Shown here in pieces: positions 1 to 64,000 of a DNA stretch of 64,000 nucleotides. Location: contig SAJS01000009.1 of the NCBI GenBank assembly GCA_004017535.1, positions 124,001 through 188,000 on the forward strand, written 5' to 3'. Below the pieces are notes generated by a model, which did not search any database, had not been told where the DNA came from, and worked only from the letters and a program-made list of their open reading frames with translations. Position numbers and translations under genes: made by a program. This DNA is from Mesorhizobium sp. GTDB lineage: Bacteria; Pseudomonadota; Alphaproteobacteria; Rhizobiales; Rhizobiaceae. Positions within the stretch are counted from its first letter, which is position 1. Each line of letters opens with the position of its first letter.

Positions 1-5
1 CCGAA

Positions 6-902
6 GTGCCTAAGCAGGAGGGCTATCGGCGGTTCCTGAATGATTTTTACGAAACCGACGAATACGTCTTCGGGGACATCTGCCTCTTCTCCCCCGGCCA
101 AATGCAGGCACTCCTTCAGCTATCTGCTGATCCGGCTCACCCGACGCTTGATGAGGTTATGAAAGCATGGGCTATCGCAGAATCGAGGGCGCCTGCTGGG
201 CATGAATACCTTCATGGGATCGCCTACTGGTTGGCGATTGGCGATCATTTCTACCAGATTCAGCATGTGACGCTCCAGGCGAAGGCAATGGAAGAGTATC
301 TGACTTGGCTACTCCGCGACCAAGGCGGTGTCGTCTCTCCCAACCACTATGTCGAATTGCAAGCCGAATTTGACCGCGACCAGGTCGGCAGCGACCTTGG
401 AGATGTGAGATCAATTGAGATTGGCGGACTTGTGCCGGAAACGGTGCGGCCGGCGCCGCCGCCGGTCCCGATGACTCCTGGCAGAGTTGTTGAGGTCGAA
501 ACGCACGAAAGCCTCGGCGACAAAATTGCGGCGGGGTGGGGCAAGGCACGTAAGATCGTTGAAGATCTGCTGGGGCCGGTAGAGGCTGAAAAGCTGATCG
601 AGTCGATGCCCCCGGATGCTGCGTTGGAGGTGACCGTGAACATCGGTTATCGTGCGACCCGGAGAAAATTCGGTAAGGAATTTATGGGCAATATTGCAGC
701 CGGATTGCGAAATGCACCCGATGGCGAACTGAAAGTTCGTGGCCGCGATGGTGAGATAAAAGGCGACGACGCCCGCCTCTCTGCTGACATGACGGTGCGC
801 AAGATGTCTGATACGAGCAGCCTGCTGGACCTTGAGAGCGCCCTTGGGCAAATGCTCGAAGTCCATCGCCGCTTCCTTCACGATGGAAAGATCGTCGCGT
901 AG
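6..902 (+). CDS. Unrecognised element protein, start uncertain
   Basis: I do not recognise this 298-residue protein. The frame is open to the window edge, so the GTG at 6 may be internal and the gene may begin upstream. The first 120 residues look helical and rich in aromatic residues and histidine. A proline-rich linker follows near residue 150 (PAPPPVP), then a mixed charged C-terminal half. The fold vaguely recalls DUF6731-type proteins, but that is memory and not demonstrated. It ends 19 bp before a small membrane protein gene on the same strand, so the two are probably co-transcribed. Confidence 0.7.
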   Translation: MPKQEGYRRFLNDFYETDEYVFGDICLFSPGQMQALLQLSADPAHPTLDEVMKAWAIAESRAPAGHEYLHGIAYWLAIGDHFYQIQHVTLQAKAMEEYLTWLLRDQGGVVSPNHYVELQAEFDRDQVGSDLGDVRSIEIGGLVPETVRPAPPPVPMTPGRVVEVETHESLGDKIAAGWGKARKIVEDLLGPVEAEKLIESMPPDAALEVTVNIGYRATRRKFGKEFMGNIAAGLRNAPDGELKVRGRDGEIKGDDARLSADMTVRKMSDTSSLLDLESALGQMLEVHRRFLHDGKIVA

Positions 903-921
903 TCGCCATATTAACGAGACA

Positions 922-1494
922 ATGAAGATCAATTGGAGCCATCTTGCCATACCTGTTGCCGGCGCCGCTGCGGCGTGGGAATTGGCGTCCGTGGCTTTTT
1001 GGGAAGCGGCGAAGCCGTCGCTTCTGACAGCAATGTCGGTAATCGCGGCGGGTGTGCTTGTGCGGCTCGCTAGAGGGTTGCCGTTCAACAATCCAGATCA
1101 GTTCGCGCTTGACGAGGTCCGCCAAATCGCAGGCGCCATCAAGCGGTCCATCCGCGCTCTTCGGGCACTCATTGCCGTTGTCTTCCTGGCGATGGGCTCT
1201 CTGGTGTTTGCGAAGGCAATCAATACCGCCCTGCTCGCGGCCACTTACATTCCCGTGAAGGTGGCGCCTTACGTTGAGCCGGGCATTTCGGCCGTCGTGG
1301 GGTTCCTGCTTACGTATGTCTTCGTTCGGATCTTCGCCGTCATAAAAGGCGACGTCAGTCTGGCAGACCTGCAGTCCGACCTGCTGGTGAAGGCGGTGGA
1401 GCGAAAGCAGGCGGACCGCTTTGATAAGACGCTCGCTAAATCAGATGCCCCAACCATGAAAAACCCCGAAGGCTACGGGAAGATTATTCAGTAG
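922..1494 (+). CDS. Small multi-pass membrane protein of unknown function
   Basis: This is a 190-residue protein with four likely hydrophobic segments, near residues 8-26, 33-50, 82-99 and 120-140, and a charged C-terminal tail of about 50 residues. An open frame extends upstream to 832 inside the previous gene, but the ATG at 922 follows that gene's stop directly and gives a start right at the first membrane segment, so I chose it. No family is recognised. The pairing with the upstream soluble protein suggests a two-gene unit, possibly a membrane-linked accessory function of the element. Confidence 0.65.
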   Translation: MKINWSHLAIPVAGAAAAWELASVAFWEAAKPSLLTAMSVIAAGVLVRLARGLPFNNPDQFALDEVRQIAGAIKRSIRALRALIAVVFLAMGSLVFAKAINTALLAATYIPVKVAPYVEPGISAVVGFLLTYVFVRIFAVIKGDVSLADLQSDLLVKAVERKQADRFDKTLAKSDAPTMKNPEGYGKIIQ

Positions 1495-1679
1495 CACTTG
1501 GCGCCTTGGCTTGCCGGGCGCATTCGGCGGGCCTGTTATCGTTTCGCGGCTTGGCGGCGCCGGCCGGCACTTCTTTCTGAGACGCCAGGCATGCCGGTGC
1601 GGAGCGCGTAAGCTCAAGACGCGACAAGTGCCTAAGTCCCTCGTATATTAAGCTGGGCAGAATCCGCAGGGAGGGAAAA

Positions 1680-2219
1680 GTGGCTGACTGGATTTACGTT
1701 GACAATTCTAATGTGTTCATTGAAGGCAAGCGCGTGAGCGCCGTTAAAATTGGTATGGCGCCGAATATTTGGGATGCATTTGAACACCGGATTTTAGATC
1801 CCAATTATCGAATGAGTTTTGGCAAACTGTATCAGTTTGTAGCTGGCAATAATAAGGCAGAAACTGCGCGTGCTATGCTATTCGGATCGCGCCCGCCTCA
1901 GAACGATGCGATCTGGAAAATAGCAAAGCAAGCAGGCTTTGAAGTAATTGTCCATGATCGAAACTTCGCCAACAAAGAGAAGAAGATCGACACGGGAATC
2001 GTCGCTGCCATGACGCGCGATGCCTACAAGAGCGCAAAGAAGGGCGATATCTTCACGATAGTCTCCGGCGACAACGACTATGTCCCTGCCGTGGAGCAGC
2101 TCCGGACAGACGGATTTCACGTGGACGTTGTCTTTTGGGCTCACGCTGGCCGAGAGTTGCGGGAGGCCGCCACCAAGTTCATCGAACTGGATCCCCATCT
2201 CGACAATCTGCGTGCCTAG
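1680..2219 (+). CDS. NYN-domain (LabA/DUF88-like) putative RNase
   Basis: The 179-residue protein is essentially one NYN domain, a PIN-like nuclease fold. The acidic residues expected to bind metal are visible: D8 in YVDNSN, D104 in KKIDTGI and D131/D133 in SGDNDY. A hydrophobic strand and a C-terminal helix follow, as in LabA-type proteins. The GTG start is preceded by a strong GGGAGGG ribosome site at about 1670. The family is known as predicted RNases and is common in mobile elements and defence-related settings; the target here is unknown. The codon use is richer in A+T than the chromosome, which fits acquisition by transfer. Confidence 0.85.
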   Translation: MADWIYVDNSNVFIEGKRVSAVKIGMAPNIWDAFEHRILDPNYRMSFGKLYQFVAGNNKAETARAMLFGSRPPQNDAIWKIAKQAGFEVIVHDRNFANKEKKIDTGIVAAMTRDAYKSAKKGDIFTIVSGDNDYVPAVEQLRTDGFHVDVVFWAHAGRELREAATKFIELDPHLDNLRA

Positions 2220-2474
2220 CTCTCACAACTAGCCCCAGCGAACAGCGTTACACGGAATCATTCAACAGCGCTGTTTGGCGTTCCCTGTCGGCGACTTCGG
2301 GAGGCATAGAAGCGTTCGGCCGCTCTGGTTAGGCCGGCCGCTTCTTCCTTAAGCGCCTGGCACGGCGCCAAGAGCGGCGAGCTTTTTCGTTTATCGAGGT
2401 GGCTTGACCGGTCCTGATCGATCCTTGGGCGACTTTCCGTTGAATGGTACCTTGTTTTTTGGCTTGGGGATTTC

Positions 2475-3023
2475 ATGTCCGACTTTTTAAGCTGGTTGCA
2501 GACTCAGCCGCCAAGTATTGGCTCTTTTCTCGGCTCCTTAACGGGTGCCGGAATCGGGTTGATAGCGATAGTCTTGGGTGCGCTTTTCAACGCGTATCTT
2601 AACCGACGGCGAGATGATCGACTCAGGAAGGTAGCAGCCAAAGCTGCCGCGATAGGAATTACTGCAGAGCTTTTAAGCGTTGAGCGGGTCCTTCGTCGAA
2701 ACGCTGCTGATATTAATGGAACAAATAACGCCTTCATTGGGCCTGATGTGGCGAACAATATAAGGAATATTTCAGAAATAATCCAGAATATACAAGACGT
2801 TGACCATGATACGCTAGGCCTCGTCATCAGCGCGTATGTACTGATAGACGAGTATTCTCATACGTTAGTTTTGTTCGGCGGGGAGATTATTCCTAACATG
2901 CCTCGAAATAGAGTTATAGTTAAAATGCCCGCCGGATCCGCTGGTAGAGTTGTTGGCGTAAACAACGATATTGCTGATCAAATTGCAGTGGCATTGAAAA
3001 ATCTTGAGAGATATACAAAGTGA
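2475..3023 (+). CDS. Membrane-anchored protein of unknown function
   Basis: The 182-residue protein has one clear membrane segment at about residues 17-41, followed at once by a basic stop-transfer stretch (NRRRDD) and a soluble, helical C-terminal part of about 135 residues. This topology places most of the protein in the cytoplasm. No family is recognised. The gene is A+T-rich compared with its neighbours and lies 24 bp upstream of the DUF6650-like gene on the same strand, so it probably shares its transcript. Confidence 0.7.
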   Translation: MSDFLSWLQTQPPSIGSFLGSLTGAGIGLIAIVLGALFNAYLNRRRDDRLRKVAAKAAAIGITAELLSVERVLRRNAADINGTNNAFIGPDVANNIRNISEIIQNIQDVDHDTLGLVISAYVLIDEYSHTLVLFGGEIIPNMPRNRVIVKMPAGSAGRVVGVNNDIADQIAVALKNLERYTK

Positions 3024-3047
3024 TAAAATTACTTTGGAGAAGAAGCA

Positions 3048-3599
3048 ATGACAATCGTTCGACGCGGCTTCGACGCGATCCGAAGCAGACTCACTGGGAT
3101 CGGATTCCTTAGCATTAGCGCAAGCTGGAATCCGCCAATCGCACAACGAACCGTGATCTTGCGGGTGTTCAATTTCTTGGAGAACCGGCGCGTGCTCTAC
3201 GTGCCGACGAACTTCGAAATCCCCGGCGACGTGGATAGGTCCATTATCGAAATCCGCCACGAGCTTACGCAAGTCTTGAACGACCTCCCGGAGAATTCGC
3301 GCGCCGCTCGCCGTGTCCGCCATCTGCGCACGGCCTGCCGGCGCTTTCTGGAGGATGAGCCGCCTGATTACCGAAACATCGCTTATCGCCTTCGCAACGA
3401 CTTCGAACACGAATCACCGGCCCGGTGGCATGATCACGGCGAGCGCTCGTTGACGCCCGGCTATTTTGTGGCGCTGGGAGAGTTGCGGGCGACCTTCGGA
3501 TTGCAGCTTTCGGCTCTCGCCGCAGAATTCGAGATTGACGTGGAGGAAGACCTTGCGTCTATTTTTCCGATTGGGCTGGGTCTGCGAGGCGACGAGTGA
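3048..3599 (+). CDS. DUF6650-like protein
   Basis: The 183-residue soluble protein has a WNPP motif near residue 28, then FLENRRVLY near 46 and a segment around RHLRTACRRFLED. In my recollection these are hallmarks of DUF6650-type proteins, whose function is not established. The ATG start is at 3048. The stop codon overlaps the GTG start of the next gene by four bases, which implies translational coupling to the GIY-YIG-like protein. The family name rests on pattern memory and should be checked by a profile search. Confidence 0.7.
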   Translation: MTIVRRGFDAIRSRLTGIGFLSISASWNPPIAQRTVILRVFNFLENRRVLYVPTNFEIPGDVDRSIIEIRHELTQVLNDLPENSRAARRVRHLRTACRRFLEDEPPDYRNIAYRLRNDFEHESPARWHDHGERSLTPGYFVALGELRATFGLQLSALAAEFEIDVEEDLASIFPIGLGLRGDE

Positions 3600-4333
3600 A
3601 CAAAGGGCTTCTGAAGGCAGAAATCCTCCGCCAGATAAAACGACTCGCCGATGAGGATGGTTCGCCCCCAGGCCGCGCACGATTTCAGAACGCCACCGGT
3701 ATCAAATACCACGAATGGCGCGGCCTAATTTGGAGAACGTGGAGCGACGCCTTAGAGGAAGCTGGCTTCACTCCAAAGAGCTTCACCGGCCCGATTGCTG
3801 CAGATGTCGTCCTTACCGCCGTCATTGAACTAGCCCGTCAGTTGAAGCGATTTCCGAATTCGTCCGACCTGCTTTTTGAAAGCTCCAATAATCCAGAGTT
3901 TCCAAGTGCCAAGACGATCATGCAGCGCTGGAAAATGACGGAACTGGCCGACGCGGTTCGAGCACTGTCGGAGAACCTCGGCGACAGTGAGACGATTGCA
4001 TACAGCGTTGGCTATCTCGCAAGCGCTCGCTCTAAGGAGAGCGTAGAGAAGGACGAGACGGCGTCAAACGAAAGTATCGGCTACGTTTACATGATCCGCT
4101 ACGGCAAGGATTTCAAAATTGGCCGGACCTCGTCTTTGACCCGGCGGTCTCGTCAGGTTCAAATCGAGTTGCCGGAATCGACAGACCTTATTCATTCCAT
4201 TTTGACCGACGATCCGGCGGGAATCGAAGCCTATTGGCATCGCCGCTTTGCCAGCTATCGAGGAAGCGGCGAGTGGTTCCGATTGCCGAAGCATGAGGTG
4301 GCCGCGTTCAAGAAGTGGGCCAAGATACTCTAG
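3596..4333 (+). CDS. T5orf172/GIY-YIG-like protein with N-terminal DNA-binding-like region
   Basis: The last 85 residues look like the T5orf172 (MUG113) branch of the GIY-YIG nuclease group: GYVYMIRYG at 162-170, KIGRT at 174-178, an IEAYWHRRF helix carrying E211, and GEWF near 225. The first 130 residues contain two repeats with basic, helical, HTH-like character and a conserved-looking Trp, which may bind DNA. The GTG start overlaps the stop of the DUF6650-like gene. The domain occurs in phage and mobile-element proteins; whether this one cuts DNA is unknown. It is the last gene of the rightward cargo operon. Confidence 0.8.
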   Translation: MNKGLLKAEILRQIKRLADEDGSPPGRARFQNATGIKYHEWRGLIWRTWSDALEEAGFTPKSFTGPIAADVVLTAVIELARQLKRFPNSSDLLFESSNNPEFPSAKTIMQRWKMTELADAVRALSENLGDSETIAYSVGYLASARSKESVEKDETASNESIGYVYMIRYGKDFKIGRTSSLTRRSRQVQIELPESTDLIHSILTDDPAGIEAYWHRRFASYRGSGEWFRLPKHEVAAFKKWAKIL

Positions 4334-4406
4334 ACTAGCACCCAGACAGTTGGTCCAGTGGTCGCTAGGCTAAGCTTGATGGTGGCTTCTGCAACCGGCT
4401 TCCCGC

Positions 4407-4655
4407 TCACTGTACTCCCCGACCATACGCCGCCGACCTGCGAACCAACAAAATGTCAAAGCCGAGCGTTTGCGCCAGGGCGACAAGACATCCAAGGCTT
4501 GGTTGCCGGACTCCCTTGCGCCAGGCGTATAGGGAATTCATGCAAACACCGGACTTTTCCTCCATAGAGATAATCGGCATGCCGATACGCTCCCGCTCCG
4601 CGCAAAGAGCCGCCATCGCGGTGCGCTGGTCAGTCAAATCGTATTCGTCGGTCAT
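4407..4655 (-). CDS. Small HTH (Xre-like) protein
   Basis: An 82-residue protein with a likely helix-turn-helix around ISMEEKSGVCMNSLYAWRKG (residues about 26-45), where the W-R-K end is typical of a recognition helix. I chose the ATG at 4655 because it overlaps the stop of the upstream gene (ATGA) and starts at a natural domain boundary; a longer frame to 4760 only runs back through that gene. It is the last gene of a six-gene leftward operon and could be its regulator or a packaging/replication accessory. Confidence 0.7.
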   Translation of the reverse strand: MTDEYDLTDQRTAMAALCAERERIGMPIISMEEKSGVCMNSLYAWRKGVRQPSLGCLVALAQTLGFDILLVRRSAAYGRGVQ

Positions 4656-4864
4656 TGTGCGTGCTCCAACGTCTCGGCAAGCCAGCGCTTCGCTGGGTAG
4701 CCCCACAATTCCAGTGCCCTGATAGCTTTCGGGATATTCACTCGCCCGTCCGCATCGCACGGCAGGGACTGTTCAAACCTCGCGACAAATTCCGCTGGCG
4801 AGCGCCCAAGCTGGACCGCGAATTGACGAATGGTTGGGCGCTTAGGGTCTGCCGGCCGGCGCAT
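4652..4864 (-). CDS. Small basic element protein
   Basis: A 70-residue protein with an N-terminal basic helix (RRPADPKRPTIRQFAVQLGR) and a C-terminal helical half with GRVNIPKAIRAL. The arrangement suggests a small DNA-binding or phage-type terminase/HTH accessory protein, but no family is recognised. Its stop overlaps the start of the Xre-like gene by four bases, and both are read leftward with the four genes to the right. The ATG at 4864 is the only reasonable start. Confidence 0.65.
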   Translation of the reverse strand: MRRPADPKRPTIRQFAVQLGRSPAEFVARFEQSLPCDADGRVNIPKAIRALELWGYPAKRWLAETLEHAQ

Positions 4865-4978
4865 CGTTCAATCTCCAAAAGCGGGGTGGTCCGCTGACCA
4901 AGGCGAACCACCCCAAGACAACCGGGTAGGGACCGGTCGCCGGACCGCTGGTGAAGATTGGCACCAGCAGCATTTCGA

Positions 4979-5257
4979 TTACTTCTCTACGGGCCGCTTC
5001 AACGCGGCCTTCCACAGATCGCGGCGATGACCGGATTCATTCGGCGCCGCCCCCTCGGATTGCATCGCGGGCTGTCGGAGCGCCGCTTTCCACAAGTCCC
5101 GTCGATACACGGCGGCACTTTCGGCCTTGGCGTTGCGCTCGGAGCCGTCGTGAATATCAGCCTGGGGCATAAGGGCGACTTTCATGGCGCGGGCGCTCAC
5201 GGCCTCTCCGCGCGCAAGCGCAGCCTGAATTTCGGCATAAGTCATACGGCTGGGCAT
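4979..5257 (-). CDS. Small protein with repeated DLWKAAL motif
   Basis: The 92-residue protein carries the peptide RRDLWKAAL twice, near residues 52 and 78, each followed by a basic-Pro pair. The N-terminus (TYAEIQAALARGE) is helical. A similar tail, AAIWRDAL, ends the neighbouring protein encoded at 5271-5519, so the two genes may derive from one another. The ATG at 5257 has an AGGGG ribosome site about eight bases upstream. The function is unknown; the repeated Trp-containing motif could be a protein-binding motif. Confidence 0.65.
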   Translation of the reverse strand: MPSRMTYAEIQAALARGEAVSARAMKVALMPQADIHDGSERNAKAESAAVYRRDLWKAALRQPAMQSEGAAPNESGHRRDLWKAALKRPVEK

Positions 5258-5270
5258 TTAGTTTCCCCTT

Positions 5271-5519
5271 TCAACGGCGCAGAGCGTCGCGCCAGATGGC
5301 GGCGTCCACGGCGCATTTCTGTTCGATTGCGGCGTCATCAATCGGGTTTTGGAGGAACGCCGTTGGGATGTAGTCTTTGGACCGCAGCGGCGCGCGTTGG
5401 GGCTTCAGGTGCCTCATGGCTGCCGAAGAGCGCCTGCGTTTCTTTCGCGGGGGCTCGGTTTGCGCCGCCTCGCCCCGCAGCGCCGAAGTCAGCGCTGCCA
5501 GTATCGGATTTCTGACCAT
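5271..5519 (-). CDS. Small basic protein, unknown function
   Basis: An 82-residue protein with a strongly basic patch (PPRKKRRRSS, residues 23-32) and a C-terminal AAIWRDALRR. The ATG shares one base with the stop of the upstream gene (TAATG), a classic coupling arrangement. It belongs to the six-gene leftward operon of the element. The basic patch suggests nucleic acid contact, but nothing more can be said. Confidence 0.65.
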   Translation of the reverse strand: MVRNPILAALTSALRGEAAQTEPPRKKRRRSSAAMRHLKPQRAPLRSKDYIPTAFLQNPIDDAAIEQKCAVDAAIWRDALRR

Positions 5520-6073
5520 TACAGATCCTCCGCGAGAATGAATTCCATGGAGGCATCAACGCGTCGGGCTACTTTGATCCCGGCTTCCTCGGCGGCTCGG
5601 CAAAGCCGCTCTTCATCGCGCTCAGCATCGCGAATGCCGGCGTCGATTCGAGCGAGTTCTTCGGCCCGTTCTTCCGTGCTGTAGGCGCGGCAGAGGCCCG
5701 CGACTTCCTTATCAGCGGAGGCCGTCAGGGCTTCGATGATGTCTTCACGAAGGCCGAGAAGAAGCATCATGCCGAGCGGCTGCGCGGCGAAGACATCGGC
5801 AAGCCTAGGATCAGTTACAGCGCCACTGTTGGGGGGTGTCACCAAAGCGGCTGGCTCGAACAGCGCCCGCGCTTCGGCTTCGGCTTCGGCAAGCGATTTC
5901 GCGATCCGCGCCTGACGTTCCGCCGGTGATATTGGGGCACTTTCGATTTCTCGCCGCTTCTCCCGCAGCGCCATGATCTCAACACGAGGCACTTCAATGG
6001 CATCGGCGATTTCTCGAGCCGCACGACGCTGGCGGTCGAAGACACCGGCGAGCTTATCAATGATCTTTGCCAT
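5519..6073 (-). CDS. Helical coiled-coil-like protein, unknown function
   Basis: The 184-residue protein is almost entirely helical and charged, with long Ala/Glu/Arg stretches (residues about 15-75 and 130-170) that look like coiled coil. A central hydrophobic stretch (PLGMMLLLGL) interrupts them. It resembles small structural or scaffolding-type proteins of mobile elements but matches no family I know. The ATG shares one base with the stop of the upstream gene (TAATG), and its own stop is coupled in the same way to the next gene. Confidence 0.7.
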   Translation of the reverse strand: MAKIIDKLAGVFDRQRRAAREIADAIEVPRVEIMALREKRREIESAPISPAERQARIAKSLAEAEAEARALFEPAALVTPPNSGAVTDPRLADVFAAQPLGMMLLLGLREDIIEALTASADKEVAGLCRAYSTEERAEELARIDAGIRDAERDEERLCRAAEEAGIKVARRVDASMEFILAEDL

Positions 6074-6441
6074 TAGATTTTACCTTCAAGGTCCGCCGGG
6101 AGTGCGATGCGATGCAGCCGCGCAAATTCCAGGGCCCGCGTCTTCATCCTGCCGGCGTGCTGAGTGATTTCGCTTTGGCGCGCAACTGCGGCCTCGACCT
6201 CCGCCAGCGTTTCCCGAGCTTCTCGGTACTCTGGCGGCCAGTCCGCTTTCGGAACATGATCCCAATTCTTGGACGCGTAGACGCCATCAACTCCGGTCTT
6301 TGGATTGATCCTGGCTTCGATGGCGCGGACGGCGGACTTCGCGTCGCGAACACCTTCCATGGCCTCTCGGGATGACGCGTAGGCGGCGTCAGCCTCGGCT
6401 ACGATCTTGCGCAAGCGGGAGATTGAGATTGATGTGCTCAC
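6073..6441 (-). CDS. First gene of the six-gene leftward operon, coiled-coil-like
   Basis: A 122-residue helical protein with two charged helical stretches (residues about 8-45 and 75-115) around a middle section that contains the short aromatic strand KNWDHVPKADWPPEY. No family is recognised. An AAAGAGGAAAG stretch just upstream of the ATG serves as ribosome site. As the most upstream gene of the cluster its promoter should lie within 6442-6614; I see no convincing consensus there. Confidence 0.7.
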   Translation of the reverse strand: MSTSISISRLRKIVAEADAAYASSREAMEGVRDAKSAVRAIEARINPKTGVDGVYASKNWDHVPKADWPPEYREARETLAEVEAAVARQSEITQHAGRMKTRALEFARLHRIALPADLEGKI

Positions 6442-6614
6442 GGTGCTTTCCTCTTTCGAAAAGCACTATGCCCCGTCGCCCCGGTGCAGCGTCGGTCGAA
6501 TGTGCACCACTTGAAGCGGGCGGAGGCGCTGTCCGTCGATAATCGTCAGACAAATGGAACCATTTCGGGACCGGCGAGTTTCGGGCTTCATGAGCGCTCG
6601 TGGGACTCCGTATT

Positions 6615-6860
6615 ATGCCGCAACACTACCAAGGGGGGCAGAAGGCCCTTTCGCAGGCTTTGCGCAAGTTGATCAGAACTGCGGACAACCGCATTTATCT
6701 GAAACAGGTTCTTAGGCTGAAAGTAGACTCAACATTACCGGCCGACTTCGTTTCATTGCTTGAGGCGCTTGAACAGCGAGAGCAGGAAGGGGAGGATCGA
6801 CTTAGTAGCGTCTTCCCGCCTAGCACCACGAATTTCATGGATTTCACAGAACAGGTTTGA
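6615..6860 (+). CDS. Small hypothetical protein
   Basis: An 81-residue frame starting at the ATG at 6615 (a GTG at 6600 is also in frame). The sequence alternates hydrophobic and charged residues in a helical pattern (ALSQALRKLIRTADNRIYLK) and ends in a Ser/Pro/Phe-rich tail. There is no good ribosome site and no family match, so it is a weak gene call. It reads rightward, away from the six-gene operon, and sits 105 bp before a short DUF3606-like gene. Confidence 0.4.
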   Translation: MPQHYQGGQKALSQALRKLIRTADNRIYLKQVLRLKVDSTLPADFVSLLEALEQREQEGEDRLSSVFPPSTTNFMDFTEQV

Positions 6861-6918
6861 TTCGCTAATGCATGTGGCGTGTCCATGCTGGAGGAATCGC
6901 CAGGACGCCGTGAGGACC

Positions 6919-6943
6919 GGAACCTTATGCCAGCATCTCGGTT
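6919..6943 (+). promoter_or_regulatory. Imperfect EcfG-type promoter
   Basis: GGAAC, then 16 bp, then GGTT. The -35 is exact and the -10 differs from CGTT by one base. It lies 22 bp upstream of the DUF3606-like start, the right distance for a promoter. One mismatch makes it only a candidate. Confidence 0.3.
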
Positions 6944-6965
6944 CGGCTCGTAAGGCAGGCGAACC

Positions 6966-7127
6966 ATGGAAAACGAGCGCAAGCGGATCGAGGTTGAAGC
7001 CCTCGCCACTCGGTTGGCGAAAGAAACCGGTATTTCGGTAGAGCAAGCACACAAGCTTATCGAATTAATCGGCACCAACTGGAACTCGCTACTTCGTGAG
7101 GCGCGGTTTCTTAAGAGTAGGCACTAG
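6966..7127 (+). CDS. DUF3606-like small protein
   Basis: A 53-residue protein. The central part, with RLAKETGISVEQAHKLIELI and then a Gly-Thr turn, follows the pattern of DUF3606 proteins: a short helix, a G-(I/V)-(S/T) turn, and a second helix ending in a Val/Ile-Gly. The family is small, soluble and of unknown role, and is common in rhizobia. An imperfect EcfG-type promoter is just upstream. The stop overlaps by four bases, in convergent orientation, with the end of the next gene. Confidence 0.65.
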   Translation: MENERKRIEVEALATRLAKETGISVEQAHKLIELIGTNWNSLLREARFLKSRH

Positions 7128-7321
7128 CCGGCGCTAAAGCGCTGCAATAGAGCCGCTTCGTCGGCGACCCCATTCTGAAAAGCGCTAACGATGTCAGAAG
7201 CCAGGGCTTCCCGCTGCTCGCTATTGGTTTGGGCGATCCCGCGTTCCTTGCACAGCTGATCGAATACCCTCTGTAGCAGGTCAAGATCCTCGGGTTCGAA
7301 CACTCCGCTGTAACGCTGCAT
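7124..7321 (-). CDS. Small acidic helical protein, unknown function
   Basis: A 65-residue protein with YSGVFEPEDLDLLQRVFDQL at its start, a Glu-Arg-Gly turn, and a second helix ending in EAALLQRFSAG. This pattern (short acidic helices, length near 65) resembles small conserved rhizobial proteins of unknown function. It ends convergently on the DUF3606-like gene with a 4-bp overlap. The ATG at 7321 is the only start that keeps the full helical repeat. Confidence 0.6.
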   Translation of the reverse strand: MQRYSGVFEPEDLDLLQRVFDQLCKERGIAQTNSEQREALASDIVSAFQNGVADEAALLQRFSAG

Positions 7322-7939
7322 AGCCGGTCCCTCAACTCGGCTTGATCCCTGACCATCTCACACTAGACGTATGACGCGAAGCAAATAGACGTGAGCACCG
7401 TCATATGAGCATTGCTGAGCCCGCGCGACCCGCCGGGTGATAAGGGTTTGATCGCATTGACGATGCACGCAATTCGCGGAGGTGCTGACCCCTTTGTCTG
7501 GCGATGGATTCTATTCGTGATGCATAGTGAAGGTATACTTTTGGCCGAGCCAGACGCTAGAGAGAATATGCGCCGCAGCGTCCCCCTCACCCCTGGCACG
7601 GCCGGCGGAGGACCCGAGAAACCGTAAGCCTTTGAAGTGATCGCAATTGAGCCTATGCTAGAGGCCACTCGACCGTCAAAGGTCGAGCCGCGCGGCCGAG
7701 ATAGACCGCGCCCGGACGCTCAAAGCCCGAGGCCACAAATGCCTCCTGAAACGTATCTTGGCATCGTCGACAAGTCTGCTGCCCTTAGAATGTTATCAAG
7801 GCAACTACGTTCTGATGTCAGGCACAGCACCGACGATGCCGCTACTCAATCGCAGGAACGGTTAGCCCTCTCACGTCATCTGCTCGCGACCACCAAGGTG
7901 CGGACGTGGTGGCCGGGAAGTAACAACCGGCCCCGCATA
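7322..7939. other. 618-bp gap with no supported gene
   Basis: Open frames of 70-130 codons exist here on both strands, but they lack ribosome sites, overlap each other and the next real gene, and show no family features. I see no repeat or RNA signal. Confidence 0.5.
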
Positions 7940-8404
7940 TTATTTCCTGATGTCCCGCCTAATCGTATCGAGGTGGGGGACCTCTCCGCCGCAAAGATCA
8001 ATGATGTGAGACACAGATAACCACGGGTCGCGCAGCGGGCGGCCGGTCTGCTTGTCATCGTATTGGCTGCGGTGCCTCAAATAGTGCTTGGCATCATCGA
8101 CAAAGGCGCGGGCAAACGTGCGGTCGCCGGTACATCCAACGTAGCGAGCCTCATTAATGCGGAGGTGCCGAAGCCGATAGCCACGCTCACGTTGCCTTTC
8201 GCCGCTACTCTCGGGGATGATTTCGAGTTTCGACAATAGCCGGGCGCACTCACCAAAGGCCCGACCTTCGTCCGTGCCGATGAAATGTTCAGCGATCTTT
8301 CGAATGATCGCTTGCGCGTTCTCGATGCCCTGCCGGTTCAGCGGCGGCGGCACAGGATCGCCATAGATGGGGCGGCTACGGTCAAGCATGTGGAATGCCC
8401 CCAT
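7940..8404 (-). CDS. Element protein of unknown function
   Basis: A 154-residue soluble, basic protein. It is rich in Arg/His and has a GTDEGRAFGECARLLSKLE helix in the middle. The C-terminal end (LCGGEVPHLDTIRRDIRK) could form an HTH-like helix pair. No family is recognised. It lies downstream of the primase-helicase on the same strand, separated by a 230-bp region with the inverted repeats listed at 8439-8640, so it may belong to the replication module. Starts at 8404 or 8389 (second Met) are both possible. Confidence 0.65.
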   Translation of the reverse strand: MGAFHMLDRSRPIYGDPVPPPLNRQGIENAQAIIRKIAEHFIGTDEGRAFGECARLLSKLEIIPESSGERQRERGYRLRHLRINEARYVGCTGDRTFARAFVDDAKHYLRHRSQYDDKQTGRPLRDPWLSVSHIIDLCGGEVPHLDTIRRDIRK

Positions 8405-8438
8405 GGGCTTGGTAGGGCGATAGGTGGACAGTTTCTTT

Positions 8439-8640
8439 GCTAAGCCATTGAAAGTAGAGGGCGGTAGGGACGGTAGGGGCTAACCGCAAACCTTTCTTAG
8501 AAAGCTCGGTTTGGTGGTGAGTAGATCGCTGAAGCGAGTTTCCTATAGGTTTTGAAAATAGCCCTACTGACCCTACCGTAGCTACTTTCAATGACTTAGC
8601 AGCCCATTTTTGCATTTCTGGCCCTACCGTGCCCCTACCG
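8439..8640. repeat. Long inverted repeat with iteron-like CGGTAGGG copies
   Basis: A 19-bp arm at 8439-8457 matches the reverse complement of 8582-8600 at 18 of 19 positions. Inside and beside the arms are copies of CGGTAGGG: direct at 8462-8469 and 8471-8478, and reversed as CCCTACCG at 8571-8578, 8622-8629 and 8633-8640. The array lies between the end of the primase-helicase gene and the next gene, a usual place for an element's replication origin or a regulator-binding region. Confidence 0.7.
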
Positions 8641-11271
8641 TTTTTCATGATCTTCGTAGTTCCCATCATCGGTTGCCGGCTCGCTTGAGATTTCGGCATA
8701 GACGACCGCGTAACCGTTGATGGTTGCGAAGCGCAAATCCGGCACCGTCTTGAGCGTTGACCAAAACGCGTCGGGTTCGACAATTTTGGAATGAGAGAAA
8801 CCTTCTGCCAGTGCCCAGGCGCGGAACGCGGCGTAAACCTCCAACCGCCGGGGCCAGCCGCCGAGGGGCTTTTTTGTGATAGGCATCAGGAACCGGGCCG
8901 CCCATTCTTTGACGGGGTCGGCGCGTCCCCATTCAGCAATGCGATCAGCCGACGAGGGTGGCAACGTGAACTTGCCATTGCGGGATAGGCGCAAGGCGCC
9001 GGCAACTGCGAATGATAGAAGGGCCGGCGCTTCCTCGGCTACAATGCGGGCTGCTATTTGAGGGATGCGCTCGCCCGCCGGTATCGTCCGATTGAAGCTG
9101 ATCGGGAGGACGCGTCGTCGTATGCCCCTGTCGAAACCGTTCGTGAAGCGGGGGAGCGCGTTGCATGAGAAGGTATGCAGGGCCTTCGGGGTAAACTCGA
9201 CCGCCGGTGAATAGACATCCCGCCCGACGATGCGTTCACCTAAGACCGCCTTCTTGAATTCCGCTGAGTCGATTGCCTTCCCGTCCACCTCATCAACCAC
9301 GTTGGCAAGACAGCCGATGAGTCGCACCCTGTGCTTTTCATCGGCAAAGTACGTGGGCGCCAAAGAGATAGCGGCGCCTGGCGGTAAGAGGGCTCGGAGG
9401 AGCGCCAATATTTGAGACTTGCCGTTTTCCGCTGTCTCTCCGATCAAGAATAGGGCGAGCGGATTCGTGATCCGGGTAGCTTGGCCGCTGATCGCGGCGC
9501 CGAGCATTTCGCCGATAAGCGAGATCTTTGCTTCTGCATCGTCATCCCCCTTGAATGCCCCGCTGAGAAGCCGGTGCAATAGAGTATCGGCCAACGGCAA
9601 TTCAGGCAGTGAAGGATCGCAGTGTGCGCTCAGCGTCCAACGCGCTCGCTGATCCGGGGCGTGGCGGGGCACCAAAACGACGCCGCTGGCATCGAACCTT
9701 ACAAAGCCGTTTGCTACACATATCCCGACTGGCGCCCGTTCGAAAAAGCCGCCCTCGGAATCCCGAGACTTCAACAGTTCGATTTCAATTTCTGCGACGA
9801 TGTCTTTTCGGAGCTTTGGCCCCATGGCGATGCTACGGCGGCCCGCTGGCTGGCCGTCCAGTTCGGAAATGAGAGGGCCGAGGTCGCGCTTATCATCAAC
9901 GCGGTGCCAGTGCGTCCCGTGAAACACGTACACGGAGCCCTCATCAAAGATGATGTCGGCGAAGTTGCGCCGAAGCACATTCACGATATTGCGCGCGAGG
10001 TGAGTGGCGCTCGCCGATTCAAGTTCTAGACCGGCGACGCTTAGGTTTCGAATCTCGCTCGGAGTGCGCGGCGCAAACGCAGGCATTTCGACCCGCCGGT
10101 CCACCTCCAACCGGCGGCCCAGCGTGCTGTTTTCGTCCGCCGGCGGCTTCGGGTTGAGCACGGCGTCGATGACATCGCGCACCGCGTCCAGGCCGCTTTT
10201 GCGGGCGAGGTCATCGAAGTCGGTAAGGTCGATTTCGGCGTCGTCAAACTCGGGATAGGCGACGAGGCCGCCCACCGCTTCCGCCGCGTCTTTCGCCTTC
10301 GTGACGCCCGGATTGAATCGGCCATCCGGCATCTTCACAAGCCGGTCGTTATCCGCTGCGAACAGAATGCGGGCGTTCGGATACTTCGCCCGTATCGCCT
10401 CGGAAACCGGCCCGAGGTTGCCGGCGTCGAACGCCGTAATTGTGAGGTAGCCGGTTGCTTGGTGGACACGGGCGGCGGTGCTGTAGCCTTCGGCGATAGC
10501 AATAGGGAACTCGGCGCCAGGATCTTCGGGCCGCTTGCCGATCGGATGGTAGTTCCCCTCTTTCGCGGTGCCCTTGAGAAAGCGTTTCGTGCCGTCATCG
10601 CCGATAAGCTGGACGCTGACAAGCTCGGCGCCAGGCGTATACAGCGGGACGACGAGGGAACCGGCGCGGGCGGTGCGCGGGTCTTCCTCGGGGTCCACAA
10701 CGTATTTGACGTTTTGCTTCAGGCGCCGAAGGCCAGGGAAGGGCGGCAGGCCCTTTTTCGCGAGGTAGGGGTGTGAGGCCGGCGCCTTGTCGGTCGACGC
10801 CATGATGAGGCCGGCAGCGGCGGCAGCGGCGGCATTGAGAGCGGCCCGCTCTTCCTCGCGCTGACGTTGCGTGTCCGCCATCCGCTGTTTCAAGGCGGCG
10901 CGTTCCGCTGGCGTCATGCTGGACGGTCGCTTTTCCGTCCACGTATCTTGCACGCCGGTTTGCAGATCGCCGAAGGCGCCCGAAGCCGGGGTGTCCAGAT
11001 GCAGCACATACCAAACGTGTTGGTTCCTGGCCTTTTTCTTGCCCTGGGCATTGGCGCGGTGCACCTTGCCATCGGCTATCGGGTGTGATGCCCCGCGCGA
11101 GTTGGCGGTGTCCATGTGGACACCCGCCGAGCGCATGGCGTCGAGGAATTCGAAGATTTTCTGTTCATCGCTTGATTGCCTGGCGTTTGCATTTTGCAAA
11201 CTCGACACTGACGCGACGTCTTCGGCAACGGGATGTTGCTCGCCCGAGGGCGACTCATTAAAATGGTCCAC
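8635..11271 (-). CDS. TOPRIM primase / P4-type (D5-like) helicase fusion
   Basis: An 878-residue replication protein. Residues about 165-310 form a TOPRIM-type primase region with the Glu of IAIAEGYSTAA (near 261) and the DxD of FAADND (near 307-309). Residues about 430-800 hold a superfamily 3 helicase of the phage P4/D5 type, with Walker A GETAENGKS near 610 and an acidic Walker B (VVDEVDG) near 660. Such fusions start and unwind replication in phage satellites and integrative elements. The gene sits downstream of the AlpA-like gene, and its 3' end touches an iteron-like inverted repeat that could be its origin. Confidence 0.92.
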   Translation of the reverse strand: MDHFNESPSGEQHPVAEDVASVSSLQNANARQSSDEQKIFEFLDAMRSAGVHMDTANSRGASHPIADGKVHRANAQGKKKARNQHVWYVLHLDTPASGAFGDLQTGVQDTWTEKRPSSMTPAERAALKQRMADTQRQREEERAALNAAAAAAAGLIMASTDKAPASHPYLAKKGLPPFPGLRRLKQNVKYVVDPEEDPRTARAGSLVVPLYTPGAELVSVQLIGDDGTKRFLKGTAKEGNYHPIGKRPEDPGAEFPIAIAEGYSTAARVHQATGYLTITAFDAGNLGPVSEAIRAKYPNARILFAADNDRLVKMPDGRFNPGVTKAKDAAEAVGGLVAYPEFDDAEIDLTDFDDLARKSGLDAVRDVIDAVLNPKPPADENSTLGRRLEVDRRVEMPAFAPRTPSEIRNLSVAGLELESASATHLARNIVNVLRRNFADIIFDEGSVYVFHGTHWHRVDDKRDLGPLISELDGQPAGRRSIAMGPKLRKDIVAEIEIELLKSRDSEGGFFERAPVGICVANGFVRFDASGVVLVPRHAPDQRARWTLSAHCDPSLPELPLADTLLHRLLSGAFKGDDDAEAKISLIGEMLGAAISGQATRITNPLALFLIGETAENGKSQILALLRALLPPGAAISLAPTYFADEKHRVRLIGCLANVVDEVDGKAIDSAEFKKAVLGERIVGRDVYSPAVEFTPKALHTFSCNALPRFTNGFDRGIRRRVLPISFNRTIPAGERIPQIAARIVAEEAPALLSFAVAGALRLSRNGKFTLPPSSADRIAEWGRADPVKEWAARFLMPITKKPLGGWPRRLEVYAAFRAWALAEGFSHSKIVEPDAFWSTLKTVPDLRFATINGYAVVYAEISSEPATDDGNYEDHEKR

Positions 11272-11300
11272 AGGTCTAATCCGCCTGAATTTGAGAATGC

Positions 11301-11329
11301 AAAGCCTGCCGGCGCAAACGGCAGGCTTT
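11301..11329. terminator. Hairpin terminator between AlpA-like and primase genes
   Basis: An 11-bp perfect stem (AAAGCCTGCCG / CGGCAGGCTTT) with a 7-base loop, followed on the + strand by a T run. On the - strand the T run is short, so it would be a weak terminator or attenuator for the leftward integrase-AlpA transcript. Confidence 0.6.
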
Positions 11330-11335
11330 TTGCGT

Positions 11336-11533
11336 TTAGGCGGCGACGTTGCCGGACATCGGCAGAGAGTTGATGTAGGCCATCAATTCATCGTGGCTGA
11401 TGATGGATCGCCTTCCCGACTTGCGGACGATGAGCCGGCCGCTCTTGATTTCGTTGTAGATGTGACCATTCGAAAAGCCGAAGCCGATCAGATCGCTGAT
11501 GGTGTAGAAGGGCTTCGGGGCCGGCGTTTGCAT
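11336..11533 (-). CDS. AlpA/excisionase-like HTH protein
   Basis: A 65-residue protein with the MerR-type winged HTH of AlpA and excisionase proteins: YTISDLIGFGFSNGHIYNEI, then GRLIVRKSGRRSIISHDEL, then a short last helix. Such proteins control excision or integrase expression in prophages and islands. It lies 91 bp downstream of the integrase on the same strand and ahead of the primase gene, the usual order integrase, regulator, replication. The ATG at 11533 is preceded by a purine-rich stretch. Confidence 0.85.
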   Translation of the reverse strand: MQTPAPKPFYTISDLIGFGFSNGHIYNEIKSGRLIVRKSGRRSIISHDELMAYINSLPMSGNVAA

Positions 11534-11624
11534 CGTATTGTCTCCACCGTGGATGTTGATGGAGACATCATAGGATTGTCGCTATCGGTCTTGTTCCCAC
11601 AATACCGCAAACCGCCGACAAAGT

Positions 11625-12953
11625 TCAGGCCGCAGCCACCGGGGTAAGGTGCGTTACCTTCGCGCCTCGAAGCGGGATCACCGCGCGGATTGCCAATTCG
11701 TCTAGGGCGCTGACGATGTATGCGGAATAGTGCTTTTCGATCATTGCCGTGCTTGTGTCGTGCAGCGCTGCCACCAAACGGACCGGCAACCCGGAACGCA
11801 GCCCGCGAACGATGCTGGAATGGCGAAAGGCGTAGGGCGGCACATCAGCACTCAGGCCGGCTCGTGCAACTATCTCTTTCCAGGGGCGAGCGAGTTCGCT
11901 CGGGGTTTTCCAGGGGCCACGGCCGACCTTCGTCCACTTGGTCGGGGCAAGCTGCTTCCAACGCGGCCGGACCAACAGGGTCTCGGTTCCTCGGCGGCCG
12001 GCTACAGCGGGTCGCAATGACTCGAAGACCTCTTCGCCCACCGGCATAGCTACCAGAGACGTATTCTTGGTGCCTCTGCCTTTGAATGAAACCGGGACCA
12101 TCAAGCGGGACTGTGCAGCCTGTACATCGGCAACGGTCATACGCACGACCTGTGAGAAGCGCGCGCCGGTCGCCGCCAAAACCAAGATCAGCCGGGACAG
12201 ATCCCCGGCCCAATCATCCTCAAGGTCGAATGCATCGGCGGCTTCAACAAGTCGGCGGATATCGGCGTCGGGGAGAATGATCTTATCTCGGGCAACGGGT
12301 GAGACGGCATCTGTGGCGGCCAAGCCATTTTTGACAACGACACCGATATGAGACGCGTTCAAAGCCTGAAGCCGTCTAGCGTGCTTGCCGATGCCAGCAT
12401 TCAGAGCCGCCTTGAAGTCATTGTTGATGCGAACGACCGTAGAGCGTGCGAAATTAGCTGGCAGGCGTCCGCGCCAGTCCTGCAAATCAGCCTCGGTCAA
12501 ACAATGCAGTTCTTTGTCGGCAATGACCGGATCGGACAAGATGTGCTTCCGAATGCGATTGCCCGCATCGAGGCGGGCGCCCCGAGCGCGCTCTACTTTC
12601 TCGCGCTCGACTATGTAAGCTTCGGTGATGCTGCGCACGGTTAGCGGCTCGCCGGCAGCTTTTGATATTGCCTCTATGCGCTTCGCCTCGACCAGTTTTC
12701 GGGCGGCGATCACCGCTTGCGGGAAAGAGAGGCACGTTACGCCATCGCCATCCATCGCGTCGTCGGCAGTGCCCACGGTCTCTTGGCGATATTTGCCATC
12801 GGCATACCAGCGCACTACCCAACGCCCGCCTCGGGGTGCCACGCGGTAGCCTAGATGCACAGTCGGGTCGATTGATCGCCAATGGGTGCCGGGCGCCAAT
12901 TTGGCCCGAGCCGCCTTTGTTGTGACTTGTGACTCTTCAAGCGTCCTCGGCAT
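11625..12953 (-). CDS. Tyrosine recombinase (integrase)
   Basis: A 442-residue integrase. An N-terminal arm-binding and core-binding region precedes a catalytic domain that starts near residue 225. Catalytic residues visible: Arg near 264 (TGARFSQ), Arg in PYAFRHSSI (box II; the usual His is Tyr here), His in LHDTST, and the nucleophile Tyr near 409 in EKHYSAY. I chose the ATG at 12953, which has a TTGGGGAC ribosome site, over a GTG at 12992, because the extra 13 codons are made of an 11-bp tandem DNA repeat that looks like a protein-binding site. The gene lies next to the att fragment, as expected for a tRNA-targeting integrase. Confidence 0.93.
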   Translation of the reverse strand: MPRTLEESQVTTKAARAKLAPGTHWRSIDPTVHLGYRVAPRGGRWVVRWYADGKYRQETVGTADDAMDGDGVTCLSFPQAVIAARKLVEAKRIEAISKAAGEPLTVRSITEAYIVEREKVERARGARLDAGNRIRKHILSDPVIADKELHCLTEADLQDWRGRLPANFARSTVVRINNDFKAALNAGIGKHARRLQALNASHIGVVVKNGLAATDAVSPVARDKIILPDADIRRLVEAADAFDLEDDWAGDLSRLILVLAATGARFSQVVRMTVADVQAAQSRLMVPVSFKGRGTKNTSLVAMPVGEEVFESLRPAVAGRRGTETLLVRPRWKQLAPTKWTKVGRGPWKTPSELARPWKEIVARAGLSADVPPYAFRHSSIVRGLRSGLPVRLVAALHDTSTAMIEKHYSAYIVSALDELAIRAVIPLRGAKVTHLTPVAAA

Positions 12954-12966
12954 GCTGTCCCCAAAC

Positions 12967-12988
12967 TCGTCTAATATTCGTCTAATAT
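12967..12988. repeat. Tandem 11-bp repeat next to the integrase start
   Basis: TCGTCTAATAT occurs twice with no spacer, at 12967-12977 and 12978-12988, a perfect repeat. It lies upstream of the integrase start, a position typical for integrase arm-type sites or an autoregulatory operator. Confidence 0.7.
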
Positions 12989-13004
12989 CCACCCCTGTAG
13001 ACGT

Positions 13005-13061
13005 ATGGAGGTCTATGGAGGGGCGATGACTAACTCATTGAATTATATGGAAGTCTATGGA
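13005..13061. repeat. Direct repeat pair, possible integrase arm sites
   Basis: ATGGAGGTCTATGGA at 13005-13019 and ATGGAAGTCTATGGA at 13047-13061 match at 14 of 15 positions, 42 bp apart. Together with the tandem repeat at 12967 they flank the att core from the element side. Confidence 0.65.
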
Positions 13062-13095
13062 AATTCGCAATGCCTCTGGCGCCAAAAATGCGGCA

Positions 13096-13139
13096 CTCTC
13101 ACGGCGGGAACAGGGGTTCGATTCCCCTTGGGCGTACCA
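13096..13139 (+). other. Attachment site: 3' part of tRNA-Glu(CTC)
   Basis: From 13096 the sequence reads as the anticodon loop CTCTCAC, the 3' anticodon strand GGCGG, the variable bases, a perfect T arm (AGGGG-TTCGATT-CCCCT), an acceptor strand and CCA at 13137-13139. It matches my recollection of bacterial tRNA-Glu. The 5' anticodon strand at 13091-13095 cannot pair and no D arm or 5' acceptor precedes it, so tRNA identity starts at the anticodon loop. This is a displaced 3' end left by integration, not a functional tRNA. Confidence 0.8.
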
Positions 13140-13181
13140 AGCTTCCGAAAACCCGATTTTCGAAAAGATCCAGCAGGCGGA

Positions 13182-13436
13182 TCACTCCGCAGCAAGGGCG
13201 ACGGCGGCAACGAAACCGGCTCCGGTTCTTTCGCGCGATGCTTGCGCCAACAATCTCGACAAGTGCTGGAGGTGCATCGATTGCGCATCTTCAAGCAGTT
13301 GCAGAAAGGTGGTCGCCTTGCCTCGCGGCAACCGGTGGCGCTTCAGCGCGGCAATTCGCGCGCGCTGGCACTTGATGTGCCGCTCCGCCTGCAGGGCGTG
13401 GCGTTCCGCCATTTGGATGTCGTCAGCCAGGGCCAT
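13182..13436 (-). CDS. Small helical protein under an EcfG-type promoter
   Basis: An 84-residue (from 13436) helical protein with a pattern seen in small rhizobial stress proteins: AERH, then a second H-I-x-x-Q-R helix, then a Leu-rich C-terminal helix. Function is unknown. Frames allow starts at 13457, 13436 and 13412. An exact EcfG promoter at 13445-13469 would start transcription near 13438, so 13457 is excluded; 13436 would be nearly leaderless and 13412 has no clear ribosome site. It is the first chromosomal gene right of the integrated element. Confidence 0.75.
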   Translation of the reverse strand: MALADDIQMAERHALQAERHIKCQRARIAALKRHRLPRGKATTFLQLLEDAQSMHLQHLSRLLAQASRERTGAGFVAAVALAAE

Positions 13437-13444
13437 CGGCCCTA

Positions 13445-13469
13445 AACGGTCAGGCAAGCAGAGGGTTCC
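13445..13469 (-). promoter_or_regulatory. EcfG (general stress) promoter
   Basis: On the - strand: GGAAC (13469-13465), 16 bp, CGTT (13448-13445). All nine consensus bases and the spacing match. It faces the small helical gene. Confidence 0.75.
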
Positions 13470-13711
13470 GCGAGGGAAGACGCTATTCTAAGACGCAGAG
13501 CCATGCCTCGATGCGGCACCGGCTCCCAGTTGCCGCCGCTTCTGGTGCAACGTCCCGGATTGGATTAGCATCTCCTCATCAGCGCTGCGGCCGCGATCGA
13601 CAAGACGCGGGGCGTGGGGGCAGGAAGAACAAGCGGCGGTCCCGGTGCCGAGCGTCGGGCTGGGCATCCGAGAAAACGTCAGCCGGCGCAAATGCAGGCG
13701 GGGAGGAACCA

Positions 13712-14293
13712 ATGCGGAAGCTGCAGTCGCAAGGCGTTCATCACATTACGCTGGTCGGCGCCGGACGCCAGACCTCGATCGACTTCTGGGAAGGGGTGCT
13801 CGGCATGCCCTTCATCTTCGAGCAGCCCAATCTCGACAAGGCGAGCGAGAGCCACCTTTATTTCGACCCGGGCGACGGGCGCCTGATCACGGTCTTCACC
13901 GACGAGAGCCGGACCCCGGTCAAGCGGCGGACGCCGACGGATATCGGCTGCGTCCACCACATTGCCTTCTCGGTGTCGCGGGTCACCTTCCTGCAGGCGG
14001 TCGGCCGGCTCGACGAGCGCGGCATCAAGCACAGCGGCGCCAAGGACCGCGGCTTCATGGACTCCATCTACTTCGAGGATCCGCTGGGGCTGTTGATCGA
14101 GCTTGCGTCCTACCGATTCGAGCCGCCGGCCGGCTTCACCCATGCCGAGGTGCTGATGGAGGCGCACAAGATCCGCGTGGCGCGCGGCGACTACAATATC
14201 GCCGAAATCCATCTGGCCGACGCCATCCAGGCGCTGGTCGAGCGGTCGCGTGAAACACTGTCCGAAAGCAGGGCGCCGAAGAATCCATACTAA
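13712..14293 (+). CDS. VOC-family (glyoxalase-fold) protein
   Basis: A 193-residue protein with vicinal-oxygen-chelate signatures. The first module begins QGVHHITLVGAG and the metal-ligand pattern continues with VHHIAFSV near residue 90 and a Glu in LGLLIELAS near 132. This family covers glyoxalases, ring-cleaving dioxygenases and antibiotic-resistance lyases; the substrate cannot be read from sequence. I chose the ATG at 13712 because GGGAGGAA lies just upstream; the frame extends to 13511 without support. A glutathione S-transferase gene follows after 22 bp, which would fit glutathione-linked chemistry. Confidence 0.88.
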   Translation: MRKLQSQGVHHITLVGAGRQTSIDFWEGVLGMPFIFEQPNLDKASESHLYFDPGDGRLITVFTDESRTPVKRRTPTDIGCVHHIAFSVSRVTFLQAVGRLDERGIKHSGAKDRGFMDSIYFEDPLGLLIELASYRFEPPAGFTHAEVLMEAHKIRVARGDYNIAEIHLADAIQALVERSRETLSESRAPKNPY

Positions 14294-14315
14294 CCAGGTC
14301 AGAGGGAGGACCAAG

Positions 14316-15167
14316 ATGGCGAAGACCGCAACGAAGAGCGCAAAGAAACCGGCGGCCAAGGCCGCGCCGAAAGCAGCGGCAAAGACTGCCGCGAAGATGA
14401 CGGCAAAGGCCGCACCCAAAGTGACGGCCAAAGCCGTGCCCAAGCTGGCGGCAAAAGCAAAGCCGGCTAAGAAGCCGGCCGTGAAACTCAGCATGCTGAG
14501 GCCGAGCGTCAACAACATGACGGTTAGGGTGTTCGCGCGCGCGGCCGGGCTCGATCCCGCGGAAACCGACGCCTGGGGCCATACGCGCTCGCCGGAGTTC
14601 CTGGCGCGCAATCCGGCGCACCTGACGCCGATGATCGAGGACAAGGGCCTGCCGCGCGGCGTGCTGTGGGAAAGCTGCGCCATCATGCAGTATCTCGCCA
14701 ACAAGCACGGGCTGGAGAAGTTCTATCCCAAGGCGCCGGCCAAGCGGGCGATGATCGACAGCGCCATGTTCTATCTGGTCGGCACGCTCTATCCCTATGT
14801 CGCGCGGGCGACCTATCCGGCGCTCGGCTTTCCGCAATATGCCGGCGAGGTCGGCCACAGCGACGCCCATCCCGACAAGAAATCGGAAGCGCAGAAGGCG
14901 GCGATGGCCGCGATCGCCGAGCCGCTCGAGGTGTTCCACTCTTTCTTCCGTAACGGCAAACCGTTCATCGGCGGCAACAGCCCGTCGATCGCCGACATAA
15001 GGCTGGGGGCAACGCTCGAATTCCTGGCAGTCGTCGACTATGCGCTGCCCAAATGGGCGAAGGAGTACATGGCGGCGCTGGAGAAGAAGCTGGGCAAGGC
15101 TTATGCGGAGCCCGCCGGCGACGTGCGCGGCTACATCGCGCATGTGAAATCGCAGGCCAAGGCGTAG
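14316..15167 (+). CDS. Glutathione S-transferase with histone-H1-like N-terminal tail
   Basis: A 283-residue protein. The first 53 residues are almost only Ala, Lys, Pro and Thr (AKK, KAAPK, PAKKPA repeats), like the tail of bacterial histone-H1-like proteins. From about residue 58 a GST-type thioredoxin fold follows (VNNMTVRVFARAAGLD, then NPAHLTPMIED and ESCAIMQYLA), then an all-helical C-terminal domain with SIADI, the usual N-capping box. The ATG at 14316 has a GAGGGAGGA ribosome site. A K/A-rich tail would bind nucleic acid or membranes. It probably forms an operon with the VOC gene. Confidence 0.88.
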   Translation: MAKTATKSAKKPAAKAAPKAAAKTAAKMTAKAAPKVTAKAVPKLAAKAKPAKKPAVKLSMLRPSVNNMTVRVFARAAGLDPAETDAWGHTRSPEFLARNPAHLTPMIEDKGLPRGVLWESCAIMQYLANKHGLEKFYPKAPAKRAMIDSAMFYLVGTLYPYVARATYPALGFPQYAGEVGHSDAHPDKKSEAQKAAMAAIAEPLEVFHSFFRNGKPFIGGNSPSIADIRLGATLEFLAVVDYALPKWAKEYMAALEKKLGKAYAEPAGDVRGYIAHVKSQAKA

Positions 15168-15534
15168 CGGTCGCCCGGCGTTAAGGCATGTCTCCCGAAA
15201 GTGGGAACCGGTTTCGGGATAAAGACATGCGTAAAATCGGAAGACCAAAACGCATGGAGTGAACCCGAAGGATCGCGACGCGCTTTAAGGTTTCGTTTAC
15301 CTAAGACCTGTCTACTGGGCTTAGACCTCGCCCGCGACCACGGATGTACTGGCGCCATGACGAGGCAAGGGAAAGGTCGGCTCCGTGCCGGCCTTTTGCT
15401 TTTTCGCGGCCATCGCGTCGCAATCACGACAGTATGATTGCGGCGCCGGGGAGCGCGCTGAAATCCTATTGTCATCCTCGTCATGGATCGTACCATGCCC
15501 GCAGGCGGCTGTGCGGCGGCGACGAGGATCCGCA
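15168..15534. other. 367-bp intergenic region with a rhizobial palindrome
   Basis: Apart from the palindrome at 15186-15230 and a following stretch typical of the same repeat family (around 15270-15292), I see no gene or RNA signal here. Confidence 0.5.
15186..15230. repeat. Short intergenic palindrome of rhizobial type
   Basis: Nested inverted repeats: GCATGTCT (15186-15193) pairs with AGACATGC (15223-15230), and CCCGAAA (15194-15200) with TTTCGGG (15212-15218). I recall this unit as a frequent intergenic repeat in Mesorhizobium and relatives. Confidence 0.7.
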
Positions 15535-15900
15535 ATGAAGATGGCAAGCTTCTTGACGATGGCGGGCGCGCTGCTGGCCGCGCCCTTTCCCTCCTTGGCG
15601 GCGTCGCTCAACAGCATGAACGAAGTCGGCGCGGCCATGCAGGCCTGCTGGACGCCGCCGGCCAATTCCGAGAATTCCTCGGTCACGCTCAGCTTCAGCT
15701 TCAAGCGCGACGGCACGCTGATCGGGCCGCCTCGAACAACCGCCATTCATGTCGTCGGCGACGACAAGGCGCGCAAAGCCTATGTCGACGCGGCGATAAA
15801 GGCGCTGAATGATTGCCTGCCGCTCAGCTTTTCGCCGGCGCTGGCGCAAGGCATCGCCGGCAACGTCTTCACGCTGCAGTTCAGTTCGCCTAAGAAATAA
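15535..15900 (+). CDS. Small secreted protein, unknown function
   Basis: A 121-residue protein with a clear Sec signal peptide: positively charged start, hydrophobic core SFLTMAGALLAAPF, and cleavage probably after SLAA near residue 23. The mature part (about 95 residues) has two cysteines (near 37 and 94) and strands like SVTLSFSFKRDG, which recall the C-terminal domain of TonB-like proteins. The ATG at 15535 is chosen because upstream codons would hide the signal peptide. It is probably periplasmic. Confidence 0.75.
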   Translation: MKMASFLTMAGALLAAPFPSLAASLNSMNEVGAAMQACWTPPANSENSSVTLSFSFKRDGTLIGPPRTTAIHVVGDDKARKAYVDAAIKALNDCLPLSFSPALAQGIAGNVFTLQFSSPKK

Positions 15901-15918
15901 GCGGCTGCCTCGCCATTT

Positions 15919-16152
15919 TCAGGTCAGGGCGCGCACGCCCGACCCGGCACGCCTGGCTTGGGCGTGTTTTTCCAACTCCGGCATCTCGAAGACGTAATCG
16001 CTCCAGGCCGAGTCCGGGATCTGCCCGGCCAGATAACAATCCAGCAGAAGGTTCTGTTCCGGGGTAAGGGGCCTCGGCGCCTGCTCATGATCCAACCCAA
16101 GCGAATGGATCAAGTTCCTGGTCAGGCCAGAGACGGTGAAGTGAATGGACAT
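15919..16152 (-). CDS. Small hypothetical protein
   Basis: A 77-residue protein with no signal peptide and a Leu/Glu-rich C-terminal helix (LLLDCYLAGQIPDSAWSDYV). No family is recognised. The ATG at 16152 has a strong AGGAGA ribosome site eight bases upstream. A sequence one base away from the EcfG promoter consensus (GAAAC, 17 bp, CGTT on the - strand, 16221-16196) lies just upstream. Confidence 0.7.
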   Translation of the reverse strand: MSIHFTVSGLTRNLIHSLGLDHEQAPRPLTPEQNLLLDCYLAGQIPDSAWSDYVFEMPELEKHAQARRAGSGVRALT

Positions 16153-16317
16153 CTTCAGTCTCCTGGGTGCAGCGCGGATCACATTAGTGCCTGGAAACGT
16201 CCACCACCGGTCAAAGGTTTCATCAGCAATCCGTGATCGCGACGGCGGCTCGGTTTCTTCCGCCGGCTCTAGTTCGGCGCTGTCCGGCTGGTACTGGGTC
16301 TACGGATTGAAGGAACG

Positions 16318-16677
16318 TTACTCGCAGATGACGCGATAGCGCTTGCCGTCTTCGCCGACATTCCTGCAGGTGAGGGGGCTCTGCTCGCGGGATGCCGGGT
16401 CGGGCAGATCCTGGCCGAAGGACGGTTTCTTCGAAGCGGGCCTGGAATGGCGCCGGACAGTCGGGCTCGCCGGCAGGCTTGCCGGCGCGCTCGGCGGCGG
16501 AGGAAATACATCCGACACGATCTGCCGGGAGGGGGCCGTTCCCGGCGGCGCCTTGTCCCAGACACGCCTGACATCCATCCGGCTTGGAACGATCACCGTG
16601 CCATCGTCGCTTCGCGTGCAGGCGCCCGCTGCAAGCAGCGCCGGGCACAGGATGAAAGCGGCGATTCGATTGAACAT
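16318..16677 (-). CDS. Small lipoprotein-like secreted protein
   Basis: A 119-residue protein with a signal peptide (FNRIAAFILCPALLAAGAC) ending at a cysteine near residue 20. The lipobox AGAC is imperfect, so lipidation is likely but not certain. A Pro/Ser-rich middle region (PPPPSAPASLP) and a C-terminal Cys pair near the end follow. The ATG at 16677 is chosen over a longer frame because it places the signal peptide at the N-terminus. Function unknown; probably anchored in the envelope. Confidence 0.7.
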   Translation of the reverse strand: MFNRIAAFILCPALLAAGACTRSDDGTVIVPSRMDVRRVWDKAPPGTAPSRQIVSDVFPPPPSAPASLPASPTVRRHSRPASKKPSFGQDLPDPASREQSPLTCRNVGEDGKRYRVICE

Positions 16678-16883
16678 TAGCAACACCTCAGGCGCCTTAT
16701 AATGTGTCGTCGCCTCAATCGCCAACAGGCGGATTACCGCAACCGGCGCCATGATGCTGGTTTTCTCAACGGCTTCGAACGGCAGGTGGTTGCGATCCAT
16801 TATGGTTAGCGGATCGTTAATGCTTGTCGGGCACATTTCCGCGACGATCCGCAAAGGGGGGTTCGGCTGGGGGTGGCAACGGC

Positions 16884-20630
<3,747 letters not shown>

Positions 20631-20875
20631 AGCGAATTCAGCCCGCAGGCGAGCGCAAGGCGTTGACGTATGCGTATGGCGCGATCGCACCATATCAAAG
20701 CATGTGCCAAGCCAGGACAATAGCTGTGTTGATTCCGCCTTTCGGTTACGGGCGGGGGCAGCGACCGCCAACAAGGAACAGCGTCGACTCTACCCCAACG
20801 GACCTGTTTTCGGCGACGGCCATGCCATGATCCGCTCTGGCATCCAGGCAACGCGCTCTCGTCCGGATTTTATTT

Positions 20876-20910
20876 CCCGGCGGCCGTGATCCGGCCGCCG
20901 GGATAATTTT
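20876..20910 (+). terminator. Rho-independent terminator
   Basis: A 10-bp perfect stem (CCCGGCGGCC / GGCCGCCGGG) with a 7-base loop, followed by ATAATTTT. It reads rightward and would end transcripts coming from the kinase gene or from an unannotated small transcript before pstS. Confidence 0.65.
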
Positions 20911-21014
20911 GGTCTCACAAGCCAGGCAAGTCGCTGATTCCCGCGGCAAACTCCGGCCGGCTCGCAGAGGTCGCCGAAGACCCCTCCGAGCATCCCCTTT
21001 CAGGCGTTACCGGG

Positions 21015-21043
21015 CTGACACGAAACTGTCATGCGACTGTAAT
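21015..21043 (+). promoter_or_regulatory. Pho box upstream of pstS
   Basis: Three 7-bp half sites with 4-bp spacers: CTGACAC, CTGTCAT and CTGTAAT. The last two form a near-consensus PhoB site. It lies about 80 bp before pstS, so the operon should be induced by phosphate limitation through its own PhoB. Confidence 0.85.
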
Positions 21044-21120
21044 AATCCAAGGCTATTGCGCTCACCGGGCGCCGATAGAACGGGTGCCGAAAGACCATCT
21101 TCCGAACAGGAGCAGGCCAC

Positions 21121-22179
21121 ATGAGACATTTCATCCGCTCTGCGGCCGTTGCGATTGCAATGGCTGCGGCATCAACCCTTAGCATCTCCGCCGCGATGGC
21201 AGCCGATATCTCCGGCGCCGGCGCCACCTTCCCCTATCCGATCTATGCGAAGTGGGCCGACGCCTACAAGAAGGAGACCGGCATTGGTCTCAACTACCAG
21301 TCGATCGGCTCCGGCGGCGGCATCAAGCAGATCAAAGCCAAGACCGTGACCTTCGGCGCTTCCGACGCGCCGCTGAAGGGCGAGGATCTCAACTCCACCG
21401 GGCTCGCGCAGTTCCCGATGGTGATGGGCGGCATCGTTCCGGTCGTCAACCTCGAAGGCGTCAAGCCGGGCGAGCTGGTGCTCGACGGCCCGACGCTGGC
21501 CGATATCTTCTCCGGCAAGATCACCAACTGGAACGATGAGGCGATCAAGAAGCTGAACCCCGACGTCAAGCTGCCCGACCAGGCGATCGCGGTCGTGCAC
21601 CGTTCGGACGGCTCGGGCACCACGTTCAACTTCAGCTACTACCTGGCCGACGTCAGCGCCGACTGGAAGTCGAAGGTCGGCGTCAACACCGCGCTCGAGT
21701 GGCCGGTGGGCATCGGCGCCAAGGGCAATGAGGGCGTCGCCAACAACGTCTCGCAGACCGGCGGCGCGATCGGCTATGTCGAATATGCCTATGCCAAGCA
21801 GAACAAGCTCACCTATACCGACCTGATCAACAAGGACGGCAAGAAGGTCGAGCCGACGGCGGCCGCGTTTTCGGCCGCAGCCGCCAATGCCGACTGGAGC
21901 TCGCAGCCGGGTTATGGCGTCATCCTGGCCAACCAGGCCGGCGCCGAAACCTGGCCGATGACGTCGGCCACCTGGATCCTCGTCTACAAGAAGCCTGACG
22001 ACGCGGCGGCCACGACCGAAGCGCTCAAATTCTTCGCCTGGTCCTATGCCAAGGGCGACGAGTTGGCCGCCAGCCTGGACTACGTTCCGATGCCCGACGC
22101 CGTCGTGAAGAGCGTCGAGGAGATGTGGGGCAAGGACATCGTCGACGCGAACGGCAAGCCGCTCTATTCCGGCATGTAA
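21121..22179 (+). CDS. pstS: Phosphate ABC transporter, periplasmic binding protein PstS
   Basis: A 352-residue protein with a Sec signal peptide (cleavage after AMAA, near residue 22). The mature start [21 protein letters not shown] and the phosphate-binding motifs [19 protein letters not shown] and [12 protein letters not shown] are those of PstS. It captures phosphate in the periplasm for PstCAB. The gene heads a pstS-C-A-B-phoU-phoB operon and has a Pho box upstream. A strong hairpin after its stop probably keeps its transcript more abundant than the rest. Confidence 0.98.
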
Positions 22180-22193
22180 TTCTGACCAACAAG

Positions 22194-22216
22194 GGAGGGC
22201 GCTTTCGGCGCCCTCC
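22194..22216 (+). terminator. Intercistronic hairpin after pstS
   Basis: GGAGGGCGC pairs with GCGCCCTCC around a five-base loop, followed by a pyrimidine-rich stretch (TGTCTCTTTC). Such hairpins partly stop transcription or protect the binding-protein mRNA, giving more PstS than membrane components. Confidence 0.65.
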
Positions 22217-22243
22217 TGTCTCTTTCGAAATGCGAGGGGCTAG

Positions 22244-23230
22244 ATGAGTGCCGTTTCCGAAGCCGCGACATCGTCCGCCATGCGGACCAGGGAAGCTACA
22301 GTGCGCCGCTTCGCCTTCACCGACATGGTGTTCCGGGCGGCCACGCACGCTTCCGCCATCCTCGTGCTGGTTCTGCTCGGCGGGGTTGCCATCTCGCTGA
22401 TCGCCGGATCGTGGGAAGCGCTGTCGAAATTCGGCATATCCTTCCTTTCGACCGAATCCTGGAACCCGGTGACCGAGAATTTCGGCGCGCTGGCGCCCAT
22501 CTACGGCACCATCGTCACCTCGGCCATCGCCATCGTCATCGCTGTGCCGATCGGCATCGGCATCGCCGTCTTCCTGACCGAGCTTTGCCCGCGTCCGCTG
22601 CGGCGCCCGATCGGCATCGCCGTCGAACTCCTGGCCGGCATTCCCTCGATCATCTACGGCATCTGGGGGCTGTTCGTCTTCGCGCCCTTCCTGCAAACGA
22701 CGATCCAGCCCTTCATCATCTGGCTCTTCAAAGGCATCCCCGGCCTCAACAGCCTGTTTGCCGGCCCGCCCTACGGCATCGGCCTGCTGACCTCCTCGCT
22801 GATCCTGGCCATCATGGTGCTGCCCTTCATCACCTCGATCACCAAGGACGTGTTCGACACGGTGCCGGCGGTGCTGAAGGAATCGGCCTACGGCATCGGC
22901 TGCACGACCTGGGAAGTGACGCGGCGCGTGACCATTCCCTACACCCGCGTCGGCATCATGGGCGGCGTCATGCTCGGCCTCGGCCGTGCGCTCGGCGAGA
23001 CAATGGCCGTGACCTTCGTCATCGGCAACGCGCATCGCATCAGCGCCTCGCTGTTCGCGCCGGGCACGACGATCTCGGCGACGATCGCCAACGAGTTCAC
23101 CGAGGCCGATGGCGCGATCTACACCTCCTCGCTGGTGGCTCTCGGCCTGATCCTGTTCATCATAACCTTCATCATCCTCGCGCTCGCACGCTACATGCTA
23201 TTGCGCATCGATAGCCGCACGGGAGCCTGA
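22244..23230 (+). CDS. pstC: Phosphate ABC transporter permease PstC
   Basis: A 328-residue integral membrane protein with six to seven hydrophobic segments. The EAA loop region shows VPAVLKESAYGIGCTTWEVT, and the later sequence GLGRALGETMAVTFVIGN is a PstC signature. It forms the inner-membrane channel with PstA. It lies between pstS and pstA; only 3 bp separate it from pstA, so the two are translated together. Confidence 0.97.
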   Translation: MSAVSEAATSSAMRTREATVRRFAFTDMVFRAATHASAILVLVLLGGVAISLIAGSWEALSKFGISFLSTESWNPVTENFGALAPIYGTIVTSAIAIVIAVPIGIGIAVFLTELCPRPLRRPIGIAVELLAGIPSIIYGIWGLFVFAPFLQTTIQPFIIWLFKGIPGLNSLFAGPPYGIGLLTSSLILAIMVLPFITSITKDVFDTVPAVLKESAYGIGCTTWEVTRRVTIPYTRVGIMGGVMLGLGRALGETMAVTFVIGNAHRISASLFAPGTTISATIANEFTEADGAIYTSSLVALGLILFIITFIILALARYMLLRIDSRTGA

Positions 23231-23233
23231 CCG

Positions 23234-24085
23234 ATGTCGACTGCCCAATCGCTTCACCAGAGCCGCAAGCGCAAGAATGCCGTGATGATGGCGCTGTGCG
23301 TCATCGCCGCCGGTATCGGCCTTGCCTGGCTGGCGCTGATCCTCGGCGCCCTGCTCTACAAGGGGCTCTCCGGGGTATCGCTAGCCGTGTTCACCCAGAT
23401 GACGCCGCCGCCCGGCGATGCTGGCGGCCTGCTCAACGCCATCTACGGCAGCATCGTGATGACTATCATCGGCATCGTCGTCGGCACGCCGATCGGCGTG
23501 TTGGCCGGCACCTACATGGCCGAGTATGGCCGCTTCTCGAAGCTCACCACGGTGGTGCGTTTCATCAACGACATCCTGTTGTCGGCCCCTTCGATCATCG
23601 TCGGCCTGTTCGTCTATGAACTGATGGTGCGGCCGATGGGGCATTTCTCGGCCATCGCCGGCGCCGTCGCGCTGTCCATCCTGGTGATCCCTGTCGTGGT
23701 GCGCACCACCGAGGACATGCTGAACCTCGTGCCCAACGCGCTGCGCGAGGCCGGCACGGCCATCGGTGCGCCGCGCTGGGTGGTGATCCGCTCCGTCGCT
23801 TACCGCGCGGCGCTGTCCGGCATCGTGACCGGCATATTGCTGGCGATCGCCCGCATCTCCGGCGAGACGGCGCCGCTGCTCTTCACCGCGCTCAACAACC
23901 AGTTCTGGTCGAGCAATCTCAATGCCCCGATGGCCAGCCTGCCGGTGACCATCTTCCAGTTCGCTCTCAGCCCTTACGAGGAATGGCAGCAGCTGGCCTG
24001 GACGGGCGCACTCATAATCACCCTGACGGTTCTCGGGCTGAGCATCATCGCCCGCAGCCTAACCGGACGCAGAGAGGACAGATGA
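23234..24085 (+). CDS. pstA: Phosphate ABC transporter permease PstA
   Basis: A 283-residue membrane protein of six segments. The EAA loop is recognisable as [20 protein letters not shown], and [15 protein letters not shown] is typical of PstA. It pairs with PstC. Its stop overlaps the ATG of pstB by four bases (ATGA), which keeps permease and ATPase in step. Confidence 0.97.
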
Positions 24086-24885
24086 AACCGATGTTGTCCA
24101 CCGACCTGAACGCAGCCGACACGACCGTCGAGAAGGCCAAGATCGAGGTCAAGAACCTCAACTTCTACTATGGCCAGTCGAAGGCGCTGAAGGACATCAA
24201 CCTGTCGCTGCCCGAGCGCAGCGTGACCGCCTTCATCGGCCCGTCGGGCTGCGGGAAGTCGACGCTGCTGCGCGTCTTGAACCGCATCTACGAGCTTTAT
24301 CCGAAGCAGAGCGCCGAGGGCCAGGTGCTGCTCGACGGCAAGAACATCCTCGACCGTTCGCAGGACCTCAACCTGCTCAGGACCAAGATCGGCATGGTGT
24401 TCCAGAAGCCGACGCCGTTCCCGATGTCGATCTACGAGAACATCGCCTTCGGCGTCAGGCTCTATGAGAAGATCAGCAAGGCCGAGATGGACAGCCGCGT
24501 CGAGTCGGCGCTGAAGCGCGCCGCGCTCTGGAATGAGGTCAAGGACAAGCTCAACGCCAGCGGCCAGAGCCTCTCGGGCGGCCAGCAGCAGCGCCTTTGC
24601 ATCGCCCGCACCGTGGCGGTGAAGCCGGAGGTCATCCTGCTCGACGAACCGGCCTCGGCGCTCGATCCGCTCTCGACCGCCAAGATCGAGGAGTTGATCG
24701 ACGAATTGCAGGCCGACTACACGATCGTCATCGTCACCCACAATATGCAGCAGGCGGCGCGCGTGTCGCGGCAGACGGCGTTCATGTATCTGGGCGAGCT
24801 GGTGGAGTTCGACCGGACCGAGAAGATCTTCACCTCGCCCCGCGAGAAGCGCACCCAGGACTACATCACCGGCCGCTTTGGCTGA
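24082..24885 (+). CDS. pstB: Phosphate ABC transporter ATPase PstB
   Basis: A 267-residue ATP-binding cassette with all motifs: Walker [11 protein letters not shown]-loop [20 protein letters not shown] (a PstB hallmark), signature LSGGQQQRL and Walker [14 protein letters not shown], followed by the H-loop THNMQQA. It drives phosphate import. The ATG at 24082 overlaps the pstA stop. Confidence 0.98.
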
Positions 24886-24905
24886 GCTCATACGAGGACA
24901 ACATC

Positions 24906-25613
24906 ATGGCCGAACATACCGTCGCCTCCTTCGACGAGGATCTGAGGCAGATCAGCCGGCTCATCAACGACATGGGCGATCTCGCCGGCTCCATGGTCGG
25001 CGGTTCGACCAGGGCCCTGCTCGAAAGCGACAATGCGCTGGCGCAGCGCGTCGTCTCCGACGATGCCATCATGGACGCGCGTCAGCGCGAGCTTGACGAC
25101 CGCGCCATCACGCTGATCGCCAAGCGGCAGCCGATGGCGGACGATCTCCGCCACGTGGTTGGCTCGATCCGCATGGCGGGCGACCTCGAACGCATCGGCG
25201 ATCTCGCCAAGAACATCGCCAAGCGCGTCGGGTCGGTCGGCGTCAGCACCGCCCCGCGCGACCTCACGCATTCGATCGATTCCATGGCGCAGCTGGTGCT
25301 GATCCAGGTCCAGGGCGTGATCCAGGAATATACGGTGGGCGATGCCACGGCGCTGGCCAAGCTTCGCAACGACGACGAACGCATCGACGTCAAATACACC
25401 TCCGTCTTCCGCGAGCTGTTGACCTACATGATGGAAGATCCGCGCAATATCACCGCCTGCACGCATCTTCTGTTCTGCGCCAAGAATCTCGAGCGCATTG
25501 GCGACCACGTGACCAACATCGCCGAGAACGCCTATTATGTGCTGACCGGCACGCAATTGCCCGCCAACCGTCCCAAGCAGGACGAGACGGCAATGTCGGC
25601 GCCGGCCGCCTGA
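24906..25613 (+). CDS. phoU: Phosphate signalling protein PhoU
   Basis: A 235-residue all-helical protein with two PhoU repeats; the metal-binding helices are seen in RMAGDLERIGDLAKNIAKR and in CAKNLERIGDHVTNIAEN. PhoU links the state of the Pst transporter to the Pho sensor kinase and represses the regulon when phosphate is plentiful. It lies 20 bp after pstB and 17 bp before phoB. Confidence 0.97.
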   Translation: MAEHTVASFDEDLRQISRLINDMGDLAGSMVGGSTRALLESDNALAQRVVSDDAIMDARQRELDDRAITLIAKRQPMADDLRHVVGSIRMAGDLERIGDLAKNIAKRVGSVGVSTAPRDLTHSIDSMAQLVLIQVQGVIQEYTVGDATALAKLRNDDERIDVKYTSVFRELLTYMMEDPRNITACTHLLFCAKNLERIGDHVTNIAENAYYVLTGTQLPANRPKQDETAMSAPAA

Positions 25614-25630
25614 CGGAAAAGGTTACCCCG

Positions 25631-26320
25631 ATGATCGCGCCACGCATCATGGTGGTGGAGGACGAGGAGCCGCTGGGGGTGCTGCTCCGCTACAATCTCG
25701 AATCCGAGGGTTACCAGGTGGAAGTGGTGACCCGCGGCGACGAGGCCGAAATCCGCCTTCAGGAAAATGTTCCCGACCTGCTCGTGCTCGACTGGATGGT
25801 GCCGGCGGTCTCCGGCATCGAGCTCTGCCGGCGTCTCAGGATGCGGCCCGAGACCGAGCGGCTGCCGATCATCATGCTGACCGCGCGCGGTGAAGAGAGC
25901 GATCGGGTTCGGGGTTTGTCCACCGGCGCCGACGACTATCTGGTCAAGCCGTTCTCGACGCCGGAGTTCATGGCGCGCGTCAAGGCGCTGCTGCGCCGGG
26001 CCAAGCCGGAGGTTCTATCCAGCGTGCTCAAGGTCGGCGACATCGTGCTCGACCGCGAATCGCACCGCGTCTACCGCAAGAAGAGCGAGATCAGGCTGGG
26101 CCCGACCGAGTTCCGCCTGCTCGAGTTCATGATGCGGCATCCGGGCCGCGTGTTCTCGCGCAGCCAGCTGCTCGACAATGTTTGGGGCGAGACGATCTAT
26201 ATCGACGAGCGCACGGTGGACGTGCATGTCGGCCGCCTGCGCAAGGCCGTCAACAACGGCCGCATGCCCGACGTCATCCGCACCATCCGCGGGGCCGGTT
26301 ACGCCATTCGCGAGGACTGA
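25631..26320 (+). CDS. phoB: Phosphate regulon response regulator PhoB
   Basis: A 229-residue OmpR/PhoB-family regulator. The receiver has the acidic pocket VVEDEE, the phospho-acceptor Asp in LVLDWMVP and the Lys in YLVKPFS. The C-terminal winged helix (LGPTEFRLLEFMM, then DERTVDVHVGRLRKAV) binds Pho boxes such as the one at 21015. It ends the pst operon, which gives positive autoregulation. No phoR kinase gene is adjacent. Confidence 0.97.
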   Translation: MIAPRIMVVEDEEPLGVLLRYNLESEGYQVEVVTRGDEAEIRLQENVPDLLVLDWMVPAVSGIELCRRLRMRPETERLPIIMLTARGEESDRVRGLSTGADDYLVKPFSTPEFMARVKALLRRAKPEVLSSVLKVGDIVLDRESHRVYRKKSEIRLGPTEFRLLEFMMRHPGRVFSRSQLLDNVWGETIYIDERTVDVHVGRLRKAVNNGRMPDVIRTIRGAGYAIRED

Positions 26321-26472
26321 GGACAAGAGCCGGCTCGATCCCGGTCGGGCCTTGCGCAAAGGCTTGCGCTCAATCAGCAGGCGACAGTCAACGGCCGCGG
26401 AGGGCACGCGCTCTTGTGGTGTTCACGCCCGCCCTGCCCACGATCTCGGTTGAAGGTTTAGTCGCGGCGCCA

Positions 26473-27090
26473 ATGCAATACCGTTTCGTCGATGCCAGGA
26501 ATCCGTCGCTACCGCCTTTGATCCTGCTGCACGGTTCAGGCGGCAACGAAACAGATATGTTACCCGTCGCGGCCGCCGTTGCGCCCGAGTACGCTGCATT
26601 TTCTTTACGAGGCGCAATCGTCTGGGAGGAAGGCTATGCTTTTTTCAGGCGGTTTCCAGATCGACGCATCGACGAAGACAGCATTCGCGCCGAAGTACCA
26701 GCTCTAGCAGCCTTCATAACCGACGTCGTCGCTCAGCATCATTGCAAGAGCAAACCGGTTTTGATCGGCTTCTCCAACGGCGCGATCATGGCGGCCGCGT
26801 TGATGCTGCTCTTCCCGAATTTGGCGCGAGGAGCTGCATTGTTGCGCCCGCTGTCGCCTTTTGCGACGCGGATTGACACAAGATTGCCCGGTACACCGGT
26901 GCTCGTCATTGATGCAGTCAACGACCCTCGCAGGCGGGCAGGAGACGGCGTAAAGATGGCCTCGCAGCTTAAGCAAGCGGGAGCGGCGGTCGAGCATCAT
27001 AGCCTGCCTGCCGGACACGATCTCACCGACCATGATCAAGCACTGTTGCGCGGCTGGCTAGACAGGGTGGATCTCGGCCGTCCCCGATGA
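26473..27090 (+). CDS. Carboxylesterase/phospholipase-type alpha/beta hydrolase
   Basis: A 205-residue alpha/beta hydrolase. LLHGSGGNETDML is the oxyanion-hole loop, IGFSNGAIMA holds the nucleophile Ser, DAVNDP the acid and PAGHDLT the His. It is a paralogue of the protein encoded at 46382-47011. The frame is open far upstream with no Met; I chose the ATG at 26473 because it sits just before the first strand, though a GTG about 57 bp earlier is possible. The gene ends 20 bp from the convergent ROK regulator, and the substrate is unknown. Confidence 0.8.
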   Translation: MQYRFVDARNPSLPPLILLHGSGGNETDMLPVAAAVAPEYAAFSLRGAIVWEEGYAFFRRFPDRRIDEDSIRAEVPALAAFITDVVAQHHCKSKPVLIGFSNGAIMAAALMLLFPNLARGAALLRPLSPFATRIDTRLPGTPVLVIDAVNDPRRRAGDGVKMASQLKQAGAAVEHHSLPAGHDLTDHDQALLRGWLDRVDLGRPR

Positions 27091-27110
27091 TTGGGTTCTG
27101 ATCCCAGTCC

Positions 27111-28379
27111 TCAGGCCACATTCTTCCCTGCCGCGCCGATCTTCGCCTGCACACCCGGCGCGAAGATCTCCTGGTCGACGAAGGTCAGCGCGCGCATGGC
27201 GCAGCCTTCGCGGATCAGCGGCAGCTCGTTCGGCTCGGTGTCGAAGGAGATCGAGCTTGAGTGTTGGCCGCCGGCGGTCTGGGCGATCGCCTCCCTCAGC
27301 GCTGGCTCGATCAGGTCGAAGGCGGCCGCGCTGACGCCGACCATGGCGACCGGCGCTGGGTCGATGAGGGCGAACAGGCTGCCAAGACCGAAGCCCAGCG
27401 CCTCGCCGGCCCGACGATAGGCTTCCCGTTCGGGACCGTCCTCCTGTCGCGCGTTTGCGGCCAGCGCGCGCATGTCGGCGTCGCCGACGTCGGTCGGCGC
27501 GGCGTCCTCGCTTATCCCCATGGCGCTGCGCCAGATCGCGTAGTTGCCGGCATAGGCCTCGACGCAGCCGCGCCGGCCGCAGCGGCAAAGCGCGCCGCCC
27601 GGACGATGGATCATGTGGCCGAACTCGCCGCCGGAGGAATGCGTGCCGGTGAACAATTCGCCCTTCAGCACCAGGCCCATGCCGATGCCGTGCGAGAGCA
27701 GGATGGCGATGAAATTGTCGCGATAGCGCTCGGGATCGCGCCATCGCAGCGCCACCGCCATCATGTTGCAGTCGTTCTCCATGGTGGCAGGGATGCCGAA
27801 TTCCCTCTCCAGGATGTCGGCGAACGGAATGTCGGTCAGCGGCGTGATCGGCGACCATAGCATGGCGCGCGCGTGTGAATCGGTGATGCCTTGAATGCCC
27901 ATGGCGATGCGTGCGACGCTGCCCACGTCGAGATCCGGATCCTGCAGCCGGCGCCTGACGATCGCCAGGCACTCGCCGATCAGCTCGTCGCGCGGCATGA
28001 CGAGCGTGTCCAGGCGCCGCTGCTCCTCGGCGATCACCTGGCCGGCATAGTCGATGACGGCGACCGACAGGAAGTTCAGCGACAGCACCACCGTCAGCAC
28101 CGCGGCGGCTTCGGGGTTCAGCGCCAGGCCGATTTGCGGCCGGCCGCGTTTCAACGCCGTCGGCTCGCTGGCCTTGCTCTCGGTGAGGATGCCTTCCTGG
28201 ATCAGATCGGCGGAGATCGCCGAAATGGTCGAGTGGCTGAGGCCGGTGGTGGCGGCGATTTCCGTCCGCGATGGCTGGCCGGCACGGCGTACGGCCGAAA
28301 TCACCATGGCGCGGTTGCGCCGGCGCAAATCGTCGTGACGGATTCCGACCGACATCGTCTCGCACGTCCTCCCGGTCAT
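27111..28379 (-). CDS. ROK-family transcriptional repressor (XylR/NagC type)
   Basis: A 422-residue regulator: an N-terminal winged HTH (about residues 25-75, TEIAATTGLSHSTISAISADL) joined to a ROK sugar-binding domain. The ROK zinc motif CRCGRRGCVE and the glycine-rich GHGIGMGLVL strand are clear. It is divergent from a xylose-type ABC transporter and should repress it until the sugar binds. A start at 28355 (second Met) is possible; I kept 28379, which has an AAGG site. Confidence 0.92.
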   Translation of the reverse strand: MTGRTCETMSVGIRHDDLRRRNRAMVISAVRRAGQPSRTEIAATTGLSHSTISAISADLIQEGILTESKASEPTALKRGRPQIGLALNPEAAAVLTVVLSLNFLSVAVIDYAGQVIAEEQRRLDTLVMPRDELIGECLAIVRRRLQDPDLDVGSVARIAMGIQGITDSHARAMLWSPITPLTDIPFADILEREFGIPATMENDCNMMAVALRWRDPERYRDNFIAILLSHGIGMGLVLKGELFTGTHSSGGEFGHMIHRPGGALCRCGRRGCVEAYAGNYAIWRSAMGISEDAAPTDVGDADMRALAANARQEDGPEREAYRRAGEALGFGLGSLFALIDPAPVAMVGVSAAAFDLIEPALREAIAQTAGGQHSSSISFDTEPNELPLIREGCAMRALTFVDQEIFAPGVQAKIGAAGKNVA

Positions 28380-28454
28380 CGCGGCCTTGTGATGATGCCG
28401 TGGCCTGTCGCTGACACGCTAGGGATAGTGGCAGAAGCCAAAGCCGATGTCATT

Positions 28455-28568
28455 ATTTATTGCGGACCCCGAAAAAAATACCTGGACCCATCAGATGCCA
28501 TCAGAATCTCGGTTGACAGCTTCATTTCGCTGCACCACTATTTTTTTGAGGCTCGAAAAAAAGCCTCT
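28455..28568 (+). promoter_or_regulatory. Promoter of the xyl operon with two operator-like palindromes
   Basis: A sigma-70-type promoter: TTGACA at 28513-28518, 17 bp, CACTAT at 28536-28541. T-rich/A-rich palindromic sites flank it: one around 28455-28481 and one at 28541-28563 (T7, GAGGCTCG, A7). The second also contains GAGGCT...AGCCTC (28548-28568). Sites of this shape are usual for ROK repressors and lie where repression would work. Confidence 0.6.
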
Positions 28569-28624
28569 TATGCCGGCCTTCGGGCCAGTCTGGGTCGCGC
28601 CGCACAGGGCGCAGGGAGGATATC

Positions 28625-29665
28625 ATGAAAAAATTCGCAGCCGCCGTTCTGGCGGGCGTTGCCATGTCGCTGACGCTGGCTTCGGTCGCCGAGGCGAAGG
28701 GCAAGGTGATCGGCGTCTCTTGGTCGAATTTCCAGGAAGAACGCTGGAAGACCGACGAAGCCGCGATGAAGGCCGCCATCGAGGCCGCCGGCGACAAGTA
28801 TATTTCGGCCGACGCGCAGTCCAATCCGGGCAAGCAACTGACCGACGTCGAAAGCCTGATCTCGCAGGGCGCCAATTCGCTGATCATCCTGGCGCAGGAT
28901 GCCTCGGCAATCGGCCCGGCGGTGCAGAAGGCGCTCGATGAGGGCATCCCGGTCGTCGGCTACGACCGCCTGATCGAGAACAAGGACGTTTTCTACCTGA
29001 CCTTCGACAACAAGGAAGTCGGCCGCATGCAGGCCCGTGAGGTGTTCAAGGCCAAGCCGGAAGGCAACTATGTCTTCATCAAGGGCTCGGGTTCCGATCC
29101 GAACGCCGACTTCCTGTTCTCGGGTTCCATGGAAGTGCTGAAGGAAGCGATCGACAGCGGCAAGATCAAGAATGTCGGCGAGGCCTATACCGACGGCTGG
29201 CTGCCCGCCAACGCGCAGAAGAACATGGAGCAGTTCCTGACCGCCAACGACAACAAGGTCGACGCGGTCGTGGCGGCCAATGACGGCACCGCCGGCGGCG
29301 TCGTCGCTGCGCTGACGGCGCAAGGGTTGGCCGGCACCGTTCCGGTCTCGGGCCAGGACGGCGACCACGCGGCGCTCAACCGCATCGCGCTCGGCACGCA
29401 GACCGTGTCGGTGTGGAAGGATGCGCGCGAGCTCGGCAAGAACGCCGCCGAGATCGCCTCGCAGCTCGCCGACGGCAAGAAGATGGGCGACATCGCTGGC
29501 GCAAAGGACTTCACCACGCCTGGCGGCAACACCGTCAAGTCGCTGTTCCTGACCCCGATCGCGATCACCAAGGACAATCTCAACGTCGTCATCGACGCCG
29601 GCTGGATCAAGAAGGACGAAGTCTGCGCTGGCGTTGCCGCCGGCAGCGTCAAGGTCTGCAACTAG
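28625..29665 (+). CDS. xylF: D-xylose-type ABC transporter, binding protein (XylF-like)
   Basis: A 346-residue periplasmic protein with a Sec signal peptide (cleaved after VAEA, near residue 23). The mature part has the pattern of pentose-binding proteins: [38 protein letters not shown] and [10 protein letters not shown]. It should bind xylose or a related pentose; the exact sugar is inferred from family resemblance. It is the first gene behind the ROK-controlled promoter and is followed by a terminator-like hairpin. Confidence 0.92.
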
Positions 29666-29693
29666 GCTCGCCGACACTAGACCAAAAACCTTG

Positions 29694-29720
29694 CGCCGCG
29701 GCCTGAAAGCCGCGGCGTTT
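29694..29720 (+). terminator. Hairpin between xylF and xylH
   Basis: CGCCGCGGC (29694-29702) pairs with GCCGCGGCG (29709-29717) and is followed by TTT. It probably works as a partial terminator or mRNA stabiliser that raises xylF over the transporter genes. Confidence 0.7.
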
Positions 29721-29809
29721 CTCAAAGATTTACCGTTCCGCCTCGGGCGGATAGCTTCTAGGCTTGCTCCGGCATCCGCGCCAGACGGGCAGGCCGGCAG
29801 GAGGAATTC

Positions 29810-31162
29810 ATGACCGACACGACGTCCACCCAACCGGCAGACACCGCGCGTGCCTCGGAGCTGGGCGCCGTTGCCCGGTTCCTGAAGGCGACCGAGCTGG
29901 ACACCCGCATGCTCGGCATGATCGGCGCGCTGCTCCTGATCTGGGTCGGACTGCATGTGATCTCCAGCCTGCGGCTTGGCGTCAATCCGCTCGACTTCGA
30001 CAGCCGCACTTTCCTGACGCCGCGCAACCTCTGGAACCTGTCGGTGCAGACATCGGCCGTGGCGATCATGGCCTCTGGCATGGTGCTGGTCATCGTCATG
30101 CGTAACATCGACCTGTCGGTCGGATCGGCAGAAGGGGTGATCGGCATGGTCATGGGCTTTGCCCAGGTGCATTTCCTGGTTCGCTTCGTCGGGCTTGAGC
30201 TCGGCAACCCGTGGATCTGGGTCCTGGCACTGCTGATCGGCCTGGCGCTCGGCCTCATCATCGGCGCCTTCCAGGGCTTCATCATCGCCTATCTCGAAGT
30301 GCCGGCCTTCATCGTCACGCTGGGCGGATTGCTGGTATGGCGTGGCGCTGCCTGGTGGGTCACCAGCGGCCAGACCGTCGCGCCGCTTGACGCCACCTTC
30401 CAGCTGATGGGCGGAGGCCCGGCGGGCTCAATCGGCGCCAAATGGAGCTGGGTCGTCGGCATCGCCGCCTGCCTGGCTGTCATTTTCATGCACTATAACG
30501 GTCGCGTGCAGCGCAAGCGCTTCCGCTTCCCGCTGCGCCCCGTCTGGGCCGAGACGCTGCTCGCCACGGTCACCTGCGCGATCATCCTGGGCGCTGTGTG
30601 GCTTGCCAATTCCTATCCGTGGCCGGTCGGCATCGTGAACCGCTATGCCGCCGCCAACAACATCACCGTTCCCGAAGGCGGACTGTTCATCGCGCATGGC
30701 ATCGCCATTCCGGTGCTGATGGCGGTCGCTGTCGGCCTGATCATGACCTTCGTCACCAAGCGCACGCGATTCGGCCGCTATGTCTTCGCCATCGGCGGCA
30801 ATCCGGAAGCGGCTAACCTCGCCGGCATCAACACGCGCTGGATCACCATGAAGGTGTTCATGATCATGGGCGTGCTGGCGACGATCGCGGCGGCGATCTC
30901 CTCGGCCAGGCAGAATTCATCCACCAATGCGCTCGGAACGCTGGACGAGCTCCTGGTCATCGCCGCGGCCGTCATCGGCGGCACTTCGCTCGCCGGCGGT
31001 TCCGGAACCGTGCTCGGCGCCATGCTTGGCGCGCTGCTGATGCAGTCGCTGCAGTCCGGCATGGTGCTGCTCGGCGTCGATTCGCCGCTGCAAAGCATCG
31101 TCGTGGGTGCCGTGCTGGTCGTGGCGGTGTGGCTCGACACCCTCTATCGCAAGCGGGCCTGA
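29810..31162 (+). CDS. xylH: D-xylose-type ABC transporter permease (XylH-like)
   Basis: A 450-residue membrane protein of the BPD_transp_2 family, with some ten to twelve hydrophobic segments. Landmarks: MRNIDLSVGSAEGV, TLGGLLVWRGAAW, FAIGGNPEAANLAGI and IAAAVIGGTSLAGGSGT. The extra central region (residues about 210-300) is usual for XylH. The ATG at 29810 has a GGAGGAA ribosome site. It forms the channel for the XylF-bound sugar. Confidence 0.94.
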   Translation: MTDTTSTQPADTARASELGAVARFLKATELDTRMLGMIGALLLIWVGLHVISSLRLGVNPLDFDSRTFLTPRNLWNLSVQTSAVAIMASGMVLVIVMRNIDLSVGSAEGVIGMVMGFAQVHFLVRFVGLELGNPWIWVLALLIGLALGLIIGAFQGFIIAYLEVPAFIVTLGGLLVWRGAAWWVTSGQTVAPLDATFQLMGGGPAGSIGAKWSWVVGIAACLAVIFMHYNGRVQRKRFRFPLRPVWAETLLATVTCAIILGAVWLANSYPWPVGIVNRYAAANNITVPEGGLFIAHGIAIPVLMAVAVGLIMTFVTKRTRFGRYVFAIGGNPEAANLAGINTRWITMKVFMIMGVLATIAAAISSARQNSSTNALGTLDELLVIAAAVIGGTSLAGGSGTVLGAMLGALLMQSLQSGMVLLGVDSPLQSIVVGAVLVVAVWLDTLYRKRA

Positions 31163-31180
31163 TCAGGGAAGAGAAACAAC

Positions 31181-31981
<801 letters not shown>

Positions 31982-32053
31982 ACTCAGGCATATAGCCGGC
32001 TAATTAATGGCTGAGTGATGTACCAGCCGCGGTGGTGATTTGAACGCGCCATT

Positions 32054-33736
32054 GTGTTGACGCGGAGACTTGCCCATAAAGATCGTCGACCATCCACGGG
32101 CCACATCTTTGATTTGAAGAAGCTCTTTCCGATCGTTGCCTTTGTCGCCGTCGCGCTGATCAGCCTGACGATGGCCGGGTTCGCCTATTTCGCGACGCAG
32201 GAGGCGGCGCGGATCAAGTTCGAGGGAACCGCCGACGACGCGCTGAGCCGCATCGAGAGCCGCATCGACCTGCACCTGTCGCTGCTGCGTTCGACGCAGG
32301 CGCTGTTCGATGCCCGCAACGGCGACATCACGCGCGGCGAATTCAACGCCTTCTTCACGGCGTTGAACATCGATGACAATTTCGCGGGCCTGCGCGGCAT
32401 AGGCTTCCTCAGGCTCGCCAAAGCCGGCGACGAGGCCGCGGTCGAGCGCGATATCCTGCGCGACCATGGGTCGGCCCACCCGATCTACCCCGCGACGACC
32501 CAGCAATGGCGCACGCCGATCGTGCTGTTCGAGCCGCTCGACACGTCCAACCAGTCGATCATCGGATTCGACATGTTCAGCGAGCCGGTGCGGCGCGAAG
32601 CGATCGAAAAGGCGATGGCCGACGACCAGCAGCATGCGAGCGGCCTGGTCCAGCTCGGCCAGGGCGCCGGCGTGGCGCAGACGTTCACGGGTTTCCTGGT
32701 TTTCGTGCGGCTGAACGTCGAAACCGCCCCGGACGTGATCAATGCAAGCCGCTCCTCGACGGCCGGCTTTCTCTACGCTGCCTTCCGCGCGCAGGACCTG
32801 TTCCAGGTCGCGCTTAGCCGCGCGCCGCTGCTGCCCGTCAATGTCGAGGTCTATGACGGCAAGCCCGAGGCCGGCAATCTCTTGTTCCGGTCGGAAGCGC
32901 CGCCGGCGGAACGCATCGGGGCGAAGCTTCTGGCGCGCCGCGATATCGTTGTTGCCGGCCGGCCATGGACGTTGCTGTTCAGGCCGACAAGCGCCTTCGA
33001 GCCACCGTCCTCGCGCGCCATTCCGGTGATGCTCGGGCTGTTCGGCCTGCTGCTTGCAGGGGCCATCGCCCTGGTGGCGCGCTATCAGGAGCGTGCCTAT
33101 GACGCCAAATCGGCGCTGCACGAGGCGACGGAAAAGAGCCTGCTGGAGAAGGACCTGATCCTGCAGGAGATGAAGCATCGCATCAAGAATTCGATCACCC
33201 GCGTGCTGGCGATCGCGCGGCAGACGGCCTCGCAAGCCGCCGACGTCAAGGAGTTCTCGGCATCGTTCTCGGCGCGCCTCCAGGCCATGGCCGCATCGCA
33301 GGATATGCTCACCCGCTCGCGTTGGCAGAAGGCCGATCTCGGCGACCTGCTGCGTATCGAGCTCGGGCAGGTATTCGGCAAAGACCTCCCCGAAGGTGTG
33401 CTGTCCGGGCCGCAAGTGCTGCTCGACGAGACGACGACTCAGGCGCTTGGGCTGACCTTCCACGAACTCGCCACCAACGCGCTGAAATATGGCGAAGCCG
33501 GCAATTCGGTGGGCGCCCTCAAGGTCGACTGGAACGTGAAGGGGCGCGGCCGCGAGCGGACGCTCACCCTGAACTGGCGTGAAGCGGGTCAGAAGAAACT
33601 GGAGGCGCCGGCAAAGACTGGCTTCGGCACCAAACTGATAGACCTCAATGTCACGCGCGAATTGCGCGGCACGATCGCGCGCAATTATCGCGGCGACGGA
33701 CTAAACGTGGAAATCAAAATCCCGCTGGTCGAGTGA
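32054..33736 (+). CDS. Membrane-bound CHASE-domain HWE/HisKA_2 histidine kinase
   Basis: A 560-residue sensor. Membrane segments near residues 24-46 and 318-338 enclose a periplasmic CHASE domain (residues about 75-250, with RGEFNAFFTAL and GIGFLRLAK). The kinase core begins near 365 with the phospho-His in EMKHRIKNS and has the ATP-binding box HELATNALKYG. The start is GTG. The family signals by HisKA_2-type phosphotransfer and in rhizobia often feeds PhyR, whose gene is 3.5 kb away. There is no partner regulator next to it. Confidence 0.88.
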   Translation: MLTRRLAHKDRRPSTGHIFDLKKLFPIVAFVAVALISLTMAGFAYFATQEAARIKFEGTADDALSRIESRIDLHLSLLRSTQALFDARNGDITRGEFNAFFTALNIDDNFAGLRGIGFLRLAKAGDEAAVERDILRDHGSAHPIYPATTQQWRTPIVLFEPLDTSNQSIIGFDMFSEPVRREAIEKAMADDQQHASGLVQLGQGAGVAQTFTGFLVFVRLNVETAPDVINASRSSTAGFLYAAFRAQDLFQVALSRAPLLPVNVEVYDGKPEAGNLLFRSEAPPAERIGAKLLARRDIVVAGRPWTLLFRPTSAFEPPSSRAIPVMLGLFGLLLAGAIALVARYQERAYDAKSALHEATEKSLLEKDLILQEMKHRIKNSITRVLAIARQTASQAADVKEFSASFSARLQAMAASQDMLTRSRWQKADLGDLLRIELGQVFGKDLPEGVLSGPQVLLDETTTQALGLTFHELATNALKYGEAGNSVGALKVDWNVKGRGRERTLTLNWREAGQKKLEAPAKTGFGTKLIDLNVTRELRGTIARNYRGDGLNVEIKIPLVE

Positions 33737-33820
33737 GCGGCCAAAATGGCCCAGCGATGGCGAACGAATCAGCGGGCCGAAAACGGAGGCCGGCCAGCGG
33801 CCTCCGGTTCCTTTCCGGCA

Positions 33821-34066
33821 TCAGTTGCAGCGAGCCGTGTAGATCCGGCCGCGATGATCGCGGTACTGGCAATAGCCGTTGCGCAGGTTACGAACCAGGA
33901 GGCCAGACCCGGCACCGACGGCCGCGCCGATCAGCGCACCCTTGCCGCCGCCGACCAGGCCACCCACGCCGGCGCCAATCAGGCCACCGCCCACGACATC
34001 CTGCTCGGTCGTGGTGCAGCCGCTGACAGCGACAACGGCAACCATGGCAATAATCATCTTCCGCAT
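33821..34066 (-). CDS. Glycine-zipper lipoprotein
   Basis: An 81-residue protein with a lipoprotein signal peptide (MRKMIIAMVAVVAVSGC, lipid Cys at 17), a glycine-zipper repeat (GGGLIGAGVGGLVGGGKGALIGAAVGAGSG) shown here only as residues about 27-55, and a short basic C-terminal part with a Cys pair. Such proteins sit in the outer membrane and stabilise the envelope under stress. I chose the ATG at 34066, with GGAG upstream, over one nine codons earlier. Confidence 0.8.
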   Translation of the reverse strand: MRKMIIAMVAVVAVSGCTTTEQDVVGGGLIGAGVGGLVGGGKGALIGAAVGAGSGLLVRNLRNGYCQYRDHRGRIYTARCN

Positions 34067-34149
34067 TGAAATGCTCCTCACTTTTGTCCTCACTTTCGGC
34101 AGTGCCAGCCGCCATTTAGCATGAAAAAATTGGCTTTGCCTGCCCGATC

Positions 34150-34476
34150 TTACTGTTGTTTAAGATAGTCTTTTTCGGGGCGCACGCTGTTCGACGCGAC
34201 AAGCATGCCGGAAACCTCCAAAGACGCGACCAGCGTGCCGTCGGGCCGCACGTTCCAGGCGATCCGATCGTAATCATCTTCCAGGGCCGGATCCACGGTA
34301 AGGCATTTGCCGACGATGTGCGGGGCCTGGCCCTGCAGGTCGCCGAGGGCGAAGGGCCGTTCGGCCGTACAGGCCTGCTCGGTCTCGAAGACGCTGACCG
34401 GCACTTCGAGTTCGCGGCAATCGGTCATTGTGCTCGAGCAACCGACGACGAAGAGCAGTGCGGCGATGTGTTCCAT
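34150..34476 (-). CDS. Small lipoprotein under an EcfG-type promoter
   Basis: A 108-residue protein with a short lipoprotein signal (AALLFVVGC, lipid Cys at 13). The mature part contains two further Cys residues and ends in a charged tail. Function is unknown. An exact EcfG promoter at 34501-34526 faces it, so it is probably a general stress envelope protein. Confidence 0.75.
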   Translation of the reverse strand: MEHIAALLFVVGCSSTMTDCRELEVPVSVFETEQACTAERPFALGDLQGQAPHIVGKCLTVDPALEDDYDRIAWNVRPDGTLVASLEVSGMLVASNSVRPEKDYLKQQ

Positions 34477-34500
34477 GGCTCCAAACCTCTCGCCGCAAAC

Positions 34501-34526
34501 AACGATTCTCGACGAGCGAAAGTTCC
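34501..34526 (-). promoter_or_regulatory. EcfG promoter for the small lipoprotein
   Basis: On the - strand: GGAAC (34526-34522), 17 bp, CGTT (34504-34501). The start codon lies 25 bp beyond the -10. Confidence 0.75.
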
Positions 34527-34661
34527 GGGGCCGGGTTCAAAGCGTAGCGTCGCATGGATTCAGGCGATGCGCTTTAAATCCTGTTCCTGATGCATGCCGT
34601 TTACCCAAAGCCGCCACGCAACTTTGGTCGACATGCCAGCGGTCCAAGCCGTATGCGCGGG

Positions 34662-34832
34662 TCAGAACAATTGCCAAGTGGCGGTCAGGGCCATGGCGGC
34701 GAGAAGCGCCACCGCGCCAAGGCGAAGTGGAAGATGGAATGATCGCGGCGCCGGCTGTGGCTCGGCATCCTGGAAGCCGCTCATGGAGACACGGGCGGCC
34801 TGCTCCAGCTTGTTCATGTCGGCAACCGTCAT
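34662..34832 (-). CDS. 56-residue single-pass membrane protein
   Basis: A short protein, MTVADMNKLEQAAR at the start and a C-terminal membrane helix (LRLGAVALLAAMALTATW) ending two residues before the stop. The ATG at 34832 has a GGGAGA ribosome site ten bases upstream. It is too short for most gene finders. The function is unknown; the topology is that of a tail-anchored membrane peptide. Confidence 0.65.
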   Translation of the reverse strand: MTVADMNKLEQAARVSMSGFQDAEPQPAPRSFHLPLRLGAVALLAAMALTATWQLF

Positions 34833-34966
34833 TTTCAGTCTCCCAGATCGCGCCGGGAGGCGCGGATGGGTTCCGGCCCATCGCCAGCCGGCAATCAGGA
34901 TCGGACTTTATGGTGAACAGGGGGTTAAGCGCCTTCGCCTGCGAAGCCTGGCGCCACAGGGCGCAA

Positions 34967-35998
34967 TCAATCCGTCTCGAAATTTCCATGCGGGACGGTG
35001 AGGCGGTATTCCATCCGGTCCTTGCCGATTTCGAGCGTCGCGGAGCCGTTCAGCGACATCGGCACGACGCGCTCCAGCGCCACGCTGCCGAAGCGCTTTT
35101 CATTGCGCGGCGCGTCGCCGACCGCCTCCGTCCAGGTCAGCAAAAGGCTGGGCGAGCTTCCGCTGTCGGGTTCAAGCCTTGCGCTCACTTCGACATGGCC
35201 GTCCGCTCGCGACAGCGCGCCGTAACTCACCGAGTTCACAGCCAATTCGTGCATCGCCAAGCCGATATGCAGGGCGGCATTGGGATTGAGGTAGGGATTG
35301 TCGCCCGCGAACCGCAAGCTCCGCGCCAGATCGGCGCTGTAGCGGCCGACCTGGCCGGATACAAGTTCCTGCAGCGCCGCTCCCCGCCAGTTGGAGGACG
35401 TGACCAGATCCTGCGAGGAAGCGAGCGATTGCAGCCGGCCGCGAAACCGCGCGAGGAACTCACCGAGCGTCTCCGTGTAGCGTCCTGTCTGTGTGGCGAT
35501 GCTCTGGATGATGGCCAGGAGGTTTTTCGATCGGTGACTGACTTCGCGCAGCAATGCCTTCAGCGTCTGCTCGCGACGCTTCTGCTCCGTAGTTTCCACC
35601 ATGGTGGTGACGACGCCCAGAACTTCGCCGGCGTCGCCGCGGTCGGCGTCGATCCAAAGCTGGAACCAACGGACGCCCTGGCTTCCTGGAATGCTGAGCT
35701 CGAGCTGGTCCGCGTTGCCGGATTCGACCACCTTGAGCTTGACGGCGCTTATGCGTTCGGCCTGCGCCGGGGAAAGCAGGTCCTTGCCGTCGGCGGTTTC
35801 GGACGCCCAGGGCGCGCTCATGTTGCGCGCCCAGACCGTTTTCATCTGCCGATCCTGATAAAGAACCGAGATTCCGGCATTGTGCAGGGCATGAAGCAAG
35901 GCCCGCCCCACCTGCATCCCGCTTTCGGCGGGATGCATTGCGATCACCTCGCCGTCACGGCTTTCAGTCCGGTCCTTGTTGGGATCCTCGGGAGGCAT
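34967..35998 (-). CDS. Soluble PAS-HWE histidine kinase, candidate PhyR kinase
   Basis: A 343-residue kinase. A PAS domain covers residues about 20-140 and ends in a PAC-like TTMVETTEQK. The HWE/HisKA_2 core has the phospho-His in REVSHRSKN and the ATP-binding HELAVNSVSYG. The frame begins with an ATG at 36034, but an exact EcfG promoter at 36025-36049 would start the mRNA downstream of it, so I chose 35998. Its location beside phyR and its stress promoter make it the best local candidate for a PhyK-type kinase. Confidence 0.88.
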   Translation of the reverse strand: MPPEDPNKDRTESRDGEVIAMHPAESGMQVGRALLHALHNAGISVLYQDRQMKTVWARNMSAPWASETADGKDLLSPAQAERISAVKLKVVESGNADQLELSIPGSQGVRWFQLWIDADRGDAGEVLGVVTTMVETTEQKRREQTLKALLREVSHRSKNLLAIIQSIATQTGRYTETLGEFLARFRGRLQSLASSQDLVTSSNWRGAALQELVSGQVGRYSADLARSLRFAGDNPYLNPNAALHIGLAMHELAVNSVSYGALSRADGHVEVSARLEPDSGSSPSLLLTWTEAVGDAPRNEKRFGSVALERVVPMSLNGSATLEIGKDRMEYRLTVPHGNFETD

Positions 35999-36024
35999 CG
36001 GAACATCCCCGCACTCGGTCCTTG

Positions 36025-36049
36025 AACGGTTCAATCCGCAACTGGTTCC
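36025..36049 (-). promoter_or_regulatory. EcfG promoter for the HWE kinase
   Basis: On the - strand: GGAAC (36049-36045), 16 bp, CGTT (36028-36025). All nine bases match. Its position decides the kinase start codon. Confidence 0.8.
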
Positions 36050-36152
36050 GACGCCGCAGGCTGCCCAAAACGGTCCGCCGGACGGCGCTCTTTCGAGACG
36101 CCGCCCGGCGGTGGCTGGAAACCGTTTGAGGGGTGCGGCTTCCAGTGTCGCG

Positions 36153-36317
36153 TCAGGCTCTCCTGAAGAGGCCCGCGATGAGCGAAATCACCAGGAAGGC
36201 GAGGAAGATGAAGAACAGGATTTGCGCGATGCCCGCCGACGTGCCGGCGATGCCGCCGAACCCAAGCGCGCCGGCGATGATCGCAACTACGAGAAATACG
36301 AGCGCCCAGTACAGCAT
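36153..36317 (-). CDS. DUF1328 (YtjA-like) membrane peptide
   Basis: A 54-residue protein of two membrane helices ([19 protein letters not shown] and the C-terminal [21 protein letters not shown]) with a GIAGTSAG turn between, the DUF1328 pattern. The ATG at 36317 has an ideal AAGGAGA ribosome site. It is preceded by an exact EcfG promoter. The family is frequently stress induced; its biochemical role is unknown. Confidence 0.9.
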
Positions 36318-36346
36318 GATGCGTCTCCTTGTTATGTCGGGAAAAG

Positions 36347-36371
36347 AACGTGGGTCGATGCCGTTTGTTCC
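36347..36371 (-). promoter_or_regulatory. EcfG promoter for the DUF1328 gene
   Basis: On the - strand: GGAAC (36371-36367), 16 bp, CGTT (36350-36347). It is 30 bp before the start codon. Confidence 0.8.
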
Positions 36372-36490
36372 ACCATTTGCTGAAAAAGACGATCCCCTTT
36401 GAAGGGACTTTTCAGATCGCAAACAGATGAGCGTCATGCGGGGCGCGAAGGCCCCCATGACGCTCAAAACGGTCCAGAACTCGGAGCGGA

Positions 36491-37285
36491 TCAGGCGGCG
36501 GCCTTGGCCTGCCGGTCGAAGAACAGGGCCTGGCTGATCAGAGCCTTGACCATATCGGGATTGAAAGGCTTGGTGACGAGAAACGCCGGCTCGGGGCGTT
36601 CGCCGGTCAGCAGGCGTTCCGGGAAGGCGGTGATGAAGATCACCGGCACCGGTGTCGACGACAAGATCTCGTTGACGGCCTCAATGCCCGAGCTGCCGTC
36701 GGCAAGCTGGATGTCGGCCAGCACCATTTTCGGTCGGGTCTTGCCGAACATGGCCACTGCCTCGGCATGCGTACGTGCCGTGCCGACGACCCGATGGCCG
36801 AGACTTTCGACCATCTCCTCGATGTCCATGGCAATCAGCGGCTCGTCCTCGATGATCAGCACATCGGTCGCGACCTGTCGCGAAATCTCGTTGCTTGCCT
36901 GCGCAAGCAACTCCGAGAACTCATCCTCGTCGACGTCGAGAACTTCCGCGGCCTCGTCCTCGCTGAAACCCTCCACTGCGACAAGAAGGAAAGCCTGCCT
37001 CGGCAGGGGCGCGATCGCGTTCAGATTGGCCGCTGCCCGCTGCTCCCAGGCTGTCTGGGCCTGCTCCTGCGGCACGCGGATGGCGACGGAGGTGAAGAGC
37101 CTGGCAAAGACCTTATATAACGCGATACGATCGCTGGAGGCTTCGGGGAAGATATTGGTGTCGGCGATAATGGCTTCCAGCATCGCGGCGACCAGCGCGT
37201 CACCGCTTTCCTGCGATCCGGACACCGCGCGCGAGAAGCGGCGCAGGAAGGGAAGATGCGGAGCGATGGTTGCGGACAAACTCAT
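36491..37285 (-). CDS. phyR: Anti-anti-sigma response regulator PhyR
   Basis: A 264-residue protein. The N-terminal half (residues about 1-130) mimics an ECF sigma factor: a sigma2-like helix set, then [24 protein letters not shown] as region 4. The C-terminal receiver has [14 protein letters not shown], the phospho-Asp in [10 protein letters not shown] and the Lys in FLVTKPFNP. When phosphorylated, PhyR binds NepR and frees EcfG. It is divergent from nepR-ecfG and has its own EcfG promoter. Confidence 0.97.
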
Positions 37286-37352
37286 TATTTACGTCTCCCT
37301 CAGATGACGTTGCACGTTCAAGGCCGCGCAGATTGCAAGCCCCGAAAAATCA

Positions 37353-37377
37353 AACGCCGGCTTCCGGAAAAAGTTCC
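37353..37377 (-). promoter_or_regulatory. EcfG promoter for phyR
   Basis: On the - strand: GGAAC (37377-37373), 16 bp, CGTT (37356-37353). It is 68 bp before the phyR start and gives positive feedback. Confidence 0.85.
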
Positions 37378-37386
37378 GCCAGCCGT

Positions 37387-37411
37387 GGAACTAAATTAGC
37401 AGGCCGGCGTT
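37387..37411 (+). promoter_or_regulatory. EcfG promoter for nepR-ecfG
   Basis: GGAAC (37387-37391), 16 bp, CGTT (37408-37411). The two -35 boxes of this divergent pair are only 9 bp apart. Confidence 0.85.
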
Positions 37412-37504
37412 TCGGGGTCTCGGGTTGGGCAACCAGACGAGGGTTCCGCTTGCGTTGTGGTTTGAAGTCGAAGAGCGGTTCCGGTGCTGGAAACTAGGGC
37501 TAAC

Positions 37505-37708
37505 ATGAAAGAAATGTCAAAAAAACAGATGGCTGATGCCAAGAGCAGGCATCGGAACGGGGATGGCAACCCGCTTGGAGCAAACTCCGAAATTGCCCGC
37601 AAGCTCAAGCAGTATTACGACGAATTGGTCTCGGATCATGTGCCGGACCGTTTCGCTCAGTTGCTCAGCCAGCTGGAACAGACCGAACCTGCCCAGAAAA
37701 AGGACTGA
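37505..37708 (+). CDS. nepR: Anti-sigma factor NepR
   Basis: A 67-residue protein. The charged N-terminal tail is followed by the NepR core: EIARKLKQYYDELVSDHVPDR, with VPDRF as the family hallmark, then a second short helix. NepR holds EcfG inactive until phosphorylated PhyR takes it away. It lies 3 bp before ecfG, which fixes the ratio of the two. Confidence 0.95.
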   Translation: MKEMSKKQMADAKSRHRNGDGNPLGANSEIARKLKQYYDELVSDHVPDRFAQLLSQLEQTEPAQKKD

Positions 37709-37711
37709 GGC

Positions 37712-38263
37712 ATGGCGGCGGTATCCCAGAGCTTCAAGACCGAGCTGCTCGGTGCGATCCCGAGCTTGCGTGCTTTTGCCGTGTCGCTGACGCAGAACGC
37801 CGACCGGGCCGACGACCTTGTCCAGGAAACACTGGTCAAAGCGTGGGACAAGCATGAGAGTTTCCAGCCGGGCACCAATCTCAAGGCCTGGCTGTTCACC
37901 ATCCTGCGCAACGAATTCTATTCGCAGATGCGCAAGCGCGGCCGCGAAGTGCAGGACAGCGACGGCATCATGACCGCCAGGCTTGCCGTTCATCCGGCCC
38001 AGCACGGTCAGCTCGACCTCAAGGATTTCCGCGGCGCGCTCGAGCAGTTGCCCGAGGACCAGCGCGAAGCCATCATCCTGATCGGCGCTTCCGGCTTTTC
38101 CTACGAGGAAGCCGCCGAAATCTGCGGCTGCGCGGTCGGCACGATCAAGAGCCGGGTCAGCCGGGCGCGCACCAGGCTGCAGGAGATCCTCAAGATTTCC
38201 GGCGAGGACGAGTTCGGACCTGACGCAATCTCGGCGCAAGTGACAGGCTCGAACGCGGCGTAA
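37712..38263 (+). CDS. ecfG: General stress ECF sigma factor EcfG
   Basis: A 183-residue ECF sigma factor. Region 2 shows ADDLVQETLVKAWDKHESFQPGTNLKAW seen as residues about 30-60 with the usual ILRNEFYSQMRKR, and region 4 shows LPEDQREAIILIGASGFSYEEAAE and GTIKSRVSRARTRL. Context with phyR and nepR identifies it as the master sigma of the alphaproteobacterial general stress response. It should recognise the GGAAC-N16/17-CGTT promoters listed in this window. Confidence 0.96.
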   Translation: MAAVSQSFKTELLGAIPSLRAFAVSLTQNADRADDLVQETLVKAWDKHESFQPGTNLKAWLFTILRNEFYSQMRKRGREVQDSDGIMTARLAVHPAQHGQLDLKDFRGALEQLPEDQREAIILIGASGFSYEEAAEICGCAVGTIKSRVSRARTRLQEILKISGEDEFGPDAISAQVTGSNAA

Positions 38264-38298
38264 GCCGATCGCCTACAGTTCCGATCGCGCGGATGGCC

Positions 38299-38679
38299 TC
38301 AGGCCGAGGGGACCCGGCCGCAGGCCATGGCCACGGCTTCGATCAGATCCTCGCCGGAGTAAGGCTTGGTCACCAGGCGGATGTCGGGGAACGAATCCCG
38401 GATTTCCTCTGGATCCGAATAGCCGGAGGCGAATACGAACGGCACGCCCTCGTTGCGCAGCCGGGCGGCGAAATCCAGGGTCGAGACGCCGCCGAGCATA
38501 AGGTCGACAACCGCCGCGTCGAATCGCGCGGACAGCGCTTGCCCGTCGATCTCGACGATCTCCCGGGCGATCGTCACCTCCGCCGCGCCGTGGTCGCGGC
38601 AAAGCTGCTCGACATCCATCGCGATCAGGAACTCGTCTTCCAGGACGAGGATACGCAGTCCGTCAAGCAGTGCTGGCAC
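38299..38679 (-). CDS. Single-domain response regulator
   Basis: A 126-residue stand-alone receiver: ILVLEDEFLIAMDVEQL (acidic pocket), the phospho-Asp in AVVDLMLGG, VFASGYSD and the Lys in LVTKPYSGED. With no output domain it may act as a phosphate sink or shuttle for the HWE kinases of the stress pathway, whose receivers often have the same sequence style. The start is GTG with AGGAGA upstream. Its own promoter shows no EcfG match. Confidence 0.9.
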   Translation of the reverse strand: MPALLDGLRILVLEDEFLIAMDVEQLCRDHGAAEVTIAREIVEIDGQALSARFDAAVVDLMLGGVSTLDFAARLRNEGVPFVFASGYSDPEEIRDSFPDIRLVTKPYSGEDLIEAVAMACGRVPSA

Positions 38680-38776
38680 TTATCGATTTCTCCTGGCAGG
38701 ACCGCACTGATGCGCGGAATTTGTTGGCATGTCATTTAAAAAAGACATGACTACAAGCACAGGCGTGGAAGCCTGC

Positions 38777-38801
38777 GGAACCCCCGCTGTTTTCAAGCGT
38801 T
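38777..38801 (+). promoter_or_regulatory. EcfG promoter for the Crp/Fnr gene
   Basis: GGAAC (38777-38781), 16 bp, CGTT (38798-38801). It is 42 bp before the start codon. Confidence 0.8.
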
Positions 38802-38843
38802 TCCCTGCGCCCACAAGGGCAGGGATTTCGAAGAGGGGTCGAA

Positions 38844-39605
38844 ATGTCCAGCCAAAGCGCCCGTCCGGTCGCCAGCCGTCAATATAGTTGCGAAAAGTGC
38901 CCATTGCGGCCTTTGCCTGCATTCCGTGAGTTCGACAAGCAGGAACTGTCATTCATCAGCACCTTCAAGCGCGGTGAGCTTGCCGTCGACAAGGGGGCGA
39001 CGGTCCTGGTCGAAGGCAGCCACAGCGCCCATCTCTACACGGTGCTGTCGGGCTGGGCGTTCCGCTACAAGCTGTTGCCCGACGGGCGGCGGCAGATCCT
39101 CAATTTTTCGATGCCCGGCGACCTCATTGGCCTGCAGGGCAGCCTGATGGGCGAGATGCAGCATTCCGTCGAAGCCCTATCGCCGATGCTGCTTTGCGTC
39201 TTCGAACGCGAGCAGTTGCAGGAACTCTACCGCAACCACCCCGGCCTTGCCTACGACATAACCTGGATCGCTTCGCGCGAGGAGCGCATGCTGGACGAGA
39301 ATCTGCTCAGCATCGGCCGTCGGACCGCGCTCGAGCGCGCCGCCTATCTTATCGCCTTCATCGCCAGCCGGGCTCGCGGCGCCGGCCTCAACGGCAAGAC
39401 GCCGGTGCAGATCCCGATCACGCAACAGCACGTCGCCGACACGCTTGGCCTCTCGCTTGTTCACACCAACAAGACGATCCGCAAGCTGATGGACCGCAAA
39501 TTGGTCCTGTGGCGGGATGGTGGCTGTGAAGTGATCGACTATGATGGGCTGAAGAAGCTGGCCCGCTGGGAAGGGCTAGGGGAGGACCGCAGGCCGCTGA
39601 TCTAG
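38844..39605 (+). CDS. Crp/Fnr-family transcription regulator
   Basis: A 253-residue regulator: a cyclic-nucleotide-binding-like beta barrel (residues about 35-150) and a C-terminal winged HTH (TQQHVADTLGLSLVHTNKTI). An N-terminal CEKCPLR pair (Cys16, Cys19) is present, but the four-cysteine set of oxygen-sensing FNR is not. The EcfG promoter upstream makes it a second-level regulator of the stress response. The stop codon lies inside the left end of a palindromic repeat element. Confidence 0.9.
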   Translation: MSSQSARPVASRQYSCEKCPLRPLPAFREFDKQELSFISTFKRGELAVDKGATVLVEGSHSAHLYTVLSGWAFRYKLLPDGRRQILNFSMPGDLIGLQGSLMGEMQHSVEALSPMLLCVFEREQLQELYRNHPGLAYDITWIASREERMLDENLLSIGRRTALERAAYLIAFIASRARGAGLNGKTPVQIPITQQHVADTLGLSLVHTNKTIRKLMDRKLVLWRDGGCEVIDYDGLKKLARWEGLGEDRRPLI

Positions 39606-39749
39606 GGCGTGTTCAGATTCAGGTGAGGCCGGCCTGCAAATGGTAGCTTCCTGCGCTTCCGGTGCTCACGTACTTTAAGTACGCTCCGCTCCGGTTCTCG
39701 GAAGCCACCATTTTTGACTCGGCCTGACCTGAATCTGAACACGCCCTAG
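39602..39749. repeat. 148-bp palindromic element (MITE-like)
   Basis: The outer 23 bases are a perfect inverted repeat (39602-39624 and 39727-39749, starting CTAGGGCGTG). The inside is an imperfect palindrome around GTACTTTAAGTAC (39670-39682). No gene is inside. It resembles a miniature inverted-repeat element of the kind common in Mesorhizobium. Confidence 0.8.
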
Positions 39750-39771
39750 GGTGCTGTGAGAGGCCAGGCCC

Positions 39772-39796
39772 GGAACCATGGTGCAGAACGGGCGTT
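39772..39796 (+). promoter_or_regulatory. EcfG promoter for the DUF883 gene
   Basis: GGAAC (39772-39776), 16 bp, CGTT (39793-39796), 30 bp before the start codon and 22 bp after the palindromic element. Confidence 0.8.
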
Positions 39797-39826
39797 GAAA
39801 CCAGCGCAAACGCAAGGAGTTAAAGA

Positions 39827-40153
39827 ATGGCAACCGCCGCAGGCAAATCCGCAACGGACCAAGCAACCACCGCCGATCTCGAAGCCGATATCGAGCAGTT
39901 GAAGGCGGATATCCAGAAACTCACCGAGCAACTCGCCAGGACAGGCCAGCACGGTTACGGCGCCGCGCGGCGCGCGGCCGCGGATAGCGTCGAACAGCTG
40001 CGCGCGCAAGGCGAGGCCGCGTTCGAGAGCATGCGGGGAAGCGCCGAGGACATCGAAGCGCAACTGATAGCCAAGGTGCGTGAGAAGCCGGTGACGTCGC
40101 TGGCGATCGCCGCGGGCGTCGGTTTCCTCTTCGCCCTTCTTTCCCGCCGCTAG
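39827..40153 (+). CDS. DUF883 (ElaB/YqjD-like) membrane-anchored protein
   Basis: A 108-residue protein: a long charged helix (residues 15-75) and one C-terminal membrane helix (SLAIAAGVGFLFALL) ending in RR, the DUF883 layout. ElaB/YqjD-type proteins sit in the inner membrane, and in E. coli are linked to ribosomes in stationary phase. The ATG has AAGGAG upstream. An EcfG promoter precedes it and a YqjE-like gene follows after 6 bp. Confidence 0.9.
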   Translation: MATAAGKSATDQATTADLEADIEQLKADIQKLTEQLARTGQHGYGAARRAAADSVEQLRAQGEAAFESMRGSAEDIEAQLIAKVREKPVTSLAIAAGVGFLFALLSRR

Positions 40154-40159
40154 CCTCAG

Positions 40160-40624
40160 ATGGGGACGCTTGTCTCGCTGATCTCGGCCCTTGCCTCGGG
40201 CGAGGCCATGGCTGCTTTGCAAAGGGCGCGGATAGCCGCCATCCTTTATGGGCTTGCGGCCATCTTCGCCCTCTGCGGCGTTGGCTTCCTCATCGGCGCC
40301 GCCTATATCTGGCTGGCGGCGCGCTACGGGCCGTTGGCGGCCAGCCTGGGCTTCGGCATCGGGTTCCTGGTATTTGCCGGGCTGATCATCGTCATTCACA
40401 AGCTGACCGCCAGCGCGCGCGCCAAACGCCGCGCGCGACGGCGACAGGCCGACATGACGGCGGTGGGTGTTACCGCCGCGCTTGCCCTGCTTCCGGCGCT
40501 TGCCAGGAGCAAGGGCGGGCTGGCAGCCATTGCGGCGCCCGCCCTCGCAGTCGTCGCCTACGCCATCTATCGGGAGAACACCAGGCCCCCGCCGCCAAGA
40601 CAGGGTCCGGACGATCGGCATTAA
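40160..40624 (+). CDS. YqjE-like (DUF1469) phage-holin-superfamily membrane protein
   Basis: A 154-residue protein with two close membrane helices (residues about 28-50 and 56-80), a strongly basic loop KRRARRRQAD, and a third hydrophobic segment near residue 115. YqjE-type proteins are partners of YqjD/DUF883 proteins, and here the two genes are 6 bp apart. The molecular function is unknown. Confidence 0.85.
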   Translation: MGTLVSLISALASGEAMAALQRARIAAILYGLAAIFALCGVGFLIGAAYIWLAARYGPLAASLGFGIGFLVFAGLIIVIHKLTASARAKRRARRRQADMTAVGVTAALALLPALARSKGGLAAIAAPALAVVAYAIYRENTRPPPPRQGPDDRH

Positions 40625-40740
40625 GCTGTCAGGGTCTTTCAGCGTGGCGGCCTGCTTAGCCCTAACGGCTGGCTTGCTGGCGAGCTTCGGACGCCTGCTC
40701 GGGCCTCATTCGTCCAATGATCCTCAACGCGGTATGGATC

Positions 40741-40765
40741 GGAACCTTCACGGCAAGGGCTCGTT
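40741..40765 (+). promoter_or_regulatory. EcfG promoter for the small membrane protein
   Basis: GGAAC (40741-40745), 16 bp, CGTT (40762-40765), 55 bp before the start codon. Confidence 0.78.
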
Positions 40766-40820
40766 ACCCGATCGTGCCGCGCCCGAACGCTTGGCCAGAC
40801 ACGCAACATGGAGGCCAATC

Positions 40821-41042
40821 ATGACCAAGATCGTTCCCGAAGACAAAGCCCGCCAGGGACGCTGGGGTTGGCACGCTTTAAGGATTCTCGTAGCCGGCCT
40901 GTTGCTGGCCTTCATTGCGTGGGGTGCAGTGGAGATTTACGGGGAATTGATAAAGTCGCCGGCTTCCGGCGAGCAGCATGTGCCGCAGCCGCCTGGCATC
41001 GGGCAGGGCGCCGCTCCGGGCCAATCGACCGCAAAACCCTGA
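40821..41042 (+). CDS. Small single-pass membrane protein
   Basis: A 73-residue protein with one membrane helix (LRILVAGLLLAFIAWGAVEIY, near residues 20-40) and a Pro/Gln/Gly-rich tail. The ATG at 40821 has GGAGG upstream. An open frame runs back to 40467 but has no support. The EcfG promoter upstream marks it as a general stress gene. It converges on the lipid kinase gene, 13 bp apart. Confidence 0.8.
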   Translation: MTKIVPEDKARQGRWGWHALRILVAGLLLAFIAWGAVEIYGELIKSPASGEQHVPQPPGIGQGAAPGQSTAKP

Positions 41043-41055
41043 AGCAGCGCCGTCT

Positions 41056-41994
41056 TCAAGCTGCCTTTGCGCTGACACCGCTTGACGGAACAAGCACGTT
41101 CAACGCGCCTGGGTGGATTTCGATTGTGGTTTCGCGCTCTAGCCTGGTCAGTTCGCCGTCCAGGACCGCGCTGAATTTCCTGGCGGGCGAGAGGATCTTG
41201 AGGACAACCTTACCGGCCTGATGAACTTCGACATGGGCGCTCCGGCGCAGCCGGCCGCGCAGCATGTCCAGCAGCAGCTTTGCCAGGTGATGACGTCGGC
41301 GCGCGACGCTGACATAGATACCGAGCACGCCGCCGGCCGGGTTGTCGGCATAGGGCAGGTGGCCCTCGCCGAACAGGTTGTTGGAAATGCCGATGCCCGT
41401 CGTGCGCGTCACGATCTCCGCCTTGCCGATGCTCAGGCTCACTTTCAGCGCCGGCGGATTCTTAATCGCCGCCCAGGCGGCGCGCACGGAGGCCTGCATC
41501 TTTCCAAGGCGCGAGCCGAAATCCATTTTCTCGCGCAGCTGGACCATCTTGGCATGCATGCCGACCGAGAACTGATGCACGAAAGGCTGGCTATTGGCGC
41601 TCGCCATGTCGACGGCGATCACCTCGCCATCGGCAAAGGACCGCAGCGCTGCCTCGAGTGTCTGCGGGATGCCCAGGCCGCGTGCGAAGAGGTTCATCGT
41701 CCCCGCAGGTAAAATGGCCAATGCCTTCTTCTTGTTCATGAGAAGGGACGCCGCGGTCGAGATCGTGCCGTCGCCGCCACCGGCGAGGATTACGTCGATG
41801 TTGCGCCTGGCGATGGCCTTCTCCAGCGCGGCAGCGACATCCCGGCCGGCAACGATGTCGATCTCGACCGAATGTCCCGCCGCTTCAAGTGTCTGACGCA
41901 GCTGTCCGCAAAAAGCTTCCATGTCGATGGTGCGGAGCGTGCCGCCGTCCCGATTAAGCACCGCAGCAAACCGCATACCCGCTCCGTATTCCAT
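41056..41994 (-). CDS. Diacylglycerol-kinase-family lipid kinase
   Basis: A 312-residue protein with the DAGK catalytic domain: a GGGDGT nucleotide loop near residue 72, LPAGTMNLFARGLGIP, and a C-terminal beta region with KRK-type membrane contact. The family phosphorylates diacylglycerol, sphingosine or undecaprenol-like lipids; the local substrate is unknown. The ATG at 41994 has an AAGG site. An EcfG promoter (17-bp spacer) lies upstream. Confidence 0.9.
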   Translation of the reverse strand: MEYGAGMRFAAVLNRDGGTLRTIDMEAFCGQLRQTLEAAGHSVEIDIVAGRDVAAALEKAIARRNIDVILAGGGDGTISTAASLLMNKKKALAILPAGTMNLFARGLGIPQTLEAALRSFADGEVIAVDMASANSQPFVHQFSVGMHAKMVQLREKMDFGSRLGKMQASVRAAWAAIKNPPALKVSLSIGKAEIVTRTTGIGISNNLFGEGHLPYADNPAGGVLGIYVSVARRRHHLAKLLLDMLRGRLRRSAHVEVHQAGKVVLKILSPARKFSAVLDGELTRLERETTIEIHPGALNVLVPSSGVSAKAA

Positions 41995-42034
41995 TCAGGC
42001 CGCCTTGAGCCGCCAGACCTCAGCCGCAGGCTGG

Positions 42035-42060
42035 AACGAGGATGCGGCTGCAAAGGTTCC
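42035..42060 (-). promoter_or_regulatory. EcfG promoter for the lipid kinase
   Basis: On the - strand: GGAAC (42060-42056), 17 bp, CGTT (42038-42035), 41 bp before the start codon. Confidence 0.75.
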
Positions 42061-42104
42061 ACCGCAGGTTTGGCAACCCAGACGCTCGTGAACGTGTTGT
42101 GGTT

Positions 42105-42129
42105 GGAACAACACCCCGGTCACGACGTT
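42105..42129 (+). promoter_or_regulatory. EcfG promoter for the PRC-barrel gene
   Basis: GGAAC (42105-42109), 16 bp, CGTT (42126-42129), 91 bp before the start codon. It forms a divergent pair with the lipid kinase promoter. Confidence 0.78.
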
Positions 42130-42219
42130 GTGAACCTGTCGACACTGCCGCTCCCGACCGCCGTTCAGAGGCTGGCCACGTGAGCGTCATGCACAAATCA
42201 GGCACGAGGAGAGACCATC

Positions 42220-43584
42220 ATGATCCGCACTCTTTTTGCGACCACCGCGATCGCTACACTGCTCGCAACCGGCGCCTTAGCGCAGACGACGCCCGCTCCT
42301 GCCCCACAAGCCCCGGCAGCTGAAACCACGGCTCCGGTGCCGCGCGCCGATGGCGCGCTGATGTCCAACATCATCGGCGAGTCCGTTTATAATGGCACCG
42401 GTGACGACGCCCAGAACATCGGCAAGGTCGATGATGTCGTCTTCGATTCCAGCGGCAAGGCCAAGTCCGCTATCATCGGCGTTGGCGGTTTTCTCGGCGT
42501 CGGCAAGAAAGACGTCGCCTTCGACTACGCGAAGCTGGAATGGGCCGAGAAGAATGGCGACCGCTGGCTGGTCGCGAAGTCGACCAAGGATGAGCTGAAC
42601 GCCCTGCCGGCATTCGATCGCAAGCCGTATGATCCGGCGCCGGCGCAGTCGACCGATGCGACGCAGCCCGCCAACAACACAACGACGGCCCAGGCTCCGG
42701 CGGCCGCGCCGGCCGAGCCGGTGAAGAAGGCCGAGGGCAACCTCGCCTCCAACATCATGGGCGAGTCGGTCTATAACGGCACCGCGGACAACGCCCAGAA
42801 GATCGGCGACGTGAAGGACATCGTGCTTGCCAAGGACGGCAAGGCCGAGTCGCTGGTGATTGGTGTCGGCGGCTTCCTCGGCATCGGCACGAAGAATGTC
42901 ACCTATGACTTCGCCAAAGCGAAATGGGCGGAGAAGAACGGCGACCGCTGGCTGGTGGCCGAGACCACCAAGGAGGAGCTGCAGGCGCAGCCCGACTTCA
43001 ACCGCAAGGCCTATGACCCGGCGCCGGGCACGACCACGGCCGCGAACAACGCTCCTGCGGCGACCACGCCGGCGGTGGTGTCTTCGGACACGACCTCCGA
43101 CAAGGGGGCCAAGCCGGCAGAGCCCGCCAAGTCGACGGCAGAGAACAAGCCCGCGACGACGCCGGCCCAGAGCACTGCTGAAAACAAACCGGCCGACAAT
43201 GGCGCTTCCGCCACCGACGCGACCAAGACCGCATCGATCGACAAGTCGACGCTGACGGAAATGCCCATGGGCAATATGAGGGTCGATGATCTGAAGGGTA
43301 CGACCGTTTATGGCGCCAACGACGAAAAGATCGGGTCCATCGGCGATGTCGTGCTGACGCCCGAGAACAAACCGGACGCGGTCGTCGTCGATGTCGGCGG
43401 CTTCCTCGGCATCGGCGCCAAGGAAGTGGCGATCGGCATGGACAAGCTCAAATTCATGACCGACAAGAACGGCAAGAAATATCTCTACACCAACTTCACC
43501 AAGGAACAGCTGCAGGCGCAGACGGCCTATGACAAGAGCAGTTATGCCGCCAATCGCGACCAGCAGCGGATGATGTTAAAGTGA
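42220..43584 (+). CDS. Secreted triple PRC-barrel protein
   Basis: A 454-residue protein with a Sec signal peptide (cleaved after ALAQ, near residue 22) and three PRC-barrel domains: residues about 45-135, 168-265 and 345-440. Each has a GESVY or GTTVYG start, a VV(F/L)-type strand and an (I/V)GVGGFLG(V/I)G turn. Linkers are rich in Ala, Pro, Thr and Lys. The family is periplasmic and of unknown function here. Repeats one and two are closer to each other than to three. The EcfG promoter makes it a stress-induced envelope protein. Confidence 0.88.
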   Translation: MIRTLFATTAIATLLATGALAQTTPAPAPQAPAAETTAPVPRADGALMSNIIGESVYNGTGDDAQNIGKVDDVVFDSSGKAKSAIIGVGGFLGVGKKDVAFDYAKLEWAEKNGDRWLVAKSTKDELNALPAFDRKPYDPAPAQSTDATQPANNTTTAQAPAAAPAEPVKKAEGNLASNIMGESVYNGTADNAQKIGDVKDIVLAKDGKAESLVIGVGGFLGIGTKNVTYDFAKAKWAEKNGDRWLVAETTKEELQAQPDFNRKAYDPAPGTTTAANNAPAATTPAVVSSDTTSDKGAKPAEPAKSTAENKPATTPAQSTAENKPADNGASATDATKTASIDKSTLTEMPMGNMRVDDLKGTTVYGANDEKIGSIGDVVLTPENKPDAVVVDVGGFLGIGAKEVAIGMDKLKFMTDKNGKKYLYTNFTKEQLQAQTAYDKSSYAANRDQQRMMLK

Positions 43585-43593
43585 GGGAATAGG

Positions 43594-43690
43594 TGAGTAG
43601 GGCAGGAGGGCAGTAGGGCAGTAGGGCAGTAGGGCAGTAGGGAGCGATTCCCATACTGCCCTGTTGCCTTACTGCCCTACTGCCTTGGCA
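43594..43690. repeat. Tandem GGGCAGTA repeats forming a long hairpin
   Basis: The + strand reads the 8-bp unit GTAGGGCA at least five times (about 43597-43640), then a spacer with GGAGCGATTCCC, then the inverse TACTGCCC units (about 43652-43687). The RNA would fold into one long hairpin between two convergent genes. The stop codon of the sulfatase-family gene lies inside it. Confidence 0.75.
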
Positions 43691-45243
43691 ACGTACCCAG
43701 CCACGCCGCCGTCCGTCAGTTCCGCCAAGGCCAGCGACTGGTCGAGGTGAGCGGCACGCCAGGCAAGCATCTTCTCCGCGAACTCCAGCCGTAACGGCAG
43801 ATACGCCGGGTCGTTCGCCACGTTGTTCAATTCTCCCGGGTCCCTCCGCAGGTCGAACAGAAGCGGCGGCATGCCGCCCCCGAAATGGACATATTTGATG
43901 TCGGCCGAGCGGATGACGGCGAGGTTGCAGTCGCGCGACTCCCTGCTGAAATGGCGTTCGGCTTCGCCTGCCGCGATCGTGCGGAAGTCGAACTCCCAAT
44001 GCGCGGCGTCGCGCCAGTTCCCGGGCCGGTCGCCGTCAAGCCACGGTGTGAGCGGGCAGCCGTCGAGATGGCGCTGCGGCGCGGCGCCGATCAGGTCGAG
44101 CAAGGTGGGAAAGACATCCACGGCTTCGGTGAAATGCTCCACGGATGAACCGGCCGCGGCTCTCCGGCGCGGGTCGCGGACGATCAGCGGAATGTGGTAG
44201 CTGGCCTCGAAGAAGCCGCCTTTGCCCAGCATGAAGTGATCGCCCATCATCTCGGCGTGGTCGGAGGTCAGCACGATGATGGTGTCGTCCCAGGCGCCGG
44301 CCGATTTGATCGCCTGCCAGATGCGGCCGAGCTGCGCATCGACCTCCGAAATCATGCCGTAATAGATCGCGCGGATACGACGGAAATTCTCCTCGCTCCA
44401 GTCCGGCACGCCGCCCTCCATGCCTGGAACGAATTTCGTTCTTTTCTGGAGGGCGAGATCGTAGGCGAGATAGGGGTGGCTCGCGGCTTCGGCTTGCCAG
44501 CTTGCCGCGCGCCTGAAGGCAGGACCTTCAGCCGGATCGTACATGGTGTTGTAGGGCTCCGGCACGATGAAGGGCGGGTGCGGGCTGATGAAGGAGATAT
44601 GCGCGAACCATGGCACGCCCTTCTCCTGCTCGCCAAGCCAGCGGATGAATTCGCCGGCCAGGAAAGCGCTCGGCGTCTGGTCCTTCGAATAGACAGGCGG
44701 CGCGTTGGTCACGTCGCATTCCGCCTGTCCTTCGGCCGGACGGTGGATGCCAGGGCTGCCGGAGCTGGTGTCTATGCCCTGCGCGCGCAGCCATGACAGC
44801 CACTGCTTCTGATGCTCGGGCAAAGCCTGTCGGACGGTGAAGCCAGGGAGCACCCCTTCATAACTGCGCAGGCGCGGATCCCCCGCCGCAAGCTGTCGCG
44901 GGTCGAGCGAGACATCGGTATAGCCGAACAGGGTCGGATCGTAGCCCGCCGCGCGCGCCGAAAGCGCGATGTTGCCATGCCGCGCGTCGAGCGGCGTGCC
45001 GTTGCGGCAGACGCGGTTGTTCATCTGGTAGAGGCCGGTATAGAGACAGGCGCGGGCCGGGGAGCAGGGCGCTGCTCCGCCATAGTGACGACGGAAAAGC
45101 ACGCCCTCGGCTGCGAGCGCATCCGCATTCGGCGTCTTCACCACCGGATGGCCGGCGGCCGAGAGGCAATCGCCACGCCATTGGTCGCAGGTGATCAGAA
45201 GAACATTCGGGCGGCGAGGCTGGTGGTCCAAGATCGTCTCCAT
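43669..45243 (-). CDS. Sulfatase-superfamily hydrolase, phosphonate-monoesterase-like
   Basis: A 524-residue enzyme of the alkaline phosphatase superfamily. RPNVLLITCDQWRGD gives the first metal Asp, and CSPAR is the formylglycine-type motif (C-x-P-x-R). LTSDHAEMMGDH carries the second metal pair. The sequence follows rhizobial phosphonate monoester hydrolases/phosphodiesterases more closely than arylsulfatases; the substrate is not proven. The ATG at 45243 is conservative, as a GTG ten codons upstream is also possible. A BetI-like operator lies upstream at 45317. The last codons are part of the tandem repeat. Confidence 0.87.
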   Translation of the reverse strand: METILDHQPRRPNVLLITCDQWRGDCLSAAGHPVVKTPNADALAAEGVLFRRHYGGAAPCSPARACLYTGLYQMNNRVCRNGTPLDARHGNIALSARAAGYDPTLFGYTDVSLDPRQLAAGDPRLRSYEGVLPGFTVRQALPEHQKQWLSWLRAQGIDTSSGSPGIHRPAEGQAECDVTNAPPVYSKDQTPSAFLAGEFIRWLGEQEKGVPWFAHISFISPHPPFIVPEPYNTMYDPAEGPAFRRAASWQAEAASHPYLAYDLALQKRTKFVPGMEGGVPDWSEENFRRIRAIYYGMISEVDAQLGRIWQAIKSAGAWDDTIIVLTSDHAEMMGDHFMLGKGGFFEASYHIPLIVRDPRRRAAAGSSVEHFTEAVDVFPTLLDLIGAAPQRHLDGCPLTPWLDGDRPGNWRDAAHWEFDFRTIAAGEAERHFSRESRDCNLAVIRSADIKYVHFGGGMPPLLFDLRRDPGELNNVANDPAYLPLRLEFAEKMLAWRAAHLDQSLALAELTDGGVAGYVAKAVGQ

Positions 45244-45316
45244 GTGGAAGCGCTCAGATGGAACGGAAATCACCTGGGTTGCAAGCCGGTGCTGGTGATG
45301 GATCGGTGAACGTATT

Positions 45317-45332
45317 TTGAACGGTCGTTCAC
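45317..45332. promoter_or_regulatory. BetI-like operator 1
   Basis: TTGAACGGTCGTTCAC: TTGAA, 6 bp, TTCAC, containing a perfect TGAACG/CGTTCA inverted repeat (45318-45331). It lies between the divergent sulfatase and ring-cleavage genes. Confidence 0.7.
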
Positions 45333-45444
45333 TTTTATGACACAGTCCATTCTGTGTTTGCCCGCTTTGCCGCAGAGCCGCCCATCCTCATATTGGCGTG
45401 GACAGCGGCGAGGGCCGCGCAAGAACAAGGGAAGGAGCACGATC

Positions 45445-46377
45445 ATGCTCAATCAGATCCAAGGCCTGCATCACGTCACCTCTATGGCGAGCGACGCACG
45501 CCGCAACAATGAGTTCTTCACGAAGAAGCTCGGCCTGCGCCGGGTGAAGAAGACCGTCAATTTCGACGCGCCGGATGTCTATCACCTCTACTATGCCGAC
45601 GAGGTCGGCACGCCGGGTTCAGTGATGACCTATTTCCCGTTCCCCGATATCGGCAAGGGCCGGCATGGCGCCGGCGAGGTCGGCACGACCGTGTTCTCGG
45701 TGCCGGAAGGCACGCTTGGCTATTGGGAAAAGCGCTTCGCCGATGAGGGCGTGGGCAATGTCGCCCGCACCGAAAGCTTCGGCGAAAAGCGACTCACCTT
45801 CACCGGCCCGGACGGCGACAGCTTCGCGCTCGTCGAGGACAAGGCCGACAGCAGAGCGCCCTGGGTCAAGGGCGGCGTTCCCGGCGACGAGGCGATCCGC
45901 GGCTTTCACTCGGTCTCGCTCCGGCTGAAAGATGGCGGCGCCACAGAGGAGCTCTTGAAATTCATGGGCTATGAGGAGGTCGACAAGTCCGGCAACATCC
46001 GCCGGCTGGCGATCAAGAACGGCAATGGCGCCGATGTCGTCGACATCGAATCGCTGCCGGGCGCCGGTTTCGCCAATCTCGGCGCCGGCTCGGTGCACCA
46101 TGTCGCGTTCGCGGTCGAGGATCGCGCCAAGCAGCTTGAAGTGCGCAAGGCGCTTATCGACACGGGCTATGGCGTGACACCGGTCATCGATCGCGACTAT
46201 TTCTGGGCGATCTATTTCCGCACGCCGGGTGGTGTTCTGTTCGAGGTGGCCACCAACGAGCCCGGCTTCGACCGCGACGAGGACACCGCGCATCTTGGCG
46301 AGGCGCTGAAGCTGCCGACGCAGCACCAGCATCTCAGACCTTACCTCGAAGAACACCTGCAGAAGCTGGAAGACTGA
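45445..46377 (+). CDS. Ring-cleaving dioxygenase-like VOC protein (MhqO type)
   Basis: A 310-residue two-module VOC protein: QGLHHVTSMASDA opens module one and GFHSVSLRL / SVHHVAFAVED module two, with a metal Glu in GVLFEVATNEPGF. It matches MhqO-type proteins that act on hydroquinones and related quinones. I chose the ATG at 45445, with GAAGGAG upstream; the frame extends to 45337. A carboxylesterase and an acetyltransferase follow at once, so the three form an operon. Confidence 0.9.
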   Translation: MLNQIQGLHHVTSMASDARRNNEFFTKKLGLRRVKKTVNFDAPDVYHLYYADEVGTPGSVMTYFPFPDIGKGRHGAGEVGTTVFSVPEGTLGYWEKRFADEGVGNVARTESFGEKRLTFTGPDGDSFALVEDKADSRAPWVKGGVPGDEAIRGFHSVSLRLKDGGATEELLKFMGYEEVDKSGNIRRLAIKNGNGADVVDIESLPGAGFANLGAGSVHHVAFAVEDRAKQLEVRKALIDTGYGVTPVIDRDYFWAIYFRTPGGVLFEVATNEPGFDRDEDTAHLGEALKLPTQHQHLRPYLEEHLQKLED

Positions 46378-46381
46378 AGCC

Positions 46382-47011
46382 ATGAGCAAGGACGCTTACA
46401 TCCACAAGATGCAGCCCGGTTCGCCGGGCAGTCCGCTGCTCTTCGTCTTCCACGGCACCGGCGCGGATGAGAACCAGCTGCTTGGCTTCGGCCGCGATCT
46501 GGTGCCTTCGGCGACGATCGTCTCGCCGCGCGGCGATGTGTCTGAGCACGGCGCCGCCCGTTTCTTCCGCCGCACCGGCGAGGGCGTCTACGACATGAAC
46601 GACCTGGCGCGCGCGACATCGAAGATGGCGGGCTTCGTCAAGGCGCATGTCGAGGCGGTAAAACCATCGGCAGTGTTGGGTCTCGGCTATTCCAACGGCG
46701 CCAATATCCTGGCTTCGATGGTGTTCGAGGAGCCGACGCTGTTCGATGCCTCGGCGCTGATGCATCCGCTCATCCCGTTCGAGCCGAAGGTGCAGGGCAG
46801 TCTCGCCGGCCGCCATATCCTGATCACGGCCGGCAGGCGCGACCCGATATGCCCGCCTAACCTGACGTCGCGGCTCGAGGCCTATTTGCGCGCCGACGGC
46901 GCCGATGTCACAGTGGAATGGCACGACGGCGGGCATGAGGTTCGGCCGAATGAAATCGAAGCGGCGCGACGGCTTTTTGCCCCGGCGCCGGCTGCCGAAG
47001 GAGGCAAATAA
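46382..47011 (+). CDS. MhqD-like carboxylesterase (alpha/beta hydrolase)
   Basis: A 209-residue hydrolase. FVFHGTGADENQLLGFGRDL is the oxyanion region, LGYSNGANILASM holds the catalytic Ser, TAGRRDPICPP the Asp and DGGHEV the His. In Bacillus an MhqO-like dioxygenase is encoded with MhqD, a close relative of this enzyme, in quinone defence. A paralogue is at 26473-27090. Only 4 bp separate it from the upstream gene. Confidence 0.9.
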   Translation: MSKDAYIHKMQPGSPGSPLLFVFHGTGADENQLLGFGRDLVPSATIVSPRGDVSEHGAARFFRRTGEGVYDMNDLARATSKMAGFVKAHVEAVKPSAVLGLGYSNGANILASMVFEEPTLFDASALMHPLIPFEPKVQGSLAGRHILITAGRRDPICPPNLTSRLEAYLRADGADVTVEWHDGGHEVRPNEIEAARRLFAPAPAAEGGK

Positions 47012-47311
47012 ATGGCTGACCAACTGTCCGAGATCGAACTGGAAGACCACGGCTCCAAGGGGCGCTATGTGCTGCGCGGCCCTGGCGGCGCCGAGGCCGA
47101 GATGACCTTCACCAAGATCGGCGAGCACCAGCTGATCATCGACCACACAGAGGTGCCGGAGGTCTTTCGCGGCCAGGGCGCCGGGCTTCGGCTCGTCACC
47201 CGCGCCGTGGAGGATGCGCGCGCCGCCGGCAAGAAGATCATCCCGCTCTGCCCCTTTGCCAACGCCCAGTTCCGCCGCCACCGGGAATGGGCGGATGTGT
47301 TGAAGCAGTAG
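47012..47311 (+). CDS. GNAT-family N-acetyltransferase, YidJ/DUF2061-like short form
   Basis: A 99-residue acetyltransferase. The acyl-CoA loop appears as VPEVFRGQGAGLRLVTRAVEDAR, and the strand IPLCPFANAQFRRH ends the fold. Short GNATs of this type are common as third gene in small operons. The ATG follows the previous stop (TAA) directly, with GGAGG inside the preceding codons. Confidence 0.88.
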   Translation: MADQLSEIELEDHGSKGRYVLRGPGGAEAEMTFTKIGEHQLIIDHTEVPEVFRGQGAGLRLVTRAVEDARAAGKKIIPLCPFANAQFRRHREWADVLKQ

Positions 47312-47317
47312 CATTCT

Positions 47318-47365
47318 TTCCTTCCCCCCTTGTGGGGGAAGGTGGCCGCGCAGCGGCCGGATGAG
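47318..47365. repeat. Rhizobial palindromic repeat, left half cut by the IS
   Basis: CCCCCTTGTGGGGGAAGG followed by GGCCGCGCAGCGGCC and GGATGAG. It is the start of a repeat unit whose continuation GGGTGTTGG reappears at 48515, after the IS. Confidence 0.7.
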
Positions 47366-47380
47366 CGACTATCTGCGGTG

Positions 47381-48319
47381 TCAAGTTGCATTTGCGAACT
47401 GTTTGCGCGCGTCGCGTGCTTTTGCATTGAGGATGACGAGCAGCTTCCTGGCGAGCGCAATGCGGATGACCATCTTTTCCTTTCCAGCCGCCTGCAACCG
47501 TTGCTTGAAGGCGGCGAGATGCGGATCATATTTGGCAACGATGCTGGCAACGAGGAAGAGGACGCCTCGCGGCCCTGCGCGGCCACCGCGCACCGATCTT
47601 CGGCCACTGCGCTTGCCGCTGTCATTGGCGATCGGAGCCAGGCCTGCCAGCTTGGCGATGGCCCTGTTGGAGACGATGCCGATCTCAGGGAGTTGAGCCA
47701 TCAGCCTCGGCACGGTGCGAGAGGCCACGCCCTTGAGCGAGCGAAAGGCCCGGTCGAGGCATGCCCACAACGGATCATCGTCGATGAGCGAAGCGATCTC
47801 ACCCTCGAGCCTGCGGCTTTGGCGTGTGAGCAGCGCGATCACCTCATCGAGGCTGGCGATGGTCTCGGCGTCGAGGGCAGCACTCTTGCGCTGCTTTTGA
47901 ACGGTGAGATCGCCAGTCACCTGGGACAGCCGGGCAACCAACGCCTTAAGCCGCAGTTGGGCCGCATTTGGTGGCGGCATCGCCTTGAGCTGCTTGACCG
48001 CGCCATAGCGGGCGATCATGGCGGCATCGATCTTGTCGGTCTTTTCCAGGAACCCCATCGCCTCGGCGAAGTAGCGCACACTGCGGGCATTGGCCAAGCC
48101 ACAGCATACTCCCAACTCCCACAACAACAGGAAGGCCAGCCGTTCGTAACCGCCGCTGGCCTCCATGACGACAAGCTCGACGTCATGGCCCTGACACCAA
48201 GCGGCAAGGTCAGCTATGCCTGCCGCATCATTGCGGAAGCGGCCTGCCGCTCCGCTCGGCTCGACATGGGCATCGAGCCATCCCTTCGAAAAATCCACTC
48301 CACATATGATCTTGTTCAC
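47381..48319 (-). CDS. IS110-family transposase (recombinase)
   Basis: A 312-residue enzyme with the RuvC-like DEDD domain (Asp in ICGVDFSKG, Glu in VVMEASGGYE, Asp pair in TDKIDAAM) and the C-terminal Transposase_20 domain (LPEIGIVSNRAIAKLAGLAP, then DSGKRSGRRSVRGGRA with the expected catalytic Ser). Length is normal, and no stop or frameshift is seen. I chose the GTG at 48319 because the protein family starts shortly before the first catalytic Asp; the frame extends to 48352, which would overlap the predicted RNA. Confidence 0.93.
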   Translation of the reverse strand: MNKIICGVDFSKGWLDAHVEPSGAAGRFRNDAAGIADLAAWCQGHDVELVVMEASGGYERLAFLLLWELGVCCGLANARSVRYFAEAMGFLEKTDKIDAAMIARYGAVKQLKAMPPPNAAQLRLKALVARLSQVTGDLTVQKQRKSAALDAETIASLDEVIALLTRQSRRLEGEIASLIDDDPLWACLDRAFRSLKGVASRTVPRLMAQLPEIGIVSNRAIAKLAGLAPIANDSGKRSGRRSVRGGRAGPRGVLFLVASIVAKYDPHLAAFKQRLQAAGKEKMVIRIALARKLLVILNAKARDARKQFANAT

Positions 48320-48514
48320 GGTAACCTGCCTTGTGCGTGCGATTGGAGCCAAGCGACTATTCGGTCGTGCGTGACGAAGGCGAAGATCCCAGGCTCATCC
48401 ACGGTTGTGACAGGAGGGGTGTCGGGCGACTTCGCCAAGCCTCGAATCGGATGGCCGTCCGGTTCGAGGCTCAGTCGCTTCCATCGCACAAAGTCTCCTC
48501 CGTGCAGATACAAG
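48320..48514 (-). ncRNA. Predicted bridge RNA of the IS110 element
   Basis: Read on the - strand. A first hairpin is formed by GCCTCGAA/TTCGAGGC (48470-48439). Next a stem GGCGAAG/CTTCGCC (48436-48379) encloses a loop with ACACCCCT (48422-48415) and GGATGAG (48400-48394): the first equals the left target half with its core CT, the second is complementary to CTCATCC, the right half. Then ATAGTCGCT (48360-48352) equals the transposon right end plus core, and ACAAG (48334-48330) is complementary to core plus left end. Order target loop, then donor loop, is that known for IS621. Confidence 0.78.
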
Positions 48515-48611
48515 GGGTGTTGGACGGATCGCCGTCCTTGCCAAGCTGGAACACCCCTCATCCGTCTCGGCGCTGGCGCGCCGATCCACCTTCTCCCACA
48601 ACGGGAGAAGG
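48515..48611. repeat. Rhizobial palindromic repeat right of the IS
   Basis: The interrupted unit continues from 48515, with the hairpin GGACGGATCGCCGTCC at 48522-48537. A second unit in the opposite direction starts at 48548 (ACACCCCTCATCCG) and ends with CTTCTCCCACAACGGGAGAAGG near 48611. Confidence 0.7.
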
Positions 48612-48707
48612 AAAAGAGCCAGCCTTCGCATTTGCGCCGGCCGGCCATCTTGCCTAAGTTGACGGTTCGCTCGGACGAAACCTGTCGTCCCGCCCGTCAC
48701 TGATTGA

Positions 48708-49778
48708 ATGGCTCCCCTGATGACCGATACCGATCTGATCCCCGTTTTCGACGGACATAACGACACGCTGCTGCGACTCTACCAGTCGAAGGAAGCCGAT
48801 GTCGAAAAGCTGTTCATCGAGGGAACGCCGGGCGGCCATATCGACCTGCCGCGCGCCAGAAAGGGCGGCTTTGCCGGCGGCATGTTCGCGATCTTTCCGC
48901 CGCCGGTCGAAAAGTCGAAGCGCAGCGCGGTGCCGCCGGCGCCGAGCGACAATGAACCGCTGCCGCCCGAGCTGCCGCAGGCAGAAGCGATCACCTCGAC
49001 CATAGGGATGGCTTCGATCCTGTTCAGGCTGGAGCGCGCCGGCGCGCTGACCGTCTGCCGCAGCGCCGGCGATGTGCGGGACGCCATGGCGAAAGGCTCG
49101 ATCGCGGCGATCTTCCATATCGAAGGCGTCGAGGCGATCGATCCCGGGCTCGCCATGCTCGACGTGCTGCACGCCGCCGGGCTGCGCTCGCTTGGCATCG
49201 TCTGGAGCCGCCCGAACGCCTTCGGCAATGGCGTGCCGTTCCGCTTCCCATCCTCGCCCGATACCGGGCCTGGCCTCACCGATGCCGGCAAGGCGCTGGT
49301 CAAGGCATGCAACCAGCTCAGGATCATGATCGACCTCTCGCATCTCAACGAGAAGGGTTTTCGCGACGTGGCCGAGCTTAGCGACGCGCCGCTGGTCGCG
49401 ACTCATTCCAACGTGCATGCGATCTGCGGCCATTCGCGCAACCTGACCGACTGGCAGCTCGGCGCGATCCGCGAATCGGGCGGCATGGTCGGCCTTAACT
49501 TCGCCACCGGCTTCCTGCGCGAGGATGGCCGCATGAACGCAGACACCAGCATCGACATCATGGTGCGCCACATCGATTCGCTGTTGCAGGCGCTGGGCGA
49601 GGATGGCGTGGGCCTCGGCTCCGATTTCGACGGCGCCATGATCCCGGCCCCGATCGGTGATGTCGCCGGCCTGCCCAAGCTCATCGATGCGCTCGCGGCG
49701 CGCGGTTTCGGACGCGCGCTGATCGAGAAGATCGCCTACCGGAACTGGTTGAGCGTGCTGGAAAGAACCATAGGGTGA
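48708..49778 (+). CDS. Membrane dipeptidase (peptidase M19)
   Basis: A 356-residue metal-dependent dipeptidase. FDGHNDTLLRL supplies the first His-x-Asp, FHIEGVEAID the bridging Glu, and IDLSHLNEKG and ATHSNVHAICGHSRNL the other His residues and the Arg. No signal peptide is visible, so it is cytoplasmic. M19 enzymes of rhizobial catabolic clusters cleave dipeptides or amidic substrates. A second Met at 48720 is an alternative start. It converges on the small gene at 49786. Confidence 0.93.
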   Translation: MAPLMTDTDLIPVFDGHNDTLLRLYQSKEADVEKLFIEGTPGGHIDLPRARKGGFAGGMFAIFPPPVEKSKRSAVPPAPSDNEPLPPELPQAEAITSTIGMASILFRLERAGALTVCRSAGDVRDAMAKGSIAAIFHIEGVEAIDPGLAMLDVLHAAGLRSLGIVWSRPNAFGNGVPFRFPSSPDTGPGLTDAGKALVKACNQLRIMIDLSHLNEKGFRDVAELSDAPLVATHSNVHAICGHSRNLTDWQLGAIRESGGMVGLNFATGFLREDGRMNADTSIDIMVRHIDSLLQALGEDGVGLGSDFDGAMIPAPIGDVAGLPKLIDALAARGFGRALIEKIAYRNWLSVLERTIG

Positions 49779-49785
49779 AGCCTGC

Positions 49786-50043
49786 CTACTGCGCGTAACC
49801 CATCCGCTTCAGCCAGTCTTTGCCGACACCGCGGTCGCGGATGATCGGCACAGGGTCCTCATGATCGAGCCGGGCGCAGATGCGGTAGACCTCCAGCGTC
49901 TCGGCATTCATCTCGCTGCGCTTGAAGAAATACATCGCCGCCGCGTAGCGAGTGCGGCCGGACCACATCTCGCCGAGCGGCGTGTTGACCAGCTGCCACT
50001 GCTCGGCGGCTTCCGCCTCCAGGTCTTCCGCTTGGCTTGCCAT
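49786..50043 (-). CDS. Small conserved-looking protein coupled to the GcvT-like gene
   Basis: An 85-residue soluble protein (MASQAEDLEAEAAEQWQLV, then PLGEMWSGRTRYAAAMYFFKR, ending WLKRMGYAQ). No family is recognised. The ATG lies 2 bp after the stop of the GcvT-like gene, so they are translated together; it could be a small subunit of that enzyme. It has no membrane segment. Confidence 0.75.
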   Translation of the reverse strand: MASQAEDLEAEAAEQWQLVNTPLGEMWSGRTRYAAAMYFFKRSEMNAETLEVYRICARLDHEDPVPIIRDRGVGKDWLKRMGYAQ

Positions 50044-50045
50044 CG

Positions 50046-51281
50046 TCAAAAGTCCGCCGGTGGGTTGGCGGTACGGCGGTCGAGCTTGATGAAGGGCCGC
50101 GGCACCACCTTCGCCTTCTTCATCAGCTTCTGGTACTGCAGCTCGCGCATGGCGTAAATCTCGACCCAGAGATCGTCGACGATCGCGTCGCCATAGGGCC
50201 GCTGCAAGGAGGCGAGCGCGATGTTGCGCTTAGCCATGGGCGACCACATCGCCGCGCTGACCAGCCCGACCTCCTGGCTCTTCCTGTAGTAGACGATGGC
50301 ATGCTCGGCCGGGATGTTGCCTTCGATCTCCAGCCCAACCAGCACATAGCGCAGCTTCTTCCTGGCGCGCGCTTCGAGGATGGCGCGGCGGCCGTTGAAA
50401 TGAGCCTTGTCCGGATCGATCATGAAGCCGAGGCCGATCTCGTCGGGCATGCGCAGGCGGTCGGCGCGGATGGCGTGCTCGGCAGCTGTGAAGTCGGCAT
50501 TGGCGACGATCAGCCCGGCTTCCAGCCTGGCGCGGTTCAGCGCGGTGTAGCCGATGGCGCGGACGCCGCGTAGCTCGCCCGCCGCCATCAGCCGATCCCA
50601 AAGGCTCAGCGCCTTGTCCGCCGGCACGAACAATTCGTAGCCGAGATCGCCGGTGAAGCCGGTGCGTGAGATGGTCACGCTAGCACCGTCATGCGCGAAT
50701 TCGGCAAGGTCGAAGATTTTCAGCCTCTCGATGCGGGCGAAGCCCGCGTCGCGCAGGATGGCGAAGGAGGTCGGGCCCTGCAGCGCCAGTCCGGCGACGG
50801 CCTCGGTCTCTTCCTCGACAGTCACATCGTATCGAAAAGCGCTGTCGAGCAGCCAAGGCAGGTGCCGCTCCTGCGAACACAGCCGGAACCTTGTCGGCGA
50901 GAGCCGGAACAGCGTACCGTCATCGAGCACGAAACCGTCGTCGTCGCACCACGCGGTGTAGTGGACGCGGCCGGGTTTCATCTTGGTCACGTCGCGCAGC
51001 GTGACGCGGTCGAGATAGGCCTCGGCGTCCGGGCCTTCGATCCGGTATTTGGTCATCGGCGAGATGTCGAACAGCGCCGCCTGGCTTCGGATGGCGAAAT
51101 ATTCGAGCTCCTCGTCCCACAGCGAATGCGGCGCGCGATAGCCGGCCCAATTGTACCAGTCCTGCTTCAGCCCCAGCGCGTCGATGCGCGGCTGGAACGG
51201 GGTGCCGAGCCGCAGCGTGCGGAAGTGGGATTGGGCCGCGAGGCGTGCCGTTGATGGCTTGATGGTGGCATGAGGATTCAT
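50046..51281 (-). CDS. GcvT-like aminomethyltransferase/demethylase family protein
   Basis: A 411-residue protein of the folate-dependent GcvT family. Landmarks are GYRAPHSLWDEELEYFAIRSQAALFDIS seen as residues about 47-74, LQGPTSFAILRDAG, SRTGFTGDLGYELFVP and ARLEAGL. It is not the glycine-cleavage T protein proper, because gcvH and gcvP are absent; relatives demethylate N- or S-methyl compounds onto tetrahydrofolate. The ATG at 51281 is chosen over the upstream frame, which runs into a DNA repeat. It is followed at once by a small gene. Confidence 0.9.
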   Translation of the reverse strand: MNPHATIKPSTARLAAQSHFRTLRLGTPFQPRIDALGLKQDWYNWAGYRAPHSLWDEELEYFAIRSQAALFDISPMTKYRIEGPDAEAYLDRVTLRDVTKMKPGRVHYTAWCDDDGFVLDDGTLFRLSPTRFRLCSQERHLPWLLDSAFRYDVTVEEETEAVAGLALQGPTSFAILRDAGFARIERLKIFDLAEFAHDGASVTISRTGFTGDLGYELFVPADKALSLWDRLMAAGELRGVRAIGYTALNRARLEAGLIVANADFTAAEHAIRADRLRMPDEIGLGFMIDPDKAHFNGRRAILEARARKKLRYVLVGLEIEGNIPAEHAIVYYRKSQEVGLVSAAMWSPMAKRNIALASLQRPYGDAIVDDLWVEIYAMRELQYQKLMKKAKVVPRPFIKLDRRTANPPADF

Positions 51282-51295
51282 GACGGCGTTCCTTC

Positions 51296-51456
51296 GCGCC
51301 CCCCTCTGTCCTGCCGGACATCTCCCCCACAAGGGGGGAGATTGGCCGTCGCCCCGGCTTTCGCCAATCGCCAACGTTGCAGGAGGTGAGCCGGGCGCGC
51401 GGACAGCTGATCTCCCCCCAAGTGGGGGAGATGTCCGGCAGGACAGAGGGGGGCGC
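51296..51456. repeat. Long inverted repeat between two operon genes
   Basis: Arms of 47 bp (51296-51342 and 51410-51456) are nearly perfect reverse complements; each also contains its own small palindrome CTCCCCC-N-GGGGGAG. The loop is 67 bp. The motif also occurs singly at 63600-63623. Confidence 0.8.
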
Positions 51457-51492
51457 CGTAGAGTGCGGCTTCAGCGATCTGCAAAAACATCC

Positions 51493-53067
51493 TCATGCCC
51501 TCATCGCGATGATGCGGCGCGCGGCGTTGAGGCCGGGCGCGCCGGAGATACCGCCGCCCGGATGCGAGCCGGCGCCGGCAAGGAACAGTCCTTCGAGCGG
51601 GGTGTCGTAGCCCGACCAGCCGGAGACCGGCCGCGACATCAGCATCTGGTCGGCCTGCAACTCGCCATGGTGCCAATGGCCGCCGGGCATGCGGTAGCGC
51701 GCCTCGATATCGGCGGGCGTCAGAAGCTCGGCGTGGCGCACCGTCGCGCCGATGCCGGGCGCATAGGTTTCGAGCTGTGCCATGATTGCTTTCAGGAAGC
51801 GCGGCTTGCCGGCGGTCCAGCCTTCTTTCAACGCATAGGGCGCGTACTGCACCACCGCCGAGAGCACGCAGGCGCCGGGCGGGGCGAGCGATGGATCGAC
51901 AAGGCTTGGCAGGGTGATCTCCATCACCGGCTCGGGCGAGAACGCGCCATATTTCGACGGGTTGAAGGCGCGCTCGACATGGTCGGGCGAAGGCGCGATG
52001 ACGAGGCGACCCTTATGGGCGGCGGCATCGACGCCGGCGAATTGCGGCGGCCGGTCGAGCGCCAGATGGAGCTTCGCCGCATCGCCCTTCATGCGGATAT
52101 TCCGGACCTTGCGCACGAAGCCGGTGTCGACCTCGCGCGGGCCGACGAGATCGAGGATCGTGGTTGCGGGATTGATGGCCGAGACGACGGTCTTTGCGCG
52201 CAGCGTCTCGCCACTCTGCGTGACGACCCCCACGGCGCGGCCCTTCTCGACGATCACCTTGGCGACCGGCGAAGCCTGACGGATGGAAACGCCGGCCTTT
52301 TCCGCCGCGGCGCGGATGGCGGCGACGATGGCGCCCATGCCGCCCTTCGGCTGGACCTGCGCGCCGGCAAGGCCGCCGATCTCGCCGGCAAGCCTGTAAT
52401 AGAGGCCGAGCAGCGAGGTCGGCGAGCGCGGCCCCAGATGCGAGCCAAGCGTCGCGTCGAAGGCGAGCAGGCCCTTCAGCCGGTCGTCCGAAAGCTGCTC
52501 GTCGAGCAGGTCGTAGACGTTCATCAGAAGCACGCGCAGGAAGTCGCGCATGTCTTCCTTGCCGAGCCGCTTCAACGCCAGCGCCGTCTGGCCGAGCCCG
52601 GTCATTTCCGTGAGCGACATGTTGCCGAGGTCTGGCGCCCGGCGCGACAGGAAAGGCTTCAAGACGCCGGCATAGCGCAGCAATTGCGCGCGCAGCTCCT
52701 TCCAGGCGGACTGCTCCGAAGGACTCGCGCCGGTCAACACCTCGCCATAGGCGCCGTGCAGCACCAGCGGATAGTCCTTGAACAGCGCCACCGACGGCAC
52801 GAAGTCGCCGCGCTCGACCGTCAGCCCGTGCCGCTCCAGCTCCAGCGTCTTCACCACATCGGGATGCAGGCGATTGAGGAGATGGGCGACCGCCGATACG
52901 CTAAAGCCGGGCGCGAACTCCTCGGAGCGCGCGGCGCCGCCGACCTCGTTGCCAGCTTCCAGCAGCAGTACCTTGCGGCCGGATTTGGCGAGCGTGGCGG
53001 CGGCGACGAGGCCGTTATGGCCGCCGCCGATGACGATGGCGTCCCAATTCAAATCAGATGACGTCAT
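51493..53067 (-). CDS. FAD-dependent oxidoreductase, phytoene-dehydrogenase-like (copy 2)
   Basis: A 524-residue flavoprotein. The N-terminal Rossmann motif is IVIGGGHNGLVAAATLA with VLLLEAGNEVGGAA; the C-terminal FAD motif is LFLAGAGSHPGGGISGAPGLNAA. It belongs to the carotenoid-desaturase/retinol-saturase-like group, whose members oxidise varied substrates; there are no carotenoid genes nearby. Its start overlaps the end of the paralogous gene upstream by 14 bp, so the pair is translated together. Confidence 0.92.
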   Translation of the reverse strand: MTSSDLNWDAIVIGGGHNGLVAAATLAKSGRKVLLLEAGNEVGGAARSEEFAPGFSVSAVAHLLNRLHPDVVKTLELERHGLTVERGDFVPSVALFKDYPLVLHGAYGEVLTGASPSEQSAWKELRAQLLRYAGVLKPFLSRRAPDLGNMSLTEMTGLGQTALALKRLGKEDMRDFLRVLLMNVYDLLDEQLSDDRLKGLLAFDATLGSHLGPRSPTSLLGLYYRLAGEIGGLAGAQVQPKGGMGAIVAAIRAAAEKAGVSIRQASPVAKVIVEKGRAVGVVTQSGETLRAKTVVSAINPATTILDLVGPREVDTGFVRKVRNIRMKGDAAKLHLALDRPPQFAGVDAAAHKGRLVIAPSPDHVERAFNPSKYGAFSPEPVMEITLPSLVDPSLAPPGACVLSAVVQYAPYALKEGWTAGKPRFLKAIMAQLETYAPGIGATVRHAELLTPADIEARYRMPGGHWHHGELQADQMLMSRPVSGWSGYDTPLEGLFLAGAGSHPGGGISGAPGLNAARRIIAMRA

Positions 53068-54673
53068 GGGCGGGGCTCATATGCAGGGTCGGCTTGGCGA
53101 GATCGCGCAGGATCTCGGCGGCGGCGTTGCGTCCGGGCGCGCCCATGACGCCGCCGCCCGGATGGGTGGAGGAGCCGCACATATAGAGCCCGCCGACCGG
53201 CGAGCGGTATTGCGCGTAGCCCGGCACCGGGCGGTTGAAGAGCAACTGGTCGAAGGTGAGCTCGCCCTGGAAAATGTTGCCTTCGGTGAGGCCGACCTCG
53301 GCCTCGATCTCGCGCGGTGTGCGCACTTCCATATGCACGATGCGGTCGCGGAAGCCCGGCGAATATTCGGCAATCTGGGAAATCACGCTTTCGGCGAACC
53401 CGTCGCGATCGGCGTCGGTCCAGTCGCGTCCGTCGATCTTGGGCGGCGCGTATTGCACAAAGCAGCTCATGAAGTGCTTGCCCGGGGGCGCCATGGTCGG
53501 GTCGAGCGTGGTCGGGATCATCATGTCGAGGAAGGGATCGGTCGACCAGCGCCCGGCCTTCCAGTCGTCATAGGCGCGCTCCATGCGCTCGATGGAATCG
53601 GTGAAATGCATGTCGGCGCGATAGACCGGCGAGTCCTTCGGCAGGGCCGGGAATTCGGGCAGCGAATCCAGCGCGATGTTGACCTTGCCCGACGAGCCGC
53701 GGATCTTGAAGTTCCTGACACGGCGCAGGAAGATGTCGGGCAGCTCCTTCTCCTCGACGAGCTTCAGGAAGGTGCGCTTGACGTCGGCGTTGGAGATGAC
53801 GAGCTTGCCATAAATCTCCTCGCCGCCGGCGAGCACCACGCCCTTGGCCTTGCCGTTCCTGATCAGCACATGATCGACCTCGGCGCCGGTGCGGACGGTG
53901 CCGCCGGAAGCCTTGAAGGAGGCGGCCAGCGCCCTGGTGACGGCGCCCATGCCGCCGCGCGCATAGCCCCAGGCGCCGACCGAGCCGTCGACCTCGCCCA
54001 TATAATGGTGGAGCAGCACGTAGGCCGTGCCCGGCGACATTGGCCCGAGCGCCGTGCCGATGATGCCGGAGAGCGCGAAATTGGCCTTGATGACATCGGT
54101 CTCGAAATACTCGTCGAGGAAATCTGAGATCGACATCGTCCAGAAGCGCAGGGTCAGCGCCATCTCCTCGGACGAGAGCCCGGCGAATTTCTTGCCGAGG
54201 TAGAGCAGCTCGCCGAGGTCGCGCGGCTTGAAGCTCGTCGGGTCGGGCGCGGTGCGCATCAAGAGCGGCTGGATTAAGCGGCACTGCCGCGTGACATCGC
54301 GCGAATAGCGGTCATAGGCCTCGGCGTCTCGCTTCGAGAAACGTGCGAACTCACGGCGGTGCGCGTCGTGATCGCGGTAATTGGCGAGATAGTCGCCATC
54401 GCGCGTGAACACGGCGCCGCCTTCATAGGAGATCACCTGCAGGCCGAAGCGCGGCAGCTCCAGGTCGCGCATGATCTCGGATCGGAACAGCGAGCAGACA
54501 TAGGAACAGTTGGAGTAGAGGAAGCCCGGCGTCAGCTCACGGCTGGTCGCGGCGCCTCCGACCCAGTCGTTCTTCTCGACTACCACCACGTCCAGCCCGG
54601 CGCGCTGCAGGTAGCAGGCGTTGACAAGGCCGTTATGGCCGCCGCCAATGACGATCGCGTCCCATGTCTTCAT
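53054..54673 (-). CDS. FAD-dependent oxidoreductase, phytoene-dehydrogenase-like (copy 1)
   Basis: A 539-residue flavoprotein, paralogous to the next gene. IVIGGGHNGLVNACYLQRAG and VVVEKNDWVGGAA bind FAD; LYMCGSSTHPGGGVMGAPGRNAA closes the fold. The open frame runs on to 55783 over the opposite gene, but the ATG at 54673 has GGAGG nine bases upstream and is clearly the start. It is the first gene of a leftward operon of four to five genes, with a BetI-like operator (54832) in front. Confidence 0.93.
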   Translation of the reverse strand: MKTWDAIVIGGGHNGLVNACYLQRAGLDVVVVEKNDWVGGAATSRELTPGFLYSNCSYVCSLFRSEIMRDLELPRFGLQVISYEGGAVFTRDGDYLANYRDHDAHRREFARFSKRDAEAYDRYSRDVTRQCRLIQPLLMRTAPDPTSFKPRDLGELLYLGKKFAGLSSEEMALTLRFWTMSISDFLDEYFETDVIKANFALSGIIGTALGPMSPGTAYVLLHHYMGEVDGSVGAWGYARGGMGAVTRALAASFKASGGTVRTGAEVDHVLIRNGKAKGVVLAGGEEIYGKLVISNADVKRTFLKLVEEKELPDIFLRRVRNFKIRGSSGKVNIALDSLPEFPALPKDSPVYRADMHFTDSIERMERAYDDWKAGRWSTDPFLDMMIPTTLDPTMAPPGKHFMSCFVQYAPPKIDGRDWTDADRDGFAESVISQIAEYSPGFRDRIVHMEVRTPREIEAEVGLTEGNIFQGELTFDQLLFNRPVPGYAQYRSPVGGLYMCGSSTHPGGGVMGAPGRNAAAEILRDLAKPTLHMSPAHDVI

Positions 54674-54717
54674 CCGCGTAGAACCTCCATTCGGCCCCCC
54701 TTTCTTCTTGTTTTTGC

Positions 54718-54759
54718 GCAATCCCGGACGGAAAACCGCTTCACGTTTCCTGGGATTGC
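54718..54759. repeat. Short intergenic palindrome of rhizobial type
   Basis: GCAATCCC (54718-54725) pairs with GGGATTGC (54752-54759) around GGACGGAAAACCGC. I recall this as a recurrent intergenic unit in Mesorhizobium. Confidence 0.65.
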
Positions 54760-54831
54760 CCGGTGCCTTTGTTCCCTGATTGCCAGAATTGGCACGGACC
54801 ACGGTTTTTTGTCCAGTTATTTTGAATGAAT

Positions 54832-54847
54832 GTTCAACAAATGGTGT
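54832..54847. promoter_or_regulatory. BetI-like operator 2
   Basis: TTGAATGAATGTTCAA: perfect TTGAA/TTCAA arms with a 6-bp spacer. It lies between the divergent flavoprotein operon and the methyltransferase-TetR genes. Confidence 0.75.
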
Positions 54848-54925
54848 TGCGTTTTGGCGTTGATGCGCTAGGCTTTGGCAGCATTTCTGGACTGATCCAC
54901 ATCGGCATTTGGGGTTGACGATCCG

Positions 54926-55720
54926 ATGATCGAAACGGCTGACGCCGAGCCGGAATATGACGACACCGCCATTAGCTTCCTCGAAGCGTTGTGGGGCGAG
55001 GGTTATCTGTCGCCGGGTGGTCCCGAAGAGGTCGACCGCGTAGTCGAAGGCCTCTCGCTCCAGGGCAAGACGATCCTCGATATCGGCTGCGGCGCCGGCG
55101 GCATCACGCTGCATCTGGCGGCAGTGCATCGCGCGGCTAAGGTCACCGGCTTTGACGTCGAAAAGCCGGTGATCGAGACAGCGAGGCGACGGGCGATCAG
55201 GCAAGGTCTCGAGGACCGCGTCAGCTTCGTCCAGGCGCCGCCTGGGCCGCTGCCTTTCACCGAAGCTTCCTTCGATGTCGTCTTCTCCAAGGACGCGCTT
55301 TTGCATGTGCCGGATAAGGACGCGCTGTTCGCCGAGATCTTTCGCGTGCTGAGGCCTGGCGGGGTGTTTGCCGCGTCGAACTGGATGATCGGGCATGACG
55401 GCGAACCGTCGCCAGAGATGAAGGTCTATATCGCGGCCGAGGGCCTGTCCTTCGCCATGGCCTCGCCGGCGCGCTATGCCGAAGCGATGCGGCGCGCCGG
55501 CTTCACCGACATCACCATCCGCGACCGCAATCCATGGTACCGCGAGGTCGCGCGCGAAGAGCTTTCGCGGCTCAAGGGGGCGCTCTACGTGCAGGCCGCG
55601 GCAGCGGTAGGCGCGGCCTATGTCGACAAGAACATCAGGACCTGGGAGGCGATGCAGAAGGTGCTTGACAGTGGCGAGCACCGCCCCACTCATCTGCGCG
55701 GTTGGAAGCCGGTCGGATAG
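54926..55720 (+). CDS. SAM methyltransferase, phosphoethanolamine-methyltransferase-like
   Basis: A 264-residue class I methyltransferase. Motif I is [16 protein letters not shown], the acidic loop is VTGFDVEK, and post-I motifs [21 protein letters not shown] and FRVLRPGG follow. Both [11 protein letters not shown] before motif I and the [11 protein letters not shown] stretch resemble plant and nematode phosphoethanolamine N-methyltransferases. It may methylate an amine such as (phospho)ethanolamine, but the substrate is unproven. The TetR gene follows after 6 bp. Confidence 0.9.
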
Positions 55721-55726
55721 CCGGCG

Positions 55727-56413
55727 ATGCTGGAGACCGTCACACCCATGAAGACCGCAGAGGCTACCGATAATGACGCTCAATCGGCACCCAAAGGCGA
55801 TGCCGAAAAGCGCGGCCGCAAGGCCTCGAAAGAGGTCCGGCGGTTGCAGCTGATCGAGGCGACGATCGATTCACTGGCCAAGCGCGGTTATGCCGAAACG
55901 ACGATGGCCGACGTGGCCGACGGCGCGGGCCTGTCGCGGGGCATAGTCAACTTCCATTTCGAGAGCAAGGAAAAGCTGCTCATCGCCACGCTGCAGCACA
56001 TGTATGACGAGTATTCGGCGCATTGGCGCACGGCCTTGCAGAAGGCGGGCGACGATCCGGCGCGACAGCTGCAGCAGCTGGTGTGGGCCGATTTCGACCG
56101 CTCGATCTGCAACAAGCGCAAGCTCGCCGCCTGGCTGGCCTTCTGGGGCGAGGCCAAGTCGCGGCCGACCTACCAGGCGCTGAGCAGCTCGCGCGACGCC
56201 TATTACCAGCAGGTCTTCATCGATCTCTGCACGACGCTCAAGGAAAGCGGCGGATACAGCTATGACCCCCAGGCCATCGCGCTCGCGCTCAGCGCCATGC
56301 TCGAGGGCCTGTGGCTGCGGCTGATGATGGGGACGGAGGACACCACGCGTGAGACCGCGCTGCAGGCGGCGAACGCGTTTTTGGCCGCCACCTTCCCGAA
56401 ACATTATGGCTAG
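55727..56413 (+). CDS. TetR-family regulator, BetI-like
   Basis: A 228-residue repressor. The HTH (TMADVADGAGLSRGIVNFHFESKEKL) and the ligand domain with WLAFWGEAKSRP are of BetI type, the choline-responsive repressor group. The N-terminal 35 residues are unusually charged. An in-frame Met at 55748 is an alternative start. BetI sites are short palindromes of the form found at 45317, 54832 and 62066, so I infer it controls those three divergent regions. Confidence 0.9.
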   Translation: MLETVTPMKTAEATDNDAQSAPKGDAEKRGRKASKEVRRLQLIEATIDSLAKRGYAETTMADVADGAGLSRGIVNFHFESKEKLLIATLQHMYDEYSAHWRTALQKAGDDPARQLQQLVWADFDRSICNKRKLAAWLAFWGEAKSRPTYQALSSSRDAYYQQVFIDLCTTLKESGGYSYDPQAIALALSAMLEGLWLRLMMGTEDTTRETALQAANAFLAATFPKHYG

Positions 56414-56493
56414 CGAGAACTGGGGCTACCAAAAATCGGGGTTAGCAACAGCTGGCCAAACAAGACCGGCAAACCAAAAGAGGATGGAACAGC

Positions 56494-57576
56494 ATGAAGA
56501 AACTCAGCCGACGCCTGACACTGACCTTGGCGCTTGGGAGCGCGCTCGCGGCTTCGGCGGCGGCGTTCGCCGTCGCCGCCGACAAGGACCTGATCGTGTT
56601 CGACTGGTCCGGCTACGAGGATCCGAGCTTCCACGGCAAATATGTCGAGAAGAACGGCGACTCGCCGACCTTCGCCTTCTTCGGAGACGAGGACGAGGCC
56701 TTCGAAAAGGTCCGCTCCGGCTTCAAGTCCGATCTCGGCCATCCCTGCTCGCAAAGCGTGGTGAAGTGGCGCGAAGCCGGGCTCTTGCAGCCGCTCGACA
56801 CCTCGAAGATCACCGGCTGGAAGGACCTCAACCCTGGCATCATGGCGATGAAGGACCTCGCCACGACGCCCGACGGCAAGGCCTGGTTCATGCCGTGGGA
56901 CTGGGGCGATACCCAGCTCACCTACAATTCCGACAAGATCGCCGAGAAGGACGTGCAGTCGCTGAAGGTGTTCGCCGATCCGAAATACAAGGGCCGTGTC
57001 TCGATCGGCGACAATGTCGACGACGCCTACGCGCTGGCCAGCCTCGCGATCGGGCTCAAGGACTGGACCAAGATGACGGACGACCAGTTCAAACAGGCAT
57101 CCGATTTCCTGCGCCAGGTGCACAAGAATGTGCGCTCCTACTGGACCGACACCACCGACATCGTGCAGTTGCTCTCGGGCGGCGAGGTCGATCTCGCCTG
57201 GGCCTGGAACGATGCGACGGTGCAGTCGGTCAAGGCCGGCGTGCCGATCAAGTCCAAGAAGGACACCGACGAGGGTATCTCGACCTGGGTGTGCGGCTAC
57301 GTGCTGTTCAAGGACGCGCCCGGCAACATCGACAAGGCCTATGAATTCCTCAACGCCGTCAACGATCCGGAAGTCGCCAAGACGTTGGTGAAGGACTGGG
57401 GCTACGGCCAGGCCAATGCCAAGGGCATGGCCGGCGTCGACCCGGCGATCCTGAAGGAAAAGGGCTACGACAATGTGGAGAAATGGGTCGACAAGACGCT
57501 GTTCCAGCAGCCGCTGCCCTCGGAGCTCAAGCTCAAGATGATCGCCGAATTCGAGAAGATCAAAGCCGGCTATTGA
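56494..57576 (+). CDS. Polyamine-type ABC transporter binding protein (PotD-like)
   Basis: A 360-residue periplasmic protein with a Sec signal peptide (cleaved after AVAA, near residue 29). The mature N-terminus LIVFDWSGYEDPSFHGKY and the later TPDGKAWFMPWDWGDTQLTYN and DLAWAWNDATVQ are those of PotD/PotF relatives, with aromatic residues for a cationic ligand. The ligand may be a polyamine or a quaternary amine. The matching potABC genes lie 1.5 kb away on the other strand. Its last 28 bp are duplicated 198 bp downstream. Confidence 0.93.
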   Translation: MKKLSRRLTLTLALGSALAASAAAFAVAADKDLIVFDWSGYEDPSFHGKYVEKNGDSPTFAFFGDEDEAFEKVRSGFKSDLGHPCSQSVVKWREAGLLQPLDTSKITGWKDLNPGIMAMKDLATTPDGKAWFMPWDWGDTQLTYNSDKIAEKDVQSLKVFADPKYKGRVSIGDNVDDAYALASLAIGLKDWTKMTDDQFKQASDFLRQVHKNVRSYWTDTTDIVQLLSGGEVDLAWAWNDATVQSVKAGVPIKSKKDTDEGISTWVCGYVLFKDAPGNIDKAYEFLNAVNDPEVAKTLVKDWGYGQANAKGMAGVDPAILKEKGYDNVEKWVDKTLFQQPLPSELKLKMIAEFEKIKAGY

Positions 57577-57774
57577 GATTTATATCGGCGGTTGGCCAGG
57601 GTATCGCCCCAGAGGCGGAGTTGCCCGTGACCCGCCTGCATGCATCCTCTTCCCGTATTCGCGACGGGGAGAGTCCCTGCCGAGTCAGCCATGTGACTTC
57701 CAGCTGGGCTCGCCAACGGCCTTGAATCCTCCTACCTTCCGTCAGGATTCGAGAAGATCAAGGCCGGCTATTGA
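57549..57774. repeat. Duplicated tail of the potD-like gene
   Basis: The 28 bp at 57549-57576 (last nine codons and stop of the binding protein) recur at 57747-57774 with one mismatch. The 170 bp between have no gene. The second copy carries the TTG start of the amine oxidase. Confidence 0.85.
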
Positions 57775-59069
57775 AGAGCATCATTGAAAGAACCGACGTC
57801 GTCATCGTCGGCGCCGGCTTCACCGGCCTGTCCGCCGCGATCGAGCTGAAGCGGTCGGGTATCGATTTCCTTGTCCTTGAAGCACGCGAACGTGTCGGTG
57901 GCAGGGTGGAGGCTGTCCGCAACGGGCTCGGCGAGCTGATCGACAGCGGCGGCCAGTTCCTATGCCAGGACATGCCCGAGGTGATGGCGCTGGCCAAGGC
58001 CTACGGCAAGAGCTTCGTCGAGACCTATGTCGACGGCGAGTTCATCACCCATCCGTCGATGACTCCGGCGCGGGCGGAGCGGACCTATCATGTCTCGATG
58101 GCGATCCGCGAGCGCATGAACAGCATCGATCCGGACGACCCGGCGATTACCGGGTTGACCGTCGCCGATTGGCTGGAACGCCAGCGCGACGATGCCGATT
58201 CCAAGGCCGCTTTCCGCTCGCTGGTCGAGGGGCTGTGGTGCCTGGCGGCGGACAAGGTGCCGCTCTGGTACCTGATCGACAATGATCGCCGCATCACCAA
58301 CGAGGTGTTCGAGCTGCAGTATTTTCTGGGCGACACCATGCAATCGCTGGCCCAGGATCTGGCCGCCGAGTTCGGCGACCGGCTGCGCCTGAACCAGGTG
58401 GCGACGTGTGTCGAGCGCGCCCCGCAAGGCGTTCGCATCGGCACCGGCGCTGCCACGATCGAAGCGCGCGAGGTTCTGATCGCGCTGCCGCCGGCGACGG
58501 CCGCCAAGCTCGATTTCGTGCCGGCCTTGCCAGCGGAACTGGCAAGCGCGCTCGGCGTCTGGGAAAGCGGCGCGGTGATCAAGATCCTGGTGCGCTACGC
58601 AGAGCCGTTCTGGCGCGAGCGGGGCCTGTGCGGCATGGTGATGTGGCGCGATCAGCCGGGGCTGTTTGCCTGCGACGCCAGCCAGGATGCCGGTCACGCC
58701 GCGCTTATCGTCTTTGTCGGCGGGCCGCTCGCGCTGCGCTGGCATCCGCTCGGCGAGGCGGCGCTGCAGGCGGAAATCACCGCGAGGCTTGTTCAGGCGC
58801 TCGGCCCGCAGGCCGCCGACATCATCGATTTCAGCGCGCGTGACTGGACGCATGACCGCTGGAGCGGCGGCGCCTATAGCGATCTCATCATCGACGTGAC
58901 GGCGCGCGATGCCGAGCGTGTGATCCTTGCCGGCGCGCCGCATCTCCATTTCGCCGCTTCTGAGGTCTCGCCGTCCTTCCCGGGTTATGTCGAAGGCGCG
59001 ATCGTCGCCGGGCGTATCGCTGCTGCAAGGATTCAGTCGGCCATCGCCACCAAGGCCTCGGGGTCGTAG
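57771..59069 (+). CDS. Flavin amine oxidase
   Basis: A 432-residue monoamine-oxidase-family flavoprotein: VVIVGAGFTGLSAAIELKR, then LEARERVGGRV near residue 40, and the C-terminal HFAASEVSPSFPGYVEGAIVAG FAD contact. It should oxidise a primary or secondary amine to aldehyde and ammonia. The only start giving the full FAD motif is the TTG at 57771, which overlaps the duplicated potD stop (TTGA). In the duplicate an AAGG ribosome site appears 8 bp upstream. It overlaps the convergent ATPase gene by 37 bp. Confidence 0.92.
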   Translation: MKSIIERTDVVIVGAGFTGLSAAIELKRSGIDFLVLEARERVGGRVEAVRNGLGELIDSGGQFLCQDMPEVMALAKAYGKSFVETYVDGEFITHPSMTPARAERTYHVSMAIRERMNSIDPDDPAITGLTVADWLERQRDDADSKAAFRSLVEGLWCLAADKVPLWYLIDNDRRITNEVFELQYFLGDTMQSLAQDLAAEFGDRLRLNQVATCVERAPQGVRIGTGAATIEAREVLIALPPATAAKLDFVPALPAELASALGVWESGAVIKILVRYAEPFWRERGLCGMVMWRDQPGLFACDASQDAGHAALIVFVGGPLALRWHPLGEAALQAEITARLVQALGPQAADIIDFSARDWTHDRWSGGAYSDLIIDVTARDAERVILAGAPHLHFAASEVSPSFPGYVEGAIVAGRIAAARIQSAIATKASGS

Positions 59070-60151
59070 GCGAGGCGGATCGGGGCGCCGACCGGAATGT
59101 CGTCGGCGCCGAAATCGTTGGTCTCGGTCACCGAAAGCGGCTTTTCAAGCCCCGGTATCTCGACGATCAGATGCGTGATCTCGCCGAAATAATGGCGCTC
59201 CACCACCTTGCCGGCGACCTCGAATTTTGCCGACGCATTGTCCCACAGAACGCGCAGCCGTTCGGGCCGGATGCCAAGCGTCGCCGCGCCGCCATTGCGC
59301 ATGAAAGCCTTCGGCTTGTCGGTCCTGACGCGGCCGAAGCCCAGCGTGTCGAGCACCAGCGAAGCGCCGTTTTCCTCGACGATCTCGGCCTTGACGAAGT
59401 TCATGCCGCCAAGGAAGTCGGCCACCTGGCGGTTGACCGGGCGCTGGTAGATCTCCTTGGGCGAAGCGACCTGGGCGATGCGGCCGCCGAACATCACGGC
59501 GATGCGGTCGGACATCGCCAAGGCCTCGTACTGGTCATGCGTGACCAGCACGAAGGTGATGCCGACCGCCTGCTGCAGCCGGCGCAGTTCGACCTGCATC
59601 TGCTCGCGCAGCTTCTTGTCGAGCGCCGAGAGCGGCTCGTCGAGCAGCAGCACCTTCGGCCGCATGACCAGCGCGCGGGCCAGCGCCACGCGCTGACGCT
59701 GGCCGCCGGAAAGCTCGGTGGCGCGGCGCTTGCCGAGGCCGGTGAGTGAGACCTGGGCCAATGCCTCCTCGACGCGGCGCTTTTCCTCGCCGGCATCGAG
59801 CTTCAGCCGCTTCAGCCCATAGGCGACGTTCTGCTCGACATTGAGATGCGGGAAGATCGCATAGCTCTGGAAGACCATGTTGGTGGGCCGCCGGTTGGCG
59901 GGGATGCCGTCCATCGGCTGGCCGTCGACGGCGATCGAGCCGCTGGTCGGCGTGTCGAAACCGGCGATCATGCGCAACAGCGTGGTCTTGCCGCAGCCTG
60001 AGGGCCCGAGCAGCGAAAAGAACTCACCTTCGCGGATCGCCAGCGAGGCGTTGTCCAGCGCCTTGAACGATCCGTAGCTGCGGGTGACGTCGCGGATGTC
60101 GATCATGGTGCGGTCGGATTGCATGCGCTCGGACTGGACCCGCTCAAGCAT
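59033..60151 (-). CDS. Polyamine-type ABC transporter ATPase (PotA-like)
   Basis: A 372-residue ATPase: Walker A GPSGCGKTTLL, signature ELSGGQRQRVALARAL, Walker B VLLLDEPLSALD, H-loop THDQYEAL, and a C-terminal TOBE domain from residue about 290. I chose ATG 60151, which overlaps the end of the upstream permease by 8 bp. The N-terminal 15 residues before IDIRDVTRSYG are extra. It energises the PotB/PotC-like permeases and the PotD-like binding protein. Confidence 0.94.
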   Translation of the reverse strand: MLERVQSERMQSDRTMIDIRDVTRSYGSFKALDNASLAIREGEFFSLLGPSGCGKTTLLRMIAGFDTPTSGSIAVDGQPMDGIPANRRPTNMVFQSYAIFPHLNVEQNVAYGLKRLKLDAGEEKRRVEEALAQVSLTGLGKRRATELSGGQRQRVALARALVMRPKVLLLDEPLSALDKKLREQMQVELRRLQQAVGITFVLVTHDQYEALAMSDRIAVMFGGRIAQVASPKEIYQRPVNRQVADFLGGMNFVKAEIVEENGASLVLDTLGFGRVRTDKPKAFMRNGGAATLGIRPERLRVLWDNASAKFEVAGKVVERHYFGEITHLIVEIPGLEKPLSVTETNDFGADDIPVGAPIRLAYDPEALVAMAD

Positions 60152-60965
60152 GGAGGCCTTCCTCGTTCTGGGTGCGTCTCGCCGCGCGGCGGCGCAGGAT
60201 TTCGGCAATTGTCATCAGCACGAAGGACGCCAACAGCAACAAGGTGCCGAGCGCCAGCACGCCAGGAAGCTTGGCCGCGAAACGCAACTGGCCCCAGATG
60301 TAGATCGGGAGTGTCGCCTCGGTGCCGGTAAGGAAGAAGGCGATGATGAATTCGTCGAGCGAGATGGTGAAGCAGACGAGCAGGCTGGAGATGATCGCCG
60401 GCGCCACCATGGGCAGCGTCACCCGCCGGAAAGTGCCAAAGGCGCTCTCGCCGAGATCGGCGGAAGCCTCCTCCAGGCTGCGATCGAAACCCTCGAAGCC
60501 GGAGGTCAGGACGGTCATGGAGTAGGGGATGCAGACCAGCACATGGCCGAGCACCACGGTGAAAAGCGATAGGCTGAGGCCAAGCTGCAGCATGACCAGC
60601 AGCATGGAGATAGCGACGATCACTTCCGGCAGCACCAGCGGCGCCATGATCAGGCCGTTGATGGCGCGGCGGCCGGGGTAGCGGTAGCGGGTGATCGAGC
60701 GGGCGGCGAGGATGCCCAGCACCGTCGACAGGATCGAGGCGGAGACGCCGACGATCAGGCTGTTCCAGGTTGCGTCGATCAGCGCCGGCGTTTTCGGCAG
60801 GTCCTCGTACCAGTGCAGCGTGATGCCGGAGAGCGGGAATTTCGGTGTCGCCGCCGTGTTGATCGAGAAGATCGGCAGGAAGATCACCGGCAGATAGAGG
60901 AACAGGATGTAGAGCGTGGCGTAGCTCGACAGCCATCCAGGCAGGAAACGTCTCATCGCCGTCAT
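60144..60965 (-). CDS. Polyamine-type ABC transporter permease (PotC-like)
   Basis: A 273-residue membrane protein with six segments. The EAA loop is EEASADLGESAFGTFRRVTLP, typical of PotC. The ATG at 60965 overlaps the stop of the PotB-like gene by four bases. The longer frame to 61460 is an artefact running back through that gene. Confidence 0.94.
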   Translation of the reverse strand: MTAMRRFLPGWLSSYATLYILFLYLPVIFLPIFSINTAATPKFPLSGITLHWYEDLPKTPALIDATWNSLIVGVSASILSTVLGILAARSITRYRYPGRRAINGLIMAPLVLPEVIVAISMLLVMLQLGLSLSLFTVVLGHVLVCIPYSMTVLTSGFEGFDRSLEEASADLGESAFGTFRRVTLPMVAPAIISSLLVCFTISLDEFIIAFFLTGTEATLPIYIWGQLRFAAKLPGVLALGTLLLLASFVLMTIAEILRRRAARRTQNEEGLHA

Positions 60966-61879
60966 CGTGCCAGCCTCTGCAGGGCGCGGATGACCAACAC
61001 GGTGGCGCCGGCCATCAGCGAGACGATGATCATGGTGGTGACCGAGAGCGCGGCACCCAGCGGCCAGTTCGACGCCTTGCCGAACTGCGCCTGGATGGCA
61101 TTGGCGATCATGACGCCGTCCTTGCCGCCGACCAGTTTGGGCGTGACATAGTCGCCGACGGTCGGGATCATGACGATCAGCGCCGCCGAGATGACGCCTG
61201 GCGCCGACAGCGGCAGCGTGACGCGCAGGAAGGAGCGCAGCGGCCCGTCGCCGAGATCGGTCGCCGCCTCGACCAGGGTTCGGTCGACCTTCTCCAGCGA
61301 AACGAAGATCGGCAGGATGGCGAAGGTCGCCCAGGCATGGGTGAGCGTGATGATGACGGCGGTGGAATTGTAGAGCAGCGCGTCCGACGGCTCGCTGATG
61401 ATGCCAAGGCCCATCAGACCGGAATTCAAGACGCCATTGTAGCCGAGGATCACCTTCCACGACATCACGCGCAGCAGGTAGCTCGTCCAGAACGGGATGG
61501 TGATGAGGAAGAGCCAGAGGCTCTTGTGGCGGCCGCCATGGAAGGAAATGAAGTAGGCGATCGGGTAGGCGAGCGCCACCGTCAGCAGGCTGACCGTCAG
61601 CGAGATGTAGAGCGAGCGCCAGAGCAGGTCGCGGTAGATCGGCTCGGTCAGCGCGATCCGGTAGTTCTCCAGCGTGAAGGTGTGGTCGATGGTGAGGTAG
61701 TTCTGCGTCCAGAAGGAATGGGCGATGACGACCAGGATCGGCAGGACGAGAAGAATAAGGGCGTAGACGAAGGTGGGACTGATCAGGGCAAAGCCTTGGA
61801 CGGCTTCCGATTGCAGAAGGGGATTTCGTCTGGCCCCGGCCATGCGCAGCGGGGGCGACCCTTCCGCGGCAACCGTCAT
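60962..61879 (-). CDS. Polyamine-type ABC transporter permease (PotB-like)
   Basis: A 305-residue membrane protein with six segments and the EAA loop EAATDLGDGPLRSFLRVTLPL. The sequence ISPTFVYALILLVLPILVV starts the first helix. The ATG at 61879 is chosen; the frame continues to 61942 without support. It is the first gene of the leftward potBCA operon, with a BetI-like operator about 190 bp upstream. Confidence 0.93.
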   Translation of the reverse strand: MTVAAEGSPPLRMAGARRNPLLQSEAVQGFALISPTFVYALILLVLPILVVIAHSFWTQNYLTIDHTFTLENYRIALTEPIYRDLLWRSLYISLTVSLLTVALAYPIAYFISFHGGRHKSLWLFLITIPFWTSYLLRVMSWKVILGYNGVLNSGLMGLGIISEPSDALLYNSTAVIITLTHAWATFAILPIFVSLEKVDRTLVEAATDLGDGPLRSFLRVTLPLSAPGVISAALIVMIPTVGDYVTPKLVGGKDGVMIANAIQAQFGKASNWPLGAALSVTTMIIVSLMAGATVLVIRALQRLAR

Positions 61880-62065
61880 TGCAGCGCTCCGGGCGTGATT
61901 TCGGTAGCTGGCTCGGATTGTCCCGCCATGCGGCCTTCCCATTCGCAGCGCCGGCCGCCTGTTCCCGAATTATGCTTGGAGCATGATCGCTCCCTGGCTT
62001 GCCGGCTTTCTTTCATCATGAGCGTATCCGCCGATTGAAATCAAGCGCTATTTCTGCGATATTGA

Positions 62066-62081
62066 TTGAACGGATATTCAA
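62066..62081. promoter_or_regulatory. BetI-like operator 3
   Basis: TTGAACGGATATTCAA: perfect TTGAA/TTCAA arms with a 6-bp spacer, between the divergent potBCA operon and the aminotransferase gene. Confidence 0.72.
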
Positions 62082-62171
62082 AATATAGCGGCAGAGAGCC
62101 GAGTTTCCATGGTCTTCCATGTCCTTTGATGTCCGGTGAGAATTCGGCAACTCTAGCGATACGAGGCGAAG

Positions 62172-63590
62172 ATGGCGGCTCAAAGCAGGATCAAAGCAAG
62201 CGAACTGATCGGCCCTGGCGATGACGATGCGGTCGAGCTTGCCAAGCGCCATCTCGTCCAGCCCTGGCCCTATGCCGGGTCGGTCGGCGCCGAGGCGCGC
62301 ACGCTGATCGGCGAGGGCGACGGCATCTACATCACCGACGCCTCCGGCAAGCGGCTGATCGACGGCCCTGCCGGCATGTGGTGCATCAATGTCGGGCACC
62401 GCCGCGAGGAGCTGGCCAAGGTCATGTACGACCAGGCGATGGCGCTCTCCTACAACACCCCGTGGTACACGATGAACGCCCCCTCGGCCGAGCTTGCACA
62501 CCGCATTGCCGATGCGGCGCCCGGCGATCTCAGCCACACCTTCTTCACCACCGGCGGATCGTCGGCGGTGGAGACGGCGCTTCGCTTCATGCAGTTCTAC
62601 AACAATGTGCGCGGGCGGCCGGAGAAGAAGCTGATCCTCAGCCGCGGCGGCGCCTATCACGGTTCGACCTATCTCTCAGCCTCGCTCAACGGCCGTCCGC
62701 GCGATCACGACTGGATGGACGGCGCAAGCGATCTGGTGATCAAGCTTTCCTCGCCCGATCCGTTCCGCCGGCCCAATGGCATGAGCGTTGCAGCCTTCAC
62801 CGATTTCCTGGTCGACCAGTTCCGCGACACGATCGCGCGCGTCGGCGCCGACCGCATCGGTGCCTTTGTCGGCGAGCCGGTGCAGGCCTCGGGTGGCGTC
62901 ATCGTGCCGCCGGACGGCTATCTGAAGCGCATCCGCGAGATCTGCCGCGAGAACGATATCCTCTATGTCTCGGACGAGGTGGTGACCGGCTTCGGACGGC
63001 TCGGCCATGTCTTCGCCTCCGGCGACGTGTTCGGCATCGATCCGGATATGATCACCTTCGCCAAAGGCGTCACCTCAGGCTATTTCCCGCTCGGCGGCGT
63101 CATCATCTCCGAGCGGCTGCTCGAGGAGCTGCGCCGCTCCAACCATCCCGACGCATTGTTCGGCCATGGCCTCACCTACACCAGCCATCCGATCGGCTGC
63201 GCGGTGGCGCTGAAGAATCTCGACCTGCTGGAAGAGGGCGTGCTTCAACACACCCGCGAGATCGCGCCCTATTTCCAGGCGCGATTGAAGACGCTTGAAG
63301 AGCTGCCGCTGGTTGGCGAGGTGCGTGGCGTCGGCCAGATGGCTTGCGTCGAATGCGTGGCTGATCGCGAAAGCAAGGATCCGCTTCAGCTCGACAAGAA
63401 TGTCGGCAAACGCATCGACGCGCATTGCCACGAGCTCGGCCTTCTGGTGCGGCCACTGATCAACATGTGCGTGATGTCGCCGCCGCTGATCATCACCAAG
63501 GAACAGGTCGACGACATGGTGGCGATCCTGCGCGAGGGGATTTCGCGCACGATGGATGATTTGAGGAAAGAAGGCGTCTGGCGGGGGTGA
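62172..63590 (+). CDS. Class III (omega-amino) aminotransferase
   Basis: A 472-residue PLP enzyme. GPAGMWCINVGHRREEL is the N-terminal family start, SRGGAYHGST the PLP-phosphate loop, LYVSDEVVTGFGR the Asp-Glu pair and TFAKGVTSGYFPLGG the Schiff-base Lys. It should move the amino group of a polyamine, beta-alanine or similar amine to pyruvate. The ATG at 62172 is preceded by GCGAAGA. It ends 51 bp before the convergent Rieske-like gene. Confidence 0.94.
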   Translation: MAAQSRIKASELIGPGDDDAVELAKRHLVQPWPYAGSVGAEARTLIGEGDGIYITDASGKRLIDGPAGMWCINVGHRREELAKVMYDQAMALSYNTPWYTMNAPSAELAHRIADAAPGDLSHTFFTTGGSSAVETALRFMQFYNNVRGRPEKKLILSRGGAYHGSTYLSASLNGRPRDHDWMDGASDLVIKLSSPDPFRRPNGMSVAAFTDFLVDQFRDTIARVGADRIGAFVGEPVQASGGVIVPPDGYLKRIREICRENDILYVSDEVVTGFGRLGHVFASGDVFGIDPDMITFAKGVTSGYFPLGGVIISERLLEELRRSNHPDALFGHGLTYTSHPIGCAVALKNLDLLEEGVLQHTREIAPYFQARLKTLEELPLVGEVRGVGQMACVECVADRESKDPLQLDKNVGKRIDAHCHELGLLVRPLINMCVMSPPLIITKEQVDDMVAILREGISRTMDDLRKEGVWRG

Positions 63591-63641
63591 TTGGCCAATC
63601 TCCCCCACAAGGGGGGAGATCAGCAGCTTCGGCGCCTCGCC

Positions 63642-64000
63642 CTACCCCCTCGACCGGAGCGCGTCGTTCAGGCCCCACATGTCCTTTTCCTCGGGCGCCG
63701 TCTCCAGGTTCAGCACCGGGACCTGCCTGCGCAAATGGTCGTGGTGGGTGCGCACGCCATACTCCAAATCCGACAAGTAGAAGCCTTCAAAAGCCTCAGA
63801 CAGCATGGATTCGTTCGACCACACCGAAAGCTGCACGTCCTCGTTCATCGTGTCGCGGTCGATGCGGTAGGCGAGGTAGCGCGCCGCGGCCTGCTCCCTC
63901 GTCTCGTCCTTGTAGCGGTAGATGGCGCCGCGCAGCAGCGTCTCGCCGGTCGACAGCGGGAACTCCTGATAGAACTGCACCGATTCCGGCATGATCGACA
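63642..64000 (-). CDS. Partial gene: C-terminal end of a probable Rieske oxygenase alpha subunit
   Basis: About 119 residues are visible and the frame is open to the window edge, so the N-terminal part is missing. RGAIYRYKDETREQAAARYLAYRIDRDT seen as residues about 24-50, followed by NEDVQLSVWSNESM and LSDLEYGVRTHHDHLR, resembles the C-terminal end of ring-hydroxylating and betaine-demethylating Rieske oxygenases. No catalytic motif can be checked here. The start codon is outside the window. Confidence 0.6.
   Translation of the reverse strand, partial: SIMPESVQFYQEFPLSTGETLLRGAIYRYKDETREQAAARYLAYRIDRDTMNEDVQLSVWSNESMLSEAFEGFYLSDLEYGVRTHHDHLRRQVPVLNLETAPEEKDMWGLNDALRSRG

What the first reader, a model, noticed from the sequence alone, without database searches (positions are those of the whole stretch)
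48320..48514. IS110 bridge RNA whose guides match its own insertion site
In the noncoding end of the IS, read on the transposase strand, one stem (GGCGAAG/CTTCGCC, 48436-48379) encloses ACACCCCT and GGATGAG. The IS sits in ACACCC-CT-CATCC; the first loop segment equals the left half with core CT (8 nt), the second is complementary to CTCATCC (7 nt). Further on, ATAGTCGCT equals the right transposon end plus core, and ACAAG pairs with core plus left end. Order and layout are those known for the IS621 bridge RNA. All four guides being present by chance is very unlikely.
Basis: partly seen in the sequence, partly recalled or inferred. Interest (0 to 1): 0.92.

Follow-up and report, generated by a model that had tools for sequence, protein, structure and literature searches.

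The report
Insertion element with target-guiding RNA
A small jumping gene in a Mesorhizobium-like soil bacterium appears to carry an RNA whose two loops spell out the repeat it sits in and its own ends; it is a clean new example of the bridge-RNA transposons described in 2024, not a new kind of system.

Summary
Window 47364-48514 (minus strand) is an intact IS110-group element: 312-aa DEDD/serine recombinase (GTG 48319), 195-nt left and 17-nt right non-coding end, CT cores. The left end encodes a predicted bridge RNA: 5' stem-loop, target loop, donor loop. All four guides match, and both handshake bases follow the IS621 rule. Across 24 aligned left ends, compensatory changes support the 5' and target-loop stems; the donor-loop stems never vary. 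Across 24 insertions guides covary with targets. Of 28 diverged IS110 loci, 11 match a covariance model, and 7 of those 11 match their right target 7/7. In four genomes holding both main site types, 20 of 20 copies sit in the type that their guide fits better. A split TTGACA-N17-TATCTG/A promoter forms across the circle junction in 24 of 24. The target is one arm of a repeated palindromic mosaic: 34 exact 13-mers in this genome. No Rfam family matches. New member of a known kind (IS621-like); transcription and activity are not shown.

The parts
47364..48514 (-). whole IS110-group insertion sequence, 1151 bp, CT core at both ends
   Evidence: ends conserved in full-length copies while flanks differ; one match in own genome at E<=0.001
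47381..48319 (-). recombinase gene, GTG start at 48319 in the invariant CCGTGAAC context (312 aa); the mechanical ORF from TTG 48352 is 323 aa
   Evidence: Pfam DEDD_Tnp_IS110 4.9e-19 and Transposase_20 1.1e-11; IS621 8wt6 5.8e-28; D, E, D, D, S, G of IS621 at residues 20, 64, 106, 109, 245, 246 of the 323-aa ORF
48315..48497 (-). predicted bridge RNA, about 180 nt; 5' end inferred from the promoter, 3' end from the donor-loop stem
   Evidence: model match 48480-48315, 200.5 bits, but this sequence is in the model; fold z -2.36, 4 of 200 shuffles fold as well
48438..48471 (-). 5' stem-loop, 13 pairs, 7 of them with compensatory changes
48379..48436 (-). target-binding loop: outer stem GGCGAAG/CTTCGCC plus inner CCC/GGG
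   Evidence: outer stem 100% paired, 3 of 7 pairs changed on both sides; inner pairs never vary
48415..48422 (-). left target guide ACACCCCT
   Evidence: equals left target plus core 8/8
48394..48400 (-). right target guide GGATGAG, followed by handshake base C at 48393
   Evidence: complementary to CTCATCC 7/7; handshake bases in 24 of 24
48316..48374 (-). donor-binding loop; stems TCACG 48374-48370 / CGTGA 48320-48316 and GACC 48366-48363 / GGTT 48326-48323; holds the GTG start codon
   Evidence: these 9 pairs never vary, so covariation does not test them
48352..48360 (-). left donor guide ATAGTCGCT
   Evidence: equals right end plus core 9/9
48330..48334 (-). right donor guide ACAAG, followed by handshake base G at 48329
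   Evidence: complementary to CTTGT of the left end; invariant in 24 of 24
47379..47384 (-). -35 half TTGACA of the junction promoter, in the right end, overlapping the stop codon
   Evidence: 24 of 24 copies, spacing 17 to TAT
48505..48510 (-). -10 half TATCTG of the junction promoter, in the left end (3 of 6 bases of TATAAT)
48515..48563 (.). rest of the palindromic target repeat; intact opposite arm with the 13-mer target at 48551-48563
47320..47363 (.). other side of the interrupted target repeat

Best explanation
An intact IS110-group element that works like IS621. Excision joins its ends into a circle, and this restores a TTGACA-N17-TATCTG promoter that reads a roughly 180-nt bridge RNA from the left end. 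The recombinase binds the RNA. The first loop pairs with the two halves of a chromosomal target (ACACCC-CT-CATCC) through ACACCCCT and GGATGAG. The second loop pairs with the element's own junction (ATAGTCG-CT-TGT) through ATAGTCGCT and ACAAG. Strands are exchanged at the CT core by the serine/DEDD active site. Shown here: gene, layout, complementarity, guide-target covariation, covarying 5' and target-loop stems, cognate target choice. Inferred from IS621: circle, transcription, RNP, donor-loop fold, chemistry, present activity.
For: Recombinase family, IS621 homology and catalytic residues. Four guides at the stated places, in no shuffle together. 24 distinct insertions: right guide matches its own target 4.83/5 outside the core versus 3.24/5 for targets of other guide types, left guide 4.42/6 versus 2.67/6, 0 of 20,000 permutations as good; 21 of 24 right targets match 5/5. 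In four genomes with both site types, 20 of 20 copies sit in the better-fitting type; 9 of these 20 are not among the 24. 11 of 28 diverged IS110 loci match the RNA model at E<=0.05; 7 of those 11 match their right target 7/7, with words such as CTGCC, CTGTC and CCCCC. Helix covariation 0.202 versus 0.063 shuffled, 0 of 500 as high. Junction promoter in 24 of 24. Handshake bases in 24 of 24.
Against: No transcript or activity data. The donor-loop stems never vary, so covariation does not test them, and neither RNAalifold nor the minimum-energy fold draws them; that fold also lacks the target-loop stem, which the centroid has. The -10 half matches TATAAT at only 3 of 6 bases. The left guide matches only 3-4 of 6 non-core bases in 15 of 24 insertions; the right guide has one mismatch in L007 and L009 and two in L049. 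L033 and L031 sit in deviating left halves. Of 7 further copies with no scored right flank, left flanks of L035 and L025 fit their guide poorly. In 7 of 11 copies with the B right guide, the left donor guide has one mismatch to its own end. Of the 11 diverged loci, L019 has one mismatch, L118 and L119 fail, and for L130 no end was found; 17 of 28 gave no RNA match at E<=0.05. Copies are related, so counts are not independent.
Confidence: 0.96

Rival explanations
1. The recombinase reads the palindromic repeat by protein-DNA or hairpin recognition; the loop words are a by-product and the non-coding end is only a regulatory leader.
For: Targets are arms or neighbours of palindromic repeats in both main lineages; specificity of IS110-family elements for REP sequences was known before the RNA was (PMC1525189, passages).
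Against: Guide and target change together across seven near guide types and several diverged elements; in four genomes with both site types each lineage used only its own.
Confidence: 0.03
2. The matches arise by chance or by shared ancestry of a few copies.
For: Short C-rich words; related copies; ACAAG occurs in 12% of shuffles.
Against: All four words together in 0 of 20,000 shuffles; matches in diverged elements with different words.
Confidence: 0.01
3. A dead relic: RNA and gene look intact but the element no longer moves. This is compatible with the best explanation of how it worked.
For: One copy in this genome.
Against: Uninterrupted gene with the catalytic residues, full guide matches and intact ends; four related genomes hold 2-7 copies each.
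Confidence: 0.15

Closest known systems
IS621 (Escherichia coli, IS110 group), bridge RNA of Durrant 2024 and Hiraizumi 2024
   Same: Layout (left-end RNA: 5' stem-loop, target loop, donor loop), CT core, guide lengths and strands, handshake logic, junction promoter, catalytic residues, palindromic repeat target. The right donor half CTTGTAT, which I deduce from the base pairs listed in the passage, is the same seven bases as here.
   Different: Different target words; recombinase distantly related (phmmer E 5.8e-28); right donor guide ACAAG pairs contiguously where IS621 has a non-canonical G-T pair and two flipped-out bases; shorter hairpin between the donor guides (compared). The IS621 RNA sequence itself was not held or aligned.
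ISRm19 (Sinorhizobium meliloti, IS110 family)
   Same: Rhizobial IS110-family element, 4 of 4 copies in REP sequences (PMC1525189, passages).
   Different: Sequence relation to this lineage not tested.
ISCro4 (PDB 9t56)
   Same: Solved IS110-family recombinase, E 8e-26.
   Different: Only the recombinase sequence was compared.
IS1111 group and seekRNA
   Same: RNA-guided DEDD recombinases of the wider family.
   Different: RNA usually lies downstream of the gene (PMC11187229, passages); here it is upstream.

Membership tests
IS110 group with bridge RNA (IS621-like) | DEDD RuvC-like domain plus C-terminal Transposase_20 domain with the catalytic serine | tested here: met
IS110 group with bridge RNA (IS621-like) | Long left non-coding end and short right end | tested here: met
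   195 nt and 17 nt
IS110 group with bridge RNA (IS621-like) | 5' stem-loop and target-binding stem-loop in the left-end RNA | tested here: met
   both stems covary across 24 aligned left ends
IS110 group with bridge RNA (IS621-like) | Donor-binding stem-loop | tested here: inconclusive
   possible stems are conserved but never vary; unconstrained folds do not draw them
IS110 group with bridge RNA (IS621-like) | Target loop guides pair with both target halves including the core | tested here: met
   exceptions under evidence against
IS110 group with bridge RNA (IS621-like) | Donor loop guides pair with the element's own junction | tested here: met
   9/9 and 5/5 in the window; one mismatch in 7 of 11 copies with the B right guide
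[quoted passage not shown]
   sequence motif only, 24 of 24; -10 half is weak
IS110 group with bridge RNA (IS621-like) | RNA is expressed, binds the recombinase and directs recombination | not testable with these tools
   needs RNA-seq and assays
IS1111 group | Guide RNA in the right end, downstream of the gene | tested here: not met
   right end is 17 nt; RNA is upstream
IS1111 group | Subterminal inverted repeats of 7-17 bp | not tested
   no search was made for them
Any Rfam 15 family | Match to a curated covariance model | tested here: not met
   0 matches at gathering score over the window and 0 at E<=1 over 48290-48540

The most novel reading that the evidence does not exclude
The GTG start codon of the recombinase lies inside the invariant 3' strand of the predicted donor-loop stem (TCACG/CGTGA). 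On transcripts that run on into the gene, folding of the RNA, or its capture by the recombinase, may block translation, so bridge RNA and recombinase would be mutually exclusive products of one transcript with built-in feedback.
Probability: 0.15. Interest if true: 0.5.

Novelty: new member of a known kind. Interest (0 to 1): 0.33.

Why it matters
It is an independent natural confirmation of the guide rule: two sister lineages with different guides share a genus in which both target types exist, and in the four genomes checked each used only its own. The set offers natural right-target words (CATCC, CTCCC, CATTC; CTGCC, CTGTC, CCCCC in diverged elements) for studying how bridge RNAs are retargeted in evolution. 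It does not change the known mechanism.

Tried and rejected
Rfam as identifier: no match. RNAalifold on the 24 left ends recovers the 5' stem-loop and target-loop stem but draws long pairings between the RNA's 5' leader and the donor-loop region that use the left donor guide; I did not adopt these and named an IS621-like structure instead, whose donor stems are invariant and thus unproven. A donor hairpin TTG/CAA was tried; its middle pair is never standard, and it was dropped from the model. Orphan bridge RNAs: of 297 genomes searched with the model, 7 had matches; four loci of these, L154-L157, gave no recombinase hit at E<=1e-3 within the fetched stretch. L154 and L155 look like truncated left-end relics; L156 and L157 were not resolved. 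No case for RNA-only elements was made. The discontinuous IS621-type extension of the right donor guide: only the outer A could pair, by eye; not claimed. Papers: 'bridge RNA' with Mesorhizobium gave 0 papers; IS110 with RIME and Rhizobium gave 0. Both cover only the held open-access library. The name RIME for the rhizobial repeat, and the TATAAT consensus, are recalled.

Full report
What is there. The window lies in genome G000, contig C73. G000 shares its genus with G006, whose contigs have the same lengths as the Mesorhizobium caraganae contigs, so the genus is probably Mesorhizobium. Window 47364-48514, read on the minus strand, is one intact insertion sequence of 1151 bp with a CT core at each end. 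Its recombinase has both IS110 Pfam domains, matches IS621 (8wt6, E 5.8e-28) and ISCro4 (9t56, E 8e-26) among solved structures, and carries the equivalents of IS621 D11, E60, D102, D105, S241 and G242. It is the only match in its own genome at E<=0.001.

The observation. Stem, both target guides and both donor guides are at the coordinates given. The target guides match the occupied site 8/8 and 7/7; the donor guides match the element's ends 9/9 and 5/5. In 20,000 dinucleotide shuffles the four words never occurred together; the five-base word alone is common.

Comparison of copies. Of 31 full-length copies I kept 24 with distinct flanks. They fall into seven guide types. Type A (9 copies, the window's type) has ACACCCCT and GGATGAG; seven of its nine sit in CACCC-CT-CATCC. 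Type B (10 copies, about 74-77% identical to the window's element) has TACCACCT and GGGAGAG; eight of its ten have left half GCCAC and nine of ten right half CTCCC; its left guide differs from that site at its first two bases. An eleventh copy, L048, has the B right guide with a slightly different left one. Rhizobium copies include L006, whose right guide is GAATGAG and whose target is CATTC. Outside the core the right guide matches its own target 4.83 of 5 and targets of other types 3.24 of 5; the left guide 4.42 of 6 and 2.67 of 6; none of 20,000 permutations did as well. By copy: right target 5/5 in 21, 4/5 in 2, 3/5 in 1; left target 6/6 in 5, 5/6 in 4, 4/6 in 11, 3/6 in 4. Copies that had lost one end were not scored. 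Of 7 such left ends viewed afterwards, most fit their guide partly; L035 and L025 fit poorly.

Choice between sites. Exact counts of the type A 13-mer and a type B 14-mer were made in twelve genomes, and copies of the left end were sought in four of them. G117 has 40 intact A sites and 3 intact B sites, yet its 7 type B copies are in B sites. G135 has 5 A and 67 B, yet both its type A copies are in A sites. G019 (3 A, 7 B; 4 type A copies) and G038 (17 A, 34 B; 7 type B copies) agree: 20 of 20. Three of these copies (L142, L137, L144) differ from the strict pattern at one left-half position each. Ten of the 20 are among the 24 above, one is the dropped L064, nine are new. The reversed-pattern control gave 0 in all twelve genomes for both patterns.

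Wider relatives. A covariance model from 24 left ends was run on 28 loci of other IS110 recombinases, 32-39% identical over their matched stretch except the fragment L027 at 53%. It matched 11 at E<=0.05. By the coordinates all 11 lie on the recombinase strand and end within about 40 bases of the first matched recombinase codon. For these 11 I read the right guide and right flank: 7 match 7/7 (L127, L113, L108, L106, L105, L115, L109), L019 6/7, L118 and L119 fail, L130 has no recognisable end. Over 16 elements (6 near, 10 diverged) the match is 71 of 80 non-core bases against a permuted mean of 46.9, with 0 of 100,000 as high.

RNA structure. On the named structure 95.1% of cells pair, 10 pairs change on both sides, and the covariation score is 0.202 against 0.063 in shuffles (0 of 500 as high) and at most 0.073 when slid; the count of further pair types was reached by 10 of 500 shuffles. 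The support comes from the 5' stem-loop (7 of 13 pairs) and the target-loop stem (3 of 7). The donor-loop stems never vary, and RNAalifold and the minimum-energy fold draw other pairings there. The single sequence folds somewhat better than shuffles (z -2.36). No Rfam model matches.

Promoter and handshake. Joining each element's own ends shows TTGACA, 17 bases, then TATCTG or TATCTA across the junction in 24 of 24 copies; a junction promoter is reported for IS621 (PMC11208160, section 5). The base after the right target guide is C: it can pair with the donor G before the core but not with the target C. The base after the right donor guide is G and does the reverse. This holds in 24 of 24 and is the handshake rule of PMC11208158 (section 11). 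The IS621 right donor half, deduced from the pairs listed in the passages, is CTTGTAT, the same as here.

Target. The 13-mer ACACCCCTCATCC occurs 34 times in the genome, 0 for the reversed control. Of 30 loci fetched, 24 gave a centred site with flank, and 23 of these 24 have an opposing arm like GGATGAGGG or GGGTGTTGG within 75 bases upstream. The repeat reads as a mosaic: a short palindrome, CGGATGAGGGGTGTTCCAG, a spacer, CTGGAACACCCCTCATCCG, another palindrome. The window's element sits in one arm; the other arm is intact at 48551-48563. Insertion of IS110-family elements in REP sequences, including rhizobial ISRm19, was known (PMC1525189, passages).

Verdict. The element meets the sequence-testable features of the IS621-like IS110 group, the donor-loop fold being inconclusive. 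Durrant 2024 already predicted bridge RNAs in 85.7% of IS110 elements (PMC11208160, section 12), so this is a well-supported new member of a known kind. What is added is a natural two-lineage test of guide-directed target choice within one genus.

Literature seen: PMC11208160 outline with abstract and sections 5, 6, 7, 12; PMC11208158 sections 7 and 11 and found passages; PMC11187229 and PMC1525189 found passages only; other papers as search listings.

Noticed in passing
window 48316-48320 with 48370-48374: The recombinase GTG start codon lies in the invariant predicted donor-loop stem in all 24 aligned left ends; possible coupling of RNA folding and translation.
   Followed up: partly
G117 (loci L133, L137, L140, L143, L145, L147, L149): Type B copies occupy 7 sites while only 3 exact GCCACCTCTCCCCC sites remain intact in that genome, as if the element had nearly filled its sites.
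   Followed up: partly
L127: A diverged IS110 element in another genus of the family has right guide GGATGAG and sits in CTCATCCG beside a palindrome-like stretch: a different lineage on a like target.
   Followed up: partly
L154:1501-1648 and L155:1501-1607: Bridge-RNA-like left ends with no recombinase hit in the locus, probably truncated relics.
   Followed up: partly
L108, L109: A partial left-end copy stands just upstream of the element in each (in L109 next to an N), and in L108 the right end is repeated 89 bases further on, suggesting repeated insertion or an assembly effect.
   Followed up: no
L037, L038, L048, L049, L066, L050, L067: Seven elements whose left donor guide (ACAGTCGCT) differs by one base from their own right end (ATAGTCGCT), while L036, L046, L065, L047 match.
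   Followed up: no
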